This document shows positions 1-64,000 of a DNA stretch of 64,000 nt, piece after piece. This DNA comes from Bacteroidota bacterium. GTDB lineage: Bacteria; Bacteroidota; Bacteroidia; Chitinophagales; Chitinophagaceae. How positions within the stretch are numbered: the first letter of the stretch is position 1; every line of letters begins with the position of its first letter. A program made the position numbers and the translations under genes. The notes beneath the pieces were generated by a model. The model had not been told where the DNA came from. It ran no database searches and saw only the letters and a list, made by a program, of their open reading frames with translations. Where the stretch lies: NCBI GenBank assembly GCA_963169635.1, contig CAUJDL010000065.1, positions 1 through 64,000 of the forward strand, written 5' to 3'.

Positions 1-1
1 A

Positions 2-784
2 CATTATAAAATGAAAGTTGGGCTTTTAAGAGTTGGCGATGATGCAGATTTTGTTGTAGCACAAGATTTAAAAAGTTTTCAAATTCTTCAAACCTATATT
101 AATGGAATTAAAGTAGCCGAAAACGGAAAATCATTTATACAATCAGTAGCTGTACAACCCATTAATCAGTTTAATTGTCAATTGATAAATGCAGCTCAAT
201 TAAAGGTTTTAACAAATGAATATCCTCATGTAGATAATAAAATTTATGTAATAGAAGCTTTAGATGGACAGTTAATTACTAATAAATTATTATTACAAGG
301 GTTACAACAAAATAATGAATGGGTAAGCGATGTAAAGAATGATATTTTAAAAATGGTAGTAGTAAATCGTTACGCTAATGCACCAATTGCTAAATGTTTT
401 ATTAAAAATTTTGGACTAAAAAAAGGAGCATTAGCATCATCTGTTGCACACGATAGTCATAATATTGTAGCTGTTGGTTGCGATGATGAAAGTTTAGCCA
501 ATGCAATTAATTTAGTGATAAAAGAAAAGGGTGGTGTAAGTGCTGTAAGCCATACAAAAGAAATGGTAGTAGGCTTACCTGTTGCAGGTTTAATGAGTGC
601 AGAAGATGGCTATAAAGTGGCTAACGATTATACTAATATTGATATAATGACTAAAACAGATTTAGGTAGCACTTTAGCAGCTCCATTTATGACATTAAGT
701 TTTATGGCTCTATTAGTAATTCCTTATTTAAAGTTGAGCGATAAAGGATTATTTGATGGAGAAAAATTTGAATTTGTAGTTTAA
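2..784 (+). CDS. Adenine deaminase, C-terminal part (cut by window edge)
   Basis: This is the C-terminal part of an adenine deaminase of the amidohydrolase superfamily, which converts adenine to hypoxanthine and ammonia for purine salvage. The reading frame is open to the left edge, so the ATG at 11 is internal and the metal-binding N-terminal half lies outside the window. The visible part holds the end of the composite beta domain (GLLRVGDDADFVV) and the typical C-terminal domain with AHDSHNIVAVG, AVSHTKEMVVGLPVAGLMS and a closing APFMTLSFMALLVIP stretch. The next gene begins 18 bases downstream on the same strand and may be cotranscribed. Family assignment is strong. Exact substrate preference cannot be judged from this half. 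Confidence 0.9.
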   Translation, partial: HYKMKVGLLRVGDDADFVVAQDLKSFQILQTYINGIKVAENGKSFIQSVAVQPINQFNCQLINAAQLKVLTNEYPHVDNKIYVIEALDGQLITNKLLLQGLQQNNEWVSDVKNDILKMVVVNRYANAPIAKCFIKNFGLKKGALASSVAHDSHNIVAVGCDDESLANAINLVIKEKGGVSAVSHTKEMVVGLPVAGLMSAEDGYKVANDYTNIDIMTKTDLGSTLAAPFMTLSFMALLVIPYLKLSDKGLFDGEKFEFVV

Positions 785-802
785 TGTTTAATAAAAAAAT
801 TT

Positions 803-1390
803 ATGATAGTTATTGATAACAAACTTATCAGCGATGAAGTGTTAGAAGAACAATTTGTTTGCGATTTAGATAAATGCAAAGGTGGTTGTTGCGAAGATGG
901 AGATGCTGGAGCACCTTTAGAAAATTGGGAAAAAAAAGAAGTAGAAAAATATTATAAAACTATTCTGCCTTACTTAACAAAAGAAGGAATTAAAGAAATA
1001 GAAAAACAAGGATTATTTGTTTTTGATAAAGAGTTTGGCTGGGTTACACCAACTATCAATGGTGGTATTTGTGTTTATGCTAATAAAGATAAAAAAGGTA
1101 TTATTCATTGTGCTTTTGAACAAGCTTATAACGATGGAAAAGTAAAATGGAAAAAGCCATTAAGCTGTCATTTATTTCCTATAAAAATTTCTGTAAGTAA
1201 ATTAGATAAAGATTTAGAGTATGTAAATTATGAGCCAAGAGAAGATTTATGTAAAGCTGCTTGTGCATTAGGCAAAAAACTTAAAATGCCTGTATATATA
1301 TTTTTAAAAGAAGCTATTATTAGAAAATATGGTGAAGAATTTTATACTGCTTTAGAAGCAAGTGCACAACACTTAAAAAATAACTGTTAA
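803..1390 (+). CDS. DUF3109 family Cys-rich protein
   Basis: A 195-residue cytoplasmic protein of the DUF3109 family, which is widespread in Bacteroidota and of unknown function. The cysteines are arranged as in that family: CDLDKCKGGCC near residues 20-30, then GGICVY, IIHCAF, LSCHLFP and a final LCKAAC. This suggests binding of zinc or an iron-sulfur cluster, which is an inference. There is no signal peptide or membrane segment. It starts 18 bases after the adenine deaminase gene and is followed by a 60-base gap holding the promoter of the Crp/Fnr regulator. Confidence 0.8.
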   Translation: MIVIDNKLISDEVLEEQFVCDLDKCKGGCCEDGDAGAPLENWEKKEVEKYYKTILPYLTKEGIKEIEKQGLFVFDKEFGWVTPTINGGICVYANKDKKGIIHCAFEQAYNDGKVKWKKPLSCHLFPIKISVSKLDKDLEYVNYEPREDLCKAACALGKKLKMPVYIFLKEAIIRKYGEEFYTALEASAQHLKNNC

Positions 1391-1436
1391 GCTAAATACA
1401 ATAATCTTTTAAAACACTTATTACTAAGCTTCTTTT

Positions 1437-1450
1437 GTTACTTTTGTAAC
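1437..1450 (+). promoter_or_regulatory. Promoter -7 element with overlapping palindrome upstream of the Crp/Fnr gene
   Basis: TACTTTTG at 1439-1446 matches the Bacteroidota -7 consensus TAnnTTTG. It lies inside a perfect palindrome with 5-base arms and a 4-base spacer, GTTAC-TTTT-GTAAC. The ATG at 1451 follows immediately, so the predicted transcript starts at or next to the start codon. The same 5-4-5 architecture recurs at 2077-2090, which suggests that the regulator represses its own gene. The promoter match is seen directly. The operator role is inference. Confidence 0.55.
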
Positions 1451-2080
1451 ATGATGATTGCCGAAAAATTTAAAAATATTTTTGAGCCAGAGTTAATTAC
1501 TGAAATAGAAAAAGTTGCTAACATCATTGAGGTAAAAGAAGGCAATACAATATTAGATATTGGACAAACTGTAAGAGTAATTCCACTATTATTAACAGGT
1601 ATTTTAAAAATTTCTAGAGCAGATGATGCAGGAAAAGAATTACTACTTTATTATGTTCATGCAAACGAAAGTTGTGCAATGACATTTACTTGTTGCATGC
1701 AACAATATCCTAGCGAAATAAAAGCAACTGCAGAAACCGATGCTACTTTTTTAGCAATTCCTATCAATAAAATGGATCAATGGCTTTCTCTTTATCCTAC
1801 TTGGAAAAGTTTTGTAATGAAAACTATAAGACACAGATTTAATGAATTATTAAATACCATTAATCAGTTAGCATTTCAAAAATTAGATGAAAGACTTATC
1901 AATTATTTAAAAGAAAAAGCAAAAGCTACTAACTCTACACTCATCAATCTTTCTCACGAAGAAATTGCTAATGAAATGGCTTCTTCAAGAGAAGTGATAT
2001 CTAGGCTATTAAAAAAATTAGAGCATGATAATAAAGTGTTGCTTTATCGTAATCAAATAAAACTATTAAAGGATTTGTGA
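1451..2080 (+). CDS. Crp/Fnr family transcriptional regulator
   Basis: A 209-residue regulator with an N-terminal cyclic-nucleotide-binding-type beta barrel (about 20-115), a dimerisation helix and a C-terminal winged helix (about 150-209). The recognition helix reads SSREVISRLL. It has Arg180, Glu181 and Arg185 in the spacing that E. coli CRP uses to read GTGA half-sites. The N-terminal Cys cluster of FNR is absent, but the barrel holds Cys residues in ESCAMTFTCC (about 75-84), which may be redox- or thiol-reactive (inference). A GTGAC-N4-GTCAC palindrome overlaps its stop codon, upstream of the OsmC/rhodanese/Dps/thioredoxin genes, which are its likely targets. ATG 1451 and ATG 1454 are both possible starts. 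Confidence 0.88.
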   Translation: MMIAEKFKNIFEPELITEIEKVANIIEVKEGNTILDIGQTVRVIPLLLTGILKISRADDAGKELLLYYVHANESCAMTFTCCMQQYPSEIKATAETDATFLAIPINKMDQWLSLYPTWKSFVMKTIRHRFNELLNTINQLAFQKLDERLINYLKEKAKATNSTLINLSHEEIANEMASSREVISRLLKKLEHDNKVLLYRNQIKLLKDL

Positions 2081-2090
2081 CCAATGTCAC
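2077..2090 (+). promoter_or_regulatory. Candidate Crp/Fnr operator upstream of osmC
   Basis: A perfect palindrome GTGAC-CAAT-GTCAC overlaps the stop codon of the Crp/Fnr gene. Its centre (2083.5) lies about 42-45 bases upstream of the start point inferred from the -7 element at 2113-2120, which is the class II activator position of CRP/FNR proteins. The half-site fits the CRP-like recognition residues of the adjacent regulator. Binding is inferred. Confidence 0.55.
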
Positions 2091-2112
2091 TATCTAGCAA
2101 AAAATAATGTAT

Positions 2113-2120
2113 CACTTTTG
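2113..2120 (+). promoter_or_regulatory. Putative -7 element of the osmC-trx cluster
   Basis: CACTTTTG matches TAnnTTTG at all positions but the first. The inferred start near 2125-2128 leaves a leader of about 30 bases before the OsmC ATG at 2156. No good -33 TTG is visible, as expected for an activator-dependent promoter. Confidence 0.45.
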
Positions 2121-2155
2121 TGTTTCAATAATTAAAACAATAAAAATTATATATT

Positions 2156-2623
2156 ATGAAACACGAAATTGAATCGCAATGGATGGGTAAAATGCAGTTT
2201 AATGCATTAGTAAATGATCATACAATTATTATGGATGCACCAGAAAGAGCAGGAGGCGAAAATAATGGTCCTATTCCAAAACCTTTTGTACTTACAGCAC
2301 TTTCAGGTTGTACAGGTATGGATGTTATTGCTTTATTGCGTAAGCAAGGAAAACAGTTAAATGATTTAAACATTAAAGTAAGTGGCGAAATAAGCAAACA
2401 ACAACCTATAGAATATGTAGCAGCACATATTATTTATGAAATAAAAGGTAACGAAGAAGATAAACAAGCAGCTTTTGATGCTATTACTACATCGCAAGAA
2501 AAAATTTGTGGCGTAAGTAGTATGCTTAAAAAAATTATGCCTGTAACTTGGCAAATAATTTTTAATGGAGTAGAAATTTATAATAATCAGCCACAAGCTG
2601 TAACAACAACACAACTTAACTAA
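2156..2623 (+). CDS. OsmC family protein (thiol peroxidase-like)
   Basis: A 155-residue OsmC/Ohr-superfamily protein. Members of this superfamily reduce organic hydroperoxides or act on sulfur compounds with two conserved cysteines. Here these are Cys52 in ALSGCTGMDV and Cys118 in KICGVSSML, separated as in the family. The protein has no signal peptide. It is the first gene of a tightly spaced same-strand run (DUF6132, two rhodaneses, Dps, small membrane protein, thioredoxin), and the following ATG begins directly after its stop. The context suggests peroxide or reactive-sulfur defence. It is closer to the general OsmC (YhfA-like) branch than to a proven Ohr. Confidence 0.88.
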   Translation: MKHEIESQWMGKMQFNALVNDHTIIMDAPERAGGENNGPIPKPFVLTALSGCTGMDVIALLRKQGKQLNDLNIKVSGEISKQQPIEYVAAHIIYEIKGNEEDKQAAFDAITTSQEKICGVSSMLKKIMPVTWQIIFNGVEIYNNQPQAVTTTQLN

Positions 2624-2842
2624 ATGAACCAATTTATTCAAAAATATAAACTTACCCTTATAGGCATTGTTTTAGGTAGCATTGCAGGTTATGCATATTA
2701 TTATTTTGTAGGCTGCAATAGTGGTACTTGTGCCATTACTTCTAAACCAATAAACAGTACAGTTTATGGTGCTTTAATGGGTGCTCTAATTTTTTCTAGC
2801 TTTAATAAACAACCAATAAAAAAAGAACAAAATGAAAACTAA
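2624..2842 (+). CDS. DUF6132 family small membrane protein
   Basis: A 72-residue protein with one clear membrane helix (about 10-30) and a weaker hydrophobic segment near 48-60. Between them is GCNSGTC (Cys31, Cys36). It matches the DUF6132 family of Bacteroidota by its SKPINSTVYGALMG stretch. The function is unknown. Its start codon abuts the osmC stop and its end overlaps the next gene by 11 bases, so it is surely cotranslated with them. The C-x2-G-x-C motif recurs in the small membrane protein at 3904, hinting at a shared role in handling sulfur or metal (inference). Confidence 0.75.
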   Translation: MNQFIQKYKLTLIGIVLGSIAGYAYYYFVGCNSGTCAITSKPINSTVYGALMGALIFSSFNKQPIKKEQNEN

Positions 2843-3089
2843 TAAAATTATTATTGATGTAAGAACTCCAGAAGAATATTGTGGAGGCTGTATAGCAGAA
2901 AGTATTAATATTCCTTTAAACGAAATTCAAGATCGTGTAGAAGAAATAAAACAAATGAACCAACCAATTATTTTATGTTGTGCAAGTGGTATGAGGAGTG
3001 CTCAAGCAACTGCCTTTCTTTCAAGTGTAGGTATTCAATGCGAAAATGGTGGAGGTTGGCAAGATGTAAAAAATATTTTAGTAAACTAA
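2832..3089 (+). CDS. Single-domain rhodanese-like sulfurtransferase
   Basis: An 85-residue single rhodanese domain, about the minimal length for the fold. It starts with IIIDVRTPEEY and has the active-site loop C-ASGMR-S with catalytic Cys50, preceded by another Cys49. Such proteins carry persulfide sulfur between a donor and an acceptor. There is no signal peptide. An additional CGGC pair at 17-20 is unusual for the family and could form a disulfide or hold sulfur (inference). It overlaps the preceding gene by 11 bases and is followed after 9 bases by a second rhodanese. Confidence 0.88.
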   Translation: MKTNKIIIDVRTPEEYCGGCIAESINIPLNEIQDRVEEIKQMNQPIILCCASGMRSAQATAFLSSVGIQCENGGGWQDVKNILVN

Positions 3090-3098
3090 AAAATCAGC

Positions 3099-3413
3099 AT
3101 GTTACAATTAATTAAAAATTTATTAGGCTTAGGGCCTAAAGCAAATTATAAAGAACTAATGAGTAATGGTGCACAAATAATTGATGTACGTACTAAAGGA
3201 GAATATCAATCAGGCTGTATAAAAGGCTCTGTCAATATTCCACTTCAAAATCTTTCAGCTAATCTTTCTAAAATTAAAAAAGATAAACCTGTAATTACTT
3301 GTTGTGCAAGTGGTATGAGAAGTGCTTCTGCAAAAAGTATTTTAAAGTCTAATGGTTTTTCAGAAGTGTATAATGGTGGTGGATGGATGAGTCTTAGAAA
3401 TAAAATTTCTTAA
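3099..3413 (+). CDS. Rhodanese-like sulfurtransferase, second copy
   Basis: A 104-residue rhodanese domain with a short N-terminal extension. It shares with its neighbour the DVRTxxEY start, the Gly-Cys-Ile pattern (Cys40), the CCASGMRSA active loop (catalytic Cys69) and the closing NGGGWxxxRN region. The two are therefore probable tandem duplicates that have diverged. The first residues MLQLIKNLLGLG could form an amphipathic helix. It lies in the OsmC-thioredoxin cluster, where the thioredoxin at 4146 is a plausible reductant for its persulfide (inference). Confidence 0.88.
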   Translation: MLQLIKNLLGLGPKANYKELMSNGAQIIDVRTKGEYQSGCIKGSVNIPLQNLSANLSKIKKDKPVITCCASGMRSASAKSILKSNGFSEVYNGGGWMSLRNKIS

Positions 3414-3431
3414 TCATTAAAATTTACTTTT

Positions 3432-3896
3432 ATGAACTTAATAGGATTAGATAAAAAGAAAAGCGAAAAACTTGCTACTAAGTTAAATGAGCTTTTAGCA
3501 GATTATATGGTTTTTTATCAAAATACCAGAGGGCTGCATTGGAATATTAAAGGCGAAAAGTTTTTTGAATTACATCTAAAGTTCGAAGAGCTTTATACTA
3601 ATTTATTTCAAAAAATAGATGAAGTAGCAGAACGTGTACTTACATTAGGAGTTACGCCACTACATACTTTTGAAGATTATATTAAAACATCTTCTATTAA
3701 AAGTGGTAAAAATATTACTAAAGCAAACCCAGCAGTAGAATTAGTGTTACAATCATTACAAACATTATTAGTAAAACAAAGAGCATTATTAAATATGTCT
3801 GCAGATGCTAATGATGAAGGCACTAATGCTTTAATGAGTGATTATATTCGTGAGCAAGAAAAATTAGTTTGGATGTACTCATCTTATCTTAAATAA
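3432..3896 (+). CDS. dps: Dps family ferritin-like protein
   Basis: A 154-residue Dps/starvation-inducible DNA-binding ferritin-like protein of normal family length. Dps dodecamers oxidise ferrous iron with hydrogen peroxide and store it, which protects DNA. The ferroxidase-centre residues are recognisable: the RGLHWN motif with His36, the HLKFEELY helix around 48-55 and DEVAER (Asp63, Glu67). The N-terminus is short and only mildly basic, so DNA binding is uncertain. It lies in the same direction as the rhodanese genes, 18 bases downstream, consistent with an oxidative-stress operon. Confidence 0.92.
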   Translation: MNLIGLDKKKSEKLATKLNELLADYMVFYQNTRGLHWNIKGEKFFELHLKFEELYTNLFQKIDEVAERVLTLGVTPLHTFEDYIKTSSIKSGKNITKANPAVELVLQSLQTLLVKQRALLNMSADANDEGTNALMSDYIREQEKLVWMYSSYLK

Positions 3897-3903
3897 ATAA
3901 TTA

Positions 3904-4140
3904 ATGAAGCAAAGAATTTTATCAGGCTGGAATTTTAGAAGAGTAATGTATTTATTATTAGGCATAGCATTAATAGCACAATCTATTATGATACAACAAT
4001 GGATGGGTATTTTCATTGGTGCTTATTTTGCTGCAATGGGTATTTTTTCATTTGGCTGTGCAGCAGGTAATTGCTATACTAATAATACACATCAAACAAA
4101 AAATAAAGTAGAGGATATTACTTATCAAGAAGTAAAATAA
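3904..4140 (+). CDS. Small membrane protein with CxxGxC motif (YgaP/DUF2892-like)
   Basis: A 78-residue protein with two predicted membrane helices (about 13-30 and 33-50), followed by [11 protein letters not shown] (Cys52, Cys57) and a polar tail. The layout resembles the C-terminal membrane part of YgaP-type rhodaneses, here as a separate polypeptide next to soluble rhodaneses. The family link is tentative. The C-x2-G-x-C motif is the same as in the DUF6132 protein at 2624. It sits 7 bases after dps and 5 bases before the thioredoxin gene, so it is part of the same run. Confidence 0.7.
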
Positions 4141-4145
4141 TTAAG

Positions 4146-4460
4146 ATGCAAGCAACAGCAAAACCTAATAGCTTTTCTGCCATTATTGCACAAGACAAAC
4201 CTGTTTTGGTAGATTTTTTTGCAGAATGGTGTGGTCCGTGTAAAATGATGAAACCTATTTTAGAAGAGCTAAAACAAAAATTAGGTAATAATATCACTAT
4301 ATTAAAGGTAGATGTAGATAAAAATCCTGGGGTAGCAGCTAACTATCAAATACAAGGAGTACCAACCCTTATTTTATTTAAGCAAAATGCTATAAAATGG
4401 CGTCAGGCAGGGGTAGTTCAGGCAAATCAATTAGCACAAATTATACAACAATATCAATAA
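4146..4460 (+). CDS. trxA: Thioredoxin
   Basis: A 104-residue single-domain thioredoxin with the classical redox motif [10 protein letters not shown] (Cys29, Cys32) and the cis-proline loop GVPTLILF. No signal peptide is present, so it acts in the cytoplasm. It is the last gene of the cluster that begins with OsmC. It is well placed to regenerate OsmC, Dps-associated thiols or rhodanese persulfides (inference from context). Normal length and motifs make the family assignment secure. Whether it is the housekeeping thioredoxin or a dedicated one cannot be told. The symbol is by family. Confidence 0.92.
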
Positions 4461-4529
4461 GCTATATCAGAAAGATAAAAATTTCTTGAAATTCCAATAG
4501 CTAATTTATTCTATTCACACACATACCCC

Positions 4530-4537
4530 TATCTTTG
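4530..4537 (+). promoter_or_regulatory. -7 element of the ATP synthase operon
   Basis: TATCTTTG is an exact TAnnTTTG match. The inferred start near 4543 lies upstream of ATG 4552, so the possible TTG start at 4546 is unlikely to be used. Confidence 0.6.
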
Positions 4538-4551
4538 CGGCAAATTTGGAA

Positions 4552-5676
4552 ATGGATATGGCGTTTAGAAGTTTAAAATCATTGTTGGTATTGAGTTTCA
4601 GCATGCTTACAATGCTTTTTTCTAACAATTTGTTAGCTCAAGATTCTACACATAATAATACAGCTCATACTCAAGAAACTCATGAGGGAGAGTTTAATGT
4701 TACAGAAACTATTTTAGGTCATATTCAAGATGACCATAGTTGGCATTTATGGGGTCATACATCATTGCCATTACCTGTAATTTTATATACAGATAAGGGT
4801 ATAGAATGTTTTTCTTCTGCTAACTTAATGGATGAACACCATCACCCAAAAGCATATCAAGGTAAATATTATACTTATCAAACTTTTAAAGGAAAATTAA
4901 AAGTAGTAAATACAGATAGTACTATTAATACTGAATTAAGTAGTAAGGTTTGGGATTTTTCTATTACAAAAAATGTAGCAGCATTATTTATATCAATGAC
5001 AATTTTGATATTAGTATTTGTTACAGTAGCAAAATCTTATAAAAAACGTGGCGAAAAATCTGCTCCAAAAGGGTTACAATCTTTTATAGAGCCTATTATA
5101 CTTTTTGTAAGAGACGAAGTGGCAAAGCCAAATATTGGCCATCATTATGCTAAATACATGCCATTTGTACTAACTATTTTCTTTGTTATTTTAATTAATA
5201 ACTACTTAGGAATGATACCATTTTTTCCAGGTGGTACCAATGTAAGTGGTAATATAGCTTTTACCTTAGCATTGGCAATTATTGTATTTTTAGTAGTAAA
5301 CTTAAATGGCAATAAAAGTTATTGGGAGCATATTTTTTGGATGCCAGGAATGCATTGGGGTATGAAATTATTCCTTGCTCCAATTGAATTAATTGGTGTT
5401 TTTGCAAGACCAATATCATTAATGATTAGGTTATTTGCCAACGTAACAGCAGGACATATACTTGTATTAAGCTTAATATGTTTAATATTTATTTTTAAAA
5501 CAGTTTTTGCATCGGCTATATCTGTACCATTTGCAGTATTTATTGGTTTAATTGAGGCCTTAGTAGCATTTTTACAAGCCTATATTTTTACCTTATTAAG
5601 CTCTATGTATATTGGTATGGCAATAGAAGAACATCATACAGCAGGAGATCATGATCCTCATTATAATGAAGACTAA
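4552..5676 (+). CDS. atpB: ATP synthase F0 subunit a
   Basis: Subunit a of the membrane sector, which forms the proton half-channels against the c-ring. The start is set at ATG 4552 (374 residues) because the promoter's inferred transcription start lies just upstream. ATG 4558 is an alternative. The N-terminus is a signal peptide (to about LLAQ) followed by a His-rich periplasmic stretch, an extension typical of Bacteroidota and absent from E. coli. The C-terminal half has five or so helices and carries the essential Arg in MIRLFANVTAGHI. It is the first gene of atpB-E-F-H-A. Confidence 0.95.
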   Translation: MDMAFRSLKSLLVLSFSMLTMLFSNNLLAQDSTHNNTAHTQETHEGEFNVTETILGHIQDDHSWHLWGHTSLPLPVILYTDKGIECFSSANLMDEHHHPKAYQGKYYTYQTFKGKLKVVNTDSTINTELSSKVWDFSITKNVAALFISMTILILVFVTVAKSYKKRGEKSAPKGLQSFIEPIILFVRDEVAKPNIGHHYAKYMPFVLTIFFVILINNYLGMIPFFPGGTNVSGNIAFTLALAIIVFLVVNLNGNKSYWEHIFWMPGMHWGMKLFLAPIELIGVFARPISLMIRLFANVTAGHILVLSLICLIFIFKTVFASAISVPFAVFIGLIEALVAFLQAYIFTLLSSMYIGMAIEEHHTAGDHDPHYNED

Positions 5677-5699
5677 AATTTTTTATTATTAACAATTAA

Positions 5700-5936
<237 letters not shown>

Positions 5937-5953
5937 TTCCTACTTAAAAAAAT

Positions 5954-5988
5954 TTACAGGCTTAAAGCACAAGGCGGAGAGCCTGTAA
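5954..5988 (+). promoter_or_regulatory. Intercistronic hairpin between atpE and atpF
   Basis: TTACAGGCT (5954-5962) pairs perfectly with AGCCTGTAA (5980-5988) around a 17-base loop and is followed by a T-rich run. It could stabilise the 3' end of an atpE mRNA or act as a partial terminator, lowering expression of the genes downstream of the high-copy c subunit. The structure is seen directly. The role is inference. Confidence 0.5.
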
Positions 5989-6036
5989 TTTTAATTTTGT
6001 TTTTAAAAAATTTGACACAAATAAATTAAAAATTAT

Positions 6037-6546
6037 ATGCTATTAGAAATAAATCCATTGGCTTTACCTGATATAGGATTACTTTTCTGGAATACAGTTG
6101 CTTTTATTGTACTATTCTTTATTTTAAGAGCTATGGCTTGGAAGCCAATTTTAAAAGCTATTAAATCTAGAGAAGATGGTATAGATGAAGCTTTAAGCAA
6201 AGCAGAAAAAGTAAAAGCAGAAATGGCTCAATTAGCTAACGAAAATGAAGCTTTATTACAAAAAGCTAGAGAAGAAAGAGCTGTTTTAATTAAAGAAGCT
6301 AAAGAACAATCAGATAAAATGGTAGCAGATGCAAAAGATAAAGCTAAAACAGAATATGATAGAATTGTTGCAGATGCACAAATAGCCATTAACCAACAAA
6401 AAAATGCTGCTTTAACTGATGTAAAAAATCAAGTGGGTGCTCTTGTAATAGAAATTAGCGAAAAAATATTAAGAAAAGAATTAAGCGATAAAGCAGAACA
6501 AGAAAACTACATTAAACAATTAGCAGAAGAAGTAAAATTAAATTAA
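6037..6546 (+). CDS. atpF: ATP synthase F0 subunit b
   Basis: A 169-residue peripheral-stalk subunit with one N-terminal membrane helix (about 15-32) and a long charged helix rich in Ala, Glu and Lys (about 45-150) that forms the stator coiled coil. This holds F1 still while the c-ring turns. The LPDIGLLFWNTVAFIVLFFIL start is typical of bacterial subunit b. It follows atpE after 100 bases that include a hairpin, and precedes atpH by 37 bases. Length and position leave little doubt. Confidence 0.94.
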   Translation: MLLEINPLALPDIGLLFWNTVAFIVLFFILRAMAWKPILKAIKSREDGIDEALSKAEKVKAEMAQLANENEALLQKAREERAVLIKEAKEQSDKMVADAKDKAKTEYDRIVADAQIAINQQKNAALTDVKNQVGALVIEISEKILRKELSDKAEQENYIKQLAEEVKLN

Positions 6547-6583
6547 TTTTTTATTGTAGCCGAAGAGAAAAACTTTTGAAATC

Positions 6584-7147
6584 ATGCAGAATCCACGTTT
6601 AGCACATAGATACGCAAAGAGTTTAATTGATATTGCTATTGAAAAAAATCAATTAGAAAATGTATATACAGATATGAAGTATATGCATGCTTTATGCTCT
6701 CAAAGCAAAGACTTTAGTAATCTTTTAAAAAGCCCTATCATTAAAGCGGGTAAAAAAGATACAATTATAAATGCTGTAATTGAAGGTAAAGTAAATGATA
6801 TCACAAAACTTTTTACTAAACTATTAGTAACTAAAGGACGTGAAAGCAGCTTACCTGAAATAGCAAATGCTTTTATAGAAGAGTATAATGCTATGAAGGG
6901 TATTCATAAAGTATCTTTAACTACTGCAATAGAAATTAGTGAGGCTACTAAAAATGCAATAGAACAAAGAATTAAAAGAGAAAGAAATATTGAACATATA
7001 GAATTAACAACAATAGTAAATAAAGATATTATTGGTGGCTTTATTTTAGAGTTTGATAATAACTTAGTTGATGCAAGTATTGTTAGAGATTTAAGAGATG
7101 TAAAAAAACAATTTGCTCAAAATATATTTATACCAAACATTAGATAA
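6584..7147 (+). CDS. atpH: ATP synthase F1 subunit delta
   Basis: A 187-residue delta (OSCP) subunit linking the top of F1 alpha subunits to the b stalk. It begins with NPRLAHRYAKSLIDIA, the family's N-terminal helix. It ends with the C-terminal motif KDIIGGFILEFDNNLVDASIVRDLRDV, shortened here as (KDIIGGFIL...DASIVRDL), which is characteristic of delta. It lies between atpF and atpA in the same direction with gaps of 37 and 58 bases. Confidence 0.93.
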   Translation: MQNPRLAHRYAKSLIDIAIEKNQLENVYTDMKYMHALCSQSKDFSNLLKSPIIKAGKKDTIINAVIEGKVNDITKLFTKLLVTKGRESSLPEIANAFIEEYNAMKGIHKVSLTTAIEISEATKNAIEQRIKRERNIEHIELTTIVNKDIIGGFILEFDNNLVDASIVRDLRDVKKQFAQNIFIPNIR

Positions 7148-7205
7148 AAGCAAATTTTATCTACATTAAAAAAGAAAGATTTTTAAATATTTATAATTAA
7201 CAAAT

Positions 7206-8783
7206 ATGGTAAACATTAAGCCTGATGAAATATCTGCCATTTTAAGGCAGCAGCTTAGTAACTTTAATGCAAGTGCTGATTTAGAAGAAGTAGGTACAGT
7301 ATTACAAGTGGGTGATGGCATTGCCCGTGTATATGGTTTAAACAATGTACGTAGTGGTGAGTTAGTAGAGTTTGAAAATGGAGTACGTGCTATTGCTCTT
7401 AACTTAGAAGAAGATAATGTGGGTGTAGTATTAATGGGAGAAAGCAATGAAATTAAAGAAGGAGCAAAAGTTCGTAGAACAGGAAAAATTGCCTCTATAC
7501 AAGTAGGTGAAGGTTTAGTAGGTCGTGTAATTAACACTTTAGGAGAGCCAATTGATGGTAAAGGTCATATTACAGGAGAGTTATATGAAATGCCATTAGA
7601 ACGTAAAGCTCCTGGTGTTATTTATCGTGAGCCAGTTAAAGAACCTTTACAAACAGGTATTAAATCTATTGATGCAATGATACCTATTGGTCGTGGTCAA
7701 CGTGAGTTAATCATTGGCGACCGTCAAACAGGTAAAACTGCTATTGCAATAGATACTATTATCAATCAAAAAGAATTTTACGAAGCAGGTCAGCCTGTTT
7801 ATTGTATATATGTAGCTATTGGTCAAAAAGCAAGTACAGTTGCAGGTGTAATGAAAACCTTAACAGATAATGGTGCTATGGCTTATACAACTATTGTATC
7901 AGCTTCTGCATCTGACCCTGCACCTCAACAGTTCTATGCTCCTTTTGCTGGTGCTGCAATTGGCGAATTTTTTAGAGATACTGGTCGTCCGGCATTAATT
8001 ATTTACGACGATTTATCTAAACAAGCTGTAGCTTATCGTGAAGTATCTTTATTATTAAAAAGACCTCCAGGACGTGAAGCTTATCCTGGTGATGTATTCT
8101 ATTTACATAGTCGTTTATTAGAACGTGCTGCTAAAGTTATTGCTAACGATGCTGTAGCTAAAAATATGAATGACTTACCAGATAGTATTAAACATTTAGT
8201 AAAAGGTGGTGGTAGCTTAACTGCTTTACCAATTATTGAAACACAAGCTGGCGACGTATCTGCTTATATTCCTACTAATGTAATTTCTATTACTGATGGA
8301 CAGATATTTTTAGAAGGTAACTTATTTAATGCTGGTATTCGTCCTGCTATTAACGTAGGTATTTCTGTAAGTCGTGTTGGTGGTAATGCACAAATTAAAT
8401 CAATGAAAAAAGTATCTGGTACATTAAAATTAGACCAAGCTTTATATCGTGAGTTAGAAGCTTTCTCTAAATTTGGTGGCGACTTAGATGCTGCAACAAA
8501 AAATGTAATTGATAAAGGTGCTCGTAACGTAGAAATTTTAAAACAACCTCAATACACACCATTTACAGTAGAAAAACAAGTAGCTATTATTTACTTAGGT
8601 ACACAAGGTTTATTAAAAGATGTTGCTGTTAAAAATGTAAAAGCTTTTGAAGACCATTTCTTAACAGAAATGCAAAATAAATATCCAGATATTTTAGCTG
8701 AATTTAAGAAAGGACAATTAAATGATGAAAGCTTAAATAAAATGGTAGAATTAGCAAAAGAAATAGCTACACACTATAAATAG
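7206..8783 (+). CDS. atpA: ATP synthase F1 subunit alpha
   Basis: A 525-residue alpha subunit of the F1 hexamer, which binds nucleotide at the non-catalytic sites. The Walker A motif GDRQTGKT is at 171-178. The signature [14 protein letters not shown] and the arginine-finger region are present. An N-terminal beta barrel (about 25-95) precedes the nucleotide-binding domain and a helical C-terminal domain. It is the last gene of the visible atp run. A strong terminator follows and no gamma subunit (atpG) adjoins, so gamma, beta and epsilon must be encoded elsewhere. Confidence 0.97.
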
Positions 8784-8801
8784 TATTGTACTAAATATTT
8801 T

Positions 8802-8832
8802 AAAGCCTCTTAAATTTTTAAGAGGCTTTTTT
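8802..8832 (+). terminator. Rho-independent terminator after atpA (probably bidirectional)
   Basis: A perfect 10-bp stem, AAAGCCTCTT (8802-8811) with AAGAGGCTTT (8820-8829), is followed by T residues. It lies between the converging atpA and czcB-like genes and can serve both. Confidence 0.88.
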
Positions 8833-8860
8833 ATTAGAGGTTTTTCTTAAATAAATTTGA

Positions 8861-10132
8861 TTAATGTTGATGTCCATCTGTTACATTACTCAATTTTGCA
8901 TTGATAAAAAATGCACCCTTAGTAACAATTTTAGCAGATGCTGATACTTCTTTTACAAATGTAACAGAAGTATAACCCATATTAGATACACCTTTAATTA
9001 CTTCTACTTTTTCAAAACTCATACCTGTTGCTTCATGAGCATGATTGTCTTCTGCATGATTGTGTTCATCTTCATGATGATGTTCTTCTTCTGCTACTTG
9101 ATTAGTTTGTACAAAAACATAATACTTTCCATCTGCTTCTACAATTGCATCATTAGGTACAGCAGGTGTTGTAACATTATCTAAACTTATAATTCCTGTT
9201 ACATTCATACCATCTATTAATCCTTTTTTATTGCCTTTTAAATTAGCATGTACCGATATGGTTTTACTTTCATTTTCAAAAGATGCACCAATACTATACA
9301 CTACAGCATCATACTCTTGTACAGGATTATTAGTAAGTGTAAAATGTATAATTTGTCCAACTTTTAATAAAGGCAAATCTTTTTCAAAAACATTTAAGTC
9401 TAAGTGTAGTGCATTATTATCTACAACTTCTGCAACAGGCGATGCAATATCTATATAACTACCAATTTTTAAAAATATATTGCTGATAACACCATTAATG
9501 GGACTTACAACATTTAATGTAGTAAGCATGTTGCCTTGTTTAATATCATTTGTATGAATACCCATTAATTGAAACTGTTGTTGTAAAGATGTTTTTCTTG
9601 TTTTAAGAATATTTAATTCGGTAGTTGCACTTTGTAAATTTTTTAAAATACCTGCATTGCCTTCGTTCAAATCTTTTTGTCTTTGTAATTCTTGCTCTGC
9701 TAAAATTATTTTATTATTTACATTCAAATATTCTTCTTGTAATTGTATAAGCTGCATATTGGTAATAGTAGCTATTACTTGTCCTTTACGAACATAGTTA
9801 CCCATTTCTACATTTATTGTTTTTATTACACCACCATAAAGAGCAGTAATATTTGCTTTAAAATTATTAGGCACTCTTAGCATACCATTTGCTTTAATGG
9901 TAGCAGTTAATTCTTTCTTTTCTATATTGCCTAAAGTAATATTTACAGCTTTCATTTGTTCTGCTGTAAGTGTTGCTATTACTGCATTAGAAGCTTGATG
10001 TGTATCTTTTTCTTCAGTAGTTTCTTTATGTATATTTTCTTGAGTAGTATTTTTTTTACCACAACTAATAAATAGTAAAAGAGTAACTAAAATAATAAAG
10101 AAGTTTTTATATGTTGAATTAATATTTTTCAT
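8861..10132 (-). CDS. RND efflux periplasmic adaptor lipoprotein (CzcB/CusB family)
   Basis: A 423-residue membrane-fusion protein that connects the inner-membrane RND pump to the outer-membrane channel. The N-terminus carries a lipoprotein signal ending in LFISCGKK, so the protein is anchored by a lipid. The lipoyl/barrel-sandwich part (GGVIKTINVEMGNYVRKGQVIATI near 95-120; key residues Gly, Gly and Gly) is split by a coiled-coil hairpin (about 130-190). A striking His/Glu-rich insert, EEEHHHEDEHNHAEDNHAHE, near 348-367 probably binds metal. It lies 3 bases after the pump gene, in the order pump then adaptor. Confidence 0.9.
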   Translation of the reverse strand: MKNINSTYKNFFIILVTLLLFISCGKKNTTQENIHKETTEEKDTHQASNAVIATLTAEQMKAVNITLGNIEKKELTATIKANGMLRVPNNFKANITALYGGVIKTINVEMGNYVRKGQVIATITNMQLIQLQEEYLNVNNKIILAEQELQRQKDLNEGNAGILKNLQSATTELNILKTRKTSLQQQFQLMGIHTNDIKQGNMLTTLNVVSPINGVISNIFLKIGSYIDIASPVAEVVDNNALHLDLNVFEKDLPLLKVGQIIHFTLTNNPVQEYDAVVYSIGASFENESKTISVHANLKGNKKGLIDGMNVTGIISLDNVTTPAVPNDAIVEADGKYYVFVQTNQVAEEEHHHEDEHNHAEDNHAHEATGMSFEKVEVIKGVSNMGYTSVTFVKEVSASAKIVTKGAFFINAKLSNVTDGHQH

Positions 10133-10135
10133 TTT

Positions 10136-13100
10136 TTATTGATTAGTTAATGAATAAATTTGAATAATGCTTTGATTAATTTGTTCAATACTTTTTAAAT
10201 AATTTAATTGAGTTTCTGTAGCTAATTCTAAAGCATGTAAATATTCACTATAGTCAATATTACCTGTTTTAAATCCTAGTTCTGCTACTGCTATTACTTC
10301 TGCTACATTAATTAATGCTTGTTCTTGATAATAATGATATTGTGCTACATATTGCTGATAAATTCTTAATGCATTATTAAGTTGAACTGTTAATTCTCTT
10401 TGTTGTTGCATTGCATTGGCTTCAGCAGCTTTTTTTTCGTAAGCCAAAGATTTCATTCTTGCTTTAGTGGCACCAAATGTTAGTGGTATAGCAATACCTA
10501 TATTAATAAAACTAAATCTTTTACTAGCATCGTAATAAACATTTTGTCCATTAATATCATAAGTGCCAATTAAAGATTGATTGGTATAGCCAAATGTAAA
10601 TTCTGGTAAGCCTTCTGCTTTTTCTACTTTTATTTTTTGTTCTGCAATTAATGCTTCTTGATACAATGCTTTAATAGCAGGATGTTGTGCAATGCTTGTA
10701 CTATCTATAATATTGCTTAATTGCATTGGTTGAAAATTTTTATCATTCATTATCAACAATGGCTCATTAGTTTGCAATAAAGCATACAAACTTTGATAAG
10801 CATTAATAATAAAAGCCCTGTTTTGTTTTAATAATAAATTAAGTTCTCCTCTTTTTGCAAAAGCAGTATTAATTTCTACTTTTTTAGCTTCACCGGTTTT
10901 AACACGAACTTTTGCTAAGTCTATAAAAATTTTATAAAGACTATCTAAATAGCTTAGCTTTTCTTCGTTGTGTTGTAAAAACTGAATTTGATAAAAGTAA
11001 GTTCTTAGTTGATTTTTAACCTCGTTAATAGTTTGTGCTTGTTGTATTTTTTTACTTGCTAACTCAGCTTTTAATAAATTTTTTCTTGCACTAAAAATAC
11101 TAGGAAAAGGTATGGTTTGCGAAAGCTGAAAAGCATTATCAAATTTGTTGGTACTATAATTTCCTAACTGTGTTGTAAAAGCTAATTTAGGCAACTCACC
11201 TGCTGTTTTTTTTAAGCTTTCAGCAGATTGTATAGTTAAGTTGGCAGATTGTATAGATAAATTATTTGCTAAAGCAATTTCAATAGCTTCATCTACATTT
11301 TTTAAAACTTTTTGTTGTGCAAATACTTGTTTGTTAAATGATAATAATAAAATAATAATAATTATTGCCGACTTCATACGCAATTTATTTTTAGCATGAA
11401 AAATAATATATAGTAATGGTAATACAAAAAGTGTTAGAATAGTAGCAGTAATTAAACCACCAATTACAACAGTAGCTAAAGGTTTTTGTACTTCTGCACC
11501 AGCACTTGTACTAATAGCCATTGGTAAAAATCCTAATGAAGCAACTGTTGCTGTCATTAATACTGGTCTAAGCCTTTCTTTTGTTCCTAAAATTACACGT
11601 TGTACAATATTGGTAATACCCTCTTTTTCTAATTGGTTAAAAGTAGCAATTAACACAATACCATTTAATACTGCTACACCAAATAAAGCAATAAAACCAA
11701 TACCTGCACTAATACTAAAAGGCATATCTCTTATTAATAATGCAAATATGCCACCAATAGCACTCATTGGTATTGCTGTATAAATTAATACTGCTTGTTT
11801 AAAAGAATGAAAAGTTAGATAAAGCAACATAAAAATGAGTAGTAATGAAACAGGTACAGCTACCATTAATCTGCTATTAGCTTTTTGTAAATTTTCAAAT
11901 TGTCCGCCATAAGTTAAAAAATAACCCACTGGCAATTGTATAGTTTGCGATAATTTTTGTTCAATATCATTTACTACACTTTGTACATCTCTATTAGCTA
12001 TATTAAAACCTATTACAATTCTTCTTTTATTACTTTCTCTACTTATTTGTGCTGGTCCTAACTTATAGGCTATAGTTGCTACTTGCGATAAAGGAATTTG
12101 AATGCCTGTATTAGTAGGTATTAATAAATTACTTACATCATCAATATTAGTTCTATAAGCACTATCTAATCTTACAACAACATCAAAGCGTCTTTCATTT
12201 TCATATACTTGACCAGTAATTTTTCCTGCAAATGCAGTGCTTACAATATTATTTACATCTTCTACATTTAAACCATAATTAGCTAATCTTGTTCTGTCAT
12301 AAGTAACATTAATTTGTGGTAAGCCTGCAACACGTTCTACTTGTGGAGCATTTACACCTTCAATAGTTTGAATAACATGTGCTACTTTATCTGCATAATT
12401 GACAAGTGTGTCTAAATTTTCGCCAAAAATTTTAATAGCAACATCTTGTCTTACACCTGTCATTAACTCATTAAAACGCATTTGTATGGGTTGATTAGCT
12501 TCGAAAAATACACCTGGTATATTAGAGAGTTTTGCTAAAATTTGGTTAGATAATTCTTGGTAAGATTTTTTTTCTTTCCATTCATTTTTAGGTTTTAATA
12601 CAATAATTAAATCAGATGTTTCAGGAGGCATAGGATCTGTTGGTACTTCTGCAGAGCCTGTTTTTCCTACAACCATTTTTACTTCATCAAATTCTTTAAT
12701 GATGCTAGATGCTTGCATAGAGGTTTCTATACTTTGGCTTAATGAGCTACCTTGTGGTAAAATACAATGAAAAGCAAAATCGCCTTCTTGTAATTGAGGT
12801 ATAAACTCACCACCCATTTTACTAAAACTAATAATACTGATAATAAATAAAGTAACTGTACCACCAATAAACCAATATTTTATTTTAATAGCTTTTGCTA
12901 ATAATGGCTGATAAATACTTTGAAACTTTAGCATCATTTTATCTGCAAAAGATTTTTTATGCGTAATTGTTTTAGGTAAAAACAAAGCACTCATCATAGG
13001 TATATAGGTAAAAGATAAAATTAATGCACCCAATATGGCAAAGCTTACAGTTTGTGCCATTGGTTTAAACATTTTTCCTTCTACACCTATTAAAGTAAGT

Positions 13101-14488
13101 ATGGGTAAATAAACAATTAAAATAATTACTTCGCCAAATGCAGCACTCTTTCTTATTTTAGTAGCAGATAAATACACTTCATTATCCATTTCTGTTTGTG
13201 TAAGTTTTTGTGCAGATTTTCTTAACCCTAAATGATGCATAGTGACTTCTACAATAATTACTGCACCATCTACTATTAAACCAAAATCTATAGCACCCAA
13301 ACTCATTAAGTTGGCACTTACACCAAATACATTCATCATTCCTAATGCAAATAATAATGATAAGGGTATGGCAGAAGCTACAATTAATCCTGCTCTTAAA
13401 TTGCCTAAAAAAACTACTAAAACAAAAATGACAATTAATGCACCTTCTATTAAATTCTTTTTTACAGTATTTATTGCTCTACTCACTAAATCTGTTCTAT
13501 CTAAAAAAGGTTCTATTACTACATCATTGGGTAATGTTTGTTGTATAATAGCAATTTTTTCTTTTATATTTTTTACTACTTCATTGCTATTAGCACCTTT
13601 AAGCATCATAATTACAGCACCAACTACATCTTTCTCTCCATTATAAGTCATAGCACCATAACGTATAGCACTGCCATATCTAACTTCTGCAACATCTTTT
13701 ATAAAAACAGGAATAGAGCCTGAAGCATTTTTTACAGCAATATTTTTAATATCTTCTAAAGAAGTTACTAAACCAATACCACGTATAAAATAAGCATTGG
13801 GTTTTTTATCAATATAGGCACCACCAGTATTTTGATTATTTTTTTCTAGTGCTGTAAAAATATCTGTAATGCTTACACCCATTGCTCTTAAACGATTGGG
13901 GTTTACTGCTACTTCATATTGTTTTAGCTCTCCACCAAAACTATTTACTTCAGCTACTCCTTCTGTACCATACAATTGTCTTGCAATAATCCAATCTTGC
14001 ATAGTACGTAAATCTTTAGCACTATATTTATCTTCACTACCTTTTTTAGGATGTAAAATATATTGATATACTTCGCCCAAACCTGTACTTACTGGTCCTA
14101 AAGCAGGCTTACCAATATCTTTAGGTATTAGTTCTTCTGCTTCTTTTAATTTTTCATGAATAAGTTGTCGGGCAAAATAAATATCAACATTTTCTTTAAA
14201 AACAACAGTAACTACAGAAAGTCCAAAACGAGAGATACTTCTAGTTTCTTCTATATCTGGTAAGTTGGCAATACTTTGCTCAATAGGAAAAGTTACTAAT
14301 TGCTCTACCTCTTGACCTGCAAGTGTAGGACAAACAGTAATTATTTGCACTTGATTATTAGTAATATCTGGTACAGCATCTATAGGCAATTTTGTAGCAC
14401 TCCAAATACCCCAAATAATTAATGCTAAAGTCATCATAGCTACGATAACTTTATTTTTAATACTGAATTTTATAATTCTATTTAACAT
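10136..14488 (-). CDS. CzcA-type heavy-metal RND pump fused to a TolC-like outer-membrane factor
   Basis: A 1450-residue protein joining two normally separate parts. Residues 1 to about 1035 are a complete HME-RND proton/metal antiporter with 12 membrane helices. Helix 4 has Asp401, Asp407 and Glu414 in DFGLIVDGAVIIVE, the pattern of Co/Zn/Cd (Czc) exporters rather than Cu/Ag pumps. From Met1038 a signal-peptide-like stretch (IIIIILLL...VFAQQ) leads into a TolC-family domain with two repeats (to 1450). Such fusions are common in Bacteroidota. The internal signal sequence raises the question of cleavage or a second translation start. Adaptor downstream and DUF6660 upstream complete the operon. 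Confidence 0.92.
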   Translation of the reverse strand: MLNRIIKFSIKNKVIVAMMTLALIIWGIWSATKLPIDAVPDITNNQVQIITVCPTLAGQEVEQLVTFPIEQSIANLPDIEETRSISRFGLSVVTVVFKENVDIYFARQLIHEKLKEAEELIPKDIGKPALGPVSTGLGEVYQYILHPKKGSEDKYSAKDLRTMQDWIIARQLYGTEGVAEVNSFGGELKQYEVAVNPNRLRAMGVSITDIFTALEKNNQNTGGAYIDKKPNAYFIRGIGLVTSLEDIKNIAVKNASGSIPVFIKDVAEVRYGSAIRYGAMTYNGEKDVVGAVIMMLKGANSNEVVKNIKEKIAIIQQTLPNDVVIEPFLDRTDLVSRAINTVKKNLIEGALIVIFVLVVFLGNLRAGLIVASAIPLSLLFALGMMNVFGVSANLMSLGAIDFGLIVDGAVIIVEVTMHHLGLRKSAQKLTQTEMDNEVYLSATKIRKSAAFGEVIILIVYLPILTLIGVEGKMFKPMAQTVSFAILGALILSFTYIPMMSALFLPKTITHKKSFADKMMLKFQSIYQPLLAKAIKIKYWFIGGTVTLFIISIISFSKMGGEFIPQLQEGDFAFHCILPQGSSLSQSIETSMQASSIIKEFDEVKMVVGKTGSAEVPTDPMPPETSDLIIVLKPKNEWKEKKSYQELSNQILAKLSNIPGVFFEANQPIQMRFNELMTGVRQDVAIKIFGENLDTLVNYADKVAHVIQTIEGVNAPQVERVAGLPQINVTYDRTRLANYGLNVEDVNNIVSTAFAGKITGQVYENERRFDVVVRLDSAYRTNIDDVSNLLIPTNTGIQIPLSQVATIAYKLGPAQISRESNKRRIVIGFNIANRDVQSVVNDIEQKLSQTIQLPVGYFLTYGGQFENLQKANSRLMVAVPVSLLLIFMLLYLTFHSFKQAVLIYTAIPMSAIGGIFALLIRDMPFSISAGIGFIALFGVAVLNGIVLIATFNQLEKEGITNIVQRVILGTKERLRPVLMTATVASLGFLPMAISTSAGAEVQKPLATVVIGGLITATILTLFVLPLLYIIFHAKNKLRMKSAIIIIILLLSFNKQVFAQQKVLKNVDEAIEIALANNLSIQSANLTIQSAESLKKTAGELPKLAFTTQLGNYSTNKFDNAFQLSQTIPFPSIFSARKNLLKAELASKKIQQAQTINEVKNQLRTYFYQIQFLQHNEEKLSYLDSLYKIFIDLAKVRVKTGEAKKVEINTAFAKRGELNLLLKQNRAFIINAYQSLYALLQTNEPLLIMNDKNFQPMQLSNIIDSTSIAQHPAIKALYQEALIAEQKIKVEKAEGLPEFTFGYTNQSLIGTYDINGQNVYYDASKRFSFINIGIAIPLTFGATKARMKSLAYEKKAAEANAMQQQRELTVQLNNALRIYQQYVAQYHYYQEQALINVAEVIAVAELGFKTGNIDYSEYLHALELATETQLNYLKSIEQINQSIIQIYSLTNQ

Positions 14489-14577
14489 GATATCATCAGT
14501 TATACAAATAAACTAATGCAGTTTGTAGATGATTTTTTCAACAAACTGCTATTTCAATGAATAAAAGCTAAAATGTA

Positions 14578-14901
14578 TTAACCAATTTTGGGAGGCTGCC
14601 AAATATTTTGAAAGTAATTGTATAAATAAAAATTTGACTGAGCAGTAAATTTTTCTTTAGTGGTATTACTAAATTGTTGAATAGTAATTTCTGGTAAGCT
14701 AACTTCTTTTGTTGTAGATGTATTACAACATTGACAATTACAAAACGGACTACAAATATCATTTGTATGATGCTGATGAGATATTTGCTGAGTGAAAATT
14801 AATTGTTCTTCTTGTTGTAACATATTTGCATGCACATCGTTACATGGCATTATAGATAATGCCAAAAAATAAATACTGAAAATGGCTGCAAAAAATTTCA
14901 T
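14578..14901 (-). CDS. DUF6660 family small exported protein
   Basis: A 107-residue protein with an N-terminal signal peptide (MKFFAAIFSIYFLALSIMPC), His residues (SHQHH) and a Cys cluster CSPFCNCQCC at about 54-63, ending in IWQPPKIG. It matches the DUF6660 family that usually precedes CzcA-type pumps in Bacteroidota, so a metal-sensing or metal-carrying periplasmic role is plausible (inference). The ATG at 14901 is preferred. The upstream TTG at 14910 lies inside the promoter's -7 element. It precedes the pump gene by 89 bases on the same strand. Confidence 0.72.
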   Translation of the reverse strand: MKFFAAIFSIYFLALSIMPCNDVHANMLQQEEQLIFTQQISHQHHTNDICSPFCNCQCCNTSTTKEVSLPEITIQQFSNTTKEKFTAQSNFYLYNYFQNIWQPPKIG

Positions 14902-14907
14902 TGCTAG

Positions 14908-14915
14908 CAAAGGTA
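14908..14915 (-). promoter_or_regulatory. -7 element of the metal efflux operon
   Basis: On the minus strand this reads TACCTTTG, an exact TAnnTTTG match, with 6 bases between it and the ATG at 14901. The mRNA would be leaderless or nearly so. Confidence 0.55.
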
Positions 14916-15070
14916 AAAGAAAATTGATTTGGTATAATTGTTAAGGCAAAAAATCTTACAGAGCCATCATCTATCAGTTTTAATATAAATTGGGTATTGA
15001 AATTTTATTATGCAGAAACTAATTAGTATTTATTATTGAAAATTATTTTATTATCAGTTAAAAACATCAT

Positions 15071-15078
15071 TAAATTTG
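15071..15078 (+). promoter_or_regulatory. -7 element upstream of the lipoprotein gene at 15097
   Basis: TAAATTTG matches TAnnTTTG. It overlaps an upstream TTG (15076) that could otherwise be taken as the start codon, so ATG 15097 is the likely start. Confidence 0.5.
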
Positions 15079-15096
15079 TACAAAACAAAATTCATC

Positions 15097-15780
15097 ATGA
15101 AAAAAATTCTTTCTCTCTTAACTCTTGCTACAATCATATTTAGTAGTTGTAGTAAAAGCAGTGGTGGTGGCAATACTACAACAGATACTTATTTACCAAG
15201 TACAGTAGGTACATCGTGGACGTATAATTACTCAAATGCAGGAGCACCAGCTACTAGTGTTACTTATACAATGGGTAGTTTAAGTGCTACTGTAAATGGA
15301 AGAGCTTATAAAATAGCAGAAGCTAGCACTGGTGTAGCTAATAATAGAAAGTTTGCACAAGAAGGAAATAGTTATTGGACTACTATGAGTGTAACTTCAG
15401 CTTCTGAATTAGAATTAAATGTTTTACAATCTGATAAAAACTTAAATGATACTTGGACAACTTCTCAAGTTATTTCTGGTTTAACTGGAATTCCTATTCC
15501 TGGTGTTACTTCTGCTACAATAAATATTACCTATAAAATAACACAAAAGGGAGGTAGCTTTACTGTAAGTGGTGTAGCTTATAACGATGTTATTAAAGTA
15601 GAAGCTACTTCAATTCAAGCAGCTGTATCAGGTATTCCTTTGCCTATAAGTCTTGGTACTGCAAGTTTTTATTTTGCTAAAAACATTGGATTAATAAAAA
15701 TGGTTACTAGCATTAGTAATTCTACAATTGGTCTTAATATTAACGATACTTACGAGCTACAATCTTATACTATTAAGTAG
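15097..15780 (+). CDS. Hypothetical lipoprotein
   Basis: A 227-residue protein with a lipoprotein signal peptide (KKILSLLTLATIIFSSCSKS, Cys at about residue 19) followed by a Gly/Ser/Thr linker. The mature part is Thr/Ser-rich and predicted to be all-beta. It begins LPSTVGTSWTYNYS and ends DTYELQSYTIK, as in Bacteroidota lipoproteins of unknown function. I do not recognise a catalytic motif. Its 3' end overlaps the end of the convergent CDF transporter gene by 8 bases. ATG 15097 was chosen over the TTG at 15076 because the latter lies in the promoter. Confidence 0.7.
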   Translation: MKKILSLLTLATIIFSSCSKSSGGGNTTTDTYLPSTVGTSWTYNYSNAGAPATSVTYTMGSLSATVNGRAYKIAEASTGVANNRKFAQEGNSYWTTMSVTSASELELNVLQSDKNLNDTWTTSQVISGLTGIPIPGVTSATINITYKITQKGGSFTVSGVAYNDVIKVEATSIQAAVSGIPLPISLGTASFYFAKNIGLIKMVTSISNSTIGLNINDTYELQSYTIK

Positions 15781-16765
15781 TAGTAATATCGTGTCGTTTA
15801 TTTAATAAAACATTTTCTAGCGTCCATTCTATCTTTTGTTGGAATGGACGTTTTCTTTTATCGCATTGTTGTTTTATACAAATGCTACAACTACTTTCAT
15901 AACAAGCATCTGTATGTACAAAAAGTTCTACAGCATCGCCAAATTTTTCTTTAATAAGTTTTGTTAGTGCATCTACTTCTGCATGTGCTTCTAATACATT
16001 AAAATACCAAGGAATGGTTAAATGACAATCTATATGTAATAAACTGCCATACTTAATTACTCTTAGATTATGCAAATCAATCCAGTTTTCTTTTCTGTTT
16101 TCATTTAAGATTTTAATAATTTCTCTTAAAAGTTGCATATCAGCTTCGTCCATAATTCCTGCTAAAGATGCTCTGATAATTTTATAACCATTGTACATTA
16201 TTACCAAGCTAATAGCTAAAGCTAAAACCTTATCTAACCAAAATATTTTAGTAAATAACATTAATACTAAACCTAAAATTACTACAAGTGTTGAGTAAGT
16301 ATCTGTTTGTAAATGTTTACCAGATGCTAATAATGCAAGAGAGTTATTTTGTTTACCGATTTTAATACAAATACTACCAGCAATAAAATTAATAATGGCT
16401 GTAATAGCTATTAGCCACAAACCTTTGTCTAAACTATTAAGTGTAGATGCAACAAAAAATGTTTTTACTGTTTGATAAATGATAATACAACCTGCAGTAA
16501 AAATTAAAGTGCCTTCCATAGCTGCAGAAACAAATTCTGCTTTTCCATGTCCGTAAGGATGGTCTATATCTTTAGGTTTAGCAGCTACATATAATGAATA
16601 TAAACCTATAAATCCTGCTACCACATTTACAATACTTTCTAAAGTATCTGTAAGTATGGCTAATGAATGAGTATAAAAATATGCTACCATTTTAATGGCA
16701 AACAATACAATGCCTAAAATGGTAATTACCAGTTGTACTTTAAAATTTTGTTTAGACTTTTGCAA
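15773..16765 (-). CDS. Cation diffusion facilitator (CDF) family transporter
   Basis: A 330-residue divalent-cation/proton antiporter with six membrane helices in the N-terminal 210 residues and a cytoplasmic domain after them. The metal site is visible as the HxxxD pattern HLQTD in helix 5 and TDTLES in helix 2. The latter departs from the usual DxxxD, with Ser at the second Asp position. An unusual C-terminal tail has four cysteines (Cys288, 293, 296, 301) spaced C-x4-C-x2-C-x4-C, likely a metal site. The start is a TTG at 16765 because no in-frame ATG is near, so the exact start is uncertain. Confidence 0.88.
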   Translation of the reverse strand: MQKSKQNFKVQLVITILGIVLFAIKMVAYFYTHSLAILTDTLESIVNVVAGFIGLYSLYVAAKPKDIDHPYGHGKAEFVSAAMEGTLIFTAGCIIIYQTVKTFFVASTLNSLDKGLWLIAITAIINFIAGSICIKIGKQNNSLALLASGKHLQTDTYSTLVVILGLVLMLFTKIFWLDKVLALAISLVIMYNGYKIIRASLAGIMDEADMQLLREIIKILNENRKENWIDLHNLRVIKYGSLLHIDCHLTIPWYFNVLEAHAEVDALTKLIKEKFGDAVELFVHTDACYESSCSICIKQQCDKRKRPFQQKIEWTLENVLLNKRHDITTT

Positions 16766-16805
16766 TGAAATATTATTGAAAAGTTTTTAAGTAATGCAAG
16801 AAAAA

Positions 16806-17537
16806 TTATTTGAAACTACTGTTCAATCTTTTTGCTACAACCTCCCAATTTACAATATTCCACCAGTTATTAATGTACTCTCCTCTTTTGTTTTGATACT
16901 TTAAATAATATGCATGTTCCCAAACATCTAAACCTAATAATGGAAAACCTTTTTCTGTAGCAATATCCATTAAAGGATTATCTTGATTAGGAGTAGAAGT
17001 AATTTTTAAACCTTCTGATGTAGCAATTAACCAAGCCCAACCACTACCAAAACGTTTTAATGCAGCATCTGAAAATTGTTTTTTTAAATTATCAAAAGAA
17101 CCAAAACTTGTATTAATACTATTAGCTAAAATATCTGTAGGTTGTTTGGTAGCATTAGGTGTCATAGTTTGCCAAAACAATTCATGATTATAATGGCCAC
17201 CAGCATTATTACGCATTTTGGTAGAGTAAGAAGATATATTGCTTAAAATGTTTTCTATGGTTGCAGCACTTTTATTTTTATATTCTTCTTTTAAAGCCTC
17301 ATTTAATTTCTTAGTATATCCTGCTGCATGTTTGGTATAATGTATTTCCATTGTTGCAGCATCTATGTAAGGCTCTAAATCTTTATAACTATAAGGCAAT
17401 GGTTGTTGTTTAAAGTCTATAGTTGTTATTGCATTACTTTGTTGTGCTTGTAAAAAAGAAGGAATCATTGCTAAACCAATACCTGCTTTTGCAGTATCAG
17501 TTAAAAATTTTCTGCGTTGTATTTTATGATTAGGCAT
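16806..17537 (-). CDS. Superoxide dismutase (Mn/Fe family) with Tat-like signal
   Basis: A 243-residue superoxide dismutase. Metal ligands are His66 (EIHYTKH), His118 (NHELFW), Asp204 and His208 (DVWEHAYY). NNAGGH before His118 and Gln185 in TPNQDNPL follow the manganese-type pattern. The first 30 residues carry RRKFL followed by a hydrophobic stretch ending in LQAQQ, a twin-arginine-type export signal, so a periplasmic location is likely. Its start overlaps the end of the LptF/G-like gene by 8 bases, so the two are probably translated from one mRNA. Confidence 0.92.
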   Translation of the reverse strand: MPNHKIQRRKFLTDTAKAGIGLAMIPSFLQAQQSNAITTIDFKQQPLPYSYKDLEPYIDAATMEIHYTKHAAGYTKKLNEALKEEYKNKSAATIENILSNISSYSTKMRNNAGGHYNHELFWQTMTPNATKQPTDILANSINTSFGSFDNLKKQFSDAALKRFGSGWAWLIATSEGLKITSTPNQDNPLMDIATEKGFPLLGLDVWEHAYYLKYQNKRGEYINNWWNIVNWEVVAKRLNSSFK

Positions 17538-18987
17538 GATGTGAAGATTTTGAATTTTTAAAGGTACTTAAAAATTTTTTTACTCCTTTGAATGTTCTGT
17601 AATAAAACTCTTTATTAAATAATTGAGAATCTCTCATTGCTTTGTATGTTAAAAATATACCAATAGGTATTAGTATAAAAGTACTTAACCACATACCAAT
17701 ATATGCAGGTACTACAGATTCTTTAGTCATCTTTTCTCCAAACGTATTAAACAAATGAAATACAATAAAAAAGATGATAGAAAAAACTAAAGGCATTCCT
17801 AAACCTCCTTTTCTAATAATAGAACCTAAAGGTGCACCAATTAAAAACAAAACAATACAAGCAATACTTAATGTAAATTTTCTATGCCACTCAATTTCAT
17901 GAAAGCGATAATTTTTTAGTTTAAATGAATATTCATCTGATTGAAGTGCATTTATATTTTTTACAGTATTTAATTGGCTATTAGCATTATCAAATACAAT
18001 TGCTTTTAAATGGTCGGGTATAATTTTTTGAAAAGTGTTAGCCTGTTTTGTTGTAGATGATTTTGGGGCAGATAATAAATTTACAGAGTCGGTATATTTT
18101 ACAAAGTTTAATACAGATGCTACTTCTTGATTACTACGAATAAGCATTCTATTATATCCTTTCTTTAAAGAGTCTAGTGTAATATTCAATTGTCTTACAC
18201 TTAACATTTTGGGGTCGTATTTAAAACTAGAGTCGCTGGTTTCATTCATTTGAAAAGTAGAAAGGTCAAATATTTTTTTATATTCTTTAAAACCTAATCT
18301 TATATAATCTGTATTGCTGCTAAAGCGTTGTCCTCTTTCTTCATAACGCCAACCATCTTTTAATATAAACTCTAAAAATTTTTTATCAGGAGTTACTCTC
18401 ATTATACCACTATCTGCAATTAAAACATTATCCTGAAAATTATATCTTTTTTCAAAAATTACAATGTTTCTAATGGTGCTATCATTTTTATCTTTCTTAC
18501 CAATTTTAATAGAAAAACCTTTTATCTGATGATAAAAAACACCTTCTTTAATATCAAATGCTGGTTTGGCTACAATAATATCGTACTTTAAAGAAGCCAA
18601 TTTTAATTGTGCTACAGGTATAATATTATTAGAAAAAATAAATGCAATGCCACCAATAAATATTGCTGTAATAAATAATGGTCGCATAAAACGAGATAAA
18701 GAAATACCAGCAGATTTAATAGCAACTAACTCAAATGTTTCGCCAAGATTTCCAAACGTCATGATTGAAGATAATAACATAGCCAAAGGAAGTGCTAATG
18801 GTATTAATGTTGCAGAAACATAAGTAATTAGTTTTAGAATAATTAAAATATCTAAACCCTTACCTACTAAATCATCTATATACAGCCAAAAAAACTGCAT
18901 TACTAATACAAATAATGATATAAAGAAAGTGGCAAAGAATGGACCAATAAAGGAACGTAGAATTAATGTATCTAACTTTTTTATCAC
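17530..18987 (-). CDS. LptF/LptG family permease
   Basis: A 485-residue inner-membrane protein of the YjgP/YjgQ (LptF/LptG) family, which extracts lipopolysaccharide from the inner membrane with the LptB ATPase. Three helices lie in the first 120 residues, followed by a large periplasmic beta domain (about 130-355) and three C-terminal helices. The N-terminus KKLDTLILRSFIGPFFATFF and the GAPLGSIIRKGGLGMP loop are typical. In Bacteroidota one such protein may act alone or with a second. GTG 18987 is taken as start because no ATG lies near. It is cotranscribed with the superoxide dismutase gene. Confidence 0.88.
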   Translation of the reverse strand: MIKKLDTLILRSFIGPFFATFFISLFVLVMQFFWLYIDDLVGKGLDILIILKLITYVSATLIPLALPLAMLLSSIMTFGNLGETFELVAIKSAGISLSRFMRPLFITAIFIGGIAFIFSNNIIPVAQLKLASLKYDIIVAKPAFDIKEGVFYHQIKGFSIKIGKKDKNDSTIRNIVIFEKRYNFQDNVLIADSGIMRVTPDKKFLEFILKDGWRYEERGQRFSSNTDYIRLGFKEYKKIFDLSTFQMNETSDSSFKYDPKMLSVRQLNITLDSLKKGYNRMLIRSNQEVASVLNFVKYTDSVNLLSAPKSSTTKQANTFQKIIPDHLKAIVFDNANSQLNTVKNINALQSDEYSFKLKNYRFHEIEWHRKFTLSIACIVLFLIGAPLGSIIRKGGLGMPLVFSIIFFIVFHLFNTFGEKMTKESVVPAYIGMWLSTFILIPIGIFLTYKAMRDSQLFNKEFYYRTFKGVKKFLSTFKNSKSSHHA

Positions 18988-19142
18988 CTTTAATTTTCTT
19001 TATAAAACGATTAGTAAAATATTTATAAGCAAATGTAAATGTTTATCATTCAGAAATATAAGTGCTTTAGGATAGCTTTTTTATTTTAACAAACTACATA
19101 TTAAAATACTATTGATGTTTTTTTTAAAATGATAACACAAAA

Positions 19143-19177
19143 AAATCTCACTTTATTAAGGTGAGATTTAATTTTTT
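19143..19177 (-). terminator. Terminator of the START-like gene
   Basis: A perfect 9-bp stem, AAATCTCAC (19143-19151) with GTGAGATTT (19161-19169), has A-rich sequence on one side and T-rich on the other. It can end minus-strand transcripts from 19201 and could work in both directions. Confidence 0.75.
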
Positions 19178-19200
19178 AAAAAATATTTTGCTATCAAAAT

Positions 19201-19584
19201 TTAACTACCAATTCTGTATAGTAATTCCTTTACCTGATATTCCCAAAGTTGTGATTGATCTTTAATTTCACTTTTATCTGCAAAATCAGCCACAATTAAA
19301 ATCGTTTGATTAGATATTTCTGTTTTAGCAATTCTAAATTCAAAATATTCTTCTTTAGGAGCATGCAACCAACGATAACGAACAAATTTATCTTGTTCCA
19401 TATCTACAATTATAGCTTTATCTGGTGCACCACCACTCCAACTAAAACTTAATTCTCCTTCCCACTCATCTACTTTATCTGCAAACCATTCTTGTAATCC
19501 AGTTGGAGTACTAAGAAATTCAAAAAGTATTGTTGGCGAACTTTTTACTTTAAACTCTAAGGTAAATAATTGTTTTTTACTCAT
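19201..19584 (-). CDS. START-like (SRPBCC superfamily) domain protein
   Basis: A 127-residue single-domain protein of the SRPBCC/START-like superfamily, common in Bacteroidota. It begins with the typical strand-helix pattern (FTLEFKVKSSPTILFEFLST) and GLQEWFADKV, and ends with a long amphipathic helix (QLWEYQVKELLYRIGS). The fold makes a hydrophobic pocket, but the ligand is unknown. It is a single-gene unit with its own promoter at 19590 and terminator at 19143. No enzymatic residues can be assigned. Confidence 0.8.
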   Translation of the reverse strand: MSKKQLFTLEFKVKSSPTILFEFLSTPTGLQEWFADKVDEWEGELSFSWSGGAPDKAIIVDMEQDKFVRYRWLHAPKEEYFEFRIAKTEISNQTILIVADFADKSEIKDQSQLWEYQVKELLYRIGS

Positions 19585-19589
19585 TATAT

Positions 19590-19597
19590 CAACTTTA
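19590..19597 (-). promoter_or_regulatory. Putative -7 element of the START-like gene
   Basis: The minus strand reads TAAAGTTG, one mismatch from TAnnTTTG, and ends 5 bases before the ATG, so the transcript may have little or no leader. Confidence 0.35.
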
Positions 19598-19779
19598 ATC
19601 TTTGTTCACGTGTTGCAATAATAGTAATTAATAGCTTTTAGCCAAATGTTTTTTTGTAAAAAACAAGCAGTTTAAGCTATCAGCAACAAAAAAAGTAGGA
19701 TATTTTTTTTAGTTTAATGAAGATAAATGAAAAATACTTGTTGGTTGTTTTACCTTTATCGCCTTTATAAACATTATAC

Positions 19780-20415
19780 ATGCACCAAATTTTAGAGCAA
19801 CTTTATACTAATATTCAGCTTACTACTTGGTATGAGTATTTAGCTGTTACAACAGGTATTTTAAGTGTTTGGTATAGCAGAAAAGAAAATATTTTGGTTT
19901 ATCCTATTGGGCTTGTTAATACAATTATTTATATATACATCAGTTTTAAGTATCATTTACTCGGAGAAGGAACAGTAAATTTTTACTATACTATTATGAG
20001 CATTTATGGCTGGTGGTTATGGTCTAAAAAAGATGTTAATAGTCATCAAAATACTTTACATATTAGTTATAGTACATCTAAAGAATGGATACATCAATTA
20101 CTATTTTTTGCTGCAATGTTTTTAACCTATTTTATTGCTATAAGTATTGCTAAAAAATATTTTGCTGAAGGTGCTATTCCTTGGGCAGATGCATTTGCAA
20201 CTGCATCTGCATTTACAGCTATGTGGTTAATGGCTAAGAAAAAAGTAGAAAGCTGGAGCTGGTGGATTGTTACTAATATTGCTTCTATTCCTTTATACTT
20301 TGTAAAAACTTTGGTATTAAGCAGTTTTCAATATGTAGTGTTTTTAATATTAGCAATTGCAGGTTTAATTACTTGGATGAATAAAGCAAAAGCAAATAAA
20401 CAAACCAATCATTAA
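19780..20415 (+). CDS. pnuC: Nicotinamide riboside transporter PnuC
   Basis: A 211-residue PnuC-family membrane protein with about seven helices that brings in nicotinamide riboside (or a related vitamin) by facilitated diffusion for NAD synthesis. Family hallmarks are the early WYEYLAVTTGILSVWYSRKEN region, the YPIGLVNTIIY helix, YGWWLW and a late SWSWWIVTNIAS with conserved Trp/Asn. No nadR kinase gene adjoins. No riboswitch was recognised in the 194-base upstream gap. Substrate could also be thiamine in PnuT-like variants, so the symbol rests on family. Confidence 0.88.
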   Translation: MHQILEQLYTNIQLTTWYEYLAVTTGILSVWYSRKENILVYPIGLVNTIIYIYISFKYHLLGEGTVNFYYTIMSIYGWWLWSKKDVNSHQNTLHISYSTSKEWIHQLLFFAAMFLTYFIAISIAKKYFAEGAIPWADAFATASAFTAMWLMAKKKVESWSWWIVTNIASIPLYFVKTLVLSSFQYVVFLILAIAGLITWMNKAKANKQTNH

Positions 20416-20474
20416 AACAATTTTTTACAATTACGAAATATGAAAATCTATTGTTGTAAAAGTTAAATATATTA

Positions 20475-20502
20475 TTGACAAATAAAAAAATTATCATCTT
20501 TG
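20475..20502 (+). promoter_or_regulatory. Promoter of the DinB-family gene
   Basis: TTG at 20475-20477 and CATCTTTG at 20495-20502 (one mismatch to TAnnTTTG) are 17 bases apart. The TTG could be misread as a start codon of a longer protein. The promoter shows that ATG 20532 is the more likely start. Confidence 0.5.
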
Positions 20503-20531
20503 ATGCATTATTTAAAACTAAAAAAAATATT

Positions 20532-21038
20532 ATGTCATTAGCACATTCACTTATTAAAGAGTTAGAGCATGAAGTAGCAAGTACACAAAAAATATTAGCA
20601 TGTGTACCAGCAGAAAAATTTGATTGGAAACCACATGCAAAATCTATGACATTAAAACAATTATCTACGCATGTTGCCAACCTTGCAAGTTGGGCAGAAA
20701 TTGTAATAAACTCAGACTATTTAGATTTTGCAGAAGGTAAATTTCAGCATCCAACTATTAACACTACACAAGATTTATTAAACGAATTACAATCAGGTGC
20801 TCAAAAGTCTATAGCAGCATTAAAATCTGTAAAAGATGAAGATTTAATTCAAAAAGAATGGACATTAAAAAATGGCGATACCATACTTTTAAAACTTACT
20901 AAAATTGGTTTTATACGTAGTATGGCATATAATCATTTATATCATCATAGAGGTCAGTTATCTGTTTATTTAAGATTATTAGATGTTACTATTCCAGGTA
21001 TGTATGGACCAAGTGCAGATGAAATGCCTAAAGCTTAA
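20532..21038 (+). CDS. DinB family protein
   Basis: A 168-residue four-helix-bundle protein of the DinB/YfiT superfamily. Members bind a divalent metal with three His residues, and several act as thiol-dependent transferases. Candidate ligands are the His in STHVANLASW and the pair in NHLYHHRGQL. The end reads VTIPGMYGPSADE, a conserved DinB terminus. The promoter placed at 20475-20502 rules out the longer TTG-started form. The function is unknown. It is followed after 44 bases by a lipoprotein gene on the same strand. Confidence 0.85.
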   Translation: MSLAHSLIKELEHEVASTQKILACVPAEKFDWKPHAKSMTLKQLSTHVANLASWAEIVINSDYLDFAEGKFQHPTINTTQDLLNELQSGAQKSIAALKSVKDEDLIQKEWTLKNGDTILLKLTKIGFIRSMAYNHLYHHRGQLSVYLRLLDVTIPGMYGPSADEMPKA

Positions 21039-21082
21039 AATATTTTCTAACCTATCATTATTAATAAATATTTTTAAAAACC

Positions 21083-21550
21083 ATGAAAAAAATTATTGCT
21101 CTATCATTAAGTAGTTTTATTATTTTTAGTTGTAATAATACTACTGTAGAAAACACACCAACAAAAGATACAGTTACTACTATAACTACACCATCAACAG
21201 ATACAACAGCTGCTACTTCAGAAACAATTGAATTAGATAATGGCCAAAAGTGGAAATTAAATGAAGAAATGAAACCCTTTATTTTAGCCATAGAAAATAC
21301 TGTAAACAACTATGTAAAAAAGCAATCTAAAGATTATAAGTTTTTAGCTACTTTACTTAACGAAAAAAATGAAACACTTATTAATAGTTGTACAATGACA
21401 GGTAAAAGCCACGATGAATTACATAAATGGCTACATCCACACCTTGAAAGAGTAGAAGCATTAGAAAAAGCTACAGATGAGCAACAAGCCAATGAAATTA
21501 TTAAGCAAATTCAACAATCTTTTGAAGTATTACATCAATACTTTCAATAA
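21083..21550 (+). CDS. Hypothetical lipoprotein
   Basis: A 155-residue protein with a lipoprotein signal (IALSLSSFIIFSCNN, Cys about residue 17), a Thr-rich linker (TKDTVTTITTPSTDTTAATS) and a helical mature domain with GKSHDELHKWLHPHLERVEAL. That last His-containing segment is a recurring feature of small Bacteroidota lipoproteins of unknown function. I cannot assign a role. It is followed by a strong terminator at 21573, so it ends the short unit that starts with the DinB gene. Confidence 0.7.
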   Translation: MKKIIALSLSSFIIFSCNNTTVENTPTKDTVTTITTPSTDTTAATSETIELDNGQKWKLNEEMKPFILAIENTVNNYVKKQSKDYKFLATLLNEKNETLINSCTMTGKSHDELHKWLHPHLERVEALEKATDEQQANEIIKQIQQSFEVLHQYFQ

Positions 21551-21572
21551 TTGATTAAATGTATAAATCATC

Positions 21573-21602
21573 AGCCCTTTATTTGTTTAAAGGGCTTTTT
21601 TA
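21573..21602 (+). terminator. Rho-independent terminator after the 21083 lipoprotein gene
   Basis: AGCCCTTTA (21573-21581) pairs with TAAAGGGCT (21588-21596) around a 6-base loop and is followed by T residues. Confidence 0.88.
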
Positions 21603-21699
21603 TTTGTATCAATAGCCCACAAAAACAAGTTTTATCAGATAAATTAGTTATTAAGCATTTTTACAAAAGAAATTTCCTATTAAAGTAGAAAATATGCTG

Positions 21700-21707
21700 T
21701 AATTTTG
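21700..21707 (+). promoter_or_regulatory. -7 element of gap
   Basis: TAATTTTG is an exact TAnnTTTG match 39 bases before ATG 21747. An upstream TTG at 21705 overlaps it and cannot be the real start. Confidence 0.6.
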
Positions 21708-21746
21708 CCACCACTTTTTATTATTCAAAAATTAAAAAATAACATT

Positions 21747-22754
21747 ATGGTAAAGGTTGCTATTAATGGATTTGGCAGAATTGGCCGTTTGGTTTTTCGT
21801 CAAATTTATAACATGGAAGGAATAGATGTTGTTGCTATCAACGATTTAACTTCTCCAAAAGTATTAGCTCATTTATTAAAGTACGATAGTGCACAAGGGC
21901 GTTTTAATGCAGAAGTTTCTGCAACTGAAGATGCAATAGTGGTAAATGGCGATACAGTAAAAATTTATGCACAAAAAGATCCTGCACAAATTCCTTGGGG
22001 TGCTCATGGTGTAGATGTTGTAATTGAAGCTACAGGATTTTTTACAGATAAAGCAAAAGCAGAAGCTCATATAACTGCAGGAGCAAAAAGAGTTGTAATT
22101 TCTGCACCTGCAACTGGCGATTTAAAAACAGTTGTGTTTAATGTTAATCATCAAATTTTAGATGGTTCAGAAACAATTATTTCTTGTGCTTCTTGTACTA
22201 CTAACTGTTTAGCTCCAATGGCTAAAGTATTAAGCGATAAATATGGTATTCTTTCAGGTAGCATGACTACAATACATGCTTATACTAACGACCAAAATAC
22301 TTTAGATGCTCCACATCCTAAAGGAGATTTACGTAGAGCAAGAGCTGCAGCTCAAAATATTGTTCCTAATAGTACTGGTGCTGCTAAAGCTATTGGTTTA
22401 GTTTTACCTGAATTAAAAGGAAAATTAGATGGTGGTGCACAACGTGTTCCTGTAATTACAGGCTCTTTAACTGAGTTAGTAACTGTACTTGGTAAAAAAG
22501 TAACTGCAGAAGAAATAAATGCTGCAATGAAAGCTGCAAGCAACGAAAGCTTTGGCTATACAGAAGATGAATTAGTAAGCTCTGATATTGTTGGCATTCA
22601 CTATGGTAGCTTATTCGATGCTACACAAACTAAAGTAATTACTAATGGCGATACACAAATTGTAAAAACTGTTAGTTGGTACGATAATGAAATGAGCTAT
22701 GTAAGCCAATTAGTACGTACTGTAAAATATTTTGCAGGGTTAATAAGTAAATAA
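21747..22754 (+). CDS. gap: Glyceraldehyde-3-phosphate dehydrogenase
   Basis: A 335-residue phosphorylating GAPDH, which oxidises glyceraldehyde 3-phosphate with NAD and phosphate in glycolysis. It has the Rossmann motif NGFGRIGR (7-14) and Asp33 after the second strand, which favours NAD over NADP. The catalytic site is Cys150 in SCASCTTNC with His177 in TIHAYT. The C-terminal [15 protein letters not shown] is standard. ATG 21747 is chosen because the promoter overlaps the longer TTG-started form. pgk follows on the same strand with its own promoter. Confidence 0.97.
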
Positions 22755-22851
22755 TAATGACGATTAAGAGCCTAATTCTTTACGCTTATTTATATCATTA
22801 CTTATTACTTTATTGTAAAAATATTTATCATCAATAACATTCATTTATTTT

Positions 22852-22882
22852 AAAGTTCTGAGTAACCTGCTCAGAACTTTTT
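22852..22882 (+). terminator. Terminator of gap
   Basis: An 11-bp perfect stem, AAAGTTCTGAG (22852-22862) with CTCAGAACTTT (22870-22880), is followed by T residues. Its T tract runs straight into the -7 element of pgk. Confidence 0.85.
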
Positions 22883-22883
22883 A

Positions 22884-22891
22884 TATTTTTG
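22884..22891 (+). promoter_or_regulatory. -7 element of pgk
   Basis: TATTTTTG matches TAnnTTTG and begins 3 bases after the gap terminator stem. The pgk ATG is at 22915. Confidence 0.5.
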
Positions 22892-22914
22892 AAAATCTTT
22901 ATAAAACAACTATT

Positions 22915-24114
22915 ATGAGTAATTTTTCTAACCACAACTTTGCAAATCAAAAAGCATTAATTCGTGTAGATTTTAATGTACCATTAGATAAAACTACTTT
23001 AGCCATTACTGATGATACAAGAATAAAAGCTGCTTTACCTACTATTCAAAAAATTTTAAAAGATGGTGGTAGCGTAATTCTTATGAGCCATTTAGGTCGC
23101 CCAAAAGAAGGACCTGAAGATAAATACTCATTAAAACATTTGGTAAAACATTTAAGTGATTTATTAGGTGGCAAAACAGTTTTTTTTGCAAATGATTGTA
23201 TTGGTGAGCAAGCTGTACTTACAGCATCTATGCTAAAAGCAGGAGAAGTTTTATTGTTAGAAAATTTACGTTTTTATAAAGAAGAAGAAAAAGGCAATGA
23301 AGATTTTGCCAAAAAATTAGCTGCATTAGGCGATGTGTGGATTAATGATGCATTTGGTACAGCCCATAGAGCTCATGCTTCTACTGCTGTAATAGCTAAA
23401 TTTTTTCCTAAAGAAAAAAGATTTTTTGGCTTATTAATGGAAGCAGAAGTTAATGCAGCAGAACAAGTATTGCATAAAGCACAAAAACCTTTTACTGCAA
23501 TTATAGGTGGTGCTAAAGTTTCTGATAAAATTTTAATTATAGAAAATTTATTAGAAAAAGCAACAGATATTATTATTGGTGGTGGTATGGCTTACACTTT
23601 TATGAAAGCACAAGGTGGACAAATTGGTAGCTCTCTTTGCGAAGATGATAGATTACAAACAGCATTAGAAATATTAGCAAAAGCAAAAGCTAAACAAGTA
23701 AATATTCATTTACCAGAAGACTCTATAATTGCAGATAAATTTGCTGCAGATGCTAATACACAAATAGCTCAAAGCAATGCTATACAAGATGGTTGGATGG
23801 GTTTAGATATTGGTACAAATGCAGCAAATAAATTTAGTGAGGTAATTAAATACTCTAAAACTATTTTATGGAATGGACCAATGGGTGTTTTTGAAATAGA
23901 AAAATTTCAATCAGGTACAAAAGCAGTTGCAGTAGCTGTAGCTGCAAGTACACAAACTGGTGCATTTAGTTTAGTTGGTGGTGGCGATAGTGTTGCTGCT
24001 GTAAACCAATTTGGATTTAATGATAAAGTAAGCTATGTTAGTACAGGTGGTGGTGCAATGCTTGAATATTTTGAAGGAAAAACTTTACCAGGCATTGCTG
24101 CTGTAAATGAATAA
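22915..24114 (+). CDS. pgk: Phosphoglycerate kinase
   Basis: A 399-residue phosphoglycerate kinase, making ATP from 1,3-bisphosphoglycerate. Signatures are the N-terminal RVDFNVPLD with the substrate-binding SHLGRPK (about 59-65), [12 protein letters not shown], the hinge and [14 protein letters not shown]. The C-terminal nucleotide domain has [18 protein letters not shown] and the closing GGGDSVAAV. Length is normal. It lies 160 bases after gap with a terminator and promoter between them, so the two glycolytic genes can be controlled separately. Confidence 0.97.
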
Positions 24115-24161
24115 TTACTATCAATAAAAAAGTAAATTAATAGACAAATATTACTTGTGTT

Positions 24162-25190
24162 ATGGAAAAATTGCTACAACAATTAGAAGAATATAAAAAA
24201 GCAATCAGTGCAGAAAACCCAACAAATGCAGATGAAATAGAATCATTTCGTATTAAATATCTTGGTACAAAAGGTATTGTAAAATCTGTTATGGGTTTTA
24301 TGAAAGATGTAGCAGTAGAAAAAAAGAAAGAAGCAGGGCAACTATTAAATGATTTTAAATTATTGGTAGAAGCAAAATATGAAGCATTAAAAAATACTGC
24401 AACTACACATCAAGCTAATGCAAGTAATATAGATATTTCTTTACCAGGAAATCCTATTAATGTTGGTTCTCGTCATCCTTTAAGTTTAATAAAAAATCAA
24501 ATAATAACTATTTTTCAAAGATTAGGTTTTGCAGTAGCAGAAGGTCCAGAAATAGAAGATGATTGGCACAACTTTGGAGCAATGAATTTACCAGAAGATC
24601 ATCCTGCACGTGATATGCAAGATACTTTTTATATTCATCAAAATCCTGCATGGCTTTTAAGAACTCATACTAGTAGTGTTCAAGCAAGGGTAATGGAAAA
24701 ACAACAACCTCCAATACGTGTTATTTGCCCTGGCAGAGTTTATAGAAATGAAACTATCAGTGCCAGAGCTCATTGCTTTTTTCATCAGGTAGAAGGTTTG
24801 TATATTGATGAAAATGTAAGCTTTGCCGACTTAAAACAAACGCTGTATTATTTTGTACAAGAAATGTTTGGTAAAGATGTAAAAGTAAGGTTTAGACCAA
24901 GTTATTTTCCTTTTACAGAACCAAGTGCAGAAATGGATATCAGCTGTTTAATTTGTGAAGGTAATGGTTGTAATGTTTGTAAACATACAGGTTGGGTAGA
25001 AATTTTAGGAAGTGGTATGGTGCATCCTAAAGTGTTAGAAAACTTTGGTATAGATAGTAATAAATATACAGGCTTTGCATTTGGTATGGGTGTAGAAAGA
25101 ATTTGTCAGCTAAAATACAGGGTAAATGATTTACGCCTTTATAGCCAAAACGATATAAGATTTCTTAAACAATTTACAGGCGTTGTTTAG
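24162..25190 (+). CDS. pheS: Phenylalanyl-tRNA synthetase alpha subunit
   Basis: A 342-residue class II synthetase alpha subunit. The N-terminal coiled coil (about 1-85) binds tRNA. The catalytic domain contains GSRHPL, GFAVAEGPEIEDDWHNF, RTHTSSVQARVM (motif 2 region), ICPGRVYRNE and the final motif 3 GFAFGMGVERI. A CLICEGNGCNVCKHTGW stretch holds four cysteines, as in many PheS. The beta subunit pheT is not adjacent, which is usual in Bacteroidota. It is probably a single-gene unit, with a weak AT-rich hairpin downstream. Confidence 0.96.
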   Translation: MEKLLQQLEEYKKAISAENPTNADEIESFRIKYLGTKGIVKSVMGFMKDVAVEKKKEAGQLLNDFKLLVEAKYEALKNTATTHQANASNIDISLPGNPINVGSRHPLSLIKNQIITIFQRLGFAVAEGPEIEDDWHNFGAMNLPEDHPARDMQDTFYIHQNPAWLLRTHTSSVQARVMEKQQPPIRVICPGRVYRNETISARAHCFFHQVEGLYIDENVSFADLKQTLYYFVQEMFGKDVKVRFRPSYFPFTEPSAEMDISCLICEGNGCNVCKHTGWVEILGSGMVHPKVLENFGIDSNKYTGFAFGMGVERICQLKYRVNDLRLYSQNDIRFLKQFTGVV

Positions 25191-25192
25191 CC

Positions 25193-25225
25193 AATAAAGT
25201 AGATAATTACTGTATTTACTTTATT
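25193..25225 (+). terminator. Weak AT-rich hairpin after pheS
   Basis: AATAAAGTA (25193-25201) and TACTTTATT (25217-25225) are perfectly complementary. The stem is A/T-rich and lacks a clean T tract, so a terminator role is uncertain. Confidence 0.35.
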
Positions 25226-25295
25226 AAAATTTATCTAAGTAAAAAATTACTTTAGCTAAACTTCTTTTCAGCATTATTTTTTCTTGCATATTCCT

Positions 25296-25303
25296 TACCT
25301 TCG
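25296..25303 (+). promoter_or_regulatory. Putative -7 element of ileS
   Basis: TACCTTCG differs from TAnnTTTG at one base and lies 43 bases before the ileS ATG. No clear -33 is visible. Confidence 0.4.
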
Positions 25304-25346
25304 CCTACTTAAAAATCAATAATAATAAGCATTTCAGGCAAGTATT

Positions 25347-28300
25347 ATGAGTAAGTATAAAGAATTTTCAGGGTTACATCTTCCATCAATAGAAAAAGAA
25401 ATATTACAACAGTGGCAACAAACAAATGCTTTTGAAAAAAGTATTAGCATTAGAGAAGGCAAAACACCTTTTGTATTTTATGAAGGTCCGCCAAGTGCTA
25501 ATGGAATGCCAGGTATTCATCATGTAATTTCAAGAACATTAAAAGATTTAGTATGTAGGTATAAAACCATGCAAGGCTTTCAGGTAAAAAGAAAAGGAGG
25601 TTGGGATACACATGGTTTGCCTGTAGAGTTAGGTGTAGAAAAAGAATTAGGCATTACTAAAGAAGATATTGGTAAAAAAATTTCTGTAGAAGATTATAAC
25701 CAAAAATGTAGAGAAGCTGTATTGCGTTATAAAAAAGAGTGGGATGATATTACTACCAAAATGGGCTATTGGGTAGATTTGAATAATCCATACATCACTT
25801 TTGAAAATAATTATATAGAAAGTTTATGGTGGATATTAAAACAACTTTATCAAAAAGGTTTGTTGTATGAGAGTGTAAGTATTCAACCTTATTCTCCTGC
25901 AGCAGGTACTGGTTTATCTTCTCACGAACTTAATCAGCCTGGTACTTATAAAGATGTAAAAGATACTAGTGCTACTGTAATGTTTAAAGTAGTAAAAGAT
26001 AAAAATTCACAATTTCTATTTGATGCAGCTAAAGATGACGAGTTATATTTTTTAGCTTGGACTACTACACCTTGGACACTTCCTTCTAATTTAGGATTAA
26101 CAGTAGGTGCTAATATAGATTATGTTTTAGTAAAAACATTTAGTCCAATTAATCATCAACCTATACAGGTAATTCTTGCAAAAGCCTTACTACATAAGTA
26201 TTTTAAAGCAGAAGGAGAAAGTGCTTCTCTTGAAGATTATACCAAAGAATCAAAAATTATTCCTTATAAAATAACTGCTACTTTCAAAGGAGCAGAGCTT
26301 GAAGGAACTGCTTACGAACAATTATTACCTTTTGAAGCAAATGTTACTGATAACCCAAATGCATTTAAAGTTTTATTAGGAGATTTTGTAACTACAGAAG
26401 ATGGTACAGGCATTGTACATACAGCTCCTGCCTTTGGTGCAGACGATTTTAGAGTTGGTAAAAAATATGATATTGGTATCTTAACCATGGTAGATAGAAG
26501 AGGTAAATTTTTAGCAGGAATTAAAGACGATATATTTTTATATGGTAATGAATATGTAAAAGAAGATTACCTAACAGCAGATGAAAAAGAAGCAGCTTTT
26601 AAAATGCAAAAACAAATTTTAGAAGCTAATGGAAAAGTAAAAGATTTAAAAAAATATTTAAGTGTAGATGATAGAATTGTTTTAAAACTACAAGAAGAAG
26701 GAAAATTATTTAAGAAAGAAAAATACGATCATAATTATCCTCATTGTTGGCGTACAGATAAACCAATTTTATATTATCCTTTAGATGCTTGGTTTATAAA
26801 AACTACTGCACTAAAAGATAGAATGGTAAACCTCAATAAAACGATTAATTGGAAACCAAAATCTACAGGTGAAGGACGCTTTGGCAATTGGTTAGAAAAT
26901 ATGGTAGATTGGAATTTAAGCAGAAGCAGATATTGGGGAACTCCTTTACCAGTTTGGCGTACAGAAGATGGCGATGAAGAAGTTTGTATTGGCAGTATTG
27001 ATGAATTAACAAAAGAATATCAAAAAGCTGTTGATGCTGGTTTTAATAAAGAAGCAAAATTTACCATAGAAAATGCTAAACTTACAATAGACTTACACAA
27101 ACCATTTGTAGATGATATTACATTAGTTGCTGCAAGTGGTAAGCCTATGAAAAGAGTAAATGATTTAGTAGATGTTTGGTTTGATAGTGGTGCAATGCCT
27201 TATGCACAATGGCATTTTCCTTTTGAAAATATTCAAACATTTGCCGAAAATTATCCTGCTAATTTTATTGCAGAAGGTGTAGATCAAACAAGGGGATGGT
27301 TTTATACATTACATGCTTTAGGTTCTTTAATTAAAGAATCTGTACACGAAGAGTTATCAAAACATGGTATTGCTGTTACTGAAGAAAAATATCCAGGTGT
27401 TGCCTATAAAACTGTTGTAAGTAATGGTTTAGTGTTAGATAAAAATGGCAATAAAATGAGTAAGCGTTTGGGTAATGTAGTAAACCCTTTTGAAACTATT
27501 GAAAAATATGGTGCAGATGCTACTCGTTGGTATTTAATTACAAATGCAAGCCCTTGGGATAATTTAAAATTTGATATTGCAGGTATTCAAGAAGTACAAA
27601 GAAAATTTTTTGGTACTTTATACAATACTTATCAATTCTTTGTTTTATATGCTAATGTAGATGGTTTTGCTTTTAAAGAAAATTATATTCCTGTAAATGA
27701 AAGACCAGAAATAGACAGATGGATTTTATCTTCATTAAATACATTAATTAATAAAACTACAGCAGCTATGAACGATTTTGAACCTACTGCTGCTGGGCGT
27801 TTTGTAGAAGAATTTGTAGATGAACATTTAAGCAATTGGTATGTTCGTTTATGCAGAAGAAGATTTTGGAAAGGTGAATATGAACACGATAAAATTTGTG
27901 CTTATCAAACTTTATATGAATGTTTAGAAACTATTGTAAGGCTTATAGCTCCAATATCTCCATTCTTTAGCGATGCAGTTTTTCAAAACTTAAATAGTGT
28001 TACACATCGTTTTACAGAAGCATCTATTCATCATGTACATTATCCAACAGCTAATGAAACTGTTATAGATACTGCATTAGAAGAAAGAATGCAATTAGCA
28101 CAAGATACTTGTTCTTTAGTATTATCTATTCGTAAAAAAGTAAATATTAAAGTAAGACAACCATTACAAAAAGTAATGATACCTGTATTAAATCCTGCAA
28201 TGAAATTGCAATTACAAAAAGTAGAAGATTTAATAAAAAGTGAGGTAAATGTAAAAGAGTTGCAATATGTAACAGAAACTGAAGGTATCATCAAGAAAAA

Positions 28301-28826
28301 AATTAAAGCCAACTTTAAAACTTTAGGCAGCAAGTTAGGTGCTAATATGAAAGAAGCTGCTAATATTATCAGCAACTTTAATCAACAACAAATTGCAGAT
28401 ATTGAAAAAAATGGTTCAATAACTATTCAAATACAACAAACAGCAATTGATATTTTATTAAGTGATGTAGAAATTATAGCAGAAGATATACCAGGTTGGA
28501 GTGTAGCATCTAAAGCAAGTCTTACTGTAGCATTAGATATTACTATAACACCAGCACTACAAAAAGAAGGCGATGCAAGAGAGTTTGTAAATCGTGTACA
28601 AAATATTAGAAAAGAAAGCAATTTTGAGCTAACAGACCGTATATTCGTACAAATAGAACAAAAAGGAGTTGAAGAAGCAATTCAAAACTCATTGAATGAA
28701 CATAAAACCTATATTTGCGGCGAAATTTTAGCTGATTCTATAGATTGGGTAAATACTACTTTACAACAAAGTGTAGAGATAGAAGTAAATGGAAATATGC
28801 TAAATATTGCAGTAACAAAAAAATAA
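25347..28826 (+). CDS. ileS: Isoleucyl-tRNA synthetase
   Basis: A 1159-residue class I synthetase, longer than the roughly 940 residues of E. coli IleRS and in line with the type 2 (eukaryote-like) form. That form often shows lower mupirocin sensitivity (family knowledge, not tested). The HIGH-equivalent is PGIHH at 55-59 and the KMSKR loop is at 703-707. Between them lies the editing domain (about 200-400) with TTPWTLPSN and DGTGIVHTAPAFG. The long C-terminal part replaces the zinc-finger end of type 1 enzymes. It is followed after 7 bases by the DksA-like gene. Confidence 0.96.
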   Translation: MSKYKEFSGLHLPSIEKEILQQWQQTNAFEKSISIREGKTPFVFYEGPPSANGMPGIHHVISRTLKDLVCRYKTMQGFQVKRKGGWDTHGLPVELGVEKELGITKEDIGKKISVEDYNQKCREAVLRYKKEWDDITTKMGYWVDLNNPYITFENNYIESLWWILKQLYQKGLLYESVSIQPYSPAAGTGLSSHELNQPGTYKDVKDTSATVMFKVVKDKNSQFLFDAAKDDELYFLAWTTTPWTLPSNLGLTVGANIDYVLVKTFSPINHQPIQVILAKALLHKYFKAEGESASLEDYTKESKIIPYKITATFKGAELEGTAYEQLLPFEANVTDNPNAFKVLLGDFVTTEDGTGIVHTAPAFGADDFRVGKKYDIGILTMVDRRGKFLAGIKDDIFLYGNEYVKEDYLTADEKEAAFKMQKQILEANGKVKDLKKYLSVDDRIVLKLQEEGKLFKKEKYDHNYPHCWRTDKPILYYPLDAWFIKTTALKDRMVNLNKTINWKPKSTGEGRFGNWLENMVDWNLSRSRYWGTPLPVWRTEDGDEEVCIGSIDELTKEYQKAVDAGFNKEAKFTIENAKLTIDLHKPFVDDITLVAASGKPMKRVNDLVDVWFDSGAMPYAQWHFPFENIQTFAENYPANFIAEGVDQTRGWFYTLHALGSLIKESVHEELSKHGIAVTEEKYPGVAYKTVVSNGLVLDKNGNKMSKRLGNVVNPFETIEKYGADATRWYLITNASPWDNLKFDIAGIQEVQRKFFGTLYNTYQFFVLYANVDGFAFKENYIPVNERPEIDRWILSSLNTLINKTTAAMNDFEPTAAGRFVEEFVDEHLSNWYVRLCRRRFWKGEYEHDKICAYQTLYECLETIVRLIAPISPFFSDAVFQNLNSVTHRFTEASIHHVHYPTANETVIDTALEERMQLAQDTCSLVLSIRKKVNIKVRQPLQKVMIPVLNPAMKLQLQKVEDLIKSEVNVKELQYVTETEGIIKKKIKANFKTLGSKLGANMKEAANIISNFNQQQIADIEKNGSITIQIQQTAIDILLSDVEIIAEDIPGWSVASKASLTVALDITITPALQKEGDAREFVNRVQNIRKESNFELTDRIFVQIEQKGVEEAIQNSLNEHKTYICGEILADSIDWVNTTLQQSVEIEVNGNMLNIAVTKK

Positions 28827-28833
28827 AACGATT

Positions 28834-29763
28834 ATGGCTAACAAAAAACCTGCACCCAAAAAAGCAACAAAGCCAGTGAAAAAAGCAGCACCTGCAAAAA
28901 AAGTTGTTGCAAAACCTATTGCTAAAAAGCCAGTAAAAAAAGCAACACCTGCAAAAAAAGTTGCTACAAAACCTGTAGTAAAAAAAGCAACACCTGCAAA
29001 AAAGGTTGTTGCAAAACCAGTAGTTAAAAAAGTAGAAAAACCAACAAAAAAAGAAGTAGTTGCTAAGAAAGTAGTAGAAAAGCCAATACCCAAAAAAGTA
29101 GAAAAACCAGTGAAAGAAAAAGAACCAAAAGTTGCTAAAGCAAAAAAAATAATTAAGGCAGGTACAGTATTAAAAAAACCTCCTGTAAAACCAGTAAAAG
29201 CAAGTGGTATAGAAAAATCTACTACTGTTATTCCTATGAAAAAAAGACCAATTAAAAAGAAGGAAGAACCAGTAAAAGATGTAAAAATTCCTAAAACAAG
29301 TGTAAAATCAAGTGTACCTTATAAACCAGGTTATACATCTTTAGAAAATAGAACAGAAAAATCTAAACCAAATACACCATTTGTTAGATATAGTGATGCA
29401 GAATTAAATGAGTTTAAAGATTTAATTAATAAAAAACTAGAAGCTGCACAAAAAGAATTAGCCTATTTTCAAGGAGTAATTACAAGAAAAGATGAAGGTG
29501 GCGATAATGAAGAAGGTCGTTATATGACAATGGAAGATGGAAGTTTAAGTATGGAACGTGAGCAAATAGGACAAATGGCAAGCAGAACAATTAGCTTTAT
29601 AGACAACCTAAAGAAAGCATTAGTACGTATAGAAAATAAAACCTATGGTGTTTGTAGAGTTACAGGTAAATTAATTGATAAAGCTCGTTTACGTGTAGTG
29701 CCTCATGCTACTTTAAGTTTAGAAGCTAAATTAGGTTTAGTAAAATCTTCTAATGCTGAATAA
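28834..29763 (+). CDS. DksA/TraR-like protein with Lys/Ala/Pro-rich histone-H1-like tail
   Basis: A 309-residue two-part protein. Residues 1 to about 160 are a low-complexity Lys/Ala/Pro/Val tail with repeats of the type KKATPAKKV, resembling histone H1-like DNA-binding tails. Residues about 175-309 match the Bacteroidota branch of TraR/DksA: a coiled coil and YGVCRVTGKLI...RLRVVPHATLS. The four zinc Cys of classical DksA are reduced to one, Cys274, so no zinc finger can form. It probably binds RNA polymerase or DNA (inference). It starts 7 bases after ileS and ends at a strong terminator. Confidence 0.83.
   Translation: MANKKPAPKKATKPVKKAAPAKKVVAKPIAKKPVKKATPAKKVATKPVVKKATPAKKVVAKPVVKKVEKPTKKEVVAKKVVEKPIPKKVEKPVKEKEPKVAKAKKIIKAGTVLKKPPVKPVKASGIEKSTTVIPMKKRPIKKKEEPVKDVKIPKTSVKSSVPYKPGYTSLENRTEKSKPNTPFVRYSDAELNEFKDLINKKLEAAQKELAYFQGVITRKDEGGDNEEGRYMTMEDGSLSMEREQIGQMASRTISFIDNLKKALVRIENKTYGVCRVTGKLIDKARLRVVPHATLSLEAKLGLVKSSNAE
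28879..29019 (+). repeat. Three near-identical 39-bp repeats in the DksA-like tail
   Basis: Copies begin near 28879, 28936 and 28981 and share AAAAAAGCA-CACCTGCAAAA followed by a GTTG core. They encode KKATPAKKV-type units. The spacing differs between copies (57 then 45 bases) but stays in frame, so the tail can grow or shrink by slippage or recombination. Confidence 0.75.
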
Positions 29764-29785
29764 AAAAATATTTTAATAAAGCTTT

Positions 29786-29808
29786 AAGCCCCGCAAGGGG
29801 CTTTTTTA
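29786..29808 (+). terminator. Terminator after the DksA-like gene
   Basis: A 7-bp stem AAGCCCC/GGGGCTT closed by a GCAA (GNRA) tetraloop is followed by a run of T. It ends the ileS-dksA-like unit. Confidence 0.9.
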
Positions 29809-29846
29809 TTTTCTAACATTCATACTTAATAATTAAACATTTGATG

Positions 29847-29854
29847 TAGATTTG
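29847..29854 (+). promoter_or_regulatory. -7 element of the MBL-fold gene
   Basis: TAGATTTG is an exact TAnnTTTG match ending 5 bases before ATG 29860 (8 before ATG 29863), which predicts a leaderless or near-leaderless mRNA. Confidence 0.5.
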
Positions 29855-29859
29855 ATAAT

Positions 29860-30636
29860 ATGATGTTACCAACATTAACCATAACTTTTCTTGGAACAGG
29901 TACAAGCAGTGGTGTTCCTATGATTGGTTGTTCTTGTAATGTTTGTACATCTACCAATAAAAAAGATAATAGGTTAAGAAGTAGCATTTTAATAGAATCT
30001 AATACCACTACAATTGTTGTAGATACTACCCCAGATTTTAGGTATCAAATGTTAAGAACAAAAACTAAAAAGTTAGATGCTATTTTATTTACTCATCCTC
30101 ATAAAGATCATATTGCAGGTTTAGATGATGTAAGAGCTTTTAATTTTTTCTCTCAACAGCCTATGCATATTTATGCAAACTCATTAACAGAAGAAGCTTT
30201 AAGAAGAGATTTTTATTATGCTTTTAACGATAAAAAATATCCTGGTGTTCCAAACTTATCAATACATACTATTACAACAGAAAGTTTTTTTATAGGAGAT
30301 ATTCCTATACAACCTATACTAGTATGGCATTTAAAAATGCCTGTATTTGGTTTTAGGTTTGGAAATTTTACTTATATAACAGATGCTAATAGAATTGATG
30401 AAGATGAAAAAGAAAAAATAAAACACGCTAAAATATTAGTATTAAATGCTCTTAGAAAAGAAAAACATATATCTCATTTTACATTAGACGAAGCAATAAC
30501 ATTAGCTCAAGAATTACAAGTTAATGAAACATATTTTACACATATAAGTCATCAACTTGGCACACACGATACTATAAACAAACAATTACCTAATAATATA
30601 CAATTAGCTTATGATGGATTACAATTAATAGTTTAA
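29860..30636 (+). CDS. MBL-fold metallohydrolase (PhnP-like)
   Basis: A 258-residue metallo-beta-lactamase-fold hydrolase close to PhnP/lipoate-associated members that cleave phosphodiesters. It has the opening FLGTGTSSGVP and a CSCNVC cysteine trio at 24-29 that binds a structural zinc in PhnP. The active-site motif HPHKDH is at 79-84, and the later WHLKMPVFGFRF and YITDANRID provide further ligands. The natural substrate is unknown. ATG 29860 or 29863 may be used, and the promoter lies directly upstream. An HhH protein gene follows 17 bases later. Confidence 0.87.
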   Translation: MMLPTLTITFLGTGTSSGVPMIGCSCNVCTSTNKKDNRLRSSILIESNTTTIVVDTTPDFRYQMLRTKTKKLDAILFTHPHKDHIAGLDDVRAFNFFSQQPMHIYANSLTEEALRRDFYYAFNDKKYPGVPNLSIHTITTESFFIGDIPIQPILVWHLKMPVFGFRFGNFTYITDANRIDEDEKEKIKHAKILVLNALRKEKHISHFTLDEAITLAQELQVNETYFTHISHQLGTHDTINKQLPNNIQLAYDGLQLIV

Positions 30637-30653
30637 TTAATTTAAAAAACATC

Positions 30654-31556
30654 ATGAAAGAAAAATTTATTAAAGACTATTTTACTTTTTCTAAAAAAGA
30701 AAGAGTAGCTATTGTAATATTAATACTGATTATTATAGCCAGTATTATACTGCCTTTTTTTATAAAACCTTCTCATAAAAAAGTTGCTGTAGATAAAGAT
30801 TTGTTAGCTGCTATTACAACCTTACAAAGCAAACAATCAACCTCAAAGTTTAATAAAGAAAATAATGCAGATACATTATTAACTCAGCAAATACAACTTT
30901 TTTATTTTGACCCTAATACTTTAGATGAAACAGGTTGGCGTAAATTAGGATTAAGAGAAAAAACTATTAAAACAATTATAAATTATGTAAGCAAAGGAGG
31001 AAAATTTAAAAATGCAGAAGACATTAGAAAAATTTGGGGTTTAAGAAAAGATGAAGCAGACCGATTAATACCATTTATAAGAATTGTACAAAATGAAAAT
31101 ACTACTTATAAAAAATATGATAAACAAAAGAATGAACCATCAAAAACAGTTTTATTAGATATAAATATTGCTACTCCTTATCAACTAAAACAAGTACCTA
31201 ATATTGGTAATGCTTATCCTTATAGAATTGTAAACTATAGAGAAAAATTAGGAGGCTATTTAAACTTACAACAATTACATGAAGTTTATGGAATGACAGA
31301 TTCTGTTTATAACAGCATACTACCTTATATATTTATCACAGCAATAGAAATAAAAAAAATAAATATTAATATAGCTACAGAAGAAGAGTTAAGTAATCAT
31401 CCTTATATTAATAAGTCAATAGCAAAAGCTATAATAATTCAAAGAAATAAATATGGTGTATATCAATCAATACAAGAGTTAAAACAAAAAATTATTTTTT
31501 TAAAAGAAGATGTTTTTAATAAAATGGAGCCTTATATAACAGTACAAAATAATTAA
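30654..31556 (+). CDS. Membrane-anchored helix-hairpin-helix (ComEA-like) protein
   Basis: A 300-residue protein with one N-terminal membrane helix (about 17-37) and three ComEA-type helix-hairpin-helix modules: WRKLGLREKTIKTIINYV, DINIATPYQLKQVPNIG and NINIATEEELSNHPYI. This family binds DNA without sequence preference. Here the orientation would place the modules outside the cytoplasm, in line with a role in DNA uptake or envelope-associated DNA binding (inference). It is convergent with the GNAT gene, with only 6 bases between the stop codons. Confidence 0.82.
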   Translation: MKEKFIKDYFTFSKKERVAIVILILIIIASIILPFFIKPSHKKVAVDKDLLAAITTLQSKQSTSKFNKENNADTLLTQQIQLFYFDPNTLDETGWRKLGLREKTIKTIINYVSKGGKFKNAEDIRKIWGLRKDEADRLIPFIRIVQNENTTYKKYDKQKNEPSKTVLLDINIATPYQLKQVPNIGNAYPYRIVNYREKLGGYLNLQQLHEVYGMTDSVYNSILPYIFITAIEIKKININIATEEELSNHPYINKSIAKAIIIQRNKYGVYQSIQELKQKIIFLKEDVFNKMEPYITVQNN

Positions 31557-31562
31557 AGTGTA

Positions 31563-32006
31563 TTAAGTATCTATACTTACATTTATCCATTCATCATCAA
31601 ATGTTGCTTGATATTTTTTATAAAAATTAATAGCAGGTTTGTTCCAAGCTAATACTTGCCAAACAATACCATTTAATTTTTTTTCTTTAGCTTCTTCAAC
31701 TAATCTATCAAATAATAAAGAGCCAATTTTTCTACCACGCATTTCTTCTGTAACAATAATATCTTCTAAATACATTCTTTGTCCCTTCCATGTACTATAT
31801 CTTATATAATACAAAGCAAAACCGTGAATAATATTATTTTCTTCTGCTACAAAACCCCACCAAACAGGGTTTTTGCCAAAACCACTTTCTTCAAAATGAG
31901 CTAAAGAAACAGTTACCTCATTAGGAGCTTTTTCATAAACAGCTAATTCATGTATAAGCTCTAATAATCTTTTACAATCTTTTTGTTCAGCTCTTCTAAT
32001 AGTCAT
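31563..32006 (-). CDS. GNAT family N-acetyltransferase
   Basis: A 147-residue single GNAT domain. The acetyl-CoA-binding motif A is visible as LEDIIVTEEMRGRKIGSLLFDRL (key residues Arg-Gly-Arg-x-Ile-Gly). It is followed by the typical VLAWNKPAINFYKKY near the C-terminus. This resembles the diamine/spermidine acetyltransferase-like branch, but the substrate cannot be told. It begins 16 bases after the end of the isocitrate dehydrogenase gene on the same strand and may be cotranscribed with it. Confidence 0.88.
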   Translation of the reverse strand: MTIRRAEQKDCKRLLELIHELAVYEKAPNEVTVSLAHFEESGFGKNPVWWGFVAEENNIIHGFALYYIRYSTWKGQRMYLEDIIVTEEMRGRKIGSLLFDRLVEEAKEKKLNGIVWQVLAWNKPAINFYKKYQATFDDEWINVSIDT

Positions 32007-32022
32007 TTTTAAAAAGAATTTT

Positions 32023-33477
32023 TTATTGCCCTTGAGCTAAACTATAACTTCTTTTATCGCCCCAACTATTTAATAATTCTAAACTACAAATTTTAAAGTC
32101 TCCACTAAGGCTTACATATAAACCAATAATATCTTGCTGATTTAAAGGTTCGCCATCTACACTTTCAAAACGAGCATTGTATTGGTTTACAAGATTAGTA
32201 TATCTACTACCTGTAGGCCAAACCTGTGTACCACGATTACTAATATTAATTAATTGAAATTTAACCCCAGCATGTCTTAAACATTTTTTAGCCAACTCAT
32301 CTGGTTGTACATTACTTTCAATAAACATATCAACCCCAACAATTTTTTCTGCAATATTTTCTGTTGTTTCCAACATAGGGTTTTTATCTAAATGCAATAC
32401 AGTACATGAGTAAGGTATATCATCTAAACTTGGTTTAGGATTATGTTTAGGTTGTTTGCCAAAGTTGGCAATAATAGCATCTGCAAAAGCAGTAGTATTT
32501 AATGAGTTAGTGTTTTTATCGCCAAAGTCGCCAGTATGTACACCACTTTCTAAAGTATATAATAAAGCATTTTCAATTAAAGTACTACTTTCCATTAAAC
32601 CCAAATGTTGCAACATACCAATACCACTTAATAATAAAGCAGTAGGGTTGGCAATATTTTTTCCTGCAATATCAGGTGCTGTACCATGTACTGCTTCAAA
32701 AATAGAAATATGGTCGCCAATATTTGCACTTGGTGCAAAACCTAAACCACCAACTAATCCAGCACATAAATCACTAACAATATCTCCTTGTAAATTAGTT
32801 AATACAACCACATCAAATAAATCGGGTCTTATCACTAATTTCATACATAAATCATCTACAATTACATCATCAGCTTTTAACTCAGGATATTCTTTGGCTA
32901 TTTCATAAAACACTTCTAAGAATAAGCCATCAGTAATTTTCATAATGTTGGCTTTATGGCCACAAGTAATTCTTTTTGCACCTTTCTTTTTAGCCATTTC
33001 AAAAGCATAACGAATAACTTGTGTACTACCTGGTCGGGTTATAAATCTTCTGCTTAATGCAACATCATGAGTAAGCATGTGTTCTATTCCACCATAAGTA
33101 TCTTCAATATTTTCACGAACAATTGTAATATCTATAGGAATATCTGCTTTACTAAAAACAGTATCTACACCATGTAATGTTTGAAAAGTTCTTTTATTGG
33201 CATAAGTATTCCAAGTTTTACGTGCTGTAACATTTACACTTTTTACACCTTTACCTTTAGGTGTTTCCATTGGACCTTTAAATAAAATACCCAAGTTTTC
33301 AATAGTTTTTTGAGCTTCAGGTGTCATTCCGTTATTATAACCTTTATCAAAAACCCATTTACCCATTTCTACAACTTCATATGCTAATGGAACTTTAGCA
33401 GCATTAAAAATTTTAAGAGTAGCATCCATAATTTCAGGACCAATTCCATCTCCTTTTGCAACAGCTATTTTAATCAT
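32023..33477 (-). CDS. icd: NADP-dependent isocitrate dehydrogenase (long form)
   Basis: A 484-residue enzyme of the isocitrate/isopropylmalate dehydrogenase family, making 2-oxoglutarate from isocitrate in the TCA cycle. It starts IAVAKGDGIGPEIMDATL and has the substrate loop TIVRENIEDTYGG and the metal-binding LQGDIVSDLCAGLVGG. The cofactor region is FEAVHGTAPDIAGKNIANP. A C-terminal domain of about 140 residues follows the catalytic core, as in the Thermus-like and Rickettsia-like long type rather than E. coli Icd. A -7 element lies 20 bases upstream of the ATG. Confidence 0.92.
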   Translation of the reverse strand: MIKIAVAKGDGIGPEIMDATLKIFNAAKVPLAYEVVEMGKWVFDKGYNNGMTPEAQKTIENLGILFKGPMETPKGKGVKSVNVTARKTWNTYANKRTFQTLHGVDTVFSKADIPIDITIVRENIEDTYGGIEHMLTHDVALSRRFITRPGSTQVIRYAFEMAKKKGAKRITCGHKANIMKITDGLFLEVFYEIAKEYPELKADDVIVDDLCMKLVIRPDLFDVVVLTNLQGDIVSDLCAGLVGGLGFAPSANIGDHISIFEAVHGTAPDIAGKNIANPTALLLSGIGMLQHLGLMESSTLIENALLYTLESGVHTGDFGDKNTNSLNTTAFADAIIANFGKQPKHNPKPSLDDIPYSCTVLHLDKNPMLETTENIAEKIVGVDMFIESNVQPDELAKKCLRHAGVKFQLINISNRGTQVWPTGSRYTNLVNQYNARFESVDGEPLNQQDIIGLYVSLSGDFKICSLELLNSWGDKRSYSLAQGQ

Positions 33478-33496
33478 AATACTTCAAATTTGCGTG

Positions 33497-33504
33497 CAAA
33501 AGTA
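33497..33504 (-). promoter_or_regulatory. -7 element of icd
   Basis: The minus strand reads TACTTTTG, an exact TAnnTTTG match, 19 bases from the icd start codon. Confidence 0.55.
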
Positions 33505-33569
33505 AGGTTTGCACAGAGAAGAAATGGTGAAAAACAGGAATTAACGATTGATTAATCATTAAATTAATT

Positions 33570-33600
33570 TTGGTTATGAAAGTTTGTACAGCTACTTTTG
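33570..33600 (+). promoter_or_regulatory. Promoter of the initiator tRNA gene
   Basis: TTG at 33570-33572 (within TTTTGG) and TACTTTTG at 33593-33600 are separated by 20 bases, an excellent match to the Bacteroidota -33/-7 pattern. The mature tRNA begins 15 bases downstream. Confidence 0.75.
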
Positions 33601-33614
33601 CAATCCAATTATAC

Positions 33615-33686
<72 letters not shown>

Positions 33687-33689
33687 CAA

Positions 33690-33723
33690 AAATAAAGCTC
33701 TGATTTTCAGGGCTTTATTTTTT
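33690..33723 (+). terminator. Terminator of the initiator tRNA gene
   Basis: A 14-bp stem with one G-T pair (33690-33703 with 33707-33720) and a 3-base loop is followed by T residues. Confidence 0.85.
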
Positions 33724-33764
33724 AACCTCATTATTTAAGCTACTTATTTTTAGAAAAAATTACA

Positions 33765-34634
33765 ATGAAATCTGGTTTTGTAAACATATTTGGCAAACCT
33801 AATGCAGGAAAAAGTACTTTGCTAAATGCTTTAATTGGTGAAAAGTTAGCAATTGTTTCTCATAAAGTACAAACAACCAGACATAGAATAAAAGGAATTT
33901 TAACAGAAGAAGATAAATATCAAATAATATTTTCTGATACTCCCGGTATTATTGAAACTAAGTATAAGCTTCACGAAAAAATGATGGCTGTAGTAAAAAA
34001 TGCTTTGGAAGATGCAGATATAGCCTTATTAATAGTAGATGTTAATGATAATTTAGAAGAAAGCGATACTATTTTTACTCAACTAAAACTTACTGTACCA
34101 ACTATTTTAGTACTAAATAAAATAGATGAAGCTAAAAATGGAAAAATAGCAGAAGCAGAAAAGTTTTTTGCAGATAAAACTTATGCAAAAAATTTGATAA
34201 AAGTATCGGCATTACAACAACATCATTTAGCTAAATTATTAAGAAAAGTTATTGAGCTTTTACCCGATGGAGAGCCATTTTATAGCGAAGAAGATTTAAC
34301 TGATTTACCCACTCGTTTTTTTGTAGGAGAAATTATTAGAGAAAAAGTGTACGAATTATTTGAAGATGAAATACCTTATCAAGTAGCAGTTATGGTAAAT
34401 GAGTATAAAGAAAAAAGCACTTTAATAAAAATTCAAGCAGATATTATTGTACAAAGAGATACCCAAAAATCTATTATTATTGGTGCTGGTGGTAAAATGA
34501 TAAAACAAATAGGTTCTTTAGCAAGACAAGATATTGAGCAATTTATTGGCAATAAAGTTTTTCTTGAATTGTTTGTAAAAGTAAAACCCAAATGGAGAGA
34601 TAACGAATTACAATTAAAAGAATATGGGTACTAA
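33765..34634 (+). CDS. era: GTPase Era
   Basis: A 289-residue Era GTPase needed for assembly of the small ribosomal subunit near the 3' end of 16S rRNA. GTPase motifs are G1 GKPNAGKST (10-18), G3 DTPG and G4 NKID. The C-terminal KH domain has the loop IIGAGGKMIKQIG, with GAGGKM in place of the usual GxxG context, and ends in KVKPKWRDN. Era usually has Val where Ala14 stands in the P-loop, a minor change. It follows the tRNA terminator and appears to be a single gene. Confidence 0.96.
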   Translation: MKSGFVNIFGKPNAGKSTLLNALIGEKLAIVSHKVQTTRHRIKGILTEEDKYQIIFSDTPGIIETKYKLHEKMMAVVKNALEDADIALLIVDVNDNLEESDTIFTQLKLTVPTILVLNKIDEAKNGKIAEAEKFFADKTYAKNLIKVSALQQHHLAKLLRKVIELLPDGEPFYSEEDLTDLPTRFFVGEIIREKVYELFEDEIPYQVAVMVNEYKEKSTLIKIQADIIVQRDTQKSIIIGAGGKMIKQIGSLARQDIEQFIGNKVFLELFVKVKPKWRDNELQLKEYGY

Positions 34635-34735
34635 AAATTACCTGTCAATTTTATTACATTAAGTATTCTAAAAAAATACACTTTCAGCTTATTTTTAAAA
34701 TTTAAGAAAACTATTAAAAAAACTGTACATTAGCC

Positions 34736-34767
34736 TTTGTTTATTCCATTTATTTACATCAACTTTG
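34736..34767 (+). promoter_or_regulatory. Promoter of mreBCD
   Basis: TTTG at 34736-34739 and CAACTTTG at 34760-34767 (one mismatch to TAnnTTTG) are spaced by 20 bases. The mreB ATG is at 34805. Confidence 0.55.
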
Positions 34768-34804
34768 CACGCTAATAATTTTAAAATTTATATAATTTAC
34801 ATAC

Positions 34805-35830
34805 ATGGGAATATTTAGCTTTTTTACACAAGAAATAGCTATGGATTTAGGAACTGCTAATACATTAATAATACATAATGATGATATTGTAGTTAATGAA
34901 CCAAGCATTGTAGCTTTAAACAGAAATAATTTAAAAGAGGTTTTAGCAGTTGGTAAAAAAGCCCTTTTAATGCATGAAAAAACGCATGAAAATATTAGAA
35001 CAATTCGTCCATTAAAAGATGGTGTAATAGCCGATTTTAATGCTGCTGAATTAATGATAAGAGAATTAATAAAATTAGTTTATCCTAAAAAACCTTTATT
35101 TCCACCAAGTTGGAGAATGGTTATTTGTATTCCATCATCAATTACAGAAGTAGAAAAACGTGCAGTAAGAGATAGTGCAGAACAAGCAGGTGCAAAAGAA
35201 GTGTACATGATTCATGAACCTATGGCTGCTGCTTTAGGTATTGGTATAGATGTAGAAGAACCTGTGGGTAATATGATTATTGATATTGGTGGTGGTACTA
35301 CAGGAATTACAGTTATTGCATTAGCAGGTATTGTGTGCGACCAAAGTATTAGAATTGCTGGTGACGAATTTACTGCTAATATTATGGAAGCTTTACGTAG
35401 ATATCATAGTTTATTAATTGGTGAGCGTACTGCAGAGCAAATTAAAATTCATGTTGGTGCTGCTATTAAAGATTTAGATAATCCACCAGATGATATGCCT
35501 GTAAATGGTAGAGATTTAGTAACTGGTATTCCTAAACAAATTATGATTACCTATCAAGAAGTAGCTGAAGCTTTAGATAAAAGTATTTTTAAAGTAGAAG
35601 AAGCCATTTTAAAAGCTTTAGAAACTACACCTCCAGAACTTGCTGCAGATATTTATCGTAGAGGTTTATATTTAACTGGTGGTGGTGCTTTATTACGTGG
35701 TTTAGATAAAAGGTTAAGTGCTAAAATTAAATTACCTGTTCATATTGCAGACGATCCTTTAAAAAGTGTAGTAAGAGGTACAGGTTTAGCATTAAAAAAT
35801 TATCAGCGTTATCCTTTTATTATGCGATAA
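34805..35830 (+). CDS. mreB: Rod shape-determining protein MreB
   Basis: A 341-residue actin-like protein that forms membrane-bound filaments guiding the elongasome. The phosphate-1 loop MDLGTANTLI lies near residue 14, phosphate-2 IDIGGGTTGITVI near 160 and the adenosine motif LTGGGALLRGLD near 288. The N-terminal MGIFSFFTQE forms the amphipathic membrane-targeting helix. mreC and mreD follow on the same strand, so the cell is probably rod-shaped (inference). Confidence 0.97.
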   Translation: MGIFSFFTQEIAMDLGTANTLIIHNDDIVVNEPSIVALNRNNLKEVLAVGKKALLMHEKTHENIRTIRPLKDGVIADFNAAELMIRELIKLVYPKKPLFPPSWRMVICIPSSITEVEKRAVRDSAEQAGAKEVYMIHEPMAAALGIGIDVEEPVGNMIIDIGGGTTGITVIALAGIVCDQSIRIAGDEFTANIMEALRRYHSLLIGERTAEQIKIHVGAAIKDLDNPPDDMPVNGRDLVTGIPKQIMITYQEVAEALDKSIFKVEEAILKALETTPPELAADIYRRGLYLTGGGALLRGLDKRLSAKIKLPVHIADDPLKSVVRGTGLALKNYQRYPFIMR

Positions 35831-35899
35831 ACACAAATTTTTATTTTGTTTATCCATAAAAAGTAGTAACTATACAATCAATAGTATTATACTTTTTCT

Positions 35900-36751
35900 G
35901 TGAAGAATATTTTTCTTTTTATAAGGCGTTATTTTATTTTTCTGTGTTTTCTTTTACTGCAGATTGCTTGTATTATTATGCTAAGTAAAAGTAGTAAAAC
36001 ACATCAAGCTTTTTTTGCTTCTACAGCAAATGAAGTTACAGGCAATATCAACAAAAGATATACCTCTGTTAGCGAATATTTTTCTCTTAAAAAAATTAAT
36101 AAACAACTAAACGATGAAAATGCAGCTTTAAGAAACTTGCTTAAAGCAAATTTTGAAATTGCCGATTCTTCCATTCTTTATCGTAAAGATTCATTACTTA
36201 AAGACACGTTAAACAGATTTAGAAAATATACTTATCTACCAGCCAAAGTAGTAGGTAATACAATTTCATCTAATGCTAATTTTATAGAAATAGAAAGAGG
36301 CTCTCTTCAAGGTGTAGAAAAAGGTATGAGTGTTATTTCTCCTCAAGGTGTTGTAGGTATTGTGGTAGAAGTAAGTGATAATTATTGTAGAGCTATGAGT
36401 TTATTACATAGAAATATGCGTATTAGTGCCATGCTTAAAAAAAGTAATAGTATGGGAGATATTGCATGGAATGGAGCAAACCCACATACTGTTATAATGC
36501 ACAATGTAAGCAAAGCTGCTAATGTAAAAATTGGCGATACGGTAGTTACAAGTTCTTACTCTAGTAATTTTCCATCTCATATAATGATTGGCACAGTTGT
36601 AAAAATTCAACCTGATAAAACAACTAGTTTTAATAATTTACTAGTAAAAACTGCTACAGATTTTTTTAGTATTCAATATGTTTATATTATTAAGAATACA
36701 TTTTATAACGAGCAAGAAAAATTAAAAAACCAACCAAAGAGTAATGAGTAA
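35900..36751 (+). CDS. mreC: Rod shape-determining protein MreC
   Basis: A 283-residue bitopic inner-membrane protein with one N-terminal helix (about 10-28), a periplasmic coiled coil (about 55-90) and the MreC beta domain with VKGMSVISPQGVVGIVVEV-like sequence (GVEKGMSVISPQGVVG). It links MreB to the cell-wall synthases. The start is a GTG at 35900, with no in-frame ATG near enough to include the membrane helix. It overlaps mreD by 8 bases, indicating translational coupling. Confidence 0.9.
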   Translation: MKNIFLFIRRYFIFLCFLLLQIACIIMLSKSSKTHQAFFASTANEVTGNINKRYTSVSEYFSLKKINKQLNDENAALRNLLKANFEIADSSILYRKDSLLKDTLNRFRKYTYLPAKVVGNTISSNANFIEIERGSLQGVEKGMSVISPQGVVGIVVEVSDNYCRAMSLLHRNMRISAMLKKSNSMGDIAWNGANPHTVIMHNVSKAANVKIGDTVVTSSYSSNFPSHIMIGTVVKIQPDKTTSFNNLLVKTATDFFSIQYVYIIKNTFYNEQEKLKNQPKSNE

Positions 36752-37277
36752 TTTATTAAAATATATTATCAGGTTTATACTCTTTATTTTGGTACAAGTA
36801 TATATACTTAACCAAGTACCACCATTGCATAGGTTTTTTATTCCTTATTTATACTTTTTATTTATTTTATGGTTGCCTTTTAATACAAGCAGATTCTCTT
36901 TATTAATCATTGCTTTTATTTATGGATTTACTTTAGATAGCTTTACTGGTTGGTATGGTTTTTATACAGCACCAACAGTATTAATTGCTTTTTTAAGACC
37001 ATTTTTATTAAACTTATTAATACCACAAGAAGCAACAGAGCAGAGTTATATAGAGCCAAGTATTAAAAGTATGGGCTTAGCACCTTACAGTATTTACATT
37101 ATATTTTTAACCTTTGTACACCATATTTATTTGGTATTAATAGAGTGGTTGCAGTTTGGAGATTTTTCTTTATTTATAGGCAAAGTAGCAGGTAGTACAG
37201 CATTAAGTATTGTACTTATTTTAATTACAGAATTGCTTTTTTTCAGAAAAGCAAAATACCGAACCAATGCTGCATAA
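36744..37277 (+). CDS. mreD: Rod shape-determining protein MreD
   Basis: A 177-residue hydrophobic protein with five or six membrane helices, recognised by position after mreC and by GFTLDSFTGWYGFYTAP (motif with Asp and Tyr), which is typical of Bacteroidota MreD. It is part of the elongasome. The sequence conservation is weak, so the assignment relies partly on the operon. The usual next genes, mrdA (PBP2) and rodA, are missing. After an 82-base gap comes a deoxyhypusine-synthase-like gene with its own promoter. Confidence 0.85.
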   Translation: MSNLLKYIIRFILFILVQVYILNQVPPLHRFFIPYLYFLFILWLPFNTSRFSLLIIAFIYGFTLDSFTGWYGFYTAPTVLIAFLRPFLLNLLIPQEATEQSYIEPSIKSMGLAPYSIYIIFLTFVHHIYLVLIEWLQFGDFSLFIGKVAGSTALSIVLILITELLFFRKAKYRTNAA

Positions 37278-37319
37278 TAATTTGTTTTTTACTCAAACAT
37301 TTCTTACCAATTAAAAAAC

Positions 37320-37327
37320 TACCTTTG
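37320..37327 (+). promoter_or_regulatory. -7 element of the deoxyhypusine-synthase-like gene
   Basis: TACCTTTG is an exact TAnnTTTG match 32 bases before the ATG at 37360. Confidence 0.55.
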
Positions 37328-37359
37328 CACCTCTATCAATTTAAATAATTTATTATAAT

Positions 37360-38334
37360 ATGAATAAGGGTCCAGTTTCTCAGTTTATACAACATCATTA
37401 CAGACATTTTAATGCTGCAGCTTTAATGGATGCTGCAAAAGGTTATGAACAGCATTTATTAGAAGGTGGTAAAATGATGATTACTCTTGCAGGTGCTATG
37501 AGTACAGCAGAATTAGGTATTTCTTTAGCAGAAATGATTAGACAAGATAAAGTACATATTATCAGTTGTACTGGTGCTAATTTAGAAGAAGATGTAATGA
37601 ACCTTGTAGCACATAAGCATTATAAACGTGTACCAAATTATAGAGATTTAACACCTCAAGAAGAGTGGGACTTATTAGAAAATCATTATAACCGTGTTAC
37701 AGATACTTGTATTCCTGAAGAAGAAGCTTTTCGTCGTTTACAAAAACATTTAGTAAAACAATGGAAAGATGCAGAAGCTAATGGAGAAAGATTTTTTCCG
37801 CATGAATTTTTATATAAAACTGTTTTAAGTGGCGAACTGAAACAATATTATGAAATTGACCCTAAAGACAGTTGGATTGTTGCTGCTGCAGAAAAAAATA
37901 TTCCTATTGTAGTGCCAGGTTGGGAAGATAGTACTACAGGAAATATTTTTACTAGCTATGTAATTAAAGAAGAGCTTAAAGCAAGTACTGTAAAAAGTGG
38001 TATAGAATATATGGCTTGGCTTACTGAATGGTACAGAAATAATTCTGCTGGTAAAGGAGTAGGATTTTTTCAAATAGGTGGTGGTATTGCAGGAGATTTT
38101 CCTATTTGTGTAGTACCAATGATGTATCAAGATTTAGAGTGGCATGATGTTCCTTTCTGGAGTTATTTCTGTCAAATAAGCGATTCTACTACATCTTATG
38201 GCTCATATAGTGGTGCTGTTCCTAACGAAAAAATTACTTGGGGCAAATTAGATATTCATACACCAAAATATATTGTAGAAAGTGATGCTACCATTGTAGC
38301 TCCTTTAATTTTTGCTTGGATATTAGGCTGGTAA
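37360..38334 (+). CDS. Deoxyhypusine synthase family protein
   Basis: A 324-residue member of the deoxyhypusine synthase family, which transfers an aminobutyl group from spermidine using NAD. The lysine that forms the enzyme-substrate imine in the human enzyme (SWGK) is kept as Lys296 in TWGKLD. NAD-contacting regions are recognisable in TLAGAMSTAELGISLAEM and IISCTGANLEED. Bacteria lack eIF5A, so the acceptor is probably a polyamine such as putrescine, giving homospermidine, as shown for some bacterial relatives. This is inference for the present protein. No polyamine genes adjoin. Confidence 0.88.
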   Translation: MNKGPVSQFIQHHYRHFNAAALMDAAKGYEQHLLEGGKMMITLAGAMSTAELGISLAEMIRQDKVHIISCTGANLEEDVMNLVAHKHYKRVPNYRDLTPQEEWDLLENHYNRVTDTCIPEEEAFRRLQKHLVKQWKDAEANGERFFPHEFLYKTVLSGELKQYYEIDPKDSWIVAAAEKNIPIVVPGWEDSTTGNIFTSYVIKEELKASTVKSGIEYMAWLTEWYRNNSAGKGVGFFQIGGGIAGDFPICVVPMMYQDLEWHDVPFWSYFCQISDSTTSYGSYSGAVPNEKITWGKLDIHTPKYIVESDATIVAPLIFAWILGW

Positions 38335-38494
38335 ATTAAAATTTTTTATCCTCCCTTTTTTAAAAACCTAAACAAGCTAATGGCAGTAAAAACAAATAGT
38401 GCTATTGCTATTATTATTAAGTATAAGCCTGTTTGTTTTTGCTGTATTTTTTTAATACTACTTCATCAATTTTCTATATCCAAATTTTATTGTT

Positions 38495-38502
38495 TACTTT
38501 CG
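38495..38502 (+). promoter_or_regulatory. Putative -7 element of the ABC transporter operon
   Basis: TACTTTCG differs from TAnnTTTG at one base and ends 20 bases before ATG 38523. Confidence 0.4.
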
Positions 38503-38522
38503 GTAGATATATATTTTAAACA

Positions 38523-39170
38523 ATGGAAATAACGCTAAAGCATATTTTACCTATTCCATTAAAGGAAAAACTCATTCAAAAAAAATCTGATGTTTGGAAT
38601 ACAAACCAAACTTTTAATAGCAAAGAATGGATAAAAATTAAAGCACCTAGTGGTACTGGAAAAACTACTTTAATACATATTTTATATAAATTAAGATTAG
38701 ATTTTGAAGGGCAATTATTTTGGGATAAAAAAAATATTGATGAAATAAATGAAATAGAATTAGCTACTATTCGTCAGCAAAAATTAAGTGTCATTTTTCA
38801 AGATTTAAAATTATTTCCCAACCTTACAGCTAAAGAAAATATAGAATTAAAAAGAGTGTTGCCTACACCTTATTACGATGAAAATATGATAACAACTATG
38901 GCAGAAAAATTAGGTATCACTCATATACTACATCAGCAAACTGCACTTTGTAGTTATGGAGAGCAACAAAGAATTGCCATTATCAGAGCTCTTATACAAC
39001 CTTTTGAATTATTGTTGATGGACGAACCTTTTAGCCATTTAGATAAAGCAAATACTACTATTGCAGCTAATTTAATTGCAGAAGAATGTACTAAAAGAAA
39101 TGCAGGATTTGTACTTACAGATTTAGATGATGATACACATTTTAATTATACCCAACAGCTAAGTTTATAA
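38523..39170 (+). CDS. ABC transporter ATP-binding protein (LolD/FtsE-like)
   Basis: A 215-residue ABC ATPase. Walker A is PSGTGKTT at 42-49, the signature loop is CSYGEQQR instead of LSGGQ, and Walker B is ELLLMDEPF followed by SHLDKA. The switch histidine expected after Walker B is not found: the segment reads FVLTDLDDDTH where TH would be usual, so hydrolysis may be altered. The FtsX-like permease gene follows after 11 bases, making a MacB/LolCDE-type pair that probably works on lipoproteins or envelope substrates (inference). Confidence 0.85.
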   Translation: MEITLKHILPIPLKEKLIQKKSDVWNTNQTFNSKEWIKIKAPSGTGKTTLIHILYKLRLDFEGQLFWDKKNIDEINEIELATIRQQKLSVIFQDLKLFPNLTAKENIELKRVLPTPYYDENMITTMAEKLGITHILHQQTALCSYGEQQRIAIIRALIQPFELLLMDEPFSHLDKANTTIAANLIAEECTKRNAGFVLTDLDDDTHFNYTQQLSL

Positions 39171-39181
39171 ATTTTATTATC

Positions 39182-40366
39182 ATGCTTTTTACTTTATTAA
39201 AAAAAATAATTAAAACATCTGCAGGTAAAACAAAGTTTATCATGGCTTTTGTTGGACTTTCTGTTGCATTGCTTTTAATATTATTAGCTATACAAATTCA
39301 GGCAAATTATCATCAATTATTAAATGGAAAATCTAATGCTGATAGCACTGCTAATTTTTTAGTAGTAAATAAAGAGGTAAATAATAATACTGTAAATGCT
39401 ACTATTTTAAGCAATGAAATTTTAACCAAATTAAAAAACCAACCTTATATAGATGCAGTAGGCAATATAAGTGGTGGACGATTTAAAGCTTCTATAGAAA
39501 GCTTAATTAGCTCTTTTCCTTTTTATACAGATATTGCTTTTGAAAGTGTACAAGATGAATTTATAGATGTAAATACGAAAGATTGGCAATGGAATGAACA
39601 AGCAAATTTTATTCCTATGATTATACCTAATATGTTTTTAGATATTTATAATTTTCAATTTTCAATATCGCAAGGTTATCCTCAAATAACACCTGCCACT
39701 TTAAAGATGATGAACTTTAAAGTAAACTTATATAATACTAATGGACAAGTACAAAGTTATATAGGACGAATAGTAGGTTTTAGTGATAGAATATCTAGTG
39801 TATTAGTACCACAAAGTTTTATGAATTGGGCAAATGAAAAATTTGGTAATGCTGCAACTACTAATCCTGGAAGAGTAGTGATAAGAACAAAAGACCCTGG
39901 CAACCCTGCATTAGTACAGTTTTTAAAAGATAATGGCTTAACAACAGATGCAGATAAAACAAGGTTTAGTAAATACAGACAAATTGTAAATGTAATTACT
40001 AATGTAAGTTGGCTTACTGGTGCAATAATGTTGTTATTTGCTTTATTGGTTTTTACTTTGTTTATACAGCTTACCATTGCATCTTGTAAAGAAGAAATTA
40101 AGTTATTAATTACTTTAGGAGCATCGCCAAAACAGCTACAACAATTTTTAATAAAGCAATTTTTTCCGCCCAATATTTTAATTGTTGTAATAGCACTTAT
40201 TATTATTACAGCTATACAATTTATTTTATACAAAATACTTTTAGCACAAAATATTTTTGTAAGTAGTTTAATATCATTTTATACTGTAATAGCAGGTGTA
40301 GCAGTACTTTTATTATTGTGGTGGGTAAATAATGTAACAATAAAAAAATATATAAAAGGCAAATAA
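39182..40366 (+). CDS. FtsX-like ABC transporter permease
   Basis: A 394-residue permease of the MacB/LolC/FtsX type: one N-terminal membrane helix (about 17-38), a large periplasmic domain (about 40-275) and three C-terminal helices. The cytoplasmic loop CKEEIKLLITLGASPKQLQQFLIKQF is the coupling helix that contacts the ATPase. It is paired with the ATPase gene 11 bases upstream. The substrate is unknown. It converges with the flavin reductase gene, with 4 bases between stop codons. Confidence 0.85.
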   Translation: MLFTLLKKIIKTSAGKTKFIMAFVGLSVALLLILLAIQIQANYHQLLNGKSNADSTANFLVVNKEVNNNTVNATILSNEILTKLKNQPYIDAVGNISGGRFKASIESLISSFPFYTDIAFESVQDEFIDVNTKDWQWNEQANFIPMIIPNMFLDIYNFQFSISQGYPQITPATLKMMNFKVNLYNTNGQVQSYIGRIVGFSDRISSVLVPQSFMNWANEKFGNAATTNPGRVVIRTKDPGNPALVQFLKDNGLTTDADKTRFSKYRQIVNVITNVSWLTGAIMLLFALLVFTLFIQLTIASCKEEIKLLITLGASPKQLQQFLIKQFFPPNILIVVIALIIITAIQFILYKILLAQNIFVSSLISFYTVIAGVAVLLLLWWVNNVTIKKYIKGK

Positions 40367-40370
40367 AAAA

Positions 40371-41261
40371 TTATACATTTTCTCCTGCTAATAAAATTTG
40401 CCAAGCATCATCTACCTTTTTTTGTTGCAATAAAGATTTTGCATAAAGGTGTAATTCTTTTTCCATTTCTATTGGGTTGATAGAAAAATATTGAATAATA
40501 TTTTTTAGTTTATCATCATCAAAAGCTACATTAACAGTTGGTAAAACTTGCACATTTGCCAACATACCTAAATCGTTGCCAGAAAGTATTTTACTGTTTC
40601 TAATGCTATCTGGCAAAGCATCTACACCTATACCTAATTCTTTAATTGGCTTTGGTACAGTAAATAAGTTTTGATGGTTCATTACAGCATAAATATCGCC
40701 ACCAAGCCTTGCAATATGTTGTATTTTTTGATGATCTATCATGGTGCCTTCATCATTTAAAATACTATCATCTACATGCATATAAATTACTTCTGCAATT
40801 ATTAATTGTCCTGCACCTCCTTTATCACCTAAACTTTTTACTTCTACAACTTTACACTCTAAATTTATTTTAGCTTCTTTTACCATTGGTGGTTTTACAT
40901 GTGTTGCAGCTTCTTTTGTAAAACCTGCTTTTATAAATTCATCTACATATTTAGGATATTCACAACTGCTTAAACTTACTTGCTGTACCATATCAATATC
41001 ACAAATATTGATAACTACTTCTGGTACTTCTAATACATTTAGTAAAGTATCTTTTAAATGATTATCTCTGCCACTTCTTGAAGGAGAAAAAATAACTATT
41101 GGCGGATTGGTAGAAAATAAATTGAAAAATGAAAATGGACTAAGATTTACATTTCCTTCTTTATCTATTGTACTTGCAAAGCATATAGGACGTGGTGCAA
41201 TAGCATGTTGTAACCAAGCCTGACGTTGAGGTACAGTAAGTGCAGGAATATTTATTTGCAT
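40371..41261 (-). CDS. Flavin reductase family protein
   Basis: A 296-residue protein with the FMN-binding split-barrel fold of the flavin reductase-like family (DIM6/NTAB type). Typical segments are HAIAPRPICFASTIDKEGNVNLSPFSFF (key PRPI, NLSPFSFF) near the N-terminus and PPIVIFSPS. Members reduce FMN with NAD(P)H or use bound FMN for other reductions. The substrate is unknown. The C-terminal 60 residues are an extra helical segment beyond the core domain. A -7 element lies 19 bases upstream of the ATG. Confidence 0.87.
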   Translation of the reverse strand: MQINIPALTVPQRQAWLQHAIAPRPICFASTIDKEGNVNLSPFSFFNLFSTNPPIVIFSPSRSGRDNHLKDTLLNVLEVPEVVINICDIDMVQQVSLSSCEYPKYVDEFIKAGFTKEAATHVKPPMVKEAKINLECKVVEVKSLGDKGGAGQLIIAEVIYMHVDDSILNDEGTMIDHQKIQHIARLGGDIYAVMNHQNLFTVPKPIKELGIGVDALPDSIRNSKILSGNDLGMLANVQVLPTVNVAFDDDKLKNIIQYFSINPIEMEKELHLYAKSLLQQKKVDDAWQILLAGENV

Positions 41262-41279
41262 ATTTCAATGTATAAGAAA

Positions 41280-41287
41280 CAAAAATA
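41280..41287 (-). promoter_or_regulatory. -7 element of the flavin reductase gene
   Basis: The minus strand reads TATTTTTG, an exact TAnnTTTG match, in the 30-base gap before the flavin reductase ATG. Confidence 0.45.
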
Positions 41288-41291
41288 AACT

Positions 41292-41960
41292 TTAATCTTT
41301 TAACGACTGATTTAAAAAATGTATAAAAGGCATCATTGCCTCATAACTGTTAGTAATGTTTTTTAATAAAGTTGGTGAAGAAATTTCTTCATCTGTTAAA
41401 CTTTTAGATACAATAAAACTTTTTAATTTTAAATATTCAATAGCAGGATTATTTATTTGATATCCTTTGGGAAGACGAGTTAATACAACTTCTTTATTTA
41501 TTGCTAACCCACCAAATTGTTGTATTAATTTTTTATTGGTAATTATTTTTTTAAAAGCATCATAATTATAATCTATTTCTTGTCTTACTTTTTGTAATTC
41601 TTTACTCATAGGCATCCACAAACCACCAGCAATAAAACTTTTAGCAGGTTCAATATGTAAATAATAACCAGCCATAGAAATTTTTTTGCCACCACAACAT
41701 AAGTATGCTCCTAAATTGGTTTTGTATGGATGTTTGTTTTTACTAAAACGAACATCTCTGTTTATTCTAAAGATACTTTTTTTAGCATCTACATCTATTA
41801 GTGTAGTATCTTTTTTCTTTAATGCAGTTAAAATATTTTCCACTAAAAAAATAAAATTGGCTTTTGCATTTTCATACATTTTTCTATTATCATCAAACCA
41901 AGCTTTATGATTATTTTTAGTTAGTTGTTTTAAAAATTGTAGCGTATTATTTTCAAGCAT
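41292..41960 (-). CDS. DUF2461 domain protein
   Basis: A 222-residue protein of the DUF2461 family (TIGR02453-like), found in many bacteria and of unknown function. Hallmarks are the start TLQFLKQLTKNNHKAWFDDNR (key FL..L..NN..WF..NR), IFRINRDVRFSKNKHPYKTN and GYYLHIEPAKSFIAGGLW. It is soluble and has no signal peptide. It is the last complete gene before the ligA fragment at 41983. No partner can be deduced from context. Confidence 0.87.
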   Translation of the reverse strand: MLENNTLQFLKQLTKNNHKAWFDDNRKMYENAKANFIFLVENILTALKKKDTTLIDVDAKKSIFRINRDVRFSKNKHPYKTNLGAYLCCGGKKISMAGYYLHIEPAKSFIAGGLWMPMSKELQKVRQEIDYNYDAFKKIITNKKLIQQFGGLAINKEVVLTRLPKGYQINNPAIEYLKLKSFIVSKSLTDEEISSPTLLKNITNSYEAMMPFIHFLNQSLKD

Positions 41961-41982
41961 TTTTAAATAATTTTAATTATTA

Positions 41983-42098
41983 ACCCAGTTGTGCTAATTC
42001 TTGCAACATGTGTATGTTAGAGGCATTACTAAAAAACTGTTGAATACTTTTAGCTACTTTAATACCTACATCTTCTAACTGTTGTAGTTCTTTAATTG
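41983..42098 (-). pseudogene. Fragment of ligA (duplicate of the HhH region)
   Basis: These 116 bases equal 43593-43708 inside ligA except at two positions (42088 and 42093), with 105 consecutive identical bases (41983-42087). Read on the minus strand the fragment keeps the LigA frame and encodes the residues corresponding to about 568-606 (for example [16 protein letters not shown]). It then meets a TAA right after AQLG. No start codon or N-terminal part is present. Weak similarity may extend to 41961. It is a clear partial duplication lying 1610 bases from its source, with the WG-repeat gene between. Confidence 0.92.
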
Positions 42099-42137
42099 TA
42101 GTATCAATTGCTAAGATAGCTTATACAGTAATAATGA

Positions 42138-42168
42138 AAAAAGCCTTAACCAATTGCAAAGGCTTTTT
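42138..42168 (-). terminator. Terminator of the WG-repeat gene
   Basis: AAAAAGCCTT (42138-42147) pairs with AAGGCTTTTT (42159-42168). It lies 25 bases beyond the stop of the WG-repeat gene and could also work in the plus direction. Confidence 0.78.
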
Positions 42169-42193
42169 ATTATTCTAAAACAATTAATTTTAT

Positions 42194-43171
42194 TTATTCA
42201 GATACTTTTTTACCGGTTTTATCTATTTTAAACAACTTACCTTCTTTTTTTACTGCTGCTTTTCCGTCTAAAAAACGAGAAACTATATCATATTCAAAAG
42301 GAATAATAACTTTTCCGGCTTTATTAATAAAACCCCATTTTTTATTCAACTTTGCCCCCGATAAATCCTCACTAAAGTCCCTCAATTCATCGTATTTAAA
42401 AGCTACAATCACTTTATTGGCTTTATTAATAAAGCCCCATTTATCATTTATTTTTGCCCGTGCTAACCCTTTATAAAAGCTTTTTACATCATCATATTCA
42501 AAAGGAATAATCACTTTATTAGCTTTATTGATAAAGCCCCATTTATCATTCAACTTTGCCGTTACTAAGTCCTCATTAAATTCATTCAGTTCATCGTATT
42601 TTAAAGAAATAATTATTTTTCCTGATTTATCTATAAAACCCCATTTATTATTAAGTTTTACCATTGCTAGACCTTCTGAAAAGCTATATATATCTTCATA
42701 ATCAAAAGGAATAATTATTTTTCCGGTTTTATTAATAAATCCCCATTTTTCATTCAACATTGCCGCTGCTAACCCTTCTGAAAAGCTATATGCACCATCA
42801 TATTCAAAAGGAATAATTATTTTACCAGTTCTGTCTAAAAAACCAGATTTATTATTTAATACTGCCCATACTAAGTCATCATAAAAAAAATCAATAATAT
42901 CATATTTTATGGGAATAACTTCCTTTCCTATTGTATCTATATAACCCCATTTACCTCCTTTCATATCTATGTCGCAGCCTATACTAACTATTCCTAACCC
43001 TTCTATAAAATCCCAAGCAAAATCATATTTAGGTTTAATAATTATTTTTCCACTAGCGTTTTTATAACCATACTTACCATTATCATCTTTAAACGATTGC
43101 AAAATTTGTGCTTGTACTGCTGCTACTAAAACAGTAAGCAAAAACATCATGAATATTTTTTTCATCATCAT
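42194..43171 (-). CDS. Exported WG-repeat protein
   Basis: A 325-residue protein with a signal peptide (KKIFMMFLLTVLVAAVQAQ) and then eight full WG repeats plus a partial ninth. Each is about 32 residues of the form KWGFINKAGKVIIPFEYD followed by a FSEGLA-type segment. Such repeats form a beta-rich solenoid of unknown function, often secreted or surface-bound in Bacteroidota. Three consecutive ATGs (43171, 43168, 43165) could start translation. It lies between intact ligA and a ligA fragment in the same orientation, so it may have arrived or been duplicated with that rearrangement. Confidence 0.87.
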   Translation of the reverse strand: MMMKKIFMMFLLTVLVAAVQAQILQSFKDDNGKYGYKNASGKIIIKPKYDFAWDFIEGLGIVSIGCDIDMKGGKWGYIDTIGKEVIPIKYDIIDFFYDDLVWAVLNNKSGFLDRTGKIIIPFEYDGAYSFSEGLAAAMLNEKWGFINKTGKIIIPFDYEDIYSFSEGLAMVKLNNKWGFIDKSGKIIISLKYDELNEFNEDLVTAKLNDKWGFINKANKVIIPFEYDDVKSFYKGLARAKINDKWGFINKANKVIVAFKYDELRDFSEDLSGAKLNKKWGFINKAGKVIIPFEYDIVSRFLDGKAAVKKEGKLFKIDKTGKKVSE

Positions 43172-43322
43172 AAAATTTTATTGTTTAAATTTATAACAAT
43201 AATACTGTAAAGCAATACAACTAAAATACCCAATACAAGGTAATTTCTTTTAGCTAATACACAAGGTAAATGAGGAAAATGTGTTTTAGAAAAAGCAATT
43301 ATATTTTTGCTATTTTTTTACA

Positions 43323-45440
<2,118 letters not shown>

Positions 45441-45570
45441 TTATTTTTTCTTTCATCAATTACATTTTGTTTTAGTGATCATTTATTTTTTATCAGTGCA
45501 AGAAAAGTAAAAAGATAAAAAGTTTTTTAGATGATAGTAGTTTAAATTATCTTGCCTTAAAATAGTTAAA

Positions 45571-46821
45571 ATGTTAGCAAATTATCAGCACTCAGTAACA
45601 GAAAGATTTTTACAGTATGTACAAATAGATACACAAAGTAATCCTCAAAGCGAAACACACCCTACAACAGAAAAGCAAAAAGATTTATCTACACTTTTAG
45701 CAGAGCAATTAAAAGCATTGGGTTTGGTAGATGTAATGACAGATGAGTTTGGCTATGTTTATGCTACAATACCTGCTAACACTAATAAAAAAGTACCAAC
45801 TATTTGTTTTTGTAGCCATGTAGATACTGCACCAGATTGTAGTGGTACTAATGTAAAACCTTTGGTACATCATCATTATTCAGGAGAAGATATTGTATTG
45901 CCAGATGATACTACACAAATACTTTCAGTAAAAGATTATCCTTATTTAACACAACACATTGGTAAAACAATTATTACAGCAAGTGGAAATACTTTATTAG
46001 GTGCAGATGATAAAGCAGGTGTTGCTATTATTATGGATATGGTACAGTATATTACTACACATCCACAAATACTACATGGCGATATAAAAATATTATTTAC
46101 ACCAGATGAAGAAGTAGGAAAAGGGACAGCTAAAGTAGATTTAAAAAAATTAGGTGCCGATTTTGGTTATACTTTAGATGGTGGCGAATTAGGCACTTTA
46201 GAAGATGAAACTTTTAGTGCCGATGCTGCTACAATTACTGTAAATGGTGTAATTGCACATCCTGGTTATGCAAAAAATAAATTAGTAAATGCTTTAAAAA
46301 TTGTAGGAGAAATTTTAGCAGCTTTACCTAAAAATGAATTTAGTCCAGAAACTACTTCAGGCAGAGAAGGTTTTGTACATCCTGTAAGTATAGAAGGCAT
46401 TGCAGAAAAAGCATCTATACAATTTATTGTGAGAGATTTTATTACTGCAAAATTAACAGAGCATGAAGCAAGGCTTAAACAAATAGCAGAAGATATTGTA
46501 GCTACTTATCAAGGGGTAACTATGCAATTTGATCTACAAGAGCAGTACAGAAATATGAAGGAAGTGTTAGACAAACACCCTCAAGTAGTAGCCAATGCAG
46601 CAACTGCATATAAAAGAGCAGGTATAAATGTTATTAAAGAACCTATAAGAGGTGGTACAGATGGTAGCAGATTAAGTTTTATGGGTTTGCCAAGTCCTAA
46701 TATTTTTACAGGTATGCAAGCAATACATAGTAAAAAAGAATGGGTAGGTGTAAGTGATATGGAAAAAGCTGTAGAAGTTTTAGTTAACTTAGTACAAGTA
46801 TGGGAAGAAACGAGTAATTAA
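45571..46821 (+). CDS. pepT: Peptidase T (tripeptide aminopeptidase)
   Basis: A 416-residue M20-family aminopeptidase that removes the N-terminal residue from tripeptides. The two-zinc site is visible in CSHVDTAPD (His, Asp), LGADDKAG (bridging Asp), PDEEVGKG (catalytic Glu) and the late TGMQAIHSKKEW (His). The start YVQIDTQSNP is typical of PepT, and length is normal. An ABC ATPase gene begins 26 bases downstream on the same strand. Confidence 0.94.
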   Translation: MLANYQHSVTERFLQYVQIDTQSNPQSETHPTTEKQKDLSTLLAEQLKALGLVDVMTDEFGYVYATIPANTNKKVPTICFCSHVDTAPDCSGTNVKPLVHHHYSGEDIVLPDDTTQILSVKDYPYLTQHIGKTIITASGNTLLGADDKAGVAIIMDMVQYITTHPQILHGDIKILFTPDEEVGKGTAKVDLKKLGADFGYTLDGGELGTLEDETFSADAATITVNGVIAHPGYAKNKLVNALKIVGEILAALPKNEFSPETTSGREGFVHPVSIEGIAEKASIQFIVRDFITAKLTEHEARLKQIAEDIVATYQGVTMQFDLQEQYRNMKEVLDKHPQVVANAATAYKRAGINVIKEPIRGGTDGSRLSFMGLPSPNIFTGMQAIHSKKEWVGVSDMEKAVEVLVNLVQVWEETSN

Positions 46822-46847
46822 ATTATCAATCAATAAAAATTATTTAC

Positions 46848-47747
46848 ATGAATACGCCTGTTTTATCTATTCAAAACTTAGCAAAAAATTATGGTAATAT
46901 TAGAGCATTAGATGGCATTAGTTATGATATTCCTAAGGGTTGTGTTTTTGGTATTTTAGGTCCTAATGGAAGTGGTAAAACAACTACTTTAGGTATTATC
47001 TTAAATGTATTAAATCAAACTAATGGATCATTCTTATGGTTTGGAAAACCCAGTGATGCAAATACAAGAAAGCAAATAGGTAGTTTATTAGAAACACCTA
47101 ATTTTTATCATTATTTATCTGCTGTAGATAATTTAAAAATTACACAAGCAATCAGTCATAGAGGTAGTAAAGAAGATATAGAAAGGGTGTTAGAAATTGT
47201 AAATCTTTCTCAAAGAAAAAATAGTAAGTTTAAAACCTATAGCTTAGGTATGAAACAAAGATTAGCTATAGCTGCAGCATTATTAGGCAATCCACAAGTT
47301 TTAGTGTTTGATGAACCAACCAATGGCTTAGACCCAGTAGGCATTGCAGAAATAAGAGAGCTTATAAAAAAATTAGCTAATGATGGTAAAACAATTATTA
47401 TGGCTAGTCATTTATTAGATGAAGTAGAAAAAGTTTGTACACATGTAGCCATAATGAAAAAAGGAGCATTATTAGCTGCCGGTCCTGTAGATGAAGTTTT
47501 GGTAAATGAAGATATAGTAGAAGTATCATCAGATAATTTAGAGCAATTAAGTACTATTTTAAAAGATTATTCAGGTGTACAACAAATAAAACAAGAAAAC
47601 AATAAACTACAGGTATATTTTAAAATGGGCACATCTAATTTAAGAGATATAAATCAGTTTTGCTTTAATAATGGTGTAATTTTAAATTTATTATCTATTA
47701 AAAGAAAAAGTTTAGAAGCTAAGTTTTTTGAACTAACTAATAACTAA
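46848..47747 (+). CDS. ABC transporter ATP-binding protein (ABC-2 type), without adjacent permease
   Basis: A 299-residue ATPase with all motifs intact: Walker A GPNGSGKTT at 38-46, signature YSLGMKQR, Walker B VLVFDEPTNGLDP and switch His in MASHLLDE. The C-terminal 80 residues are an extra domain seen in ABC-2 type exporters. A permease subunit would normally follow, but the next gene after 253 bases is a SusC-type receptor. The partner must be elsewhere or lost. Substrate unknown. Confidence 0.87.
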   Translation: MNTPVLSIQNLAKNYGNIRALDGISYDIPKGCVFGILGPNGSGKTTTLGIILNVLNQTNGSFLWFGKPSDANTRKQIGSLLETPNFYHYLSAVDNLKITQAISHRGSKEDIERVLEIVNLSQRKNSKFKTYSLGMKQRLAIAAALLGNPQVLVFDEPTNGLDPVGIAEIRELIKKLANDGKTIIMASHLLDEVEKVCTHVAIMKKGALLAAGPVDEVLVNEDIVEVSSDNLEQLSTILKDYSGVQQIKQENNKLQVYFKMGTSNLRDINQFCFNNGVILNLLSIKRKSLEAKFFELTNN

Positions 47748-47868
47748 TTCAATAGTATATATTTAATAATATCAATATATTCAATATATTTGTTTACAGC
47801 TATTTAATTTATTTTATAAAAATTTCCTCTATTTTTTGCAGCATATTATCAATATAATTGTCTTAAGT

Positions 47869-47897
47869 TTTGTTAAGGTTTTGTTATCAGAACTTTG
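47869..47897 (+). promoter_or_regulatory. Putative promoter of the SusC/D locus
   Basis: TTTG at 47869-47872 and GAACTTTG at 47890-47897 (one mismatch to TAnnTTTG) are 17 bases apart. The leader would be about 95 bases and includes a hairpin, TTTGTC/GACAAA, at 47965-47981. The rest of the 253-base gap is AT-rich with no other feature seen. Confidence 0.4.
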
Positions 47898-48000
47898 GCA
47901 TAATAAATTTTGAATTATCAAAAAAGTTAAAAAAAGTTATGGTAATTCAAAAAAATGTTAAATATTTGTCGTCAAGACAAAAGTCTATTAATCGTTTAAA

Positions 48001-51000
48001 ATGAAACAATTTATGAGAAAACTCGCAATTCTGCTTTTGAGTATCTGCATAAGTGCAGGTATTGCAACAGCTCAGTCAGGCAGGACTGTAACGGGTGTTG
48101 TTAAAGATGATAGTGGCAAACCCGTAGCTGATGCATCAGTTGTAGTAAAAGGTACAACTTTAGGTACAACCACAGATGCTAAAGGAGCATTTTCTATTAG
48201 TGCTGTGCCAACATCAGCAAAAACTTTAGAAATTTCTTCTTTTGGTTTTGAAACACAAACTGTATCAATTGGTTCAGGTAGTGTTTCTGTAACGTTAAAA
48301 GCTTCTACTGATGAAGAATTAGGAGAAGTAGTAGTAAGTGTACCTTATGGTACTGTAAAGAAAAAAGCCTTCGTAGGTTCAGAAACTACAGTATCTACTA
48401 CATCAATCAAAAAACAACAAGTAACTTCAGTTACTAAAGTTTTAGAAGGATTAGTACCAGGGTTACAAGCTACTAATGGTGGTGGTGCTCCAGGTTCTGG
48501 GTCATCAATCTTAATTCGTGGTATAGGTTCTTATAGTGGTAGCAGTGCTCCACTTTATGTAGTTAATGGTGTTCCTTACAATGGTTCTATTTCATCTATT
48601 TCTACAGATGATATAGAATCTGTTACAATATTAAAAGATGCTTCTGCTGCTGCATTATATGGTTCACGTGCAGCTAATGGAGTTATCATGATTACAACTA
48701 AATCTGGTAAAAAAGGAAAAGCAAATGTTTCTGTAACAGTTCGTCAGGGCTTTATGAGCAGAGGTATTCCAGAATATGACAGATTAGATCAAAAAGGATA
48801 TTATGAAATGATGTGGGAAGCAATTAGAAATGCACAAATGTATGGTGTAAACCAATTAAGTGCTGCTGCTGCAGGTGCTACTGCTTCTCAACAATTAATT
48901 GGTGGTGGTTTAATTTATAATGCTTACAATGTTGCTAATAACGTATTAGTTGACCCTGTAACTGGTAAATTAAATTCTGCTGCTTCTTTACGTTGGACAG
49001 ATTCTTGGGAAAAAGAATTATATAAAGTTGCTCCACGTACAAATGTTAACGTAAACATTTCTGGTGGCGATGGTAAAAGTGATTACTTCTTATCATTAGG
49101 TTATTTAAATGAAGATGGTACAGTAAAACTTACCAACTACAAACGTTATAACTTACGTATGAAAGTAAATACTCAAGCTACAGAATGGATGAAAGCTGGT
49201 ATAGAATTAGATGGAGCTGTATCTAGCAGATCAGATGCTATTGGCCAAGGTGGTGGTACTGCAGGTAGTAGTGCATTTTTCTTCTCTAGAAACGTAGCAC
49301 CAATTTATCCTGTTTATGAGTATGACCCAGTTACAGGTGCTCCAGTTTTAGACCCTATCACTGGTGTTCAACGTTTTGATTGGGGTGGTACAGGAAGCAA
49401 CATGGGTACAAGACCTTATTTAGGTAATGTAAACCCATTAGGTGCATTAACTTTAGATGACAGAAGTTCTACAGTATTTAATGGTAATGGTAATACTTAC
49501 TTAGAAATTAAGTTCTTAAAAGACTTTAAATTTAAAACTACTTTTGGTTTAAATTTATATAATTCAAGATCTACAACATACCAAAATAACCAATTTGGTG
49601 ATGCTTCTGTAAATGGTGGTCGTTCTACAAAAGGATCAGATTTACAAATTTCTTATACATTTAACCAAGTTTTTTCTTGGGCTAAATCATTTGGCAATCA
49701 TAATGTAAGTGCATTAGCTGGTCACGAAAATTATAAATATAAATATAACTACGTATCTGCTAATAAACAAGGATTCCAATTCCCTGGTCAAACAGAATTA
49801 AATAATGGTACAGAAATTTTTGGACAACCTTCTTCTGGTGAAGATAATCACAGAATAGAAAGTTACTTTGCAGGTGTTCAATATAACTATAATCAAAAAT
49901 ATTTATTATCTGCAAGTTTCCGTACAGATGGTTCTTCAAGATTTAGAAAAGAAATTCGTTGGGGTAAATTCTATTCTGCTGGTGCAGGATGGGTTATTTC
50001 TCAAGAAGATTTCTTGAAAAATGTTAATTGGATTAATGAATTGAAATTTAAAGTAAGTTATGGTGAACAAGGTAATGAAGAAATAGGCTTATATTATCCA
50101 TACAGATTATATTATTATGCTAATGGTGTTGGTGGTTATACACCTCCTTCAAGACCATCTGCATCTGACTTGAAATGGGAAGGTAACCAAACATTTAATA
50201 TTGGTTTCGACTTTGCATTCTTTAAAAGAAGATTACAAGGTACTATTGAGTACTTTAACAGAGTAAGTAACGACTTATTATTTGATGTACCTCAACCAAT
50301 TTCAACTGGTTACTTATCTGCATTCCAAAATATTGGTGCATTGAAAAATACAGGTATCGAACTTCAATTAGGTTACAATATTATGCGTAAAAAGAACTTT
50401 GATTGGAGAGCAGATCTTAACTTAACTCATTACAAAAACAAATTCACTAAATTACCTCCAGGACAACGTGAAAAAGGTATAGTTTCTGGTACTAAGAAGT
50501 TAATGGAAGGTCGTTCATTATATGACTTTTGGTTAAAAGAGTTTGCTGGCGTAAATGCTGCAACTGGTGAAGCTATGTTCTATAAAGATGTATTAGGTTT
50601 AGATGGTAAACCAACTGGTGATAGAGTATTAACTAGCAACTGGACTGATGGTAGCTACTACTATCATGGTAGTGCAATACCTGATTTCTATGGTGGTTTA
50701 ACTAACTCATTCCGTTATAAAAACTTCGATTTATCATTCTTATTTACATTCTCTTATGGTAGCGAATTTTATGATGGTAACTATGCAGGTTTAATGCACG
50801 TTGGAGAATTTGGTCAAGCTTGGTCATCTGATATCGTTAACAGATGGCAAAAACCAGGTGATATCACTAATGTTCCTAAAGTTCAAAATGGTTTACAAGC
50901 TACTCAAGGCGGTACATCTACAAGATTCTTAATGGATGGTTCTTACTTGAATTTCAAAAACATAACTTTAAGTTATACTTTACCTAAAAATGTTACTAAT

Positions 51001-51162
51001 AAATTAAAAATTTCTGGTGCTCAAGTATTTGGTAACGTAGATAATGTAGTTCTTTTCACAGCTAAAAAAGGTATGAACCCTCAACTTGGCTTTAGTGGTG
51101 TAAGTGATGCTACTTATCCTCCATTTAGAACAGTAACTTTTGGTATTAACGTTAACTTATAA
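48001..51162 (+). CDS. SusC/RagA family TonB-linked outer-membrane receptor
   Basis: A 1053-residue TonB-dependent transporter with a signal peptide ending at ATAQS, then a carboxypeptidase-regulatory-like domain (about 28-112, GRTVTGVVKDDSGKPV). The plug domain (about 130-235) includes SSILIRGIGS and KDASAAALYGSRAANG, and the rest is a 22-strand barrel. It imports oligosaccharides or peptides together with its SusD-like lid. There is no N-terminal anti-sigma-interacting (STN) domain and no sigma/anti-sigma pair nearby. The substrate is unknown. susD-like and a third lipoprotein gene follow closely. Confidence 0.95.
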   Translation: MKQFMRKLAILLLSICISAGIATAQSGRTVTGVVKDDSGKPVADASVVVKGTTLGTTTDAKGAFSISAVPTSAKTLEISSFGFETQTVSIGSGSVSVTLKASTDEELGEVVVSVPYGTVKKKAFVGSETTVSTTSIKKQQVTSVTKVLEGLVPGLQATNGGGAPGSGSSILIRGIGSYSGSSAPLYVVNGVPYNGSISSISTDDIESVTILKDASAAALYGSRAANGVIMITTKSGKKGKANVSVTVRQGFMSRGIPEYDRLDQKGYYEMMWEAIRNAQMYGVNQLSAAAAGATASQQLIGGGLIYNAYNVANNVLVDPVTGKLNSAASLRWTDSWEKELYKVAPRTNVNVNISGGDGKSDYFLSLGYLNEDGTVKLTNYKRYNLRMKVNTQATEWMKAGIELDGAVSSRSDAIGQGGGTAGSSAFFFSRNVAPIYPVYEYDPVTGAPVLDPITGVQRFDWGGTGSNMGTRPYLGNVNPLGALTLDDRSSTVFNGNGNTYLEIKFLKDFKFKTTFGLNLYNSRSTTYQNNQFGDASVNGGRSTKGSDLQISYTFNQVFSWAKSFGNHNVSALAGHENYKYKYNYVSANKQGFQFPGQTELNNGTEIFGQPSSGEDNHRIESYFAGVQYNYNQKYLLSASFRTDGSSRFRKEIRWGKFYSAGAGWVISQEDFLKNVNWINELKFKVSYGEQGNEEIGLYYPYRLYYYANGVGGYTPPSRPSASDLKWEGNQTFNIGFDFAFFKRRLQGTIEYFNRVSNDLLFDVPQPISTGYLSAFQNIGALKNTGIELQLGYNIMRKKNFDWRADLNLTHYKNKFTKLPPGQREKGIVSGTKKLMEGRSLYDFWLKEFAGVNAATGEAMFYKDVLGLDGKPTGDRVLTSNWTDGSYYYHGSAIPDFYGGLTNSFRYKNFDLSFLFTFSYGSEFYDGNYAGLMHVGEFGQAWSSDIVNRWQKPGDITNVPKVQNGLQATQGGTSTRFLMDGSYLNFKNITLSYTLPKNVTNKLKISGAQVFGNVDNVVLFTAKKGMNPQLGFSGVSDATYPPFRTVTFGINVNL

Positions 51163-51184
51163 TTCAACAATTAAATTAAACTAT

Positions 51185-52699
51185 ATGAAACATATATTTA
51201 AGAAATCTCTTGCTATCGCCGTTTCACTTTCAATAGTGACATTGGTAGGTTGTAAGAAAGATTATTTAGAAACAACTCCGAGTGATGGAGTTACAGAACA
51301 ACAGATTTATTCTAATACCGCAGATATAGTACCTGTATTAGATGGAGCATATTTAAGCTTATTTGAGTATGGTATTAATGGTACTACTGGTCATGATAAC
51401 TATGGTCAAAAAGCAGTTGATTTATCAAATGACTTAGTTGGTCAAGATATGATAGTTCACTCTCAAGGTTATGGTTGGTTTAACAGAGACTACCAATACA
51501 CTGAGTGGCAATTACCTACACCATCAAATCGTAGATCAGATATTGTTTGGTATTTGTATTATAATGTAATTAAAACAGCTAATGCAATTATTGCCAACGT
51601 AGATGGCTCTAATGGTGCAACTGCTTTAAAAGAATCTTTAAAAGGACAAGCTTATGGTCTTAGAGCTTATGCTTATTATTATTTAATCAATAATTATCAG
51701 CAAACTTTTAAAGGAAATGAATCTAAACCAGGCGTTCCTATTTATATTGCAGATGCAACAGCAGGTGCTGCAAGAGGTACAGTTCAATTAACTTACGATC
51801 AAATTAAAGCAGATTTAAATGCTGCTGAAGCTTTACTTACTGGTAAAACAAGAGCTAGTAAAGTAAATATTGATGTGCAAGTAATTAAAGGCTTTAAAGC
51901 AAGAGTAGCTTTATTACAAGAAGATTGGGCTACTGCTGCAACTAATGCTAGTCAGGCTCGTGCAGGTTATTCATTTATGTCTCCAGCACAATACACAGCA
52001 TTTACTGCTTTCTCTACATTATCTTCTCCAGAAGTAATGTGGGGTTCTTTAATACCTAACGACCAAGCAACTATCTATGCTTCTTTCATGTCTCACATGG
52101 ATGTTAGAGCTTCTGGTTATGCTGCATTAGGTGGTCAAAAGAAAATTACAAAAGATTTATACGATCAAATGTCTGGTGCTGATATTAGAAAAGCTGTATT
52201 TACTGCTCCTGGTGCAGGTAGTGGTTCTAATGTAGAATATAATCAACGCAAATTCCAACTTCCTGCAACAGGTAGCTGGGCTGCAGATTATATTTACATG
52301 CGTAATGCAGAAATGTATTTAATAGAAGCTGAAGCATTAGCAAGAAGTAATAACGATGCTGGTGCAAGAACTGCATTAGAAACTTTAGTGCAAAGTCGTT
52401 TACCAGGTTATTCTGCTGCTTCTTTAAATGGAGCTGCTCTTTTAAATGAAATTCTTTTACAAAGAAGAATGGAACTTTGGGGAGAAGGCTTCTCTATGTT
52501 AGATATTAAGAGATTAAAAACTGGTTTAAACAGACCAACTGGTGCAAACAATCATGGTGGTGTTAACTCTACAGGTAATCCTAATTTAAACCCTATGGTT
52601 TATACTTTACCTGATGCAGATCCTAAATTCTTGATGAGAATTCCTCAACGTGAATTGGATAATAATTCTAATATGACTGCAGCAGACCAAAACCCATAA
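51185..52699 (+). CDS. SusD/RagB family nutrient-binding lipoprotein
   Basis: A 504-residue surface lipoprotein that caps the SusC channel and binds the substrate. The signal peptide ends at the lipobox LVGCKKDYLE. Family features are the TETTPSDGVTEQQIYSN-like start (YLETTPSDGVTEQQIYSN) with helical TPR regions, GQAYGLRAYAYYYLIN and a C-terminal LLNEILLQRRMELWGEG. ATG 51185 is chosen since it directly precedes the signal peptide. A longer form from 51140 would overlap susC. Substrate not predictable. Confidence 0.94.
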   Translation: MKHIFKKSLAIAVSLSIVTLVGCKKDYLETTPSDGVTEQQIYSNTADIVPVLDGAYLSLFEYGINGTTGHDNYGQKAVDLSNDLVGQDMIVHSQGYGWFNRDYQYTEWQLPTPSNRRSDIVWYLYYNVIKTANAIIANVDGSNGATALKESLKGQAYGLRAYAYYYLINNYQQTFKGNESKPGVPIYIADATAGAARGTVQLTYDQIKADLNAAEALLTGKTRASKVNIDVQVIKGFKARVALLQEDWATAATNASQARAGYSFMSPAQYTAFTAFSTLSSPEVMWGSLIPNDQATIYASFMSHMDVRASGYAALGGQKKITKDLYDQMSGADIRKAVFTAPGAGSGSNVEYNQRKFQLPATGSWAADYIYMRNAEMYLIEAEALARSNNDAGARTALETLVQSRLPGYSAASLNGAALLNEILLQRRMELWGEGFSMLDIKRLKTGLNRPTGANNHGGVNSTGNPNLNPMVYTLPDADPKFLMRIPQRELDNNSNMTAADQNP

Positions 52700-52724
52700 T
52701 ATATAACAATCAAATATTAAATTT

Positions 52725-53594
52725 ATGAATAAAATATTTAAAACATTCTTAGCAGGTTTAGCTATCGTAAGCTTAGCTTCTTGTAAAAAGAATAACTATG
52801 TCATTGATAAAGATGCTTTGACAGTTCCAGAGTATGCACAATTCATATTACCTGGATATGCACCAAGAGATTATTTTATAGATAATAGTGGTACATCTGA
52901 ATATAAAATTCCTTTAGGATTTACCAATGTTTCTAATGCAGACAGAACTATTGAAATTAGCTATACATCACCTACAGGTGCTGTAGCTGGTACTCAATAT
53001 ACTGCTCCTACAAGTGTAGTGGTTAAAGCTGGTGAAGCTTTATCTTCTATAGCTGTAAAAGGCCTTTTTGCAGGATATAATGGTGGTAGAGTTGACTCTT
53101 TAAAAGTTAAAGTTGGTACTTTAACTGGTGGAGCTAAATCTATGACTGGTAAAGATTCTGTTTGGTTAATTATGAGACAGTATTGTGCTATTACAAATTT
53201 TGCTACCCAATTTGGTGGTAGTTATGCTAATACAATGGAGCCAAGTTATGGTCCTTACACTACTACTGTAAGTAATGTAGTACCTACAGCTACTGGTAAA
53301 GCAAATGCAGATATTGCTAATCTTTACGATTATGGTGGTTATGTAGTTGGTAACTTTGATTGGAGTACTGTTGGTAACAACAAATTAACTATACCTGCAA
53401 AATATACAGGTGTTAATGTATCTTCTGGTGGTACAGATTACCAATTATGGATTAAAACAAATACTGCATCAAAAAGTACTTTCTCTGCTTGCGATAACAC
53501 TATAACAGTTTATATAGATGCTATGGCATATACATTAGGTGGTACTTTTGCTGGCAACTTTAGTTCAAACTATAAAATTGTAATGGCAAGATAA
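52725..53594 (+). CDS. SusE-position surface lipoprotein (DUF4843-like)
   Basis: A 289-residue lipoprotein (signal ending LASCKKNN) encoded 25 bases after the susD-like gene, at the position of SusE/SusF-type accessory binding proteins. The first domain (about 35-130) resembles a Calx-beta/DUF4843 Ig-like fold with GTQYTAPTSVVVKAGE. The second part is beta-rich and contains a TMEPSYGPYTTTVSNV stretch. It is likely surface-exposed and involved in binding the transported substrate (inference from position). A terminator follows. Confidence 0.72.
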   Translation: MNKIFKTFLAGLAIVSLASCKKNNYVIDKDALTVPEYAQFILPGYAPRDYFIDNSGTSEYKIPLGFTNVSNADRTIEISYTSPTGAVAGTQYTAPTSVVVKAGEALSSIAVKGLFAGYNGGRVDSLKVKVGTLTGGAKSMTGKDSVWLIMRQYCAITNFATQFGGSYANTMEPSYGPYTTTVSNVVPTATGKANADIANLYDYGGYVVGNFDWSTVGNNKLTIPAKYTGVNVSSGGTDYQLWIKTNTASKSTFSACDNTITVYIDAMAYTLGGTFAGNFSSNYKIVMAR

Positions 53595-53623
53595 TTCTTG
53601 AATTCAATTATATATTTAATATA

Positions 53624-53656
53624 ATAGTGCTGCTTTATAGCAGCACTATTTTTTTG
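53624..53656 (+). terminator. Terminator of the SusC/D locus
   Basis: An 11-bp perfect stem ATAGTGCTGCT/AGCAGCACTAT (53624-53634, 53639-53649) with loop TTAT is followed by a T run. Confidence 0.9.
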
Positions 53657-53709
53657 CATTTAATCATCTGCAACTTTAATAGCTGGTTACTTTAAAATAT
53701 GCAAAAAAT

Positions 53710-53734
53710 AAAGGCTACCCAATGGGTAGCCTTT
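53710..53734 (-). terminator. Terminator of rplS
   Basis: An 11-bp perfect stem AAAGGCTACCC/GGGTAGCCTTT with a 3-base loop lies 22 bases beyond the rplS stop on the minus strand. The minus-strand continuation is ATTTTTTG. Confidence 0.85.
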
Positions 53735-53756
53735 AAATATTTTTCTTAGAAAATGC

Positions 53757-54116
53757 TTATAAAGTTTTAATACGTTTTTCTTTAATTCTTGCACTTTTAC
53801 CACTTCTTTCACGTAAGTAAAATAATTTAGCACGACGCACTTTACCTACTCTATTTAAAATAATAGAATCTACATTTGGAGAAGTAAAAGGAAATAAACG
53901 TTCTACACCTATACCATCAGAAATTTTACGAACAGTAAAAGTTGCTGTAGCTCCATTACCTTGTATTTTAATTACATCGCCACGAAAGCTTTGAATACGC
54001 TCTTTACCACCTTCTATAATTTTATAGTTTACAGTAATATTATCTCCAGCTTTAAACTTTGGATGATTTTTTGAGCTCATTAATTGCTCATGTATAAATT
54101 GAACTGCTTGGTTCAT
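53757..54116 (-). CDS. rplS: Ribosomal protein L19
   Basis: A 119-residue bL19 of the large ribosomal subunit, at the subunit interface. Recognised by [44 protein letters not shown] and the closing [17 protein letters not shown] (key RRAKLFYLR). ATG 54116 is the start. An upstream in-frame ATG at 54161 would place 15 codons across the promoter's -7 element, so it is unlikely. The gene forms its own unit with promoter and terminator. Confidence 0.96.
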
Positions 54117-54138
54117 AACTCTATCTTTTTTGGGACGG

Positions 54139-54146
54139 CAAAAGTA
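54139..54146 (-). promoter_or_regulatory. -7 element of rplS
   Basis: The minus strand reads TACTTTTG, an exact TAnnTTTG match, 22 bases before the rplS ATG at 54116. Confidence 0.6.
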
Positions 54147-54207
54147 AGGTGTTAATTTCAAATAGAAAAACCTTTTTACAGTTTTTTATAAAAGAAACTA
54201 TTTTTAT

Positions 54208-54846
54208 TTAATCTTTTACAATATAATGTACACCATTAGATTTAGAAAAATAACGAATAACAATAGGCTGATTGCTAAAATAATCTTGAATAGCTTTATT
54301 TTCAGCCTCTTTCTTATAATAATTATTTATAATAAGTATGCCTTTGTGTACTATTCTAGGATATAAATATTGCATTGCAGTTAAGGTATGCTCATAATTA
54401 TCTAAATCTATAACTAATAAGGCAATTTTTAATTCAGGATGCTCCATTAAATAATTTGGTAAAGTTTCTGCAATAGCACCTGGTACAAAATCTATGGCTT
54501 CGTCTTTACTTTTTTGTACTAAATTATTTTTAGTTGCAGTTATTGTTTGAGTATCTTTAACTACAAGCCTTTGTTCTTTATCTACAACAGTGGTTTCTAA
54601 AATTGAAGAAGATTTTTCAAATGCTATTAAAGGCTGTTGAGGATTATATTCATTTAACTTCTTAAAAAACGAAAAATAGCCAAAACTTTCATCATTATTA
54701 ATACCACATTTTAATATAGACCCATCTAATTTACTTACAAGTTTATACATTTCGTAATAAGTAAGTAATCTTTCTGTTTGTGGCTCATATTGCTGATGAA
54801 TAAGCAATTCATGCTCTAATAAATAATTTGTTATAGATTTTGACAT
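54208..54846 (-). CDS. TylF/MycF-like methyltransferase-fold protein
   Basis: A 212-residue protein that resembles the TylF/macrocin O-methyltransferase family. The LLVIDLDNYEHTLTAMQYLYPRIV region (key IDLDNYEHT) is the family's metal/substrate strand, followed by GILIINNYY. The S-adenosylmethionine loop is weak: GSILKCGINNDES in place of the usual Gly-rich ECGVWRG. Catalysis is thus doubtful and the protein may be a divergent member. It stands alone between rplS and the divergent rsmE. Confidence 0.6.
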   Translation of the reverse strand: MSKSITNYLLEHELLIHQQYEPQTERLLTYYEMYKLVSKLDGSILKCGINNDESFGYFSFFKKLNEYNPQQPLIAFEKSSSILETTVVDKEQRLVVKDTQTITATKNNLVQKSKDEAIDFVPGAIAETLPNYLMEHPELKIALLVIDLDNYEHTLTAMQYLYPRIVHKGILIINNYYKKEAENKAIQDYFSNQPIVIRYFSKSNGVHYIVKD

Positions 54847-55068
54847 ATATCAATTGTTATAAATAAACAATTGGTTTTCACGCTAGAATTGTTTGGTACG
54901 GAACTTCTTTTTTGCAAAAGAAATGGATTATGAACTATGATGTATTTTATTAATAAAAGGTTGCATATATCTTGTATATTCTTTCATTTATTTTTTATGA
55001 GTAAATACTTTATATCTGTAATTTATAAAATGATTAAATAATTACTTTTCAGTTTATACTTTTGCTAT

Positions 55069-55773
55069 ATGCAGCATCCATTTTTTTATGAACCCAATAT
55101 TACAAGTGCTAATAAAATATTTACCCTAAGTAGCGATACTTTTAAGCATGCTATACAGGTATTAAGGTTAAAAGAAAATGATATAATACAAATAACCAAT
55201 GGCAAAGGATTATTATGTAAGGCTTCATTAACATCAATAGATAAAAAACAAGCTATTGTAAATATTTTTGAAACAAACTTTATAGAAAGAAATAATTATC
55301 CAACAACTATTGCCATATCATTACTTAAAAATACAGCAAGATTTGAGTGGTTTTTAGAAAAAGCTACAGAGTTAGGCATGGCTACTATTATTCCTCTTAT
55401 TTGTAAAAGAACAGAGAAGCAACATTTTAGAGAAGATAGAATGAAAACTATTGTAATTGCTGCTATGCTGCAAAGCCAACAAGTATGGCTGCCAGAATTA
55501 TTACTACCTATAAATTTTAAAGATGTTTTTACTTTTAATCAGTATGCTGTAAAATTAATAGCACATTGTTTAGAGGAAGATAAAAAACCACTAAGCCAAA
55601 TAAATACTCATGAAAATACAATTGTACTAATTGGTCCTGAAGGAGATTTTTCTGAAGATGAAATTCAATTGGCTAATAAAAATAATTATATTTCCATTTC
55701 ATTAGGCAATACAAGATTAAGAACAGAAACAGCTGGTGTAGCTACTGCTGTTTTACTAGCATTAAATAATTAG
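55069..55773 (+). CDS. rsmE: 16S rRNA m3U1498 methyltransferase RsmE
   Basis: A 234-residue SPOUT-class methyltransferase that methylates N3 of U1498 in 16S rRNA. The N-terminal PUA-like domain (HAIQVLRLKENDII) binds RNA. The C-terminal trefoil-knot domain has EWFLEKATELGMATIIPL, LIGPEGDFSEDE and LGNTRLRTETAGVA, the S-adenosylmethionine-binding knot. Length is normal. The next gene starts after 3 bases, so the two are cotranscribed. Confidence 0.94.
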   Translation: MQHPFFYEPNITSANKIFTLSSDTFKHAIQVLRLKENDIIQITNGKGLLCKASLTSIDKKQAIVNIFETNFIERNNYPTTIAISLLKNTARFEWFLEKATELGMATIIPLICKRTEKQHFREDRMKTIVIAAMLQSQQVWLPELLLPINFKDVFTFNQYAVKLIAHCLEEDKKPLSQINTHENTIVLIGPEGDFSEDEIQLANKNNYISISLGNTRLRTETAGVATAVLLALNN

Positions 55774-55776
55774 TGT

Positions 55777-56952
55777 ATGAAAATTATTGAAGTAATTAAT
55801 AGCAGTTTAGAAAAAAAATTTAATACAGTAAATGTATTAATGAACAAATTTAATAAAGCATATATACGCCCATTAGATAATGATATAAATCAAATTTTTA
55901 ATCCTCAAAAAAATAAAAACTTTAAATACGGCGAAGCTAAACGTTGGATTTTATTAGATGATAAAGAAAAACTTATTGGGCGAATTGCAGCTTTTACTAA
56001 TACAAAATATATTAATAGTGGTACTAATTTTAAAACTGGTGGTATAGGTTTTTTTGATTGTATTCACTTACAAGAAGCAGCTAATTTATTATTTGATACT
56101 GCTAAACAATGGCTACAAAACCAAGGAATGGAAGCTATGGATGGGCCTATTAATTTTGGTGATAGAGATAAATGGTGGGGTTTATTGGTAGAAGGTTTTG
56201 AAGATGAGCCTGTATATGGTATGCCTTTTAATCCTCCTTATTACGAAGAGCTTTTTAATAATTATGGATTTAAAAATTATTATAATCAATATTGGTATAA
56301 AATGATTGTTGATAATCCATTACCTCCAAGATTTAAAGAAAGGTTTGAAAAATTTGCAGCTAAACCTGGTTATACAGCAAAACATGTAGAGATGAATAAT
56401 TTAGAAAAGTATGCTAATGATTTTGCTATAGTTTATAATGCAGCATGGGCTCAACATGGCGAAGCTAAAGAAGTAACTAAAGAACAAATTTTAAAACTTT
56501 TTGCAACCATGAAAGCTATCATGGATGAAAGAGTAATTTGGTTTACTTATTTTAAAGAAGAACCTATTGCTATGTTTATTAATATTCCAGACGTAAATCA
56601 ATATTTTAAACATTTTAATGGAAAATTAAATTTACTAAATAAGCTTAGATTATTATGGATGAAAAAAACAGGACAATGTAAAAAGCTTACTGGTCTTGCA
56701 TTTGGCGTAATTCCAAAATATCAGGCATTAGGGGTAGATAGTTTTATGATACAATCTTGTGCTAATGTTTTACAAAATAAAGGTTGGTATAATAGTTATG
56801 AAATGGGTTGGGCAGGAGATTGGAATCCTAGAATGGTCAATATTTATAAAAGCTTAGGTGGTAGTCAAAATAGAAGAATGGTAACTTATAGATATATTTT
56901 TGATGAAGAAAAAAATCCTTTTCAACGTCATCCTGAAATGCAGTATAAATAA
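55777..56952 (+). CDS. YghO-like GNAT-related protein
   Basis: A 391-residue soluble protein of a conserved but uncharacterised family related to GNAT acetyltransferases (YghO-like). Visible landmarks are FIRPLDNDI-like start (AYIRPLDNDINQIF), AMDGPINFGDRDKWWGLLVEGF, MPFNPPYYEELFNNYGF and a C-terminal acetyltransferase-like portion FGVIPKYQALGVDSFMIQS. Many aromatic residues suggest a hydrophobic binding site. The function is unknown. It is tied to rsmE by a 3-base spacing. Confidence 0.7.
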   Translation: MKIIEVINSSLEKKFNTVNVLMNKFNKAYIRPLDNDINQIFNPQKNKNFKYGEAKRWILLDDKEKLIGRIAAFTNTKYINSGTNFKTGGIGFFDCIHLQEAANLLFDTAKQWLQNQGMEAMDGPINFGDRDKWWGLLVEGFEDEPVYGMPFNPPYYEELFNNYGFKNYYNQYWYKMIVDNPLPPRFKERFEKFAAKPGYTAKHVEMNNLEKYANDFAIVYNAAWAQHGEAKEVTKEQILKLFATMKAIMDERVIWFTYFKEEPIAMFINIPDVNQYFKHFNGKLNLLNKLRLLWMKKTGQCKKLTGLAFGVIPKYQALGVDSFMIQSCANVLQNKGWYNSYEMGWAGDWNPRMVNIYKSLGGSQNRRMVTYRYIFDEEKNPFQRHPEMQYK

Positions 56953-57034
56953 TTATTATTAATAAAATTTTAATAAAGTATATGTAGTAAATAAGTTATA
57001 TTAGCAACAATCAGTACTAATATATTTTTATTTT

Positions 57035-59185
57035 ATGATAGAATTTTTTCAGCATTTACTACATGAGTTTGAAATACCTTTAAAAAATCCAGTATTAATT
57101 TTTTCGTTAATACTGTTTATCATTTTACTATCTCCTATTTTATTAAGAAAATTAAATATTCCCGGAATTATTGGTTTAATTATTTCTGGTGTAATTATTG
57201 GTCCACATGGATTAAACATTTTGGCAAAAAACTCTGCTGTAGATTTATTCTCAACAATTGGTTTATTATATATCATGTTTATTGCAGGGTTAGAGTTAGA
57301 TTTAAATGAATTTAAAGCCAATAAAAATAAAAGTTTACTCTTTGGATTATTTACTTTTATTATTCCATTATCTATTGGCTTTCCTGTATGCCACTATTTA
57401 TTAGGCTACGATTTTAATGCAAGCTTTTTAACTGCTAGCATGTTTGCTACACATACATTAGTTGCTTATCCTATTGTAAGTAAATTAGGGGTATCAAAAA
57501 ATCAGGCTGTAGCTATAACTGTTGGTGGAACTATTTTAACAGATACAGCAGTGCTTATTATTTTGGCTGTAATAATTGGTAAAAGTAAAGGAAGTTTAGA
57601 TCAAGAATTTTGGATAAGATTAGGCGTTTCTTTAGCAATTTTTTCTGCTATCATGTTTTTAATAATTCCACGAATTGCTAAATGGTTTTTTAGAAAATTA
57701 GAAAGCGAAAAACACTCTCATTATATTTTTGTTTTATCAGTAGTATTTTTTGCAGCATTTTTAGCAGAAGTAGCAGGTGTAGAAGCTATTATTGGAGCTT
57801 TCGTTGCTGGTCTTGCATTAAACAAATTAATACCACATTCATCTGCATTAATGAATAGAATAGAGTTTATTGGTAACTCTTTATTTATTCCTTTCTTTTT
57901 AATTAGTGTTGGTATGTTGGTAGATGTAAGTGTAATTATGAATGGACCAACAGCTATCATTATTGCTCTTACACTTTCTGCAGTAGCCATTTTTGGAAAA
58001 TGGATTGCAGCACTTTTCACACAGCTTATATTTAAATATACTGGAGCTCAACGTCAATTAATTTTTGGCTTAAGTGGTGCTCATGCAGCTGCTACACTTG
58101 CTGTAATTTTAGTTGGGTATAATAATAATATTATAGACGAAAATATTTTAAATGGCACCATTATTCTTATCTTAATAACATGTATTGTTGCTTCTTTTGC
58201 AACAGAAAAAGCTGCTAAAAAAATAATGATAGCTACGCAAAATGATGATACAGACTTAATAAAAGCAGCAGAAGTACAAAGTGAGCATATATTATTACCT
58301 GTAGAAAATGTAGAACATATTGAAAAACTTTTAGAACTTTCTATTTTTATAAAAGATAAAAAATCTGCCAATCCAATTTCTGTACTTACAGTAGTATCTA
58401 ATAACGACGAAGCAGAAATTAATATCTTAAAAGCAAGAAATAAATTAGAAACTTTTGTAAAACAAGCATCAGCATCAGAAACAAAAGTAAATATTATAAC
58501 TACCATAGATCATAATGCTGCAAGTGGTATTGCTCGTATATCTAGAGAAATTATGGCAGATATAATTGTTTTAGGTTGGCCTAAACAAAAGCAAGGTTTT
58601 TTTGATAAGCTTATTGGTAAAAAGATTGATGACATTTTAGCTTCTACAGAAAAAACAACTTTTATCTGTAAACTAAAAAGACAATTAATATTACATAAAA
58701 GAATTGTAATTGCTGTACCTCCTTTAGCAGAGCATGAAAAAGGATTTGAATATTGGTTAATGAAGATGGCTAAACTGGCTCAAGAACTCAGCATTCCTAT
58801 TCAATTATATTGTAACGATACTACAGAAAATGCAATTGTAAAAGTAATTAAAGAATTAAAGCTTTCTGCTTCTGTTACATTTTCTTTATTTAATGATTGG
58901 GAAGATTTTTTAATTCTTGCAAGATATATAAGAGAAGATGATTTGCTTGTATTTGTTTCAGCAAGAAAAGGAGCAGCATCTTATATTAATTTATTAGAAA
59001 ATATACCTAATAAATTATCAAAACATTTTGCTAATAATAGTCGTTTAGTTATTTACCCACAACAATTTACTCACGACCATGTAATAGAAAGATTTGATGA
59101 TATTACTGGTGAGCCACTAAATAAAAGTATTGAAACAATTCAAAAAATTGGTAAGGGAATTGGTAATATTTTTAAGAAAGGTTAA
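57035..59185 (+). CDS. Cation:proton antiporter with C-terminal UspA-like domains
   Basis: A 716-residue protein. The first 400 residues are a CPA2-type Na+(K+)/H+ exchanger with about 12 helices, including IPGIIGLIISGVIIGPHGL and GVEAIIGAFVAGLALNKLIP. The rest is cytoplasmic and resembles two universal-stress-protein domains (about 418-550 and 560-690; for example MADIIVLGWPKQKQG). The regulatory part may sense nucleotides (inference). The convergent neighbour encodes a stand-alone tandem UspA protein, which supports a functional link. Confidence 0.9.
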   Translation: MIEFFQHLLHEFEIPLKNPVLIFSLILFIILLSPILLRKLNIPGIIGLIISGVIIGPHGLNILAKNSAVDLFSTIGLLYIMFIAGLELDLNEFKANKNKSLLFGLFTFIIPLSIGFPVCHYLLGYDFNASFLTASMFATHTLVAYPIVSKLGVSKNQAVAITVGGTILTDTAVLIILAVIIGKSKGSLDQEFWIRLGVSLAIFSAIMFLIIPRIAKWFFRKLESEKHSHYIFVLSVVFFAAFLAEVAGVEAIIGAFVAGLALNKLIPHSSALMNRIEFIGNSLFIPFFLISVGMLVDVSVIMNGPTAIIIALTLSAVAIFGKWIAALFTQLIFKYTGAQRQLIFGLSGAHAAATLAVILVGYNNNIIDENILNGTIILILITCIVASFATEKAAKKIMIATQNDDTDLIKAAEVQSEHILLPVENVEHIEKLLELSIFIKDKKSANPISVLTVVSNNDEAEINILKARNKLETFVKQASASETKVNIITTIDHNAASGIARISREIMADIIVLGWPKQKQGFFDKLIGKKIDDILASTEKTTFICKLKRQLILHKRIVIAVPPLAEHEKGFEYWLMKMAKLAQELSIPIQLYCNDTTENAIVKVIKELKLSASVTFSLFNDWEDFLILARYIREDDLLVFVSARKGAASYINLLENIPNKLSKHFANNSRLVIYPQQFTHDHVIERFDDITGEPLNKSIETIQKIGKGIGNIFKKG

Positions 59186-59225
59186 ATACTATGAAGCAAA
59201 GTTTTTAAACCTTACTTCATAGTAT
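59186..59225. terminator. Hairpin between convergent antiporter and usp genes
   Basis: ATACTATGAAG (59186-59196) and CTTCATAGTAT (59215-59225) are fully complementary across 11 bp with an 18-base loop. It begins right after the antiporter stop codon and lies between converging genes. There is no clear T tract, so a terminator role is moderate. Confidence 0.5.
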
Positions 59226-59235
59226 ATTATAAAAT

Positions 59236-60075
59236 TTATTTGCTGCTATTGCGAACAGCCATTAAAGGAGTTTTGCCTCTAAATGCAAGTGTTTTTGTGT
59301 AACTGGTAGAAAAAATATTTTCTAATAAACCATGTTTTTTAGGAACAACAATTACAATTTCTATTTTTCTGTCTTTAACAAAAAAATCTACAGCACCTAC
59401 AAAATCAGGATTATTCATTACATGAAAATCTGGTGTATATTCATTAAACATAGCTGTTAGCTGTTGTTTTTCTTCAGAGCTTTCTGCTTTTTCAGTATTA
59501 TCTGTTACGTGTAAAATATGCAGTTTTGCATTAGTAGCTTTTAATACATCTTTAATTGCATCTACAGGAGTTGTTTCTTCTATATCTTTTAAATCGCTAA
59601 CAAATAAAATGTCTTCTACAGTAGTAAAGCTATATTCTGTAGGTACAATAATTACAGGAATATCAGATTTTTTAGCAACACTAATAGAGTGGCTTCCTAT
59701 CAACGCTTCTTTAATTTTTCCACCACCAGTAATACCCATTACAATTAATTCTGCTCCAGTAGTTTTAACTAAATCATTTAATGCTACTGTTAAATCTGCA
59801 TGACTATGATATGCTTCAATTTCTACACCAAAAGATTTTTTAGCACTTAAGAATGAGATATACTCATTTAATTGTGCTGCACTTTTTTGTCTAAATGGTT
59901 CGGTAACAATTTTTTGTTGATAATCTTTAAAAGGTTCAGATACACTGGCTGCATCATAAGTATGATATACCACAATTTTTTTTGCACCAATTTGTTTAGC
60001 AAGCTCTACAGCATAAAGCCCTGCATTTGTAGCAGTAACAGAAAAATCAGTAGGAAGTAAAATAGTTTGTATCAT
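59236..60075 (-). CDS. Universal stress protein with two tandem UspA domains
   Basis: A 279-residue cytoplasmic protein of two UspA domains. The first (1 to about 145) has ILLPTDFSVTATNAGLYA and the nucleotide-binding pattern MGITGGGKIKEALIGSHSISVAKKSDIPVI (key G-x2-G-x9-G-S). The second (about 150-279) keeps ILFVSDLKD but has lost the Gly-rich loop, ending in VVPKKHGLLENIFSTS. ATP binding is thus likely only in domain 1. It is convergent with the antiporter that also carries Usp-like domains. Confidence 0.9.
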   Translation of the reverse strand: MIQTILLPTDFSVTATNAGLYAVELAKQIGAKKIVVYHTYDAASVSEPFKDYQQKIVTEPFRQKSAAQLNEYISFLSAKKSFGVEIEAYHSHADLTVALNDLVKTTGAELIVMGITGGGKIKEALIGSHSISVAKKSDIPVIIVPTEYSFTTVEDILFVSDLKDIEETTPVDAIKDVLKATNAKLHILHVTDNTEKAESSEEKQQLTAMFNEYTPDFHVMNNPDFVGAVDFFVKDRKIEIVIVVPKKHGLLENIFSTSYTKTLAFRGKTPLMAVRNSSK

Positions 60076-60091
60076 AAAAAATTATTTACTG

Positions 60092-60099
60092 CAAAGGTA
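60092..60099 (-). promoter_or_regulatory. -7 element of the universal stress protein gene
   Basis: The minus strand reads TACCTTTG, an exact TAnnTTTG match, 16 bases before the ATG at 60075. Confidence 0.55.
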
Positions 60100-60224
60100 A
60101 TTCATAATACTTGCATTATTTATGTTTGTACACAGATAAAAATAATATTAATCTAAAATATTTATTCTTTTATATCTATCAATAAATCTATTGTAGCAAT
60201 CATAGTTTTTCTATCTTTAGCAGC

Positions 60225-61580
60225 ATGAAAAAGTTTATTTTATTTTTGTTATTACCTGTTTTTACACAAGGTCAGCAAAACGATACTGCTTTTATTAAAA
60301 AAATTTCAGACGAAGTTTTACAAAATGGTCAAGCGTATGAATTGTTACATTATTTAACTAAAAAAATTGGTGGTCGTCTTGCAGGTTCGCCGCAATATAA
60401 TCAAGCAGTAAAATGGGGTGTTGCTACTTGTAAAAGTTTTGGTAGCGATACAGTTTTTCTTCAAGAATGTTTAGTACCAAACTGGAAAAGAGGAACAGGC
60501 GATTTTGCAACACTGATAGCTAATAATAGTACTAAAAAATCTTTAAGTATTACTGCAGTTGGTAATGCTTTAGGTAGTTTTAAAACTATTACAGCACCAT
60601 TACTTTTTGTAGAAAATTTTGATGAGTTAGAAAAAAAGAAGCATGAAGTAAAAGGAAAAATAGTTTATTTTAATGCAGGGTTTAATCCTACCAATATTAG
60701 AACATTTAAAAGCTATAGCGAAACAGGTATTTATAGAGGTAGCAGTGCAAGTCGTGCTGCAAAATATGGTGCATTAGGTGTTATCATTCGTTCTTTAAGT
60801 GAGGCAACAGATAATTTTCCTCATACAGGAGCAATGAAGTATAACGATTCATTTCCTAAAATTCCTGCAGTATGTGTAGGTATTCAAGATGCTGATTATT
60901 TAGCAGCAAATGCAAAAAATAATCAATGGAAAATTAGCATGAAAACACATGGAAAAATGTTAGCTGATACTATTAATCATAATGTAGTTGCAGAATTAAG
61001 AGGTACAGAATTTCCAGAAAAATATATTACCATTGGTGGGCACTTAGATAGTTGGGATATTTGTGAAGGTGCACATGATGATGGTGCAGGCATAGTACAA
61101 ACTTTAGAAATTTTGAGAGCTTTTAAAGTATTAGGTTATCAACCAAAACATACCATAAGATTTGTATTATTTGCTAATGAAGAAAATGGTTTAAGAGGTG
61201 GATTAAAATATGCTGCTTTAGCAAAAGATAATAACGAAAACCACATTTTTGCATTAGAGAGTGATGCAGGTGGTTTTACTCCAAGAGGTTTTTCTTTTTC
61301 TATGAGTAAAGAAAAATTAGCAGCTATACAACATTGGCTGCCTTTATTAAAACCTTATGGTACAGAGTTTTTAGAATTAGGTGGTGGTGGTGCTGATATT
61401 GGTCCTTTATACAGAACATTTGGTACACCAATAGCTGGTTTTATTCCAGACTCTCAACGTTATTTTGATGTACATCATGCACCAAGTGATACTTTTGAAA
61501 AAGTAAATAAAAGAGAATTATTATTAGGTGCTGTAAATATGGCTGCATTAATTTATCTTGTAGATAAATATGGGTTATAA
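60225..61580 (+). CDS. Exported M28 family zinc aminopeptidase
   Basis: A 451-residue metallopeptidase with a signal peptide (KKFILFLLLPVFTQGQ). A protease-associated (PA) domain is inserted near 130-225 (GKIVYFNAG, GVIIRSLSEA). The catalytic domain has the two-zinc M28 site: GGHLDSWD (His, Asp), CEGAHDDGAG (bridging Asp), FANEENGLRG (catalytic Glu), ESDAGG (Asp) and FDVHHAPSDTFE (His). It probably removes N-terminal residues from peptides in the periplasm. Two small genes follow at 12-base spacing. Confidence 0.92.
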   Translation: MKKFILFLLLPVFTQGQQNDTAFIKKISDEVLQNGQAYELLHYLTKKIGGRLAGSPQYNQAVKWGVATCKSFGSDTVFLQECLVPNWKRGTGDFATLIANNSTKKSLSITAVGNALGSFKTITAPLLFVENFDELEKKKHEVKGKIVYFNAGFNPTNIRTFKSYSETGIYRGSSASRAAKYGALGVIIRSLSEATDNFPHTGAMKYNDSFPKIPAVCVGIQDADYLAANAKNNQWKISMKTHGKMLADTINHNVVAELRGTEFPEKYITIGGHLDSWDICEGAHDDGAGIVQTLEILRAFKVLGYQPKHTIRFVLFANEENGLRGGLKYAALAKDNNENHIFALESDAGGFTPRGFSFSMSKEKLAAIQHWLPLLKPYGTEFLELGGGGADIGPLYRTFGTPIAGFIPDSQRYFDVHHAPSDTFEKVNKRELLLGAVNMAALIYLVDKYGL

Positions 61581-61592
61581 AAATAAAATTTT

Positions 61593-61979
61593 ATGAAAAA
61601 AATATTTGGCGTAGTTGGTATAATGTTAGTGGTTGCATTTTTTGTATTTATTTACTTGCGTTATTTTACTGTGTTTGCAGAAGGTACAAAAGCTGGTGTA
61701 TTAAATACTTTTCAAAAGAAAGGATATATTTTTAAAACTTGGGAAGGTATCATTATACAAAGTGGGTTTAAAGCAAATGTGCAAAGCAATGAATTTGAGT
61801 TTAGTGTTATTGACGAAAAAATTGCTAAAACTTTAGAACAAAATTCTGGAAAAGAAGTAAACCTACATTATAAAAGATATTTTGGCACTTTGCCTTGGCG
61901 TGGTATGAGTACTTATATTATTGATAGTATTTATGAAATAAGATCTAATACCAATCCTAATATTATTAGCCCTCAATAA
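61593..61979 (+). CDS. Small membrane-anchored hypothetical protein
   Basis: A 128-residue protein with one N-terminal membrane helix (about 4-26), followed by a soluble beta-rich domain with TFQKKGYIFKTWEG and HYKRYFGTLPWRGMSTYIIDS. Similar Bacteroidota proteins are sometimes annotated as 6-phosphogluconate dehydrogenase, but nothing of that enzyme is visible here. The function is unknown. It lies 12 bases after the M28 peptidase and 12 before the NlpC/P60 gene, so it is probably in one operon with them. Confidence 0.7.
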   Translation: MKKIFGVVGIMLVVAFFVFIYLRYFTVFAEGTKAGVLNTFQKKGYIFKTWEGIIIQSGFKANVQSNEFEFSVIDEKIAKTLEQNSGKEVNLHYKRYFGTLPWRGMSTYIIDSIYEIRSNTNPNIISPQ

Positions 61980-61991
61980 AAAAATTTAAAC

Positions 61992-62747
61992 ATGAGTTTT
62001 GGAGCATGTGTTGTTGCTGTAGCACCTTTAAGAGCAGAGGCATTGCATAAAAGCGAAATGATAAGCCAATTAATTTTTGGCGAATGTGTAAAAATTTTAA
62101 ACGATACTAAAGATTTTTATAAAGTAATAAGTTTATACGATAATTATGAAGGTTGGTGTGCTAAAAATCAATTATCAATTGTTGATGAACATTTTTATTT
62201 GAATAATCATTTGCAAATAATAACATCGCCATTAATTTCAACAACAATAAATGCAGAAAAAATTTATTTATCATCAGGTTCGTTTGTAGGTTGTACAAAA
62301 AATAATCAATTAAATATTGGAGATAATAAAATAGTGTTTGAAAAATTTGCTGAATGTACTGCTTCAATACAACTGAATGATTGTTTAAAAGCTTACTTAA
62401 ATATTCCTTATTTATGGGGTGGTAAAGCTGTTTTTGGTATTGATTGTAGCGGATTTGCACAACTAATTTATAAATTATTAGGTATTAAATTAAACAGAGA
62501 TGCTTATCAACAAGCAGAGCAAGGAGAGATTGTGGGTTTTTTGCAAGAAGCCAAACTGGGCGACTTAGCATTTTTTGATAATGAAGAAGGAAGGATAACA
62601 CATGTAGGAATATTGTTAAACGAATCACAAATTATACATGCTGCTGGTATGGTAAGAATTGATAAAATTGATAATGCAGGAATTATCAATACAACCACTC
62701 AAAAAAGAACTCATCAATTAAGAATTATAAAAAGAGTGATATTTTAA
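61992..62747 (+). CDS. NlpC/P60 family cell-wall peptidase
   Basis: A 251-residue C40-family cysteine peptidase that cleaves peptidoglycan stem peptides. N-terminal SH3-like modules (about 5-125) include the EGWCAKNQL element. The catalytic domain has Cys152 in GIDCSGFAQ, His204 in RITHVGILL and His216 in IIHAAG. No signal peptide is obvious, as in the YkfC-like enzymes that recycle wall peptides in the cytoplasm. A recycling role is therefore plausible (inference). Confidence 0.9.
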   Translation: MSFGACVVAVAPLRAEALHKSEMISQLIFGECVKILNDTKDFYKVISLYDNYEGWCAKNQLSIVDEHFYLNNHLQIITSPLISTTINAEKIYLSSGSFVGCTKNNQLNIGDNKIVFEKFAECTASIQLNDCLKAYLNIPYLWGGKAVFGIDCSGFAQLIYKLLGIKLNRDAYQQAEQGEIVGFLQEAKLGDLAFFDNEEGRITHVGILLNESQIIHAAGMVRIDKIDNAGIINTTTQKRTHQLRIIKRVIF

Positions 62748-62798
62748 TAAAATCTTTTTATCTTTAAAAATCTTTAAAAAAAAAGATATTTAAACTAT

Positions 62799-63236
62799 AT
62801 GTTTTCAAAATCTAGTGAGTATGCAATTAAAGCTATGATTTATATAGCTCAAGTTTCTGACGAAACCAAAAAAATTGGTGTAGTAGCTATAGCAAAATCT
62901 ATAGATGCACCTCAACCCTTTACTGCAAAAATTTTACAAATTCTTACAAAGAAAAAACTACTTAGATCTATTAAAGGTCCTAATGGAGGTTTTTATCTTA
63001 CAAAAGCCGATTTACAAAAATCTGTTGCAGAAATTATTTATGCAATAGATGGAAGAGTACCTTTTAATACTTGTGTATTAGGTTTACATAATTGTTCAGA
63101 AGATAAACCTTGCCCACTGCACAATGAATATAAAAGTATTAAAAAAGATATCATTAACATGATAGAGAAAAATACACTTGCCGACTTTATGGAAAAGCTA
63201 AATGCAGGTGAAGTATTCTTAAAAACTTTTCAATAA
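62799..63236 (+). CDS. Rrf2 family regulator with probable iron-sulfur ligands
   Basis: A 145-residue winged-helix regulator. The N-terminal DNA-binding part contains SSEYAIKAMIYIA and the wing region IKGPNGGFYL. Cys92, Cys99 and Cys105 (C-x6-C-x5-C) are placed almost as the [2Fe-2S] ligands of IscR (C-x5-C-x5-C), so cluster-based sensing of iron, oxygen or nitric oxide is likely (inference). It has no isc/suf neighbours. Its targets are unknown. The gap of 51 bases before it is A/T-rich without a clear -7 match. Confidence 0.88.
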   Translation: MFSKSSEYAIKAMIYIAQVSDETKKIGVVAIAKSIDAPQPFTAKILQILTKKKLLRSIKGPNGGFYLTKADLQKSVAEIIYAIDGRVPFNTCVLGLHNCSEDKPCPLHNEYKSIKKDIINMIEKNTLADFMEKLNAGEVFLKTFQ

Positions 63237-63331
63237 CAACTATTCTTTTTTACATTTTATTTGTTAATACATTTATTTTATAAATGTATTTTTTGTGCTG
63301 TTAATAGGTTTAAAGTTTATCTATTACCTTG

Positions 63332-63339
63332 CATCTTTG
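63332..63339 (+). promoter_or_regulatory. Putative -7 element of the CPBP protease gene
   Basis: CATCTTTG is one mismatch from TAnnTTTG and lies 41 bases before ATG 63381. Confidence 0.4.
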
Positions 63340-63380
63340 GTAGTAAAGAATTTTATTTATAAATTTTGCAATAAATAATT

Positions 63381-64000
63381 ATGCAATTAAAACCAAACAT
63401 AAGCTACATAAATCAATTAGCTATTTTATTAGGATTGGTAGGTGTATCATTTATCATAGCTTCTTTAGCAGCTGCAGGTGTATGGATGGGCATTACAGGA
63501 AAAAGCCTTTTTACTATGGAAAAAGATATGCTTAATCCTGCATTTGCCAATGCAGCAAAATGGACACAATTAGTGGCTGCTTGTATCATGTTTTTTGTTC
63601 CAGCTTTTGTATTTGCAAGAATTATAAATCGTAAACCATTTGAGCAATTAGGCTTTAACTCATTAATAAGTGGCAAACAATTTTTTCTTGTTATTTGTAT
63701 TGCATTATCTGCAATGGCTTTAAGTGGTGCTTTAGGTACTTTAAACGAAATGATACCAATACCTGCTAATTGGGCTGCTAAATTTAAAAAAGCAGAAGAA
63801 GCCTATAACCAACAATTAATGACTATTGCTAAAATGAATAATTGGCAAGAGTATTTATTTTCATTAATTGTAATTGCATTGGCACCAGCCATTTTTGAAG
63901 AAGTAATATTTAGAGGTGCTATGCAAAGATTATTGCAAAACTGGTTTAATAAAGCTTGGATTGCAATTATACTTACTGCCATTATTTTTAGCTTAGTGCA
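63381..64000 (+). CDS. CPBP family intramembrane metalloprotease (partial)
   Basis: The first 206 codons of a CPBP/Abi (CAAX protease-like) membrane protein, cut by the right edge of the window. Helices are predicted near 12-38, 62-82, 100-120, 158-172 and 192-206. Motif 1 is complete: PAIFEEVIFRGAMQRLL with Glu173, Glu174 and Arg178. The remaining histidine motifs lie partly at or beyond the edge (the last visible residues read FSLVH, the start of the second motif). The substrate is unknown. Confidence 0.87.
   Translation, partial: MQLKPNISYINQLAILLGLVGVSFIIASLAAAGVWMGITGKSLFTMEKDMLNPAFANAAKWTQLVAACIMFFVPAFVFARIINRKPFEQLGFNSLISGKQFFLVICIALSAMALSGALGTLNEMIPIPANWAAKFKKAEEAYNQQLMTIAKMNNWQEYLFSLIVIALAPAIFEEVIFRGAMQRLLQNWFNKAWIAIILTAIIFSLV

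Follow-up and report, generated by a model that had tools for sequence, protein, structure and literature searches.

The class II activator position of Escherichia coli CRP is -41.5. In CRP, Glu181 and Arg185 contact the same third-base G:C pair, and Arg180 contacts the outer G (PMC11253593). In P. gingivalis, CrpPg (PDB 2GAU) is a cAMP-independent Bacteroidota Crp homolog that regulates fimbriae and other genes, and trxA is down in the CrpPg mutant (PMC12040651). The sigma-A box TAnnTTTG lies at -12 to -5 in Flavobacterium psychrophilum (PMC9723704). Here we analysed a 64,000-nucleotide stretch of contig CAUJDL010000065.1 from a Bacteroidota bacterium (Chitinophagaceae), hereafter the window, in which a Crp/Fnr-superfamily regulator gene stands directly before a gene cluster running from OsmC to thioredoxin (Table 1). 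This regulator very probably turns on the adjoining sulfur/redox genes via a DNA site overlapping the stop codon of its own gene. No Crp/Fnr regulator of such genes was found described in the open-access literature.

Table 1 Features of the regulator locus and of the downstream cluster in the window.
Feature	Position	Strand	Remark
Upstream palindrome GTTACTTTTGTAAC	1437..1450	.	At most lineage-specific, not a conserved operator
-7 box TACTTTTG of the regulator's own promoter	1439..1446	+	Puts +1 at 1451, A of ATG
Crp/Fnr-superfamily regulator, 209 aa	1451..2080	+	ATG at 1451, TGA stop at 2078-2080; invariant Cys75; Arg180-Glu181-Arg185 recognition helix
Predicted class II operator GTGACCAATGTCAC	2077..2090	.	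Centre -41.5; embeds regulator TGA stop codon
-7 box CACTTTTG of the target promoter	2113..2120	+	TAnnTTTG except first base; inferred +1 at 2125
OsmC-family protein	2156..2623	+	First target gene
DUF6132 small membrane protein	2624..2842	+	
Rhodanese-like protein 1	2832..3089	+	
Rhodanese-like protein 2	3099..3413	+	
Dps/ferritin-like protein	3432..3896	+	
Small membrane protein without Pfam match	3904..4140	+	
Thioredoxin	4146..4460	+	Last of the tightly spaced cluster

The regulator is a member of the Crp/Fnr superfamily and is neither CRP proper nor FNR. Its HTH_Crp_2 and Crp domains scored above cut-off, with a Crp-type winged helix-turn-helix present at the C-terminus, and Pfam cNMP_binding reached 26.5 bits on the barrel, just below the cut-off of 27.5. 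The AlphaFold2 model (pLDDT 86.8; TM about 0.8 to both CRP and the Eubacterium rectale Crp/Fnr protein 3dv8) exhibited a cNMP-binding-type beta barrel and a long dimer helix in the N-terminal part. Arg180, Glu181 and Arg185 of the regulator carry numbering identical to that of E. coli CRP. CRP proper, the cAMP receptor, was ruled out by the profile alignment to CRP, where of the cAMP-anchoring residues Glu72 fell on a gap and Arg82 was not conserved, and by the NCBIfam CRP model, which gave 44.7 bits against a cut-off of 266. Because of the Glu72 gap and the unconserved Arg82, cAMP is not expected to be the ligand. FNR, the iron-sulfur oxygen sensor, was ruled out as well, as the window protein has no FNR-type N-terminal Cys cluster plus central Cys; its only cysteines are Cys75, Cys81 and Cys82, all within the sensor domain, and the first two map to the cAMP-holding region of CRP in the profile alignment. 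The protein belongs to an uncharacterised Bacteroidota Crp/Fnr subfamily; among 395 genomes sampled throughout the phylum, 140 carried a member. Orthologs were collected from relatives, a named genome collection, the family and the phylum, yielding 236 distinct loci. One locus (L083, 50% identity) lies on a contig titled Bifidobacterium breve and encodes a Bacteroidota-type regulator; the record is probably misnamed or the bin contaminated.

A GTGAC-N4-GTCAC palindrome had been reported before the OsmC-thioredoxin cluster by a first-pass annotation of this DNA, and GTGACCAATGTCAC was indeed confirmed at 2077-2090, overlapping the TGA. Sites in the orthologous loci were scored on the eight fixed bases of GTNAC-N4-GTNAC, with a threshold of 7/8, from -20 to +120 of the stop codon. 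Results showed a downstream site near the regulator stop in 127/236 loci, usually before sulfur genes; a clear adjacent site was missing in the other 109. Among the first 139 loci, matches of at least 7/8 were seen downstream in 82 and ahead of the start in 18, compared with 2 in a coding control of equal size. Five loci (L255, L256, L069, L082 and L246) had no downstream site, and their upstream site faced away from the regulator gene, which suggests control of the divergent neighbour. In the genome to which the window belongs (2.23 Mb, 91 contigs), GTNACN4GTNAC occurred 14 times compared with 28 for a reversed-pattern control, which shows no genome-wide enrichment of the motif. For a palindrome to occur by chance both within 100 bp ahead of the ATG and within 75 bp beyond the stop, the joint probability was about 3e-7. 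A third palindrome of the window (48421) falls within an ORF. The full composite (palindrome, 22 bp, NANNTTTG) was found in this genome only at 2077-2120, with no second perfect or one-mismatch copy; at up to two mismatches there were 33 composite sites, below the 73 of the control, and a genome-wide regulon in this genome was dismissed on that ground. The circuit had been described earlier as self-contained, and the part of this description that stands is the one perfect target in the genome; its self-repressing half is unsupported, as set out below.

Residue 181 of the regulator is Glu or Val, and Glu goes with GTGAC and Val with GTAAC. Glu181 regulators had 71 downstream sites, with the third-base pairs GG (35), AG (32) and AA (4), mixed G/A sites being common; in the downstream sites of Val181 regulators, the pairs were AA (36), AT (12), AG (6) and AC (5). 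Over 142 rows, 73 combined Glu with G, 58 combined Val with no G, and 11 were discordant; the clade L132/L145/L305 is an exception, pairing Glu181 with GTAAC sites. In a phylogeny that excluded the recognition helix, at least six changes of residue 181 were counted, three of them being forced by well-supported branches. Simulated independent evolution reached the observed association in 0/2000 runs, and the comparison of dependent with independent evolution gave LR 35.5 (p = 3.6e-7); these two tests replaced a sign test on independent pairs, of which there were too few. The left half-site contains the regulator stop codon in 54 loci. In these overlapping sites, Glu regulators used TGA in 19 and TAA in 9, and Val regulators used TAA in 26 and TGA in none (p = 4e-8, kinship not corrected), TGA thus occurring with Glu regulators only. 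Where site and stop do not overlap, the stop codon showed no association with residue 181 (p = 0.65), and the stop-codon coupling serves the covariation as an internal control.

Since residue 181 covaries with the site and sets the overlapping stop codon, the regulator itself appears to read the site. Arg180 would read the outer G, and Glu181 together with Arg185 the third-base G:C of each half-site. The previous proposal that a CRP-like helix reads GTGA gains support in this way: the residues are present, and residue 181 covaries with the base it would contact. Several Crp/Fnr paralogs exist per Bacteroidota genome, and the conserved site might be read by another of them, its adjacency to this gene being due to chance. 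We regard this as extremely improbable, because the third base tracks residue 181 of this very regulator, and composite sites were present in 22/41 genomes with the subfamily and in 1/18 without it.

The promoters of the 127 sites were further compared in their geometry. The distance from the operator centre to the last G of TAnnTTTG was 36.5 bp in 80 sites and 37.5 bp in 12, and any other distance accounted for about 0.6 sites each, giving a single peak in the palindrome-aligned promoters. The window promoter fits exactly (site centre 2083.5, box G at 2120, inferred +1 at 2125), with a -7 box that is without the first T of the consensus. Given a box at -12 to -5, the 36.5-bp spacing puts the operator centre at -41.5; the site had earlier been placed at about -43 from the inferred start, and its upstream placement stands with this recalculated centre. 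No conserved -33 element was detected in the aligned promoters, and sigma-70 and terminator scans returned chance-level matches. Operator, spacing and residue-base match are well supported by computation, and from these we infer binding and the direction of regulation. Class II activation of the OsmC-thioredoxin cluster, as the first-pass annotation had it, receives strong support at the sequence level from the conserved site, the fixed -41.5 position and the covariation.

The regulator could instead act at 2077-2090 as a repressor and block polymerase until released by a thiol signal, in the manner of BigR; the site does cover the -35/-33 region, and repressors are found among known sulfide/persulfide sensors, for example BigR in its own operon (PMC5823870). 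This is quite unlikely. A spacing constant to 1 bp, as in 92/127 promoters (36.5-37.5 bp from the box G), is expected for polymerase contact and is not needed for blocking, and a conserved -33 element is absent. Activation is preferred over repression mainly because of this fixed spacing. The regulator would act as a homodimeric Crp/Fnr-type activator, whose active dimer would bind GTGACCAATGTCAC over its own stop codon and, at -41.5, would contact sigma-A RNA polymerase in class II fashion at a promoter that carries a TAnnTTTG-type box and in which no -33 element can be seen.

The region before the regulator gene gave a different picture. The GTTAC-N4-GTAAC reported earlier does overlap the -7 element, GTTACTTTTGTAAC abutting the ATG at 1451 and enclosing the box at 1439-1446. 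Self-repression through this palindrome, also proposed earlier, was rejected as a general feature for its poor conservation and off-specificity T. The palindrome occurred at the ATG in the window (L001) and L002 only, out of 236 loci, so that of the two palindromes only the downstream one was conserved among relatives; it was lost in L003 (82% identical regulator), which retains the -7 box TACATTTG and has GTTACATTTGCAAT in place of the palindrome. Its third base is T in both half-sites, and a third-base T was seen in 0/71 downstream sites of Glu181 regulators. The conserved part of this region is the -7 box. The same regulator may still bind 1437-1450 and repress itself by covering the box, since the 5-4-5 palindrome across it is perfect in the window and L002, and Crp autoregulation is frequent, with P. 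gingivalis CrpPg binding its own promoter (PMC12040651); we consider this unlikely in view of the two-locus distribution, the changed palindrome beside an intact box in L003 and the third-base T, and part of the palindrome match comes from the -7 box itself. In 26/236 loci a TAnnTTTG ended 3-5 bp before the regulator ATG, which would put +1 at or close to the A of the start codon and make the mRNAs leaderless; the mRNA of the window regulator is probably leaderless and starts at its ATG. The pattern TANNTTTGNNNNATG was not enriched in the window's genome (71 versus 79 in the control).

The first genes beside the regulator at the 127 sites were TauE (33), YgaP-TM (24), rhodanese (22), MBL (11), OsmC (8), SulP (7) and Sulf_transp (4), and about 101/127 were TauE, rhodanese, MBL, YgaP-TM, SulP or Sulf_transp. 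A regulator-blind scan of 59 relatives for the composite site gave 43 sites, against 17 in the control; many of the 43 preceded MBL-type persulfide-dioxygenase-like, rhodanese, TauE, YgaP-type or Sulf_transp genes. These sites point to control of sulfur detoxification and transfer genes by the regulator. Near L008, a 26-kb region around the regulator (G030:C1:2653669-2679504) carries eight perfect composite sites, an apparent multi-operon regulon island. In the target cluster of the window, the two rhodanese genes stand third and fourth. The cluster suggests one transcript, as all genes from OsmC to thioredoxin lie on the + strand with intergenic gaps of -11 to 18 bp; OsmC-DUF6132-rhodanese-rhodanese-Dps-TM-thioredoxin would be switched on together, as a putative operon. 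Small membrane proteins without Pfam match recur beside the operator (window 3904-4140 and L282), as does a Cys-rich membrane protein, again without Pfam match (L206). The window's genome also encodes a persulfide-dioxygenase-like MBL protein (L319, C41:21733-22176 of genome G000; 60% identity), which is probably outside the circuit because no composite site with up to two mismatches lay near it among the matches listed.

As for the inducing signal, the sulfur target genes elsewhere and the invariant Cys75 together favour a reactive-sulfur or thiol signal, a reasonable inference held less surely than binding, direction and operon structure. By conservation, the candidate sensor residues are Cys75 (236/236) and Cys81 (200/236, missing in 36/236); a thiol-reactive sulfur species would most likely act at Cys75, in what was once the cyclic-nucleotide pocket. 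Peroxide, nitric oxide or the general redox state might serve as the signal, the DNA circuit remaining unchanged. The OsmC-type and Dps-type proteins of the window cluster would fit peroxide stress and C75, C81 and C82 could form disulfides, but most targets across the family are genes for sulfur transport and transfer rather than peroxide genes, and this reading is possible though doubtful. Taken as a whole, the model of an activator with a -41.5 operator, residue-base reading, a sulfur signal at Cys75 and no self-repression is one in which we have considerable confidence. Opinion is evenly balanced on its extension to the phylum, by which Bacteroidota Crp/Fnr activators would sense reactive sulfur through an invariant Cys in the old cNMP pocket, with residue, operator base and stop codon co-switched several times.

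A predicted operator, a promoter geometry and a target set are now given for an undescribed regulator subfamily, together with a Glu/Val switch in specificity that occurs naturally at a residue familiar from structures of CRP with DNA. Should the sulfur signal prove true, this would be an activating sulfur sensor, of which none was found described in the phylum in the open-access papers searched. One protein and a small number of short DNA probes would be enough to test the main claims.

Compared with class II activation by E. coli CRP, the system shares the fold, the Arg180/Glu181/Arg185 contacts, the GTGA-N6-TCAC core and the centre at -41.5, but has no conserved Glu72/Arg82 equivalents, uses a TAnnTTTG -7 box and would serve one local target in its own genome. 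The best profile and fold match was 3dv8, with an aligned Cys pair and an R-E-V-I-T-R helix; it differs by its 24% identity and origin in another phylum, and is a solved structure whose function is not described. CrpPg, likewise a Crp homolog of Bacteroidota, was absent from the profile matches listed for the window regulator, and no Cys-sensor role is described for it. In contrast to the heme-NO sensors HcpR and DNR, the present regulator has sulfur genes as its predicted targets in place of hcp or nor. The sulfide/persulfide sensors BigR, SqrR and CstR are similar in being Cys-based and in their rhodanese, persulfide-dioxygenase and TauE-type targets, predicted ones in the present case; those proteins, however, are repressors of other folds, whereas the present regulator is a Crp/Fnr protein predicted to act from an activator position.
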